DNA from: Nitrosospira sp. 56-18
Lineage (GTDB): Bacteria > Pseudomonadota > Gammaproteobacteria > Burkholderiales > Nitrosomonadaceae
Length of the DNA: 34,705 nt
Assembly (NCBI GenBank): GCA_001899235.1
Contig: MKVR01000004.1
Coordinates: 1-34,705 of the forward strand
Direction of reading: 5' to 3'
In this document: piece after piece, positions 1-34,705 of the stretch
Layout of the letters: the number at the start of each line of letters is the position of its first letter
Numbering within the stretch: position 1 is the first letter of the stretch
Notes under the pieces: model-generated
What the model saw: the letters and a program-made list of their open reading frames with translations, nothing else
What the model was told of the DNA's origin: nothing
The model's database searches: none
Made by a program: the position numbers and the translations under genes

Positions 1-309
1 GAACTCTATCGCTCGCGCTTTCCACCCCGGACGCAGCCAGAACAGTCCCATGATCCGGCCGCTTCCCCTCTGCACAGTGAACAACTCTTCCCCAGAAGCC
101 ATACCTTCAGGTTCGTGCAGCGTCACCCGTATGCCGCCGCCCTGGCTGCTGGCGTCCTGATTGCGGCAATACCGGGAGGAGCGGTAAAAAAGGCGGTGAA
201 GGGCAGCGCCGTGTTTGCAGCGGGAATGATAGGAAGCCAGGCAAGGACGTTGTTGGTGCGGGAATTGCTGCCATCGATGATCCGCTTGATGCACTCACGG
301 AAGCAATAG
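1..309 (+). CDS. C-terminal part of an unknown protein (5' end outside window)
   Basis: The frame is open from the first base to a TAG stop at 307-309, giving at least 102 residues with no stop codon, so this is probably the 3' end of a gene that begins upstream. The visible part has a polar, proline-rich N-terminal half, then a short hydrophobic Ala/Gly stretch (about residues 43-56) followed by basic residues, another small Ala/Gly-rich patch and a basic tail ending HSRKQ. This could be one membrane-associated helix or hairpin. I do not recognise the family. An internal GTG at 115 could start a 64-residue protein, but no good ribosome binding site precedes it. Function unknown. Confidence 0.45.
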   Translation, partial: ELYRSRFPPRTQPEQSHDPAASPLHSEQLFPRSHTFRFVQRHPYAAALAAGVLIAAIPGGAVKKAVKGSAVFAAGMIGSQARTLLVRELLPSMIRLMHSRKQ

Positions 310-391
310 TTCCGTCCCTGGAAATTCCAGCTACCGTTCCGATAGCCATTCTCTCTTGATGAGCCAGCTATTTTTCAGTAAGGGGAATATC

Positions 392-685
392 GTGAGAATC
401 CCGTCAATATCGCAGGAAAAAGCATTTCAATTATCGATTTCCGCCCTGCTGCTGACCACCTGCGGGACGGTTTTCGGCGAATCCAGGCTGGAAACCAGGG
501 ATAAGGCAGTGACACCCCCAATGGAATTTTACGACACAGACAAAGACGGATATGTCTCTGCGGAAGAAGCGGCGGCGCAACGAATGTCGAGCCGCGTTTT
601 TCAAAGCCTGGATATCAATCATGACGGAAGGCTGAACAAGGATGAGTTCAGCAAGATGCCGCCTCTTGGCATGGAAGAAAGATAA
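392..685 (+). CDS. Small exported EF-hand (calcium-binding-type) protein
   Basis: Two canonical EF-hand loops are visible: DTDKDGYVSAEE and DINHDGRLNKDE, each with Asp/Asn at loop positions 1, 3 and 5, Gly at 6 and Glu at 12. They are preceded by a hydrophobic segment (ISALLLTTCGTVFG) that reads as a signal peptide, so the mature protein of about 70 residues should be periplasmic or secreted. I chose GTG 392 (97 aa) because AAGGGG lies about 7 bases upstream; the in-frame TTG 356 and ATG 359 lack such a site and would lengthen the signal peptide N-region. The Cys in the leader is not in a standard lipobox. Such EF-hand proteins may buffer or sense Ca2+; the partner is unknown. It appears to be a single gene. 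Confidence 0.7.
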   Translation: MRIPSISQEKAFQLSISALLLTTCGTVFGESRLETRDKAVTPPMEFYDTDKDGYVSAEEAAAQRMSSRVFQSLDINHDGRLNKDEFSKMPPLGMEER

Positions 686-731
686 TCCTGCCCCGCACTA
701 CTCTGCACGTTACGGCACCCAGGCGTAATCC

Positions 732-887
732 AGGGAACCGCTGAACAAATCTCTGCTGGCGCGACGGCGGCTTTGTGGGATGGGATGTGCAAAAGAGCGG
801 CGACACGAAGGATTGAGCCGCGTCTTCCGAAGCAAGATGCGGTCCCGCAGCAGAATGCCTGCACCCCAACAATACTGTAGTACGGTC
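732..887 (+). repeat. Diverged partial copy of the 28287-28715 element
   Basis: About 156 bp align with the left part of the element at 28287-28715. Shared landmarks in order are AGGGAA-CGCTGAACAAATCT, GCTGGCGCG, GGGATGGGATG, GTCTTCCGAAG (TCTTCCGAAG here), AGATGCG, GAATGCCTGC / GGATGCCTGC, CCCCAACAA and GTACGGTCGA. An 11-base gap and scattered substitutions separate the two. The right inverted-repeat end is absent, so this copy is truncated or decayed. It fills most of the 272-bp space between the EF-hand gene and aroK; nothing else was recognised there. Confidence 0.8.
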
Positions 888-957
888 GATACGGCTTTCA
901 TCGCTTGGCACCCGGCGGAACTCCGTTCGTCGATGATGGCAATTCCGTTACAATTGC

Positions 958-1584
958 ATGATGGAACCCTTGAACACGCCAGGAGCGTCTAGCTATCCAA
1001 TACATACATTGTCCGGCGAAGTGCGGAGAAACATATTTCTGATAGGAATGATGGGGGCTGGCAAAACCACCATAGGTAAACTGCTGGCCCATTACCTGGA
1101 TAAAACCTTTTTCGACTCGGATCGCGAAATACAGAAAAAAACCGGGGTAAGCATTTCCGTCATCTTTGAAATAGAAGGAGAGGCAGGTTTCCGCAAGCGG
1201 GAAACCGAGGTGCTGTCCGAGCTGGTGAGAGGCGAGAATATCGTGCTTTCAACAGGAGGCGGAGCGGTATTGAGTGCAGCAAACCGGGACCTGCTGGCTC
1301 GGCATGGCACCGTTATTTATTTACGCGCCACCATCGACGATCTGTGGCGACGAACCCGTCAGGACAAAAACAGGCCCCTGCTGCAAACCACGGATCCCAG
1401 AAAACGCCTTGTCGAACTTTATGCCCAACGCGATCCGCTGTATCGGGAAACAGCGCACATCATCGTAGAGAGCGGAAAACGCGGCGCGCGCCACCTGGCT
1501 CAATTATTGGCGCAGCAGATTGCGTGCTCCGCCATCAGGACGGGTCAGGAAGAAGGCAATCCAGACGAGAAAACGGGCGCTTGA
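958..1584 (+). CDS. aroK: Shikimate kinase AroK
   Basis: Catalyses ATP-dependent phosphorylation of shikimate to shikimate-3-phosphate in aromatic amino acid synthesis; cytosolic. The Walker A motif GMMGAGKTT is at about residues 30-38, followed by the shikimate-binding FFDSDREIQ, the STGGGAV motif and the lid region RTRQDKNRPLL. With the ATG at 958 it has 208 residues, longer than the usual ~175, with an extra N-terminal stretch and a polar C-terminal tail. GTG 1021 would give MRRNIFLIGMMGAGKTT, closer to the family N-terminus, so the start is uncertain. A TACAAT hexamer at 949-954 sits too near ATG 958 to act as a -10 for a normal leader. The usual partner aroB does not follow; the gene converges on def with a 28-bp gap. 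Confidence 0.93.
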   Translation: MMEPLNTPGASSYPIHTLSGEVRRNIFLIGMMGAGKTTIGKLLAHYLDKTFFDSDREIQKKTGVSISVIFEIEGEAGFRKRETEVLSELVRGENIVLSTGGGAVLSAANRDLLARHGTVIYLRATIDDLWRRTRQDKNRPLLQTTDPRKRLVELYAQRDPLYRETAHIIVESGKRGARHLAQLLAQQIACSAIRTGQEEGNPDEKTGA

Positions 1585-1612
1585 CGTTATTGCTGACGCA
1601 GATCCAGGCAAT

Positions 1613-2146
1613 CTACTCGTCCATTGGCGCGCCATCCGGGAACAGGACATCGGTAAAGCCGAAGGTGCGAAAGTCGGTCATCCTCATCGGATATAAAATA
1701 CCGAGCAGATGATCGCATTCATGCTGCACCACGCGAGCGTGGAAACCCTCGACGCTGCGATCTATCGTTTCCCCATGCTGGTCCTTGCCGGTATATCGAA
1801 CTCTGCTGTAACGCGGCACCACGCCTCGCAACCCCGGAACACTGAGGCAACCTTCCCATCCCGATTCCATTTCCTGCGTCAGCGGCGTAATCACAGGATT
1901 TACCAGGACGGTATAGGGTACCTCTTCGGCATCCGGATAACGCGGATTGCGTTTCACGCCGAATATGACGACTTGAAGGCTGACGCCGATCTGGGGAGCA
2001 GCGAGTCCAGCGCCATCCAGGGCTGCCATCGTATCATGCATGTCCTGCACCAGCGCCTTCAGCTCCGACGTGCCAAATTCCGCCACCTCTCGAGACACGT
2101 CCAGCAGCCGGGAATCACCCATCCTCAACACGGGCTTAATCGACAT
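1613..2146 (-). CDS. def: Peptide deformylase
   Basis: Removes the N-formyl group from nascent proteins; metalloenzyme acting at the ribosome exit. The 177-residue protein shows all three family motifs: [10 protein letters not shown] (about 45-54), EGCLSVPG (98-105) and HECDHLLG (142-149). Metal ligands are expected to be C100, H142 and H146, with E143 as catalytic acid. The start MSIKPV overlaps the last codons of mtnP by 11 bases (the mtnP TAA lies inside the def start region), which indicates translational coupling. The frequent partner fmt (Met-tRNA formyltransferase) is not adjacent; here def is the last gene of a purine-salvage string. The genome may carry another def beside fmt. Confidence 0.93.
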
Positions 2147-2882
2147 CCAGCTCCACCGCATACTCGAGGATATTTCTCACTTCAACCATCGCCTTCTCCA
2201 GAACCGCGTGCGCGGCCTCCAACCGGATCTCACGAACACTCGTTTTTCTACCGGCGGCATAGTTAGCCACCACTGCAATCGTCGCGTAGCACAAGCCCAG
2301 TTCCCTGGCAAGCGCTGCTTCCGGCATGCCCGTCATGCCTACCATGTCGACACCGTCGCGCTCGAACCGATTGATTTCAGCAGCCGTCTCCAGGCGCGGA
2401 CCCTGGGTAGCGCCGTAAACACCGCCATCGATCACTTTTTTACCGGCATGTCTTGCCGCATCCAGCAAGCGACTGCGCGTCAGCGGACAATATGGCTCGG
2501 TAAAATCTATGTGGGTGATCGGTTTTTCTATGCCTTCGTAATAAGTATACTTGCGGCCGTGAGTGTAATCAATTATCTGGTCTGGAATGGCTATTGCACC
2601 GGGAACCAGATCATCGCGTATTCCCCCGACCGAAGCCACGGAAATGACACGCGTCAGATCGAGCGATTGCAATGCCCATAAATTCGCCCTGTAGTTTACC
2701 GCGTGGGGCGGAATAATGTGGCCATAGCCGTGACGAGCCAGAAACACAACCTGGTTGTTCTTGATTCTGCCGAAGGTCAGCGGCCCGGAAGGTTCTCCAT
2801 AAGGCGTTCTCATGACTTTTCGATGCGATATTTCAAGGCAGGGTAGCTGAGCCATGCCCGTGCCGCCAATGATTGCAAGCAT
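2136..2882 (-). CDS. mtnP: S-methyl-5'-thioinosine (or methylthioadenosine) phosphorylase
   Basis: A 248-residue member of the PNP/MTAP family, starting [10 protein letters not shown] as the family does. Visible motifs are the phosphate-binding [22 protein letters not shown] (about 50-67), [17 protein letters not shown] and [13 protein letters not shown] (182-194). The base-recognition loop reads VVANYAAG (204-211), with Asn207 where adenine-specific MTAPs carry Asp. In this family an Asn here favours 6-oxopurines, so methylthioinosine is the likely substrate, giving hypoxanthine and methylthioribose-1-phosphate. The downstream location of def (overlapping) and upstream hpt (75 bp away) supports purine salvage. 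The specificity is inferred; the family assignment is firm. Confidence 0.88.
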
Positions 2883-2957
2883 ATTCAGGAAAACTGGTGG
2901 AAAATTGAGAAAATAAACGCTAAAAGCAGTCCAGCGTGAATCTCTTGGGCCTCGGGG

Positions 2958-3506
2958 CTATCCATCCCTCAACGCATATATCGCCGGCAAATTCCGCCAG
3001 GCGCCGTAGACATCCATGCCGAAGCCAAACGCATAGCGGTTCGGCAGCGTCAGCCCGACGAAATCGGCACGGATTGGCTTTTGATGGCCGATATCCTTTT
3101 CGGCGAGAACCGCGCTGTAAAACGCTGCCGCCCCTTGCCGCATGATGCGCTCGCGTATCGCAGCCAGGGTGATCCCTTCATCCAGGATGTCGTCGAGCAC
3201 CAGCACCACCCTGTCTTGCACACTGTCCGGCGGCGCAATTTTCCAGTTGATTCCACCCCCCCGGATCTTGTTATCGTAGCGGCTGACATGGAGATAGTCG
3301 AAACTGAGCGGAAATGCCAGCAACGGCAGCAATTGACCGGTAAATACGACCGCTCCTCCCATCACGGTCAATATCAGTGGATATTGACCGGATAGCGCCG
3401 CCGTGATGTCCTCGGCCATCCGCTTTACCGACTGCGCCACTGCTGACGCGGAAAATAGCTGGTCTGCCTCATCGAGAATTTTTTTGGCGTTACTGGATGT
3501 AATCAT
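2958..3506 (-). CDS. hpt: Hypoxanthine-guanine phosphoribosyltransferase-type enzyme
   Basis: Transfers phosphoribose from PRPP to a 6-oxopurine (hypoxanthine or guanine), forming IMP or GMP. The 182-residue protein carries the PRPP-binding motif VVLVLDDILDEGITL (about 100-114), the VMGGAVVFTG loop (48-57), and a C-terminal DFVGLTLPNRYAFGFGMD segment characteristic of HGPRTs. I use ATG 3506 (MITSSNAKKILDEADQLF); the upstream extension to 3686 is not family-like and runs into a repeat. It is followed by mtnP, whose probable product hypoxanthine is this enzyme's substrate. No strong ribosome binding site is visible. Confidence 0.9.
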   Translation of the reverse strand: MITSSNAKKILDEADQLFSASAVAQSVKRMAEDITAALSGQYPLILTVMGGAVVFTGQLLPLLAFPLSFDYLHVSRYDNKIRGGGINWKIAPPDSVQDRVVLVLDDILDEGITLAAIRERIMRQGAAAFYSAVLAEKDIGHQKPIRADFVGLTLPNRYAFGFGMDVYGAWRNLPAIYALRDG

Positions 3507-3566
3507 CAGGGCATGGTCTCTGGTGAACACTCGGCATACTATCAGCGCGGCACTTGCGAACCTTTC

Positions 3567-3806
3567 AACCTGAATCCGGTAGTTGGACAGGGTGGAGCAT
3601 GTGGTTTCTGGAGTGCAGGGCAAGATGCTGCGGCGCGGAATGGCCAATTCCATTCCAGGGAGTTGCAACGCTGCCATGTGCCGCAAAAATAGCGCAATCC
3701 GCCCTGAAGCGAACTCGCCATGCAGGTGAACGCCAAGTATCGCGGAAAATCTTTGTGGATCATTGCTCTAAACTGGAAATGAGCTGTCAACTGCCGGATT
3801 TAGGTT
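3567..3806. repeat. 240-bp insert bounded by inverted repeats, between galU and hpt
   Basis: The left arm 3567-3590 begins AACCTGAATCCGGTAGTTGG; the right arm 3784-3806 is its near reverse complement (CAACTGCCGGATTTAGGTT plus CTGT). About 20 of 24 positions match with one gap. The interior has no convincing coding sequence and no similarity I could see to the other repeats. A third copy of the arm core (CAACTGCCGGATTCAGGTT) stands at 33116-33135. The insert fills most of the 308-bp space between hpt and galU. It could be a small non-autonomous mobile element or a paired regulatory structure. Confidence 0.55.
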
Positions 3807-3814
3807 CAATACCA

Positions 3815-4699
3815 TCAGTGGCCGGAACTACGCCAGCCTCGTGCCTTGAGGTATTGCGCGAATTCCCTGCCCACCTCGGGATGTCCGAGTCCCAGCTCGA
3901 TCATGGCCTTGAGATAGCCTATCTTGGTCCCGCAGTCGTAGCGGATACCCGCAAATTCATACGCCAGGGCCCGCTCTTCCTGCAACAGGGATGCGATGCC
4001 GTCGGTGAGTTGAATCTCTCCACCCGAGCCGGGTTGGACTTGTTCCAGATGTTCAAAAATTTTGGGAGTCAAAACGTAGCGCCCCACCACGCCCAGTGTC
4101 GAGGGCGCATCTTCAGGCCGGGGTTTTTCCACGATACCTGTCATGGGATGGAGGCCATTCATTCCCGGCCCGCACTTGACAATGCCGTAATTGACGGTAT
4201 CTTTCGGCTGCACGTTCTGTACTGCCAGAATGGAACAGCCATTCTGCTCATATACGTGGCAGAGCTGCCGCATGATCGGCTCCGGTCCCAGCAACAGATC
4301 GTCCGCAAGCAGTACCGCAAATGGCTCATTACCGACTGCGGGACGCGCGCATAAAACCGCATGCCCCAGCCCCAAAGCTTTGGACTGTCGGATATAAATG
4401 CAGTGCGTCTTTTTCGGGAGCATGTTTCGCAGCATTTCCAGGGTATCGCCCCTTCCCCTGGCTTCCAGCTCCACTTCCATTTCGTAAGCTTTATCGAAAT
4501 GATCCTCGATGGCCCGCTTATTGCGTCCCGTGATGAAAATCATTTCGGTAATCCCGGCGGCGATGGCTTCTTCCACCGCGTATTGAATCAGGGGCTTGTC
4601 CACTATCGGCATCATTTCCTTTGGACTTGCCTTGGTCGCCGGCAAAAAACGGGTTCCCATGCCTGCCACCGGAAAAACGGCTTTAGTAATTTTTGGCAT
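3815..4699 (-). CDS. galU: UTP-glucose-1-phosphate uridylyltransferase GalU
   Basis: Makes UDP-glucose from UTP and glucose-1-phosphate for polysaccharide and envelope synthesis; cytosolic. The 294-residue protein has the nucleotidyltransferase signature [19 protein letters not shown] (13-31), the sugar-nucleotide region [22 protein letters not shown], the GIVEKP segment and [12 protein letters not shown] near the C-terminus. Length and motif order match bacterial GalU throughout. It sits 182 bp downstream of ligA and upstream of the 240-bp insert and hpt, all on the minus strand. The 182-bp spacer shows no gene. Confidence 0.96.
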
Positions 4700-4881
4700 A
4701 AACTGTCCGGCAAAAACTCGGGGTTTCGGTAAGATGCCGGGCGAATTCCCCGGGCTCCAGGAAACTTCGGAACAAATCTTCGCCGCGTGTATTGCTGGTA
4801 AAATCGGGATGATCGGTCATTCTGCCGCCGCCTTTTGCGCACGCCGTCCTGCCAGACTGCCATCGCGCCAAGGCAGCTTGG

Positions 4882-6954
<2,073 letters not shown>

Positions 6955-8280
6955 TCACGCAAACAATCTCAAGGCGGTCTCGCTGCCCGCGGGGATGCCG
7001 CGTGCCGTCATCATGGTCTGGATCGCACTCAGCTGCTGCCTGATTTTTGCAATGCCACTATCGTTCAACTGGAAGCCATTGTCGTCCACCAACACTCCCC
7101 CGAGGTCATCGGCGAAAGTATTGGCGAGATGAACCATCTGGGCGAAAACAGCTTCGCCATTTGCCACCTTCGGCACATCGAGAAGAAAAGTGACGCCCCG
7201 GGTGGTTAGCGTCCGGATACTGGCAGGAAGAAAAACGGAAGACTCAAAATTACCAAGTGAAAACAGAGGCAAGCCACTTTCATCATAATAATCGAAGACA
7301 CCTTCTGTTCCCAGTTTCAACCCTGCCGCCTCAGCCAGCATGCGGATTTTCGTGCCCGTAAATACCGCCGCGTCCCTGCTGATAATATTGATGCCGATCA
7401 TGACATCGACCTCGGTGCAGAACTCATCGAGCGATACGGCTTGAATATAGGCTTCGTGAATGTCGGGGCAGGCGGCGGATGCATTGATGCGTTGCGCAAA
7501 GGATTCCGCCATGTCCCGGAACTCGGAAAGGCTGACCTCGCTAATCGGACCGGTACGGTCCACGAGCTTCAGGCGGCCTTTCAGGCTGTGATAGCCTTTG
7601 CTCTCCCTTGCGTTGCTCTCCGCCGTGATTTCTTCCCAGCCAGCATCCGCCTCCCTTTGCCCCAGCCATCGCAAGGGCCTGCCAAAATCCATTTTTCGCT
7701 GAAGCAACTCCGCGAGACTATGCCCGGAAATCGGCTGGTCGCCATTTATGCTGACAACATAATCCACGATCTCGGCATTTTTGTTTTCCTGGAACTTTAG
7801 AGGCGCCGGTGCAACTGGTGCAACTGGTGCCGCTGGTGCAGCCCGCGCAGTTGGTGCAACTCGTGCAGTTGGTGCAGCCCGCGCAGTTGATGCAGCACGC
7901 GCAGTTGGTGCAGCACGCGCAGTTGATGCAGCACGCGCAACCGTTGCTGCTGGTGCAACTGGTGCCGCCGCCGGCATTGGGGAAGCCTTGGAATCAGGCG
8001 GAGAAACCTCGACCGCGTCCGGTGGAACCAGGGGCGGCGGTTCCGGTGGCACGGCATCCGGCATGGCCGGATCCTGCAGGATCTCCTTGCCCAGTTGCGG
8101 TTCGATCCGCCCATTGTCGTCGGCGGTGGCGCCGGTTTTCAGCAGCACATCTTCATGTCGGGAGCCAAACGCCTGCTCCGCGCCCCGCCGATAGCGCCGC
8201 TGCTGCATCCAGTTGAATAATACGACTCCCATCACTACTATGAAACCAATAGCGATCAGGCTGATCTGCAATTCACTCAT
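6955..8280 (-). CDS. zipA: Cell division protein ZipA homologue
   Basis: Membrane-anchored FtsZ-binding divisome protein. The chosen start MSELQISLIAIGFIVV gives 441 residues: one N-terminal transmembrane helix (about 4-22), a basic RRYRRG stop-transfer stretch, a Pro/Ala-rich linker, then a C-terminal ZipA-type domain (DAAVFTGTKIRMLAEAAGL ... GVTFLLDVPKV ... ADDLGGVLVDDNG). The frame is open to 8361, but that extension overlaps smc and lacks family features. The linker holds an in-frame tandem repeat (7841-7948) encoding units like ARAAPT and ARAAST. The start lies 13 bp after smc, and the stop abuts ligA; this order is familiar in betaproteobacteria. Confidence 0.92.
   Translation of the reverse strand: MSELQISLIAIGFIVVMGVVLFNWMQQRRYRRGAEQAFGSRHEDVLLKTGATADDNGRIEPQLGKEILQDPAMPDAVPPEPPPLVPPDAVEVSPPDSKASPMPAAAPVAPAATVARAASTARAAPTARAASTARAAPTARVAPTARAAPAAPVAPVAPAPLKFQENKNAEIVDYVVSINGDQPISGHSLAELLQRKMDFGRPLRWLGQREADAGWEEITAESNARESKGYHSLKGRLKLVDRTGPISEVSLSEFRDMAESFAQRINASAACPDIHEAYIQAVSLDEFCTEVDVMIGINIISRDAAVFTGTKIRMLAEAAGLKLGTEGVFDYYDESGLPLFSLGNFESSVFLPASIRTLTTRGVTFLLDVPKVANGEAVFAQMVHLANTFADDLGGVLVDDNGFQLNDSGIAKIRQQLSAIQTMMTARGIPAGSETALRLFA
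7841..7948 (-). repeat. 18-bp in-frame tandem repeat in the zipA linker
   Basis: Six consecutive 18-bp units (plus-strand consensus GCACGCGCAGTTGRTGCA) run from 7841 to 7948, preceded at about 7807-7840 by shorter 9-bp variants. Because 18 is a multiple of three, unit gain or loss would only change the length of the Ala/Arg-rich ZipA linker (ARAAPT/ARAAST units). The last unit is degenerate. Confidence 0.9.
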
Positions 8281-8293
8281 ATTCGCAAGTTGA

Positions 8294-11200
8294 TCAGAAT
8301 TCCAGGGCCACATGCGGTTTGATTGCTTCCTCGATTTCCACCGCAACCACTCTTGAGACACCTTTTTCCTGCATGGTTATCCCTACCAGTTGCTGCGCCA
8401 TTTCCATGGTGATCTTATTATGCGTGATGAACACGAATTGGGTGTAGCGCGACATTTTTCGAACGAGGTTACAAAAACGCTCGGTGTTGCTGTCATCCAG
8501 GGGCGCATCGACCTCATCCAGCAGGCAAAAAGGCGCCGGATTGAGCCGGAATAGCGAGAACACGAGCGCAAGCGCGGTAAGCGCCTTCTCGCCTCCCGAG
8601 AGCAGATGAATGGAACTGTTCTTTTTGCCCGGCGGCTGCGCCACTATTTGCACGCCTGAATCGAGAATTTCCTCGCCATTCAAAACCAGCTTCGCCTCGC
8701 CGCCGCCGAATATCGTGGGAAATAATTCGCCCAGATGATCGTTTACCTGGTGAACCGTCGCCAGGAGACGCTCCCTGGTTTCGGAATCTATTCTCCGGAT
8801 TGCGCTTTTCAGCGTTTCCGATGCCTCATTCAAATCCTGTACCTGCGAATCCAGATAGCTCTTGCGTGTCTGGCATGCTTGCAACTGCTCCAGCGCACCC
8901 AGGTTGACGGCACCCAGACCTGCTATTTCAAGGTTGAGCCGGTTGATCTCAGCCTGGAGGGCGGAAGGACGCGTCTTTCCCAGGGCCGGCAGCAATTCCT
9001 CCTCATTGGCTCCCGATTCCCTTAACTGTTCGCCAAATTGATTTTCGGTAATTCGTGCTTCCTGCTGCTTGAGGCGCACGCTGTTGATGGCCTCGCGCAA
9101 GGGATGACATTTTTGCTCCGAAGCCATGCGCTCCTGCTCGATTTCACGCAATTCATTTCCCAGGGTTTCCTGGGCATTGCGCAACTCTCCGAGCCGTCCC
9201 TCCCGCTGCTCGCGATGCGCCAGCCATTCCTTCAACATCTCATTCAACCGGGTATCGTCAAAGGCCTCCTGTTCGGTTTGCAGCCGCTCCAGATAGGCCT
9301 GGAGCGCCACCCGATTCTCGTCAATGCCGCGAGCGGTATTTTCCAGTTCGGCGATATTATTCTGGCAAGTCTTTTCGTGGAACACCGCCTCCTGCATTTC
9401 CTTCCTTGAACTCTCGACAAGTTGACGTTGTTCTCGAAGGAGTTGTTCCGCAGCCTCAGCTTCGCATGTATCTTTTCGCAGTTGCTCCCGCAGCCGCTGG
9501 ATTTGATGCCGATGTTCCGCCAGTTTTGTTTCGCTGTGGCCTTTACGCAAAACCTCTGTCTCTGCCTGCTGCCCGATTTCCGCCAACTCGGCATCGATCT
9601 GCCTGCGGCGCTGGCCAGTGCGTTCATTCAACTGGGTGAGCTTCAGTATCTGCATCTGGACGTCATGCTGCAAAGGCAGAAGCGCGTCCACATCGTGGCG
9701 CAGCCGAGATATGAGCGATTCCAGTTCCCGACAATCTTCTTCCGCAGCCTCCAGAGAGGATTTTTCGTTTATCAGACGATCTCCAAGTGGACGCATCTCT
9801 GTCTCGGCCTGGGTTATTTCGCGCTGCCGCGCCAACACGCCGTGCAACTGCGAATCAGGTGCGTAATAGGTAAGACTATGCCGCGTGACAATGTGTCCAT
9901 GCCGCGTTACCAGCATTTCTCCCAAGGCAAGCGAGACTCGTTGCGCCAACGCTTCCGGGATATCATCAGCCATGAAAACGCCGTTCAGCCATTCGTGCAG
10001 CACCGGTTTTATTGCGTGACTGTTGCAGGCCACGTAGTGCCGCAATGACATCTTTTCCCCTGCCTTTACTTCCCCCGCTTCTCCTGCTTCTCCGTCTTGC
10101 GCTCTTTCCGCCGCAAGGCTTGCCACAGAACCCAGCGACTCGAAAAGCGTCCACTTGCCAGGAGGCGGGTCGGTCAACCAGCGACCTGCAGCCTCCAACT
10201 GATCAAGTTGCGTGCCGTTCAGCCGCTCGCGCAACACCGCCTCCAGCGCATCTTCCCATCCGTCGGCGATCTGCAGACTCTGCCATAAGCGTGGCAAGCC
10301 ATGCAATTGGTGCCTGCCAAGCCAGTCACTGAGCCCCTCGCTGCCTTCCAGGCGGGACTGCAAGCGCTGCAATGCATTTACCCGAGCCTCTGCCTGAACG
10401 ATACGCTGCTCCGTTGCTTGCACGTCGCGGACATGCTCATACCGGACTTCTTCGGCATCCCGCAACCGGTTCTCCGTATGCGCAAGTATCCGGCGTTTCT
10501 GCTCCAGGTCAACCGCGGCGCCTTCCGCTTGCCCCTGCAGGCGCGCCAGCGCCTCGGTTTCAGGCTGCGCCAGCGCTTCTCGCTCGCGCAGCAGGCGCGT
10601 GCGCCGCACCTCGAGATACCGAAAGTTTTTTTCGGCATGATCGCGATGACTTTCTTCCAGCTTCCCGGCCTGTTCGACGAGCAACAGATCATGCTGGGCT
10701 TCAATTACCCTGCCATGATGCAAACGGGCCGCGGCATCCGCCACGGGCAGTTTCTCATTTTCCATCGCGGCCTTTCGGGCGCAGGTTTCGCGCATCTCGC
10801 TTGCGAGCCGAAGTTCCGCGGTCTTCCGGTGCAAGCCGTCGATCGTGTCGGCCGCCTGTTTTTCGTGCTGCTCAAGCCGGGTTTTTGCTTCGCCGATTTG
10901 CTGTACCACGCGTTCCCGATTATCGCGCAGATGCCGTATTTGCTGCTCCACCTGAGCTACCTGCGCATTTGCAGCGTAAAGTTCTCCTTGTGCCTGATGC
11001 ACGGTATCGCTGGTGGCATAGTGCCGGGCGCGCTTCTCTTCGAGATGTTTTTCAGTTCGGCGAAGAGTTGCAATTTCAAGCTCCAGACTTGCCTGGACCG
11101 ACTGGAGCTCTTCTTCTGCAAGAATGCGGCGCGCGACGGCCTCCTGTTTACGCGCACACCATAAAAGGTTTTGCGCGGTCCGCAATTTCACCTTCGCCTC

Positions 11201-11857
11201 ATTGAACTGGTGCGCCACCCTGGCCTGTTCATCCAGATGTGACAGCTGCTTTTCAAGTTCCTGGCAAATATCGTTCAGCCGCAACAAATTCTCCCGCGTG
11301 TCCGCCAGGCGCAACTCGGTTTCGCGGCGCCGCTCGCGGTATTTGGAAACACCCGCGGCTTCCTCCAGGAATAGGCGCAGATCTTCCGGCTTCGCCTCTA
11401 TGATACGCGCAATCATTCCCTGCTCTATTATGGCGTAGCCACGCCCGCCTATGCCCGTACCCAGAAAAATATCGGCTACATCCCGGCGACGTACGTGAAT
11501 ATTATTGATGTGGTAAGTGGATTCGCCATCCCTCCGCAATATCCGCTTGATTGAAATTTCCGCATAGTTCGACCACTGGCCTGCCGCCTTGCCCAAACTA
11601 TTGTCGAAAACCAGCTCCACGCTGGCGCGTCCCACGGATGCCCGATTGGCGGATCCGTTGAAAATCACATCCTGCATCGATTCACCCCGCAGCGCAGCCG
11701 CGCGGGATTCACCCAGAACCCAGCGCACCGCGTCAATAACGTTGGATTTCCCGCAGCCGTTGGGACCGACCACCCCTACCAGAGTACCTGGAAGGGAAAT
11801 TTCGGTGGAATCCACGAACGACTTGAAACCGGCCAGTTTGATGTGAGAGAGGCGCAA
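8294..11857 (-). CDS. smc: Chromosome segregation ATPase SMC
   Basis: Condensin subunit that organises and segregates the chromosome. The N-terminal head begins RLSHIKLAGFKSFVD and carries Walker A GPNGCGKSN (31-39). Then come a long coiled coil, a hinge region in the middle (around ERLNGTQLDQLEAAGRWL and the following globular segment), a second coiled coil and a C-terminal head with signature LLSGGEKALTALALVFSLF and Walker B FCLLDEVDAPLDD. I chose TTG 11857 (1187 aa), since the conserved family N-terminus starts right there and no ATG is available close by; the frame stays open to another TTG at 11923. It heads the smc-zipA-ligA string and is divergent from queF. ScpA/ScpB are not in the window. 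Confidence 0.95.
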   Translation of the reverse strand: MRLSHIKLAGFKSFVDSTEISLPGTLVGVVGPNGCGKSNVIDAVRWVLGESRAAALRGESMQDVIFNGSANRASVGRASVELVFDNSLGKAAGQWSNYAEISIKRILRRDGESTYHINNIHVRRRDVADIFLGTGIGGRGYAIIEQGMIARIIEAKPEDLRLFLEEAAGVSKYRERRRETELRLADTRENLLRLNDICQELEKQLSHLDEQARVAHQFNEAKVKLRTAQNLLWCARKQEAVARRILAEEELQSVQASLELEIATLRRTEKHLEEKRARHYATSDTVHQAQGELYAANAQVAQVEQQIRHLRDNRERVVQQIGEAKTRLEQHEKQAADTIDGLHRKTAELRLASEMRETCARKAAMENEKLPVADAAARLHHGRVIEAQHDLLLVEQAGKLEESHRDHAEKNFRYLEVRRTRLLREREALAQPETEALARLQGQAEGAAVDLEQKRRILAHTENRLRDAEEVRYEHVRDVQATEQRIVQAEARVNALQRLQSRLEGSEGLSDWLGRHQLHGLPRLWQSLQIADGWEDALEAVLRERLNGTQLDQLEAAGRWLTDPPPGKWTLFESLGSVASLAAERAQDGEAGEAGEVKAGEKMSLRHYVACNSHAIKPVLHEWLNGVFMADDIPEALAQRVSLALGEMLVTRHGHIVTRHSLTYYAPDSQLHGVLARQREITQAETEMRPLGDRLINEKSSLEAAEEDCRELESLISRLRHDVDALLPLQHDVQMQILKLTQLNERTGQRRRQIDAELAEIGQQAETEVLRKGHSETKLAEHRHQIQRLREQLRKDTCEAEAAEQLLREQRQLVESSRKEMQEAVFHEKTCQNNIAELENTARGIDENRVALQAYLERLQTEQEAFDDTRLNEMLKEWLAHREQREGRLGELRNAQETLGNELREIEQERMASEQKCHPLREAINSVRLKQQEARITENQFGEQLRESGANEEELLPALGKTRPSALQAEINRLNLEIAGLGAVNLGALEQLQACQTRKSYLDSQVQDLNEASETLKSAIRRIDSETRERLLATVHQVNDHLGELFPTIFGGGEAKLVLNGEEILDSGVQIVAQPPGKKNSSIHLLSGGEKALTALALVFSLFRLNPAPFCLLDEVDAPLDDSNTERFCNLVRKMSRYTQFVFITHNKITMEMAQQLVGITMQEKGVSRVVAVEIEEAIKPHVALEF

Positions 11858-11955
11858 TTTAAGGTCTGCAGCAAGTATAATCGGCGGCTTGTGGCACTTT
11901 TTCTGAAGAACGCCTTCGGGCAATCCATTCTAACCGATTTGACAGAGATAAGAGA

Positions 11956-12372
11956 ATGCCCAGTAAGCCTTCGAAAAAGCTGGAAACTTTCCCCAATCCG
12001 GCAACCCGTGACTTCCATATCCACATGGAAATTCCGGAATTTACCTGCCTGTGCCCGAAAACCGGACAGCCGGATTTTGCAACTCTCATCCTGGACTACA
12101 TTCCGGATAAAAAATGCGTCGAGCTTAAAAGCCTCAAGCTCTACATATGGTCTTACCGCGATGAAGGCACTTTTCACGAAGCGGTGACGAATCGCATTGC
12201 CGATGACCTGGTCAGCGCAGTGAAACCAAGATATTTGCGTCTTACGGCGAGATTTTATGTACGAGGAGGCATTTTCACCACGGTCGTGGTGGATTATCGC
12301 AAACCAGGATGGGAGCCGTCGCCTGCGGTAGAACTGGCAAGATTTGACAGTCAGCATTCGACGCGCGAATGA
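11956..12372 (+). CDS. queF: NADPH-dependent 7-cyano-7-deazaguanine reductase QueF (short type)
   Basis: Reduces the nitrile preQ0 to the amine preQ1 in queuosine tRNA modification; a cytosolic member of the T-fold superfamily. The 138-residue protein has the family motifs [16 protein letters not shown] (Cys33 is the expected thioimide-forming nucleophile and Asp40 the proton donor) and the substrate-binding ELKSLKLY. Length fits the short YkvM-like unimodular type, not the long E. coli type. The start ATG has a weak purine-rich stretch (AGATAAGAG) upstream. It diverges from smc; a TATAAT lies at 11876-11881 without a matching -35. No other queuosine gene is nearby. Confidence 0.95.
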
Positions 12373-12547
12373 ATCCGCCGATGCTGGCAGACGGATGGCA
12401 TGGAAATGGCCATTCCCGGCTTTTATCCATTGCCCGAAGCCTTGCTATCGCTGCTCTGGATTCATGCCCAAGCAAAATCCCGGTCCTGCTGCTATTCCGC
12501 GCGCTCCCGAATCGATCCCTGTCATAAAAAAAGCATGTGAGCTGTTG

Positions 12548-12561
12548 CCCCGGTTTCGGGG
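12548..12561 (-). terminator. Possible terminator hairpin between queF and the PEP-CTERM gene
   Basis: CCCCG-GTTT-CGGGG forms a short strong hairpin in the 237-bp convergent gap. Read on the minus strand it is followed after about 15 bases by seven T residues (12532-12526), which is farther than in a standard intrinsic terminator. It could serve the PEP-CTERM gene, but the geometry is imperfect. Confidence 0.3.
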
Positions 12562-12609
12562 ATGACAATCAAACGCGGGCAATTTCCCCATTTTTTCCGG
12601 AAGCGTCCT

Positions 12610-13602
12610 TCAGCACGCCCACCTTCTTTGGCCTCGCGTGCAATACATGCAGATGAAGCCGAGCAGCAGAAGGACTCCTGTTCCTGGCTCTGGCACCGGC
12701 TGGACCTCCCTGCCGCCTCCGCCGATTTCTCCATCTCCCGTGCCCATGCCGGGAGTGGCGCCTGTATCAGGAGCACTGCCGCTTCCGCTCCCCCTCCCCT
12801 TATCGCCATCGTCTCCGCCAGAAGAAGTAGTTGGAGTGATCCCGCCGCTGGCGCCGCCCGGGGCGCCTCCGCCGGGACTATTGGCGGTATAGGCGGGAAC
12901 AGGATTATTTCTCAAATTGGAATTGGCGTTATTGCTATTCACAATAGCGTCAAGGCGATTTCTGCCGGCGCTACTACTGATGTTCGCCAGACCGCCTTCT
13001 CCGAAGCAATCGTTATCGTGCAACTCCGATTTTCCTCCAAAGTAGCGCTGGCGTTGCATGCACTCTTTCCGCTGGCCCGGCCTGGCAATGGTCTGGCCAT
13101 CAGAAAGGGGAGCCGCATCATGGCCGGACATGTGCTGGTTTTCTACCATCGCGCGCCAATCCACGATATCGATGCCCAATGTCGCGAAAAACTCTGCCAT
13201 GGCCATGTCATCGTAATCAAATCCAAAACCGGAAATGACGATATCATCATGAGATCCGGAGATTGCCGAGGCAATGAATTTTTCCATGCTCCCGTCCTGC
13301 ATCGAAAATCCGAAAGGGAGATGAAATTCGGGAAGAAAATCGAATGGTCCGTGATATTTACCCAGCAGCGCACTAATGCCGAGGCTTTCTGCATTCCACG
13401 GCAGCATGCGAACAAACGGCTGCATCTCATCGGAACCCGGTCTGCTTTTATTGGCGCCAGCCATACTGATGGATCCCGCGCCATGATCCTCGGCCTCCCT
13501 CGAATTTGCCAGTCCCATCGTTATGGGAATAGCGTAGCCATTCTCCGAAAGCAGAAATGCGGACAACAACCCTAATCGCAAAATGAAGTTTTTTACGTCC
13601 AT
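12610..13602 (-). CDS. Exported PEP-CTERM sorting-domain protein
   Basis: A 330-residue secreted protein. It begins MDVKNFILRLGLLSAFLLSENGYA, a signal peptide, and ends with VPEPGTGVLLLLGFICMYCTRGQRRW, a PEP motif, hydrophobic helix and basic tail. That tripartite end is the exosortase (EpsH-type) sorting signal. The middle has an acidic/aromatic region (about 90-190) and a long Gly/Ser/Asp-rich linker before the PEP motif. No catalytic domain was recognised. Such proteins are typically processed in the inner membrane and exported with exopolysaccharide. ATG 13602 is preferred because the frame upstream of it encodes the translated tandem repeat. The reverse strand also has a long open frame here, best regarded as a shadow. 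The gene is convergent with queF. Confidence 0.8.
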   Translation of the reverse strand: MDVKNFILRLGLLSAFLLSENGYAIPITMGLANSREAEDHGAGSISMAGANKSRPGSDEMQPFVRMLPWNAESLGISALLGKYHGPFDFLPEFHLPFGFSMQDGSMEKFIASAISGSHDDIVISGFGFDYDDMAMAEFFATLGIDIVDWRAMVENQHMSGHDAAPLSDGQTIARPGQRKECMQRQRYFGGKSELHDNDCFGEGGLANISSSAGRNRLDAIVNSNNANSNLRNNPVPAYTANSPGGGAPGGASGGITPTTSSGGDDGDKGRGSGSGSAPDTGATPGMGTGDGEIGGGGREVQPVPEPGTGVLLLLGFICMYCTRGQRRWAC

Positions 13603-13610
13603 GCCAAGAT

Positions 13611-13640
13611 AATCCAAGACAATCCAAGACAATCCAAGAC
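13611..13640 (-). repeat. Three 10-bp tandem repeats in the leader of the PEP-CTERM gene
   Basis: Three perfect copies of AATCCAAGAC (GTCTTGGATT on the coding strand) lie 8 bp upstream of the start codon at 13602, with a partial copy (CCAAGAT) between. They occupy the region where the ribosome binding site should be. A change of one unit would shift any upstream frame and alter the leader spacing. Confidence 0.9.
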
Positions 13641-14023
13641 AGCCCGAGATATTTCTTCTGAATCTTTGCTTGCTACCGTGCTTGTAGCCATCAGGCAAGC
13701 CATTCCTCAATGGGCGCATCTTAACAATTCTGGCGATAGGGACAATTGGACCTTGGTACATCCCGCTCTCCGTCCGGTATAACGATTTAACGATTGCCGG
13801 CTTTGGAGGGCACGCTTGTCCATGCTATTCCCGATTTGCAGTGACGTGAACCCAGCCCGGCGGCCTTGACTCATTGCTTGTGCGTCAACCCGGCGGGCAA
13901 TACAACTGTAGGATGGAATGACGAGAAAGGGCCTGGTGATGGACGAGTCAGACAGGAGCAGGAAAAGCTGGAAAAGGACAAGCAATCGTTACTAAAAAAT
14001 TACCGCCGCCGCATATGTCCAAT
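13641..14023. other. Gene-poor spacer upstream of the PEP-CTERM gene and downstream of emrE
   Basis: About 380 bp between the PEP-CTERM gene leader and the 3' end of emrE, both on the minus strand. Short open frames occur on both strands but none has family features or a ribosome binding site. The promoter of the PEP-CTERM gene should lie here, but I could not point to a clear -35/-10 pair. Nothing else recognised. Confidence 0.5.
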
Positions 14024-14053
14024 TTATGCTTTACTCAGTTATGCTTTACTCAG
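14024..14053 (-). repeat. 15-bp tandem duplication covering the emrE stop codon
   Basis: TTATGCTTTACTCAG occurs twice in direct succession (14024-14038 and 14039-14053). On the coding strand the first copy contains the GAG-TAA end of emrE. The second repeats the same GAG-TAA in frame 15 bases later, giving a back-up stop codon. Confidence 0.9.
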
Positions 14054-14378
14054 CTGTCGTCTTGGAAAAACCGTTCAGGACGATCACCCCGGCAACAATC
14101 AGCGCCAATCCGAGGATGGCCGGAGCGTCCAGGGCTTGTCCCAGTACCAGCCATGCCACGAGGGTAATAAGCACGATGCCCGCGCCGGACCAGACCGCGT
14201 AGGCGATGCCCACCGGGATGGTATGCAAAGCCAGGGACAGAAAGTAAAACGCAGCCCCATATCCCGCTATTACGACCAGCGATGGCCATAGTTGCGTAAA
14301 ACCATTGCTGGATTTCAAGACCGAGGTGGCGATCACCTCGCTTACTATGGCAATCGACAGGAAAAACCACTGGTTCAT
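14046..14378 (-). CDS. emrE: Small multidrug resistance (SMR) efflux transporter, EmrE type
   Basis: Proton-coupled exporter of lipophilic cations in the inner membrane, working as an antiparallel dimer. The 110-residue protein has four hydrophobic helices and the essential membrane-embedded Glu14 ([11 protein letters not shown]). It follows the E. coli EmrE pattern closely, with [25 protein letters not shown] and a [11 protein letters not shown] segment. ATG 14378 (MNQWFF) is preferred over the longer frame starting at 14426, as it matches the family N-terminus. Gdx/SugE guanidinium exporters are a related alternative, but the [15 protein letters not shown] region favours the EmrE subgroup. 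It stands alone, with no regulator adjacent. Confidence 0.88.
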
Positions 14379-14729
14379 ATCGGACCCAAAAAAATAAAAC
14401 CCGAGCGGCACATCCGATGACATCAAGAATATTTTGTGCGCGCTTTGGCTGATCGATTACTGGTTGCGTCAATGCATCTCCGGATTCGCGCCAGCACGGG
14501 TTGGGCAACCTCCTGATTCCGTGCTATGCCGAACGACCACCGCAACAAAAATATTTTGCTGCATGAACGCACACAGGGCAAGCAGCGCAAATGCTGGAAA
14601 TAGATGGCGTGCGCGACGGGTGGATTACGAATGATAAAGGAGGTTGTCACTCATTATTGAGGTAGCAGGAATTATTTCAGTATCTGCAGAAGGTATACTG
14701 GGCATAACTTCGGTTCTCCTATTCGACTC
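14379..14729. other. Divergent intergenic region between emrE and recJ
   Basis: A 351-bp region that should hold promoters for both genes. A TATACT hexamer at 14694-14699 lies 31 bp before the recJ start and could be a -10, but the ATTATT 17 bp upstream is a poor -35. No gene, tRNA or structured RNA recognised. Confidence 0.4.
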
Positions 14730-16511
14730 ATGCCCGATACCATCGGCCGATCTTACCCAACACGAGCATTTGATACGCTCGTCAAACATGGCGTGCATCC
14801 GGTGCTTGCCCGGATTTATGCCGCTCGCGGTATAGAAGAACCGGAGCAGCTCGATGTAAGCTGGCGCCGCCTGATTCCGTTTGATCGCCTGAAGAATGCT
14901 TCTGCCATGGCCGCGCTCCTCGCCGATGCCATTTTTGCGGAAAAACGCTTGTTGATCGTGGCGGATTACGATGCCGACGGCGCCACCGCCTGTGCGGTCG
15001 GTATTCGCGCATTGAAGAAATTTGGAGCCGTGGTGGATTATCTTGTACCCAACCGTTTTGAATTCGGGTATGGCCTTACCCCCGAGATCGTGCGCCTCGC
15101 CGCTGCTGGCGCACGCCCTCCGGACATCATTATCACGGTGGACAACGGCATTGCCAGCGTTGAGGGCGTAGCTGAGGCCAGCAGGCTCGGCATCAAGGTA
15201 TTGATTACTGATCATCACCTGCCGGGGGAAGAACTGCCAGGCGCCGCAGCGATCGTGAATCCCAACCAGCCCGGCTGCATTTTCCCGAGCAAGCATCTCG
15301 CGGGAGTGGGCGTCATGTTTTACATGATGCTGGCGCTAAGAGCCGAACTGCGTGCCAGGAACGTATTTTCCTCTTCCCGGATCGAACCCAACCTTGGCAG
15401 CCTGCTCGATCTGGTCGCGCTCGGCACCATCGCAGATGTGGTAATGCTCGATGACAATAACCGCATTCTCGTGCACCAGGGATTGGAGCGCATCCGCCGG
15501 GGCCGCGCCTGCGCAGGGATCAGCGCACTGCTGCGGGTCACACAACGAAATTGCCGGAAAATATCGACCTATGACCTGGCTTTCGTTCTGGGTCCACGAT
15601 TGAACGCGGCGGGACGCCTTGATGACATGGCGCTGGGGATCGAGTGCCTCATCACGGACGATGAAACCCGGGCCGCACAAATTGCCCTTCAACTCGACGC
15701 GCTCAACCGCCAGCGTCGGGAGATCGAAGCAGACATGCGGGAAACGGCGGTCTCCATGGTCGACACTCTCTTTTCCTCGCGTGAACCGCAACCTTCCGGC
15801 CCCTTGAGCAGATATAGCCTCAGCCTGTTTGATCCCGGATGGCATCAAGGCGTCATAGGCATCCTCGCATCGCGCCTCAAGGAAAAATTCCACCGCCCGG
15901 TTATCGCATTCGCTCCGGGCAGCAATGACGAGATAAAGGGCTCGGGGCGATCCATCAAAGGCTTCCACCTGCGCGATGCGCTGGACCTCGTATCCAAGCG
16001 GCATTCCGGCCTGTTGCTGAAATTTGGCGGGCACGCCGCCGCGGCCGGACTCACGATACGGAGCTGCGATTTCGAAAAGTTTCGCGATGCTTTCGAACAA
16101 GCTGCTCAAGTATTGCTCAAGCCCTCCGATCTCATATCCATCATCGAAACCGACGGTGATCTCGACGAATCGGAAATAAGCCTGGAGCTTGCCCGGCATC
16201 TCACAGTCCAGCCGTGGGGACAAGGTTTTACGCAACCCGCCTTCAATACCCGCTTCCTTGTAGCAAATCAGCGGATCGTCGGCGACAAGCATCTAAAGCT
16301 AAAGCTGAAAAGGCGAGGTTCCGGGCTGGTGGCATTCGAAGCGGGACCCGAACCAGCGGGGGAAGGCCGTATATATGACGGCATGTTATTCTTTCATACT
16401 GGTCCCCTGCCGGATGTCATCGATGCGGTCTATCGGGTGCAGATAAACGAATTCAACGGCGATGACAATCTTCAATTCATTCTGGAACATTGGAAACAAT
16501 GTGAGGCTTGA
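14730..16511 (+). CDS. recJ: Single-stranded-DNA-specific exonuclease RecJ
   Basis: 5'-3' exonuclease on single-stranded DNA in recombination and mismatch/base-excision repair. The 593-residue protein belongs to the DHH phosphoesterase superfamily: IVADYDADGATA (about 77-88), ITVDNGI, LITDHHLPGEELP with DHH at 161-163, and the DHHA1 motif GGHAAAAGLTI later. It has an OB-like C-terminal portion and a length close to E. coli RecJ (577). The ATG at 14730 is preceded by no strong ribosome binding site. It lies 160 bp upstream of mfd on the same strand, so two repair genes are neighbours. Confidence 0.95.
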   Translation: MPDTIGRSYPTRAFDTLVKHGVHPVLARIYAARGIEEPEQLDVSWRRLIPFDRLKNASAMAALLADAIFAEKRLLIVADYDADGATACAVGIRALKKFGAVVDYLVPNRFEFGYGLTPEIVRLAAAGARPPDIIITVDNGIASVEGVAEASRLGIKVLITDHHLPGEELPGAAAIVNPNQPGCIFPSKHLAGVGVMFYMMLALRAELRARNVFSSSRIEPNLGSLLDLVALGTIADVVMLDDNNRILVHQGLERIRRGRACAGISALLRVTQRNCRKISTYDLAFVLGPRLNAAGRLDDMALGIECLITDDETRAAQIALQLDALNRQRREIEADMRETAVSMVDTLFSSREPQPSGPLSRYSLSLFDPGWHQGVIGILASRLKEKFHRPVIAFAPGSNDEIKGSGRSIKGFHLRDALDLVSKRHSGLLLKFGGHAAAAGLTIRSCDFEKFRDAFEQAAQVLLKPSDLISIIETDGDLDESEISLELARHLTVQPWGQGFTQPAFNTRFLVANQRIVGDKHLKLKLKRRGSGLVAFEAGPEPAGEGRIYDGMLFFHTGPLPDVIDAVYRVQINEFNGDDNLQFILEHWKQCEA

Positions 16512-16611
16512 AGCCGGGCTCTTCCCCTCGGCGGCTTGATCGGTACCTGCAACTTCATCTTCCTCATCCACAACCCGCAACAGACCCCGGGAACGGCTCG
16601 GACAACTGGCA

Positions 16612-16617
16612 TATAAT
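16612..16617 (+). promoter_or_regulatory. Candidate -10 element of the mfd promoter
   Basis: A perfect TATAAT stands 55 bp before the mfd start codon in the 160-bp recJ-mfd spacer. No good -35 is found 16-18 bp upstream, and the extended -10 TG is not at the right place, so this is only a candidate. Confidence 0.35.
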
Positions 16618-16671
16618 GTCCGTCTTTTTCTGAATGATGCGGTTTATTGCCTCCATCAGTAACAACCTCAG

Positions 16672-19600
16672 ATGCCTTCTTCACCAACCATTCCCTCGCA
16701 AGGCTCGATAGCCCGGTACCCCCTTTTTGACGGATCCGGAGATGCCCTGGCTCTTGCGCGGCTGGCGCAGCGGACAAAACCCCTTGCCATCATTGCGGCC
16801 AGCGCCCTTGCTGCGCAGAGACTGCTGGAGGAAATCCCATTTTTTGCGCCAGAGCTGAAGACGAGCCTGCTGCCGGATTGGGAAACGCTGCCTTACGACA
16901 CTTTCTCGCCACACCAGGATCTCATTTCAGAACGGCTGGCCACGCTTTACCAGCTCATGAGCAGAACCTGCGATGTGCTGATCGTGCCCGTGACCACGGC
17001 GCTCTATCGCATGCCGCCCCCGAAATATCTTGCGGCGAATACGTTTTTTCTTGAACGCGGGCAGGTAATCGACCTGAATGCGCTGCGAGCCCAAATGACG
17101 CTGGGAGGCTACACCCACGTGACCCAGGTGATATCACCCGGGGAATACAGCCTGCGCGGCGGGCTGCTCGACCTGTTCCCGATGGGAAGCGCGCTGCCTT
17201 ACCGGATTGATTTGCTGGATAATGAAATAGAAACGATTCGAACTTTCGATGTGGATACGCAAAGGAGCGTGTATCCCGTCACGCAGATACAAATGCTGCC
17301 GGCGCGCGAATTCCCCCTGGATGAAGAAGGGCGCACGCGCTTTCGTGGCAAGTTTCGCGAAAAATTCGAGGGCGACCCCTCAAAAAAACGCATTTACAAG
17401 GATGTGAGCAAAGGGATCGCGCCGCCCGGTATCGAGTATTATCTGCCGCTGTTTTTCGAGCATACCGCAACCCTTTTTGACTATTTGCCGCAAACGACGC
17501 TTCTGTGTCTTCATCATGAGCTCCAGCCGACGATCGAAAATTTCTGGCGCGACACCCAGTCGCGCTATCAGTTGCTGCGCGGAGACAACGAACATCCGCT
17601 TTTGCCTCCCGCCGATTTATTCATCTCTGCGGATGCTTTCTTTGGGGCGCTAAAACCTTATCCCCGTGTCGAGATTCCATCCGATGGCACAAGCACCCTG
17701 CAGGACGGCGAAAAATGGACCGAGCAACTCCCATCCCTTCGGATAGACCGACGGGCTGAGCATCCCGCTGGAAATCTTGCCGCATTCGTTTCCCGATTCG
17801 CGGGCGCATCCAGCCTGCCGGAAGGCCGCATACTGCTGCTGGCGGAGAGCCTGGGCCGCCGGGAACTGGTGGCCGACCACCTGAACCAATTCGGCCTGCA
17901 TCCGGATACCTGCAACGATTATGCGCAGTTCCTGGCTGGCACGCAGCCGTTCATGCTGGGGGTTGGCCCGCTGCATTCGGGTTTCATACTTGCGGGCGAG
18001 GGGATGGCGTTCGTCACGGAGAACGAGCTCTACGCCCGCCACCTGCATGGACGCCGCGAGCGGGATTCACGCAAAGCCACTGCCGCAAGCGATGCCATGC
18101 TTCGCGACCTCTCCGAGATCAAATCGGGAGATCCGGTGGTGCACGAGCAACATGGCATCGGTCGCTACCTGGGATTGGTGAGCATGGATATGGGAGAAGG
18201 CATGACCGAATTCCTGTCGCTCGAGTATGCGGGGGGAGATAAGCTTTATGTGCCGGTCTCGCAATTGCACCTTATCGGAAGATATAGCGGCGCGGCGCCG
18301 GAAGCCGCACCCCTGCACAAACTGGGAAGCGGCCAGTGGGACAAGGCAAAGCGCAAGGCAATGCTGCAGGTGCGCGATACTGCCGCCGAATTGCTGAATC
18401 TTTATGCCCAGCGCAGCGCGAGGCCAGGCCACGCCTTCAAGCTCAAGGAATCTGATTACGAGGCCTTCGTTGACGGCTTTGGCTTTGAGGAAACGCCGGA
18501 TCAGGCGGCCGCCATCGGTGCGGTCATCGAAGATCTGACCGCCGGCAAGCCCATGGATAGGCTGATATGCGGAGATGTGGGTTTCGGAAAGACCGAAGTG
18601 GCGTTACGGGCTGCTTTCATTGCGGTTTCGGATGGCAAACAAGTAGCGGTGCTGGTGCCAACCACCTTGCTGGCCGAGCAGCACTTCCAGAACTTCTCCG
18701 ATCGCTTCAGCCTTATCGCGGATGAGTGGCCGGTCAGGATCGCGGAACTTTCGCGTTTTCGCTCTCCCAGGGAGCAAACCCAGGCGCTGGCGGGATTGGC
18801 CACAGGGCAGATAGACATCGTTATCGGTACCCATAAGCTCATCCAGAAAGGTGTAAAATTCAAAAACCTGGGCCTGATCATCATCGACGAGGAGCACCGT
18901 TTTGGCGTGCGCCACAAGGAACAGCTGAAAAATCTTCGTTCCGAAGTGGATGTATTGACCCTTACCGCCACGCCCATTCCCCGAACCCTGGCCATGTCAC
19001 TGGAAGGTCTGCGTGATTTTTCCGTGATTGCAACTGCTCCTCAGAGGCGCCTCGCCATCAAGACATTTGTCACCCGCTTTTCGGAGGGGATCATCCGCGA
19101 AGCAGGTTTACGCGAGCTGAAACGCGGTGGGCAAATATATTTCCTGCATAACGAAGTAAGCACTATCGGACAAATGCAGGAAAAGCTCACCCGGCTGCTG
19201 CCGGAGGCTCGGGTATGCATTGCGCATGGACAGATGCGCGAACGCGAGCTGGAGCACGTGATGAAGGATTTTTATCAGCAAAGATTCAACCTGCTGCTTT
19301 GCACCACGATAATCGAAACCGGCATCGATGTCCCCACTGCGAATACCATCATTATCAATCGCGCGGACAAGTTCGGCCTGGCCCAACTGCATCAGTTGCG
19401 AGGAAGAGTTGGCCGTTCGCATCATCAGGCATACGCTTATCTGCTGATCCCCGACGGGGAAGCGCTCGGGGCCCAGGCGAGAAAACGCCTCGAAGCCATC
19501 CAGGCAATGGAGGAATTGGGCGCCGGCTTTTTCCTCGCCATGCACGACCTGGAAATTCGGGGTGCGGGAGAGGTATTGGGAGAATCGCAAAGCGGCGAAA

Positions 19601-20142
19601 TGCATGAAATCGGCTTTAATCTCTACGCGTCGATGCTCGATGCAGCCGTTTCGTCACTGAAAGAAGGCAAGGAACCCGACATGCAGCACCCGTTGGGAAT
19701 TACCACGGAGATAAATTTGCATGTGCCTGCCCTCTTGCCGGATGATTACTGCAAGGACATACATGAGCGACTGGTACTATACAAACGGATGGCGAATTGC
19801 GGGAGTGATGATCAACTGGACGATATGCAGGGGGAGCTGATCGATCGCTTCGGCTTATTGCCCGAGGCTGCCAGGTCGCTGCTGGATTGCCATAGGCTGC
19901 GCATCGCCGCCAGGCCGCTTGGAATCACGCGCGTTGAAGCCGGCGCTGATGCTATTCAGGTCCATTTTGTTCCCGACCCGCCGGTGGATCCCTTAAGGAT
20001 CGTCGCGCTCATCCAGCGCAACCGCGAATATGAATTCTCCGGACCTGATCGCCTGAAGGTTCGCGCAAGGATGGCAAACGTGGCGGAAAAAGTAAAAAAA
20101 ATAAAGAATTTGATCGCCGAGCTAAGCGGCAAAACTGTCTGA
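16672..20142 (+). CDS. mfd: Transcription-repair coupling factor Mfd
   Basis: Superfamily 2 DNA translocase that removes RNA polymerase stalled at lesions and recruits UvrA. The 1156 residues match the usual ~1150. Visible in order: the UvrB-homology module (LLPDWETLPYDTFSPHQDLISERL; GEYSLRGGLLDLFP), the RNA-polymerase-interacting domain (GDPVVHEQHGIGRYLGL), helicase motif I GDVGFGKTEVALRAAF (634-649), motif II DEEHRFG (739-745), TATPIPRTL, the LLCTTIIETGIDVP motif and QLRGRVGRS, then the C-terminal TRCF domain. The start ATG follows a weak ribosome binding site. recJ is upstream and a diguanylate cyclase gene follows after 146 bp. Confidence 0.97.
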   Translation: MPSSPTIPSQGSIARYPLFDGSGDALALARLAQRTKPLAIIAASALAAQRLLEEIPFFAPELKTSLLPDWETLPYDTFSPHQDLISERLATLYQLMSRTCDVLIVPVTTALYRMPPPKYLAANTFFLERGQVIDLNALRAQMTLGGYTHVTQVISPGEYSLRGGLLDLFPMGSALPYRIDLLDNEIETIRTFDVDTQRSVYPVTQIQMLPAREFPLDEEGRTRFRGKFREKFEGDPSKKRIYKDVSKGIAPPGIEYYLPLFFEHTATLFDYLPQTTLLCLHHELQPTIENFWRDTQSRYQLLRGDNEHPLLPPADLFISADAFFGALKPYPRVEIPSDGTSTLQDGEKWTEQLPSLRIDRRAEHPAGNLAAFVSRFAGASSLPEGRILLLAESLGRRELVADHLNQFGLHPDTCNDYAQFLAGTQPFMLGVGPLHSGFILAGEGMAFVTENELYARHLHGRRERDSRKATAASDAMLRDLSEIKSGDPVVHEQHGIGRYLGLVSMDMGEGMTEFLSLEYAGGDKLYVPVSQLHLIGRYSGAAPEAAPLHKLGSGQWDKAKRKAMLQVRDTAAELLNLYAQRSARPGHAFKLKESDYEAFVDGFGFEETPDQAAAIGAVIEDLTAGKPMDRLICGDVGFGKTEVALRAAFIAVSDGKQVAVLVPTTLLAEQHFQNFSDRFSLIADEWPVRIAELSRFRSPREQTQALAGLATGQIDIVIGTHKLIQKGVKFKNLGLIIIDEEHRFGVRHKEQLKNLRSEVDVLTLTATPIPRTLAMSLEGLRDFSVIATAPQRRLAIKTFVTRFSEGIIREAGLRELKRGGQIYFLHNEVSTIGQMQEKLTRLLPEARVCIAHGQMRERELEHVMKDFYQQRFNLLLCTTIIETGIDVPTANTIIINRADKFGLAQLHQLRGRVGRSHHQAYAYLLIPDGEALGAQARKRLEAIQAMEELGAGFFLAMHDLEIRGAGEVLGESQSGEMHEIGFNLYASMLDAAVSSLKEGKEPDMQHPLGITTEINLHVPALLPDDYCKDIHERLVLYKRMANCGSDDQLDDMQGELIDRFGLLPEAARSLLDCHRLRIAARPLGITRVEAGADAIQVHFVPDPPVDPLRIVALIQRNREYEFSGPDRLKVRARMANVAEKVKKIKNLIAELSGKTV

Positions 20143-20288
20143 TACGAAAAAATGAGAATGTGCGCGGCATCTCAATCACATTCCCCAATGGTAGCGCCTG
20201 TATCCCCCTATTCAAGAGCCATGGCTTGTTACGTCGGCAATCGGTACCGCCTGATCGCCAGCATGGCCCTTCCCGGAAATCGATCCCG

Positions 20289-21938
20289 ATGACACTGCTA
20301 AACAGTATTAAAAGCAAAATCGTCGTGTTTTCCATTCTTGCAACGCTGATACCGTCTCTGGGACTGGGATTGCTCTCATTCCGGCAAAACGAGGCGCTGA
20401 TCTCGGAAACTGTCACAAGGGAGCTGCGTACTCTTGTGAGCGATGCCGATCATGAGATCGAACTCTGGCTCGATAGGCGCATGCATGAAGTACGCGTATC
20501 CTCCACATCAAACGCGGTAATGGACGGACTATCCGCGATAGCGCGGCCTGCCGCAAAACCGCGAGCAGGCTCGGGTGCCGGAAGCATCCAGGCTTTACCC
20601 CACTATTTGCGTTCGGTGAAGGAAAAACTCGACACTCTCCAGGAGCTTACCGTGGTCAATCCTGAAGGGCGGATCATCGCCAGCAGCACGCAGGCGCCCG
20701 TTGCGGTGAAGCTCCCTCAGGAATGGTCCCAGGATGCGCTCACGGATGGTCTCGTGGTTGTGCCGCCGCACTGGGATGAGCAGTACGGTGCCGCAACCCT
20801 CGCTGTCGCGATTCCGGTTTTGTCCTACGACAACCTGGTGCTGGGCGCCCTGGTCGCGGTGCTCGACTTGAGCACGCTGCAACCCCATCTAAAAAGCGCC
20901 ACGAAATCCCCGCCGGGAAATGTGCTCCTGCTCGACGCCGACGGCAAGGTCCTTACCAGCAGTTACGAGGACGGCAAACGGCTGGTCTCCCTGGAAAGCT
21001 CCGTATTCCGCCAGCTAAAAGCGCATCCCGGAGAATCCCTGTTTTTCAAAGGGATGGCCAAAAGGGAAGTTATCGGGCTGGCTGATACGTCATCGGAATT
21101 ACCCATTACCATCCTTGCGGAGCGCGATCGGGGGGAGGTCTACGATGCTTGGGTAAAATGGCGCAATATGTTTCTCGCACTGGTAAGCGGATTGGCAATA
21201 GTGGTTGCCGCAGTGGCTTTTCAGATGGGACGCTCCATAGTGCGCCCGCTTCAAAAGCTTATGGCGGCGGCCGACCGGATTGCGGATGGGGATCTCGAGA
21301 TACGGCTAACAGCGACGCGAAACGATGAACTAGGGCATCTCACCCGGGTATTCAACGAGATGGCAGGCAGGCTGCGCCAGAATCATGCGGAAATCATGGC
21401 GGCAAACCAGGCGATGCAGCAACAGAATCGCGTGCTGGAAACCCTTTCGATCACCGACAGCCTCACCGGCCTGTACAACCGCAGCAAGCTGGATGCGATC
21501 CTCAGCGATCAGCTCGCGCGCTTCAGACGCACGCAGCGGGAATTTACGCTGCTCATGATGGATATCGATCATTTCAAAACACTCAACGATACTTACGGCC
21601 ACCTGACAGGAGATGAGGTTCTTGCCGCTGTAGCGCAAATACTTTCCCAGTCGATCCGCAGCATCGATTACGCTGCACGTTACGGAGGCGACGAGTTCAT
21701 CATTATCCTGGTTGAAACATCGGCTGCGCAGGCATTGAAGACCGCCGAACGCATCTGCAACCAGGTGGAAGGCATGGTTTACAACATCGATGGCTCGTCG
21801 ATAGCGGTAACGGTGAGCATTGGCATCGTCCAGTGCCAGCCCGAGGACGAGACGCCAATCGCGGTTCTCGCCCGTGCAGATATGGCTCTTTACGAAGCGA
21901 AGCGCGCCGGCCGCAACCGCGCCCATTACGGACTATAG
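20289..21938 (+). CDS. Membrane-bound diguanylate cyclase (sensor-HAMP-GGDEF)
   Basis: Makes cyclic di-GMP from two GTP. The 549-residue protein has an N-terminal transmembrane helix (about 11-31), a periplasmic Cache-like sensor of about 260 residues, a second helix (~295-315), a HAMP segment (SIVRPLQKLMAAADRIADGDLEI) and a GGDEF domain (about 385-549). The active site reads YGGDEF near 466, preceded after exactly five residues by RSID, an RxxD inhibitory site. So both catalysis and product feedback should be intact. No EAL domain is present. ATG 20289 (MTLLNSIKSKIVVFS) is preferred over the open extension to 20160. The ligand is unknown. It converges on the next gene with a 10-bp gap. Confidence 0.93.
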   Translation: MTLLNSIKSKIVVFSILATLIPSLGLGLLSFRQNEALISETVTRELRTLVSDADHEIELWLDRRMHEVRVSSTSNAVMDGLSAIARPAAKPRAGSGAGSIQALPHYLRSVKEKLDTLQELTVVNPEGRIIASSTQAPVAVKLPQEWSQDALTDGLVVVPPHWDEQYGAATLAVAIPVLSYDNLVLGALVAVLDLSTLQPHLKSATKSPPGNVLLLDADGKVLTSSYEDGKRLVSLESSVFRQLKAHPGESLFFKGMAKREVIGLADTSSELPITILAERDRGEVYDAWVKWRNMFLALVSGLAIVVAAVAFQMGRSIVRPLQKLMAAADRIADGDLEIRLTATRNDELGHLTRVFNEMAGRLRQNHAEIMAANQAMQQQNRVLETLSITDSLTGLYNRSKLDAILSDQLARFRRTQREFTLLMMDIDHFKTLNDTYGHLTGDEVLAAVAQILSQSIRSIDYAARYGGDEFIIILVETSAAQALKTAERICNQVEGMVYNIDGSSIAVTVSIGIVQCQPEDETPIAVLARADMALYEAKRAGRNRAHYGL

Positions 21939-21948
21939 GAAACCTCCT

Positions 21949-22755
21949 TTACGGTTTTCCGACAACCGCCTCGACCAATGTGTTCAGCACCCAGCCTGAC
22001 CGCCCATCTGCAGTTTGCACCAGCAGCCAATCGCCTCGATAAGCTTCTGACGTAATCAAGGAACCTTTTTGCAGCATGCTCGCCACCATTCCCTCCGGGC
22101 CAGGCTTGTGCCTGAGGTTTGCATTGGCGATAGCACGCATGGGGATGGGAACTTGCAGCGACACCGTCACCTGGCGCGGATCGGAAGCTTTTCGCAACCG
22201 GCTATGCTTTGCCATCTCGATAACCTCTCCAGCTTGTGCCGCCTGATCCATCGCCGCGCCATAGTTATCCTCGGAATAGGAGGTGGCGGCTGCATCCAGC
22301 AAGCGCTTTGCCTGCACACTCAGGCCTTGTTCAGTGGCAGAAAGAGGTGTTGATTTCAAGTTCTCCAGCGCTATTTCTACTTCCGCAATAGTTGATGCCG
22401 CGGCTGGACGCGTAGCCAGCCGGCGAAGCCGCACCTGGGCATAGGCCGCCTGGTTGGTGGTTTCCTGCAAGGTTTTTGCCTGATCCTGCTGACGGGCCTG
22501 TTGCGTCCTGATCTGTGCTTCCTTCTCTGCCAGCAGCTTCTGCAGCCGCTCGATTTCATTCTGCTGCGCTTCTTTTTCCGCCAGCAATTTCTGCAGGCGT
22601 CCTATTTCCTGCTGCTCATCGACGCACAAGGCGGGGAGGATGGTTGGTGCCGGCACTCCAGTCGGGGCGGGCTTCATGATGCTGCTGCACCCCATGACAT
22701 TCAAGCCTACCACGATTGCCACTACCCAGCCTGGCATCCGGCTGATGCAAGCCAT
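21949..22755 (-). CDS. SH3-domain lipoprotein with coiled coil
   Basis: Probably an envelope protein of about 268 residues. A hydrophobic leader (VVAIVVGLNVMGCSS) ends in a Cys that could be a lipobox, although Met at -2 is unusual. A coiled coil follows with a 17-residue duplication (EIGRLQKLLAEKEAQ / EIERLQKLLAEKEAQ). Then comes an alpha-helical section and a C-terminal bacterial SH3 domain (ANLRHKPGPEGMVASMLQKG ... YRGDWLLVQTADGRSGWVL), a fold that often binds peptidoglycan. The start could be ATG 22755 or 22737; the frame opens at 22842. purT lies 164 bp upstream on the same strand. The specific role is unknown. Confidence 0.72.
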   Translation of the reverse strand: MACISRMPGWVVAIVVGLNVMGCSSIMKPAPTGVPAPTILPALCVDEQQEIGRLQKLLAEKEAQQNEIERLQKLLAEKEAQIRTQQARQQDQAKTLQETTNQAAYAQVRLRRLATRPAAASTIAEVEIALENLKSTPLSATEQGLSVQAKRLLDAAATSYSEDNYGAAMDQAAQAGEVIEMAKHSRLRKASDPRQVTVSLQVPIPMRAIANANLRHKPGPEGMVASMLQKGSLITSEAYRGDWLLVQTADGRSGWVLNTLVEAVVGKP

Positions 22756-22919
22756 GCGCGTACTGTATGGCTCACGCCGCTGTATCAACAATCTTCCCAC
22801 CTCGATCCCCTGATCCCGATATCCGCAACAGGCACATGTCATCCTGCAATTCCCGTTTCACTATTCGGCTATATGGTACAACCACGATGGCTCCATTCTG
22901 AAAAACAGCGGCTGCGTAA

Positions 22920-24188
22920 CTATACCAGCCCACCCAGCTCAGGCTCATGTTTCCCGGGCGTTTCATTTTCAAGCAGCGCTTCCTTGATCGGCACTACGCG
23001 GCTTGCAGCAAGCTTGGCACGCGCTCTCGCCTGGGTAGTATCGGCGCCGTTGGCCAGCGCGACGCCCATGCGGCGCCGGACAAATGATTCAGGCTTGCCG
23101 AAGAGACGCAAATCGCTTTGGGGAACACGCAATGCATCATCCACTCCACGAAATGCAATCGCCCGATCCTCCAGTGTTCCGTAGATGACCGCGCTTGCCC
23201 CCGGCGCACGCAAACCCGTGTCTACCGAAAGTCCCAGGATGGCGCGGGCGTGCAGCTCAAACTGGCTCTGGACCTGGCTGCACATCGTTACCATTCCGGT
23301 GTCATGAGGACGCGGGCTGACTTCGCTGAACCATACGTCATTCCCCTTGATAAACAGCTCCACGCCAAAAACACCCCGTCCTCCCAGGTCCGCCGTAACC
23401 TTTTCGGCAATATGGCGCGCACGTTCCAATGCCAATGGCGGCATTGGCTGAGGCTGCCAGCTTTCCACATAATCGCCGTTAACCTGGATATGGCCGATGG
23501 GTTCGCAGAAGTAGGTTTCCGCCTGGCCGGCCGGATTGGCCGCCCGTACCGTAAGCTGGGTGATTTCATAATCAAAAGGAATGAATCCTTCAACGATGAC
23601 TCGTCCCTGGTCTACCCTGCTGCCTCTCCCGGCATAGTGCCAGGCCGCCTCCAGCGCTTCCGGATTATCGACCTTCGATTGCCCCTTGCCGGAAGACGAC
23701 ATGACCGGCTTGACCAGACAAGGGTAGCCGATACCCTTCTCCACGGCCTGCCGTAATTCCTCCAGACTGCTGGCAAAAGCGTAAGGCGAGGTGAGCAAAC
23801 CCAGGGTTTCGGCTGCGAGGCGGCGGATTCCCTCGCGATTCATTGTCAGATGCGCGGCACGCGCGGTCGGTATGACCCGCGCCAGTCCTGCCCGCTCGAC
23901 TTCAATCAGGGCACCGGTATTGATAGCCTCGATTTCCGGCACGATGATGTGAGGCCGCTCCCGCATTATCAGGCCATGCAACGCCTCGCCATCCGTCATA
24001 TCGATGACATGAGCGCGGTGGGCGACCTGATGGCCCGGCGCATCCGGATACCGGTCCACCGCGATGGTTTCGACGCCGAAACGCTGCAGGGCAATGATGA
24101 CCTCCTTGCCGAGCTCGCCGCTGCCCAGCAGCATTACCCGGATAGCGGTGTGACTGAGCGGCGTGCCGAATATATATTGTTCAGCCAT
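22920..24188 (-). CDS. purT: Formate-dependent phosphoribosylglycinamide formyltransferase PurT
   Basis: Converts GAR to formyl-GAR using formate and ATP, the third step of purine synthesis, without folate. This 422-residue ATP-grasp protein shows the N-terminal Rossmann-like region [30 protein letters not shown], the ATP-grasp loop [44 protein letters not shown] and the metal/ATP motif [14 protein letters not shown]. It is about 30 residues longer than E. coli PurT (392), mostly at the C-terminus, which ends in a polar tail. It carries all motifs needed for activity. Whether a folate-dependent PurN also exists cannot be seen here. Confidence 0.96.
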
Positions 24189-24558
24189 GGGATGAATTCC
24201 TCGTCAATGATTCTTTTAAAGGATACGCCAGAAAATTCCTAATCCTACCGCGACGGCCTCCTGCATGGCTACCGTTATCCCTAGGCCTGGCATTTCGGAG
24301 CTAATGATGGCAGGAAACCAGTGGTGCCGACTGCATGGCATCCGCTGGCGATTGGCAGCGATTACTGGCAAAATACACTCGTCTATCGCTCCGCCATTTT
24401 TTGCCGGCAAGCCAGTGCCAAAGTTCCTGGCACCGAATACATCATTGCCCCTCCTGCCGGCAGGACACGCAATCCTCGAAGGACAACCAACATCCGGCAA
24501 GCCTGCTCGTAGCGAGCAGTGCCAGGAAGCATTTTTAACAACAATTTATCTATCTATT
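24189..24558. other. Divergent intergenic region between purT and serB
   Basis: A 370-bp region with no convincing gene. It contains several inverted repeats: GTGCCA...TGGCAC near 24415-24435, the palindrome CCTGCCGGCAGG, and a perfect 7-bp-stem hairpin CTGCTCG-TAG-CGAGCAG at 24503-24519, followed 16 bases later by a run of T. The last lies 40 bp before serB and may shape its leader. No -35/-10 pair could be fixed. Confidence 0.45.
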
Positions 24559-25389
24559 ATGAATCTCATTATCCAAGGCCTCGATATTGCGAATTACGAT
24601 TTAAGGGAGCTGGCAAAACTCGCCGGCGCTGACCAGATCGAGCGCATTACCGGCGAGGCGTTCCGGCTGAGAAATGCCAGCCGGCACGAACACGTCGCGG
24701 AATATTGCGCCGAAGCTGGGCTGGACTTTGCTTTTGTCGGGGAAGCTGTACGGCTTGCGGATTTCGGGCTGGTGGCAATGGATATGGATTCCACCTTGCT
24801 CGCAATCGAATCGATAGACGAAATAGCGGATATGCAAGGCATCAAGCCGCAAGTGGCGGAGATCACCCAGCGGACCATGCGCGGCGAGATAGTTTTCGCG
24901 GAGAGCCTGCGGCAGCGCACCGCCCTGCTTGCGGGACTGGATCAGCGCGCGCTGCACGAGGTTTACGAAAACCGGGTCCGGCTGAGCCCCGGGGCAGAAA
25001 AAATGCTGCGTGGAATGAAATCCGCCGGACTCAAGACGATGGTCATCTCCGGCGGATTCACATTTTTTACCGACAGGATCAAAACAGATCTTCACTTTGA
25101 CTACACGGCCGCCAACACCCTGGAGATCGTCGATGGCAAACTGACAGGAAAAGTACTAGGGGAAATAATAGGGGCGGGCGGCAAGGCCGTGGCACTGGAA
25201 CAAGTCCGGAACGAGCTTGGATTGAAACGGGAGCAGATCATCGCCATAGGAGATGGCGCGAATGATCTCAGGATGATGGAGGCGGCTGGGGTCAGCATCG
25301 CTTATCACGCCAAGCCCATCGTCCAGGAAAAGGCGACTTACGCACTCAATCACGTCGGCCTGGATGGGGTGCTGAACCTGTTCGCGTAA
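24559..25389 (+). CDS. serB: Phosphoserine phosphatase SerB
   Basis: Last step of serine synthesis, removing phosphate from O-phosphoserine. The 276-residue HAD-superfamily enzyme has the catalytic motif MDMDSTL (nucleophile Asp75, acid Asp77), the serine-substrate cap helix IESIDEIAD, motif II MVISGGF, motif III Lys in the GGKAVALEQV region and GDGANDLRMM. A short N-terminal domain of about 70 residues precedes the catalytic core. The ATG at 24559 fits the family length. The frame stays open upstream to 24265, but that portion has no family character. No good ribosome binding site is visible before the ATG. It stands alone, facing away from purT. Confidence 0.94.
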   Translation: MNLIIQGLDIANYDLRELAKLAGADQIERITGEAFRLRNASRHEHVAEYCAEAGLDFAFVGEAVRLADFGLVAMDMDSTLLAIESIDEIADMQGIKPQVAEITQRTMRGEIVFAESLRQRTALLAGLDQRALHEVYENRVRLSPGAEKMLRGMKSAGLKTMVISGGFTFFTDRIKTDLHFDYTAANTLEIVDGKLTGKVLGEIIGAGGKAVALEQVRNELGLKREQIIAIGDGANDLRMMEAAGVSIAYHAKPIVQEKATYALNHVGLDGVLNLFA

Positions 25390-25467
25390 CTGGCACCGCC
25401 ATCCATTCAATTTTATCGATCCTGCATACGCCGGCCAGGTTTGGAAAATCAGGCTGTCAGGAGGAGA

Positions 25468-25487
25468 AGCGCATCGGGATATGCGCT
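25468..25487. other. Hairpin between the convergent serB and TonB-receptor genes
   Basis: AGCGCAT-CGGGAT-ATGCGCT, a perfect 7-bp stem in the 115-bp convergent gap. No T-run follows on either strand, so it is not a classical terminator. It may still protect or end the two transcripts. Confidence 0.4.
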
Positions 25488-25504
25488 CATTCAATATGCC
25501 ATGC

Positions 25505-28225
25505 TCAATAGCTGAAGGCGGCCTCGACCAGATAAGTGCGTTGCGGATAAGGATGGAATACGAAAGCCTGATCGTTATTGATATTGGTAATACCGAATGA
25601 AACCCGGCTCTTCAGGCCATTCTGCAGCTTGAATCGGTAACTGGTCTTGAAGTCCATGAAGAAGAAGTCGCTTTGCGCGCCGAAAACGTTGTTTACAAAA
25701 TCCTTGTTATCCAGATCGTTGAATGAATCGCTGGTGTAACGCCCGGAGAACGATATGTCCCATGCTTCGGTAGCATTGTAGGTGACAAAGAAGTTGGCAC
25801 GCCAGTGGGGCAGGCGGATGCGCTGCTTGCCGGTGAGATTAAAACTATCTGGTCCCAATGGATTCAGATCGGTTAGAGTGGGAGTGGGCGGGACATGGTT
25901 GGGAGCTGTGAAGTTGATCAACGGTCCCTTGTCCACCTTCGCATTCATCCAGGTCCCGTTGAACATGAAATCAAATTTTGAACCGAAGATGCGGCGCTGG
26001 TCTAAAATCAACTCGACTCCTGTGGTGCTGGTCTGGTCGATATTCTGGAATGAGCTCTGGGTCAACACTCCCGAGGCGCTAAGCACCTGCTGAATTGCAT
26101 CCTTGATATCGTCGCGGAAGGCATTCACGCGGATATAACCGCGCGGCAACCCATATTCCACCATGAAGTTATGGTGCACACCGTTCTCAGGCTTGAGATT
26201 GGCATTCGCTGCAACAATCATCGTCGGGCTGCTGAGCGACTGGAACAGCTCCGCAATGACGGGAAACCGATGCGCCCGGCCGAAGGAATAGCGGATTTTC
26301 CAGGGTCCAGGTTCGTAGCCCAGCGAGACCTTGGGGGAAAGCGCGGATACTGCCCGATCCGGCACTGGGGTGCTTTGAGAGGAACCGCTGCCAACAACAC
26401 CGTTCATGGCTGACCACCACTCCTGGCGAGCGCCCACGGTCACGTCCCAGTTCGGCAGGAAACGATATGCCGATTGGGCAAAAATCGCATGGGTCGAGGT
26501 CTGTCCGTCATTATTCCTGCCGGCTTGCAGCGCTCCCCGGGTCATGGTGGCATAGTCCAGCAAGGAATACTGGCGGAAGCTCAAGGTATACAGGTCAAAG
26601 TGATACCCGCCGAGCAGGGAAATCTTTTCGTTCCCGAATAATGCCGGGGTGCTTATCTTGAGATCGTAATTCAACCAGCTGAACTTCTTGAAATCCTGAA
26701 GCTGGCCCGTACCGTTCCCATCTGAATCAGCGGGATTGAAGAATGCGGTTGCGCGAACATCTTTGAGAACGTCAAAGTGGCTGATGGTGCTATCGATGTT
26801 CCAGTTAGGGGTTAGCGCACCACGAAGTTGCAAGCCGAGATTCAGAGTCTCGCGCTTGTCCGAGCTAAAACCAAATCCCCGGTTAAGGACATCAAATGTC
26901 GAACCATCAAAATTTGCATTAGGCAGTGTCTTCGGCTGAGTTTGAGCAGCATTCTGCGGCCCGCCATAAAATGGCTGCCCTGCATTGTCCTGCAAATAAT
27001 TACGCGGATGATTCTGGTTGCGCGTCCTGTCTTCATAGGCCACCGTGAAAATTGTCTGGAGATCGGAGGTGATATCGTAGCCCAGCTTGCCCTTGAACAA
27101 ATGCGTGTTTACTTTTTCTGGTCCGGTATCGCCGTAAATGATGCTCGGCGTGCCGCGGGTGTCAGGTGTGCGAATCCCGCCGTTGACCGCCGTCGTGCCA
27201 TCGGTAGGTATATGCCCTCCCAGTCCCGTATTGTCGATAAAATAAGTCATGGGATGGCCCTGCGCTTCAAGACGGTTGTAGGACAGGAATACCGTCAGCA
27301 CGTCCTTGATGCGGTTGCCATAGGACACGAATTGCCGGTCACCAATGAATGTTCCCTTATCCGGCCCGTAGAGGTTGTAGGGCTGAATGAAGAGGCTGCT
27401 TTCCATGTAAAATTCCTGCTTGCGCGGCATGCGGGTTTTGATATTGACGACCCCGCCAATGGAATTGCCGCTGTATTCGGCCGAGAAAGGGCCATATACG
27501 ACATCGACCGCATCGATTTCGTTGGGACCGACCAGCGACCAGCGCGGCGCGCCGTTGAATGACGCTTGCAGAAAATTATGCAGCGGCAACCCGTCGGCAT
27601 AAACCATGTTGCGCGCGGTCGAAAACATATCCGCGCCGCGAATGCCGAGAACCCCGTTGGGATCACCGACATAACGCTGGCGGATCTGCAGGCTGGGCTG
27701 GTACTTGAGCACTTCCTCCGTGGTCTGCGCGTTCTGGCGCTCGATCTGGGTGCGCGTGACGCGCGTGGAAGGGGAAGTATAGTGGGAATCGCGCTCCACC
27801 TCCCCGGTTACGACCATTTCCTTGAATATCGTTTCTTTCTGAATCACTGGAGGCGCAACCGCGCCTTTTTCCTTGTCCTTATCTCCCGCTGCGTCCTTTT
27901 CGGCTCCCTCGGCATTAACCTCCTTATCAGCAGGAAGGCGCACGGGAGCAGGCGAAGCGGGCGCCACCTGCTTCAACTCGGCCACGTTTCGCGAAACGAT
28001 GGTAGCCGGAATCTCGTGAATTACCGAATTGCTGCTGCCGGCAGTTGGTTTAGCGCTCCCGGAAGCAAGGTATGAGGCGCTATTGGCGCTGGGAAATGCC
28101 GGGGGCGAAACGTTCGGGTTCCCCTCCGGCGCCGGAACGCTGGATTGCTCCATACTTTCCGCGTTGCATGGTGGAACAAGAAATGTGCAAAGCAAACCCG
28201 CCAAGGCGAGGAAAATGGATTTCAT
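25505..28225 (-). CDS. TonB-dependent outer membrane receptor
   Basis: A 906-residue energised outer-membrane channel. It starts with a signal peptide (MKSIFLALAGLLCTFLVPPCNA), then has an unusually long low-complexity periplasmic extension of about 110 residues rich in Pro, Ser, Ala and Lys/Glu. A TonB-box-like segment (KEMVVTGEVE, about 135-145) precedes the plug domain (TEEVLKYQPSLQIRQR ... GIRGADMF ... VVYGPFSAEYSGNSIGGVVNI), followed by a beta barrel ending in the aromatic TYLVEAAFSY. The substrate is not evident from sequence: siderophore, metal or vitamin are all possible. The Asp-box propeller gene lies upstream on the same strand but 822 bp away, across a repeat-rich gap. Confidence 0.93.
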   Translation of the reverse strand: MKSIFLALAGLLCTFLVPPCNAESMEQSSVPAPEGNPNVSPPAFPSANSASYLASGSAKPTAGSSNSVIHEIPATIVSRNVAELKQVAPASPAPVRLPADKEVNAEGAEKDAAGDKDKEKGAVAPPVIQKETIFKEMVVTGEVERDSHYTSPSTRVTRTQIERQNAQTTEEVLKYQPSLQIRQRYVGDPNGVLGIRGADMFSTARNMVYADGLPLHNFLQASFNGAPRWSLVGPNEIDAVDVVYGPFSAEYSGNSIGGVVNIKTRMPRKQEFYMESSLFIQPYNLYGPDKGTFIGDRQFVSYGNRIKDVLTVFLSYNRLEAQGHPMTYFIDNTGLGGHIPTDGTTAVNGGIRTPDTRGTPSIIYGDTGPEKVNTHLFKGKLGYDITSDLQTIFTVAYEDRTRNQNHPRNYLQDNAGQPFYGGPQNAAQTQPKTLPNANFDGSTFDVLNRGFGFSSDKRETLNLGLQLRGALTPNWNIDSTISHFDVLKDVRATAFFNPADSDGNGTGQLQDFKKFSWLNYDLKISTPALFGNEKISLLGGYHFDLYTLSFRQYSLLDYATMTRGALQAGRNNDGQTSTHAIFAQSAYRFLPNWDVTVGARQEWWSAMNGVVGSGSSQSTPVPDRAVSALSPKVSLGYEPGPWKIRYSFGRAHRFPVIAELFQSLSSPTMIVAANANLKPENGVHHNFMVEYGLPRGYIRVNAFRDDIKDAIQQVLSASGVLTQSSFQNIDQTSTTGVELILDQRRIFGSKFDFMFNGTWMNAKVDKGPLINFTAPNHVPPTPTLTDLNPLGPDSFNLTGKQRIRLPHWRANFFVTYNATEAWDISFSGRYTSDSFNDLDNKDFVNNVFGAQSDFFFMDFKTSYRFKLQNGLKSRVSFGITNINNDQAFVFHPYPQRTYLVEAAFSY

Positions 28226-28286
28226 ATTGTTCTAATGCCTTCGCCTGTCTTTAATTTCTAATAACTACCAGCTTATGGATGCTGTT

Positions 28287-28715
28287 CTAGGGAAGCGCTG
28301 AACAAATCTCCGCTGGCGCGGCGGTGGTTTTGCGGGATGGGATGCGCGAAAGGCGACGACGCGAATGGTGCGACCGCGCAGGGCGGAGCAGTGTCTTCCG
28401 AAGGAAGATGCGACCCCGTAGCGGGATGCCTGCGCCCCAACAAAACTGTGGTACGGTCGAAGCATCCCCTCCGCTGCCCGATCCCCGCTCTGCGGGGCCC
28501 CTCGGGCGACGCTCCGGGGCGCTCCTTCGCTAGGAGCCTGACAAGGCAGACCACTCGCAAAGCCCCGCCCCATAAGGGTTGCAGCAAAATCGAGCACTCA
28601 TGGCGTTGCGCTCCTTGGCATCGTAGTCCCAGCTACGACCTGCGTCGCGCGCCTTATGATCATCCCAATTTTGCCAGCAACGCGCTCAGTGAGGATTTGT
28701 TCAGCGCTTCCCTAG
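28287..28715. mobile_element. 429-bp transposase-less element with 21-bp terminal inverted repeats (MITE-like)
   Basis: The first 21 bases (starting CTAGGGAAGCGCTGAACAAA) are repeated exactly in reverse complement at the last 21 (28695-28715), with weaker pairing continuing inward. The interior carries no convincing gene but includes hairpins: CCCCGC-TCT-GCGGGG near 28483-28498 and CGTAG-TCCCAG-CTACG within 28619-28656. A clear target-site duplication is not visible. The left 170 bp match a diverged copy at 732-887. It sits between the propeller gene and the TonB receptor gene. Confidence 0.75.
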
Positions 28716-28743
28716 GAACTGTTAATATTTGTTACGCACCCGC

Positions 28744-28844
28744 GTTGCTGTGCGAAAAAACATGAGGGCAAGGCGCGAAGCGCAGGGCATAGCCGGCCTA
28801 TGGCCCAGCTTTGCAACACCGCACCCACGTTTTTTCGTGCGCAA
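28744..28844. repeat. 100-bp imperfect foldback next to the MITE-like element
   Basis: The arm GTTGCTGTGCGAAAAAAC at the left pairs with GTTTTTTCGTGCGCAAC at the right, and the centre GGGCATAGCCGGCCTATGGCCC is nearly palindromic. The central segment AAGGCGCGAAGCGCAGGGC (from 28770) resembles the reverse complement of the MITE-like element at 28619-28656 (AAGGCGCGCGACGCAGGTC, then TAGC-GG and its palindrome half). The remaining bases up to 29047 show no gene or further structure. Confidence 0.55.
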
Positions 28845-29047
28845 CCCGGGAGGACGGGACGGAATTTCACCCAACCCATCGTTACTCGCCGCTTGCAGAC
28901 CTTGCTCTGCTGCGCGGCTCGTACCTTGTTCCGACTGAAATCCATCGCCGTCATGGGTGAGAAACAAGTATCAACAGGCCATAGTATGCTTTTAACATAC
29001 CATGTCATTCTTTTTACCGGAAAACCGTTTTATCCCTGCTCCTGAAA
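28845..29047. other. Remainder of the 822-bp gap between the propeller and TonB-receptor genes
   Basis: About 200 bp with short, non-family open frames only. No promoter or terminator recognised. It may be the rest of an older insertion, as its left part is the foldback. Confidence 0.4.
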
Positions 29048-30235
29048 TCATCTCCCGGTCAACCGGTCGAACCGCAAGACCCGCAGGCCTTCGGTTGCGG
29101 TATTCCACACCACCAGGACCTTATCGCGGTCGATCAACGGAACTGGATAGTCGGTCGCCCCGGCAGATTCCATCAAACGCTGAGGTTCGCTCCAGGATTC
29201 TCCCGAATCATTGGAGTACATCATTTGTGCGGAGTAGGCGGTACCGTCGAACTCGCGCCAGGTCAGGAGAACCGTCCTGCCATCAGCGGCAACCCAGGCA
29301 TGGTTTGCCTGCGCCGCGGCATTGCCGATAGCAAGCGGTTCCGATTGCCAGTTGCCTTCCATTCTTCTGTAGAACAATCCCTGGCGAACCGTTCCATTTG
29401 TAAACCAGGCGAGGTGCAACTGGCCCCGCCCATCGACTGCGATGCTGCCCCCGTTATGGGGACAGGCATCGATTTTCCATTCGTCGCGAGTGGCGCGGCG
29501 CACCCACCCTTTGTCCAGGTATGCAATCGCGAAGTCGCGCGTATTGGTATCGAAAATATTTCGCCAGAAAACTATCGGACCCTCGCCGGTCCACGCCGTG
29601 GCGATACGGCAGCATTCGCACGTATGCTGCTGGAATCTCCGGTTAGCGCCGAAACTTGCGCCATTGTCGCCGGACCTGGCGGTGTAGATCGATACGCCAG
29701 AAAACGCTTCGCCTTTTTCCTTTGCGGCATCCCGGTCGCGGGCATCCAGCCACGCCACAACCGCACCGCCTGTGCCATTGATCGCCAGCGTGTCGAAACG
29801 ATGGCTGGTCACCCGGCCGTCATCATTCAAGGTAATGGGCGGGGAAAAGGTCCGTCCGGAATCGATGGAACGCGCAAAGCGGACATTTCCGGCATATTTC
29901 TGCGGGAGCGACTGTATCCAGGTCAAAAGGATAGCGCCATCGCGCGCCACGGCAATCTTCGGCCGATTTTCCCCATCCGCCGGGATATTTTCAGGTTCAG
30001 ACGTAACCATGACCGGGCTGGAAAAATTCTCTCCCCCATCGTCCGACCAGGAAACCAGCAGGCGCTGATCTTCCACTTTCGCCACCCATAGCCGTCCCTG
30101 CTGATCCAGCGTGGCGCCAACCGCCAGTGTTGTTTTTGGGGGCCGAGGCTTGGCGGCATCCTGGCTCTCGGGGTCAGGGTGGCTTGCAAGCGCGGCTGTC
30201 GCACTCAACATTAAAATGGCGATAATTCGGATCAT
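29048..30235 (-). CDS. Exported Asp-box (BNR/sialidase-like) beta-propeller protein with CxCC motif
   Basis: A 395-residue protein with a signal peptide (MIRIIAILMLSATAALA). It has four Asp-box repeats: SDDGGENF (64-71), SIDSGRTF (123-130), SGDNGASF (188-195) and SNDSGESW (341-348). These mark a sialidase-type propeller, but I did not see the arginine triad context of a true sialidase, so enzymatic sialidase activity should not be assumed. A cluster HTCECC (204-209) and a CPH motif (258-260) bring three Cys, a fourth Cys and two His that could bind a metal or form disulfides. ATG 30235 is preceded by a strong GGAGG. RIO-kinase gene lies upstream and the TonB receptor downstream. Confidence 0.8.
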   Translation of the reverse strand: MIRIIAILMLSATAALASHPDPESQDAAKPRPPKTTLAVGATLDQQGRLWVAKVEDQRLLVSWSDDGGENFSSPVMVTSEPENIPADGENRPKIAVARDGAILLTWIQSLPQKYAGNVRFARSIDSGRTFSPPITLNDDGRVTSHRFDTLAINGTGGAVVAWLDARDRDAAKEKGEAFSGVSIYTARSGDNGASFGANRRFQQHTCECCRIATAWTGEGPIVFWRNIFDTNTRDFAIAYLDKGWVRRATRDEWKIDACPHNGGSIAVDGRGQLHLAWFTNGTVRQGLFYRRMEGNWQSEPLAIGNAAAQANHAWVAADGRTVLLTWREFDGTAYSAQMMYSNDSGESWSEPQRLMESAGATDYPVPLIDRDKVLVVWNTATEGLRVLRFDRLTGR

Positions 30236-30269
30236 GCCTCCCCCTCCAGAAAATGGACAGAGAATAATC

Positions 30270-30332
30270 CATTTCCGGATTCAGGGAAATGCGACAAATT
30301 GTCGCAGGCTCGGAACCAGGACTTTTGTCCTG
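30270..30332 (-). promoter_or_regulatory. Three adjacent hairpins/palindromes upstream of the propeller gene
   Basis: In 63 bp lie CAGGAC-TTTT-GTCCTG (30317-30332, touching the RIO-gene stop), the perfect palindrome TGCGACAA-A-TTGTCGCA (30290-30306) and CATTTCC-GGATTCAG-GGAAATG (30270-30291). The last ends 35 bp before the propeller start. The palindrome could be an operator for a dimeric regulator, or all three may be RNA structures. The first may assist ending of the RIO transcript but lacks a T-run. Confidence 0.5.
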
Positions 30333-31178
30333 TTATCCCCTCATTGCCTGCCTGTAAGGCTGCCGCGGACGTTCTCTCCTCAGCACATTCTTCGCGGCTC
30401 GAGCGACATTGGGCATATCAAAAGGATTTCGCTGTGCGTTTCCGCTCAAATTCACGTCAGGATGCAGATTGCCCCTCCGATAGAGAGACCATATTTCGTT
30501 TCCGTAGTCGGTCTCGAGCAATTCTGGCGCGAAGCAACCAAAATAAGCGGTCAGGTTATCCACGTCCCTGAGCAGCAGGCGGTGGGCATTGCTGTTGCCT
30601 GCAGCATCGACCGCCTGGGGCAGATCGATGATGACGGGCCCCTCCTTGCCGGCCAGCACATTGTATCTGGACAAATCGCCATGAACGATGCCCGCGCAAA
30701 GCATGCGTATCACCTGCCTGAGCAGATCCTGGTGATACTTGTGCGATTGTCCGGCCGTCAGCACTACGTCGTTCAGGCGTGGTGCGGCATTCCCGTCAGA
30801 ATCCGCTACCAGCTCCATGAGCAGCACGCCTTCGAAAAAACTGTGTGGCTGCGGTACACGGACACCTGCGGCCAAAAGCCGATGCAGGGAGTCCACTTCC
30901 ACACTTTGCCATGCATCGTGCCGTACTTTGCGCCCATAACGCGTACCCTTGTCCAGGGCGCGGGCATGGCGGCTGTTCTTGATCCTGCGGCCCTCCATGT
31001 AGGCGATGCTGTGGCGAAAGCTGCGCCTGTCGATCTCCTTGTAGACTTTCGCGCAACGTATGTCCGCGCCACATCGAACCACGTATACCATCGCTTCCTT
31101 CCCGCTCATCAGTTGACAGATGACCTCATCCACCAGGCCTTCTTCAACGAGCGGTTCGATTCTCCTGGGGATTTTCAT
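30333..31178 (-). CDS. RIO-type serine/threonine protein kinase
   Basis: A 281-residue RIO1-like kinase. The lid/phosphate-binding loop LMSGKEAMVYVVR (23-35), ATP-binding Lys44 (CAKVYK), the catalytic loop IVHGDLSRYNVL (164-175, with Asp168 and Asn173) and the metal-binding IIDLPQAVD (183-191, Asp185) are all present, so it should be active. An N-terminal winged-helix domain is not evident. RIO kinases function in ribosome maturation in eukaryotes and archaea; in bacteria the role is poorly known, and the substrate here cannot be inferred. It lies between gltP and the propeller gene on the minus strand, 97 bp before the latter. Confidence 0.9.
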   Translation of the reverse strand: MKIPRRIEPLVEEGLVDEVICQLMSGKEAMVYVVRCGADIRCAKVYKEIDRRSFRHSIAYMEGRRIKNSRHARALDKGTRYGRKVRHDAWQSVEVDSLHRLLAAGVRVPQPHSFFEGVLLMELVADSDGNAAPRLNDVVLTAGQSHKYHQDLLRQVIRMLCAGIVHGDLSRYNVLAGKEGPVIIDLPQAVDAAGNSNAHRLLLRDVDNLTAYFGCFAPELLETDYGNEIWSLYRRGNLHPDVNLSGNAQRNPFDMPNVARAAKNVLRRERPRQPYRQAMRG

Positions 31179-31563
31179 GACGATCCATTAGCGCGCAAGT
31201 TGCTCGCCTCCTTCAAAAGAAGATGCTATCGGAAAGAAAAACCGATAACGACGCGGAAAAAGCACAGTCTTTCGGTGCCGCAAGCATTCCAGGCTCTCCC
31301 GGTAGCGGCCTTTACCGGAAAATCCATATTTATCTGTCCACCGGATTAATTGTAGGGATGCAAGGCCGGCTTGGGAATGCGGCATATTGCCGCACCCGAT
31401 GACCCCGCCTGGCGTCGGGATCAAGCTGATTGAGAGCTTGCGAAGAAAGCGCTGGACACTTGTTTCGCGCCCGCCGATTGGATTTTTTATGCGCAAGGGA
31501 GGGAAATTACAAGGAAAGTGAAACAAGTTGGCTACAGGAAGGCACAGCAGGATTTGCGCGCCT
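31179..31563. other. Gene-free 385-bp spacer between gltP and the RIO kinase gene
   Basis: No convincing gene. Three hairpins are visible: CCGGTA...TACCGG (31299-31318), TGCGGCA-TAT-TGCCGCA (31378-31394) and CAAGCT...AGCTTG (31422-31440). None is followed by a T-run on the minus strand that would mark a gltP terminator. A 146-residue open frame overlaps the 3' end of gltP but has no family features. Confidence 0.5.
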
Positions 31564-32814
31564 TCAATCCTCGTTGCTCTTTGCCCATTTCTGCACCACC
31601 AGGCTGCCAACCATATCTCCTTCGACATTGACGGCGGTGCGGAATGTGTCCAGGAACCGATCGACCGGCATCAGGACGGCTATCGCTTCAGCCGGAAGGC
31701 CCACCGATTGCAACACCATCACCATGGTCACCATGCCCGCGCTGGGAATGCCCGGGGCCCCCATGGCGGCAATCATAGCGGTAACGAACACGATCATCTG
31801 TTGCGCCAGATTAAGCTCGACACCTGCCAGGTTCGCGATGAATAATGCTGCAGCCGCCTCATAGAGCGCAGTGCCATCCATGTTGAGAGTAGCCCCGAGC
31901 GGAACGACGAAGCCGGCGATATCGCGCTTGACATGCAGATGCTGCTCCACGCAGCGCAAGGTTACCGGCAAGGTAGCTGAGCTGGAGCTGGTGGCAAAAG
32001 CGGTGATCAATGCTTCCCGCGCTCCACGCCAGAATCTGAGCGGCGCCATGCGGGTGACGAGATAAAGAATCAACGGCAATACCACCATGCCATGAAGCAA
32101 CGTCGTCCCCACCACCAGCACGACAAATTCTGCCAGCGTTCCCAACAAGGATATATCCTGGGTAGCGACCAGCTTCAGTAGCAAGGCCATGATACCCAGC
32201 GGGGCAAGCCGCATTATCCAGCCCACCAGCATCAGCACCAGCTCCAGCAGTTCCTGCAGCAGAACGAGGATATTGTTGTAGCGCTCGCCACCCACCACCA
32301 GCGCAATACCGAGTAACAGAGCGAAGACCACCACTGCCAGAACATTCCCCTGTGCCAGCGCGGCTACTGGATTCTGAAACAGCGAGCCCAAAAACTGGGA
32401 AAAGAACTCGGACAAAGGCAACTGTCTTGCCTGAAATTCCTGAATGGCATCCTGAAACATCGCGAGCTGCAGTCCATCGCCCGGCCGGAAAATATTGGCG
32501 GCTGCAAGGCCGAGCATGATGGCGATCATCATTGAAAACAGGAAGAAGCCCAGCGTTGCCTTCCACACCTTGTGCATCTGCCTGTGGGCGCGCAGATTTG
32601 CCACGCCTACAGCAATCGAGGTAAACACCAGCGGGATCATGACCATTTTCAGCAAATCGATGAATAAGGCGCCGATCAATCCCGCGGCATAAAGCCCGGC
32701 TTGGGTGATGGCTGATTCGCTCCCGGACGAGGAAATCCACAGCCCCAGCAGGATGCCGGCCAGCGCACCCACGAGAATCTGGGTGTTAAGCGAAAGTGGT
32801 GAGCTTTTCTTCAC
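31564..32814 (-). CDS. gltP: Dicarboxylate/amino acid:cation symporter (GltP/DctA family)
   Basis: Inner-membrane carrier of glutamate/aspartate or C4-dicarboxylates coupled to H+ or Na+. The 416-residue protein shows the family hallmarks: the serine-rich reentrant loop ATSSSSATLPVTL, the NMDGTALYEAAAALFIA transmembrane segment, GAPGIPSAGMV in the second reentrant loop and the closing DRFLDTFRTAVNVEGD motif, with about eight hydrophobic helices before and between. The start is GTG 32814, with AGGA about 7 bases upstream; the overlapping ATG at 32816 runs straight into TGA. The symbol is used for the family; the transported substrate is not determined by the sequence alone. Confidence 0.9.
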   Translation of the reverse strand: MKKSSPLSLNTQILVGALAGILLGLWISSSGSESAITQAGLYAAGLIGALFIDLLKMVMIPLVFTSIAVGVANLRAHRQMHKVWKATLGFFLFSMMIAIMLGLAAANIFRPGDGLQLAMFQDAIQEFQARQLPLSEFFSQFLGSLFQNPVAALAQGNVLAVVVFALLLGIALVVGGERYNNILVLLQELLELVLMLVGWIMRLAPLGIMALLLKLVATQDISLLGTLAEFVVLVVGTTLLHGMVVLPLILYLVTRMAPLRFWRGAREALITAFATSSSSATLPVTLRCVEQHLHVKRDIAGFVVPLGATLNMDGTALYEAAAALFIANLAGVELNLAQQMIVFVTAMIAAMGAPGIPSAGMVTMVMVLQSVGLPAEAIAVLMPVDRFLDTFRTAVNVEGDMVGSLVVQKWAKSNED

Positions 32815-33161
32815 ATCGAGTCCTGCTTATGAAATACAATTTTTATCCGGAATCGAGCGACCTGTCCGCCATGGAATCAAGTATCCCTTTCGACCACCAG
32901 AACGATACCAGATTCGAATTTGAGAAACAGGAAGGAAGCCGGTTCAAGTTTCCCTTGATCCTGAGGATAGACTGGGCATCATCGTCGCTTATGCATCGAA
33001 AAGATGCATCGAGAAAGCATGCTCGCCGGAATCCTGCAGTTCCGTCCCACGCCACCGGTAGCCTGAACATTATGCGTCTTGCCTTGCATCCCAAAAACCG
33101 CATACCTTACCCTTTCCAACTGCCGGATTCAGGTTTAAGAAATCCCTGAGCAACCGGGATC
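32815..33161. other. Divergent intergenic region between gltP and the glycosyltransferase gene
   Basis: A 347-bp region with a possible 106-codon open frame from ATG 32829, which I do not accept as a gene because it has no family character and its end runs into a repeat. A 13-bp near-tandem repeat (ATGCATCGAAAAG / ATGCATCGAGAAAG) lies at 32991-33017. Promoters for both flanking genes should be here; none could be fixed. Confidence 0.45.
33116..33135 (+). repeat. Third copy of the inverted-repeat core found at 3567-3806
   Basis: CCAACTGCCGGATTCAGGTT matches the right arm of the 3567-3806 insert (one substitution in the 19-base core) and the reverse complement of its left arm (one substitution). 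No opposing arm is visible within about 300 bp, so this is a single end or an independent motif 27 bp before the glycosyltransferase gene. Confidence 0.7.
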
Positions 33162-34163
33162 ATGATGACCGGCCTTTCTTTTTCACTTGCCACAATGTCC
33201 ATGGCGCCATTGGTCGCATTTACCCTAACCCTGGGCTTGATCCGCTGGCTGATCAAGGGAACGGCGTTGCGGATACTGGATCATCCCAATGCCCGCTCCC
33301 TTCATGTCCAGGCCATTCCCCGCACGGGCGGAGTGGGCCTGATATCGGGAATACTCGCTTCCTGGGCATTTCTCCCTCCCTTGCTTCCCCTATCCATATG
33401 GATGGGCGTCATTCTTCTGGTACTGGTATCTTTCGCCGACGATGTCCTCAGCCTCCCAATCTGGGTACGGCTGCTAGCGCATATTATTGCGGCAATCTGC
33501 TTCTCCGCAGAATTATTGGCGGGGGAGCATGGCTGGCTGATGGCATCGATTGCCGCGGTGGCGATTACGTGGATGCTCAATCTGTATAATTTCATGGACG
33601 GTTCCGATGGCCTGGCTGGCGGCATGACGCTCATTGGATTTGGAGCTTATGGCTGTGCCGCCTGGCTGGCAGGAAATGAGCCGTTTGCGATGATGAATTT
33701 CAGTATCGCTGCCGCAGCCGCTGCTTTTCTGTTATTCAACTTTCATCCTGCGCGTATTTTCATGGGGGATGCCGGCGCGATTCCCCTGGGATTCCTGGCC
33801 GCCGCATTGGGCGTCATCGGCTGGACCGACGGCCTCTGGCCTCTATGGCTGCCGGCGCTCGTATTCTTTCCGTTTATCGCCGATGCCTCGGTTACCCTTG
33901 CAAAACGCGCTCTGCATGGCGATAAATTCTGGCAAGCTCATCGCGAACACTACTATCAGCGTATGGTACAAAGCGGTCTTGGGCATCGTAATACCGCTTT
34001 GCTCGCCTATATCCTGATGCTGGCGGCAGCCGCCAGCGCGATATGGGCCGCAGGACATGATGTTGTCATTCAGCTTGGAGTGGGAGTTGCATGGACAGGA
34101 ATCTATCTCGTCATGATGGGCATGTTCGACCGCCTCTGGGCCCGGCGCTGGGACAGCTTATAG
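33162..34163 (+). CDS. Family 4 polyprenyl-phosphate sugar-1-phosphate transferase (WecA/WbpL-like)
   Basis: Membrane enzyme that starts surface glycan synthesis by moving a HexNAc-1-phosphate from UDP-sugar to undecaprenyl phosphate. The 333-residue protein has about ten hydrophobic helices, and the catalytic motifs of the MraY/WecA family: SFADDVLSLP (Asp-Asp), NLYNFMDGSDGLAGG, FNFHPARIFMGDAGA and HREHYYQRM. MraY itself is less likely given the HREHYYQRM loop, which is typical of WecA/WbpL. The following gene starts 1 bp after its stop and encodes a nucleotide-sugar enzyme, so this is the beginning of an O-antigen or exopolysaccharide operon. Confidence 0.93.
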   Translation: MMTGLSFSLATMSMAPLVAFTLTLGLIRWLIKGTALRILDHPNARSLHVQAIPRTGGVGLISGILASWAFLPPLLPLSIWMGVILLVLVSFADDVLSLPIWVRLLAHIIAAICFSAELLAGEHGWLMASIAAVAITWMLNLYNFMDGSDGLAGGMTLIGFGAYGCAAWLAGNEPFAMMNFSIAAAAAAFLLFNFHPARIFMGDAGAIPLGFLAAALGVIGWTDGLWPLWLPALVFFPFIADASVTLAKRALHGDKFWQAHREHYYQRMVQSGLGHRNTALLAYILMLAAAASAIWAAGHDVVIQLGVGVAWTGIYLVMMGMFDRLWARRWDSL

Positions 34164-34164
34164 C

Positions 34165-34705
34165 ATGATTGCCCGAATTCCCAACATACGGACGATCATT
34201 GCATTTGTCCACGATTTATTCGCGGCGGCCATCGCATGGTGGCTCGCCTATTCGTTCCGTTTCAATTTTGAGATACCTCCTCTGTATCTCTCTTCCCTGA
34301 AAGAAATTCTGCCTTGGGTCGTGCCCGTGCATGCAATGACGTTTCTCGGATTCCGGCTTTATCACGGGCTTTGGCATTATGCGAGCCTGCCCGACCTGCG
34401 GCGTATCGTGCTGGCGATAATGATATCCGCCGGGCTGGCGCCGCTGGTGCTGTATATGATGCAGGTACTGATAGGCGTTCCGCGCACCGTATTGCTGCTG
34501 GCCCCCATTCTGCTCCTGTTCATCATGGGTGGCGATCGGCTCGCGTATCGCTTATGGAAGGAACACAAGCTGTATGGGCGCAAAAAAGAAGAAAGCAAGC
34601 TCGTACTGGTCCTCGGCGCGGGAGACATGGCGGTCGGCCTGGTGAAGGAGCTTGCCCGAAGCGTGCAGTGGAGGGTAATGGGACTGCTGGATGCCGATCC
34701 GCCCA
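34165..34705 (+). CDS. CapD/WbpM-type nucleotide-sugar epimerase/dehydratase, N-terminal part
   Basis: Cut by the window end after 180 codons. Four hydrophobic segments open the protein (for example IIAFVHDLFAAAIAWWLAYSFRF, here split across helix 1), followed by a basic loop and the start of a Rossmann domain with LVLVLGAGDMAVGLVKEL, whose GxGxxxxG pattern binds the nucleotide. This layout is that of long membrane-bound SDR enzymes such as WbpM, CapD and PglF, which convert UDP-GlcNAc to 4-keto-6-deoxy sugars. The ATG at 34165 is 1 bp after the glycosyltransferase stop, so translation is probably coupled. Catalytic residues lie beyond the window. Confidence 0.88.
   Translation, partial: MIARIPNIRTIIAFVHDLFAAAIAWWLAYSFRFNFEIPPLYLSSLKEILPWVVPVHAMTFLGFRLYHGLWHYASLPDLRRIVLAIMISAGLAPLVLYMMQVLIGVPRTVLLLAPILLLFIMGGDRLAYRLWKEHKLYGRKKEESKLVLVLGAGDMAVGLVKELARSVQWRVMGLLDADPP

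Follow-up and report, generated by a model that had tools for sequence, protein, structure and literature searches.

A probable MITE with IS5-type ends and a modular interior, dispersed in the genome of Nitrosospira sp. 56-18

Introduction

Intergenic repeats with IS5-like ends have been described as BrickBuilt in Porphyromonas gingivalis and ATR in Neisseria; in the accessible parts of PMC4596501, both are given as free of a transposase or its remnant, and BrickBuilt as containing internal repeats. In Streptococcus, the dispersed BOX repeats are built of modules, those at the ends being fixed and those inside varying in number, and in S. suis the same boxB lies between two different end sets (PMC3049150, in its accessible parts). 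TIMEs of Pseudomonas, which are MITEs with Tn3 ends, are described in the available text of PMC4133298 as non-autonomous mosaics carrying the ends of a known transposon family. YTAR is a highly conserved target duplication of IS5 (PMC10359306, accessible text), which belongs with ISKpn26 and IS2000 to the IS5 group. As far as these partial sources go, MITEs with IS5 ends are already known, and so are modular repeats with inner modules between different ends, as in BOX.

The window analysed here is the whole 34,705-nucleotide stretch of contig MKVR01000004.1 (positions 1 to 34,705, forward strand; assembly GCA_001899235.1) of Nitrosospira sp. 56-18. A first-pass annotation of the window had read one of its repeats as a MITE moved in trans by a transposase encoded elsewhere, or else as a REP-like family. 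The former reading is supported by the copies in the genome, an IS with the same ends and relatives without the insertion. We conclude that the repeat is very probably a non-autonomous MITE that was moved in trans by an IS5-family DDE transposase and has a modular interior with an apparent guest, block B. Among the titles and abstracts listed, which included few subscription papers, none dealt with this Nitrosospira repeat family.

Results

Limits of the element and its terminal repeats

The repeat had been delimited as a 429-bp element with perfect 21-bp terminal inverted repeats. Exact complementarity was found, over 22 bases instead of 21 (28287-28308 versus 28694-28715; 90% over 29), and the outer CTAG proved to be the target duplication. 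CTAG was mistaken for inverted repeat because it is palindromic, and it lies outside the element because other copies carry TTAG/TTAG (L002) or CTAA/CTAA (L004, L026 and L148) in that position. Once both CTAG copies are excluded, the element proper is 421 bp long (28291-28711), with a terminal inverted repeat of 18 bp that is exact at 18/18 positions, GGAAGCGCTGAACAAATC. This 18-mer occurs three times in the window at ≤3 mismatches, versus 0.04 expected. Coordinates are given in Table 1.

Table 1. Features of the window, and loci where the exact end adjoins a transposase gene.
Feature	Position	Strand	Details
Truncated, diverged second copy	734..889	+	Block A at 85.5% and first part of block B at 85%
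TonB-dependent receptor gene	25505..28225	-	Pfam PF00593, PF07715
Target duplication, left copy	28287..28290	.	CTAG, type YTAR; TTAA, CTAA or TTAG in other copies
Left terminal inverted repeat	28291..28308	+	18 bp, GGAAGCGCTGAACAAATC; identical to transposase-side IS end in L117, L268, L272
Block A (left shell)	28291..28369	+	From copy comparison
Block B, guest module	28370..28521	+	Imperfect hairpins at ~28370-28429 and ~28466-28522, variable spacer between
Block C	28522..28596	+	From copy comparison
Block D (right shell)	28597..28711	+	From copy comparison
Right terminal inverted repeat	28694..28711	-	18 bp, exact complement of left repeat
Target duplication, right copy	28712..28715	.	CTAG, read directly
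BNR-repeat protein gene	29048..30235	-	Pfam PF13088; kept in genus
Exact 18-mer with transposase gene, same genus			L093/L115/L268 (one place, G110, Nitrosovibrio sp. Nv6)
Exact 18-mer with transposase gene, same genus			L272 (Nitrosovibrio sp. Nv4)
Exact 18-mer with transposase gene, genus g3			L116, L117, L141

Copies and target duplications in the genome

Copies were searched for in the whole genome (3.29 Mb, 54 contigs). The whole-element query gave at least 98 matched pieces, a lower bound because 40 of the 197 first-look candidates were scored. At ≤1 mismatch, 15 bases from the end occurred 162 times and their reversed control 0 times, and the two commonest exact variants of this stretch (55 and 65 hits) formed 86 clusters of ends. 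From 53 candidate end pairs, 44 were kept that were shorter than 430 bp and had ≤4 mismatches in both ends combined, and L174, L159 and L044 (404 bp) were then removed by hand as false pairings, leaving 41 copies with both ends among the genome loci retrieved. A BLAST-type search for multiple copies with the same ends, which the first-pass annotation had proposed as a check, is answered by these copies; its refuting condition, that the sequence occurs nowhere else with conserved ends, does not hold, as the ends recur in dozens of other places. The diverged partial copy that it had noticed 27 kb away is likewise real. Plasmids and phages searched with the element gave no match. To see whether copies may interrupt genes, 40 pairs of flanks were joined; the longest stop-to-stop frames across them, delimited by stop codons alone, were 520, 319 and 309 aa.

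The 4-mers flanking the element were identical in 23 of the 41 copies and in every such case YTAR (TTAA 11, CTAG 8, CTAA 3, TTAG 1), compared with 8.8 on average and at most 17 in 5000 shuffles. YTAR flanked both sides in 29/41 copies and at least one side in 40/41. Against the MITE reading, the two 4-mers differ in the other 18/41 copies, which may be due to decay or to recombination of one copy with another. The best pair of copies was 97.4% identical and the median was 92% over 156 comparable pairs; nothing in the retrieved set therefore points to a very recent burst.

Beside the ORF at 4882-6954 of the window, the segment 4770-4870 also gave weak matches in reverse orientation to block D and block A (80% over 45 bp with E 1.6e-6, and 73% with E 0.007). 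Judged by these matches, the segment is probably a remnant of another copy.

Modular interior of the element

Comparison of the copies divided the interior into four blocks. Among the 41 copies the block orders were A-B-D (19), A-C-D (10), A-C-B-D (5), A-B-C-D (4, the type of the window element), A-D (2) and C-D (1), the A-B-D and A-C-D counts including some copies with partial blocks. The order A-B-C-B-D was found in the relatives L060 and L063. Neither L060 nor L037 contained a tandem array according to TRF.

The whole-element query matched 36/125 genomes of the family, namely 22/23 of this genus, 9 of genus g3 (several of these matches being weak) and 5 of genus g4. All four copies read in genus g4 were A-C-D, and L081 and L082 of genus g3 aligned along all 272 bp of an A-C-D copy (75% and 72%, respectively), so that the A-C-D shell is present in three genera. 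Block B was found in 21/23 genomes of this genus and in 0/102 other genomes of the family. Because A-C-D spans three genera and B one, A-C-D is probably the older form, which B joined within this genus. The widespread A-C-D shell would have taken up the two-hairpin B on one or both sides of C, and deletion or recombination between two B copies round C may have produced A-B-D.

IS5-type transposases with the same ends

The genus was searched for DDE_Tnp_1, with matches in 17/23 genomes, and the family with a transposase fragment, with matches in 66/125. In two genomes from the same genus, and in three from genus g3, the exact 18-mer adjoins a transposase gene of IS5 type (Table 1); in the remaining scanned transposase loci the ends were mostly diverged or absent, L120/L269 having an end with one mismatch. 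L117 contains an end-to-end IS of 1186 bp with CTAA on either side, whose second end starts with GGAAGCGCTGA and differs thereafter. L092, an IS from the same genus (1159 bp, CTAG/CTAG), has an open frame of 328 codons, and each of its ends differs from the MITE end at 3/18 positions. The L093 protein fragment and L092 scored 260 and 320 bits, respectively, with NCBIfam NF033581 (transpos_IS5_4; cut-off 140), and the transposase fragment was ~53% identical to named relatives on plasmids, including ISKpn26 and IS2000. The source of the ends thus has both an IS5_4 transposase and the YTAR duplication of the IS5 family.

The full-length IS with the same ends that had been asked for earlier has its counterpart in L117 and in the exact 18-mer at these genes, which are broken or incomplete. 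In L117, L120/L269 and L268 the transposase frame is interrupted at different points, which we interpret as decay and not as programmed frameshifting; the L116 transposase has an internal stop and that of L141 is partial. Among the loci scanned in the genus and the family, none combined the exact 18-bp end with an intact transposase. In the genome of the window, an autonomous copy was sought and rejected, since the IS5_4-type transposase fragment and PF05598 each gave 0 matches and none of the seven places with PF01609 (DDE_Tnp_1) had an end nearby at ≤4 mismatches. Since every exact-end transposase gene seen is damaged or partial and the window's genome yielded no such gene, the family is probably idle there, the most similar pair of compared copies being 97.4% identical.

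The window element could have been the decayed remainder of a single IS after internal deletion, having ends identical to those of an IS5-type IS, instead of a MITE with an interior of its own. We consider this very unlikely: similarity to the 1186-bp L117 IS, the only IS compared, was confined to 18-19 bp at the ends with nothing significant inside, and the interior is common to three genera as A-C-D. The element has the characters of a MITE, being short and without transposase, with inverted repeats, a duplication of fixed length, dispersed copies and the ends of an autonomous element. The copies, their ends and duplications and the absence from relatives are observed; from the shared ends we infer the transposition step and its enzyme. 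An IS5-family DDE transposase encoded elsewhere would bind the 18-bp ends and insert the element at a YTAR site, with a 4-bp duplication as the result. The site used here would be the CTAG between the BNR-protein and TonB receptor genes.

Beside IS5-type IS of genus g3, in L125 (793-935) and L129 (2427-2569), a 143-bp element was observed that is flanked by YTAR at either end and has termini resembling GGAAGCGCTGATTAATTC; it is perhaps another MITE family.

Insertion site and flanking genes

The element lies 65 bp, and the duplication 61 bp, from the start of the TonB receptor gene. The BNR-protein query matched 22/22 other genomes of the genus (G108 weakly), and the TonB receptor gene was next to the BNR gene in 21/22. 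The gap between the two genes is 825 bp in the window; in the 17 of 21 relatives measured it was about 113-156 bp in 13, 267 bp in one and 405-425 bp in three. None of the 23 relative loci (L199-L221) had an element end at ≤4 mismatches, and the ends were thus present in the gap of 0/21 gene-pair loci. Relatives that keep the gene pair without the insertion, which had been suggested as a further check, are thus at hand. On the TonB side (minus strand), the window sequence CTAG AACAGC aligned with L199, L200, L201, L202 and L219, as for example in L201, CTAAAACAGC. The opposite flank did not align with relatives; another repeat has altered the window sequence there, and the empty site is therefore clean on one side only.

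Elsewhere in this gap, old and degenerate relatives of the element were found in L199, L202 and, more weakly, L200 (E 1.7e-7, 3e-6 and 0.008, respectively). The gap has thus been hit more than once and is not free of the family. The earlier suggestion that the flanking genes were once cotranscribed is plausible from the short gap of 13/17 relatives measured.

A second dispersed repeat, with an inverted hairpin seen by eye, adjoins the MITE at 28767-28986. Copies resembling it were located near other MITEs in L148 (268-486), L027 (1125-1241) and L178 (904-1032), the search having covered only loci collected for the analyses above, so that this nearness may be a sampling effect.

Coding, folding and regulatory content

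That the interior holds no credible gene agrees with our results: of the three ORFs of ≥80 aa that overlap the element, the two other than the 104-aa frame had no NCBIfam match. The strong hairpins reported inside agree with fold z-scores of -5.4 as DNA and -6.9 as RNA, both partly due to the inverted ends. A promoter or terminator role was considered and rejected: at 28000-29100, one promoter-like and two terminator-like sites were predicted against shuffle means of 0.5 and 1.6, respectively.

A strong predicted fold would also be expected if the repeat served the gene pair as a conserved functional RNA or as a regulatory element and were maintained for its fold; block B shows good conservation from species to species, an alignment of 26 chosen units having 44 invariant columns, and the same gap holds the old degenerate relatives in three genomes. 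Several results oppose such a function. The Rfam search of the element gave no match up to E 1, the covariation term of block B was 0.02 with two-sided change in 4/37 predicted pairs, dozens of copies lie at other places, and the ends are missing from the gap in 21/21 relatives with the gene pair. The last result also removes the earlier refuting condition of a conserved RNA at the same location in all relatives. RNA function was rejected on the Rfam and covariation results, and we regard this explanation as extremely improbable; a MITE moved in trans remains the preferred reading.

Block B outside the MITE

Block B consists of two hairpins in about 152 bp. In the window's genome, the block B query gave at least 42 matched pieces when 40 of its 73 candidates were scored, and among eight pieces beyond the known MITE copies seven adjoin A, C or D, while L278 is a partial B alone. 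In the relatives L069 and L074-L078, B lies in the middle of another hairpin repeat. The relatives L223, L227 and L313-L317 carry tandem B arrays whose periods range from 99 to 152 bp and whose units match each other at 92-99%, and single hairpins form arrays separately, the second hairpin in L314 and the first in L313 and L315. In the arrays of L223, L314 and L316, of B or one hairpin, 3-5 copies with 96-99% within-array matches were observed, and by eye the L223 array apparently starts right after the stop codon of a gene.

These hairpins and arrays give part of the REP-like alternative its due: block B is two-hairpin and BIME-like in its arrays, whereas the whole element has DDE-type ends. 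If the repeat were moved as a REP/BIME by a RAYT (REP-associated tyrosine transposase) instead of a DDE enzyme, a RAYT gene near B might be expected, and in L224 (305-690 and the locus end) two B units do lie beside a RAYT-like gene. The GTAGG...GCGAAGCGC repeats near these units look by eye like classical REPs. Apart from L224, B was near a Y1_Tnp gene at one of 30 loci examined among 51 listed, and there (L265) it was an ordinary MITE copy. A Y1_Tnp match was absent from up to 10 of the 21 B-carrying genomes, ten being an upper figure because one of them is G115, home of the L224 RAYT-like frame that the search left unscored. RAYT as mover of B, suggested by L224, was thus not supported at the 30 places, and the whole element carries DDE-type inverted ends with 4-bp duplications; we hold a RAYT-moved REP/BIME to be highly unlikely.

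In the MITE, block B looks like a guest. Its settings outside the MITE suggest, as a tentative and rather doubtful proposal, that B is a genus-specific mobile repeat using carriers, which may have entered at least one further hairpin repeat besides the IS5-type MITE and may amplify in tandem. If B itself is mobile, the window element would be a composite with two mobility layers, a DDE-moved shell and an enzyme-moved hairpin guest.

Discussion

In conclusion, the present reading explains a large repeat family of ammonia oxidisers and supplies its exact ends, its target and its likely enzyme. The shell in three genera and the guest found in one suggest that repeats of independent origin were assembled in one MITE.

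Compared with the IS5 group, the window element lacks a transposase and the related fragment is ~53% identical to the named plasmid members, while the YTAR duplication and a transposase of the IS5_4 model are common to that group and the end source. BrickBuilt and ATR, as described in the accessible text of PMC4596501, differ from the window MITE in ends, host and interior, the latter consisting here of interchangeable blocks; the duplications of BrickBuilt vary in length and sequence there, whereas those of the window MITE are regular 4-bp YTAR. TIMEs differ by Tn3-type ends and duplications of 5-6 bp (PMC4133298, accessible parts). With REP/BIME sequences, block B shares paired hairpins and tandem arrays, but no general RAYT link was found at the loci examined (30 of 51), and the whole element has DDE-type ends.

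The closest parallel to the interior is BOX, in which one inner module between two end sets resembles the behaviour of block B. In the available text of PMC3049150, BOX has limited similarity to an end of ISSpn2, below that of RUP to its IS, whereas the window MITE matches an IS exactly over 18 bp; compared with what is described there for BOX, the inner block B also forms tandem arrays of its own. Given the similar arrangement in BOX, as far as that source describes it, the modular design is not a new principle; what is combined here is exact IS5-type ends, an interior resembling that of BOX and a guest repeat with further occurrences outside the MITE.
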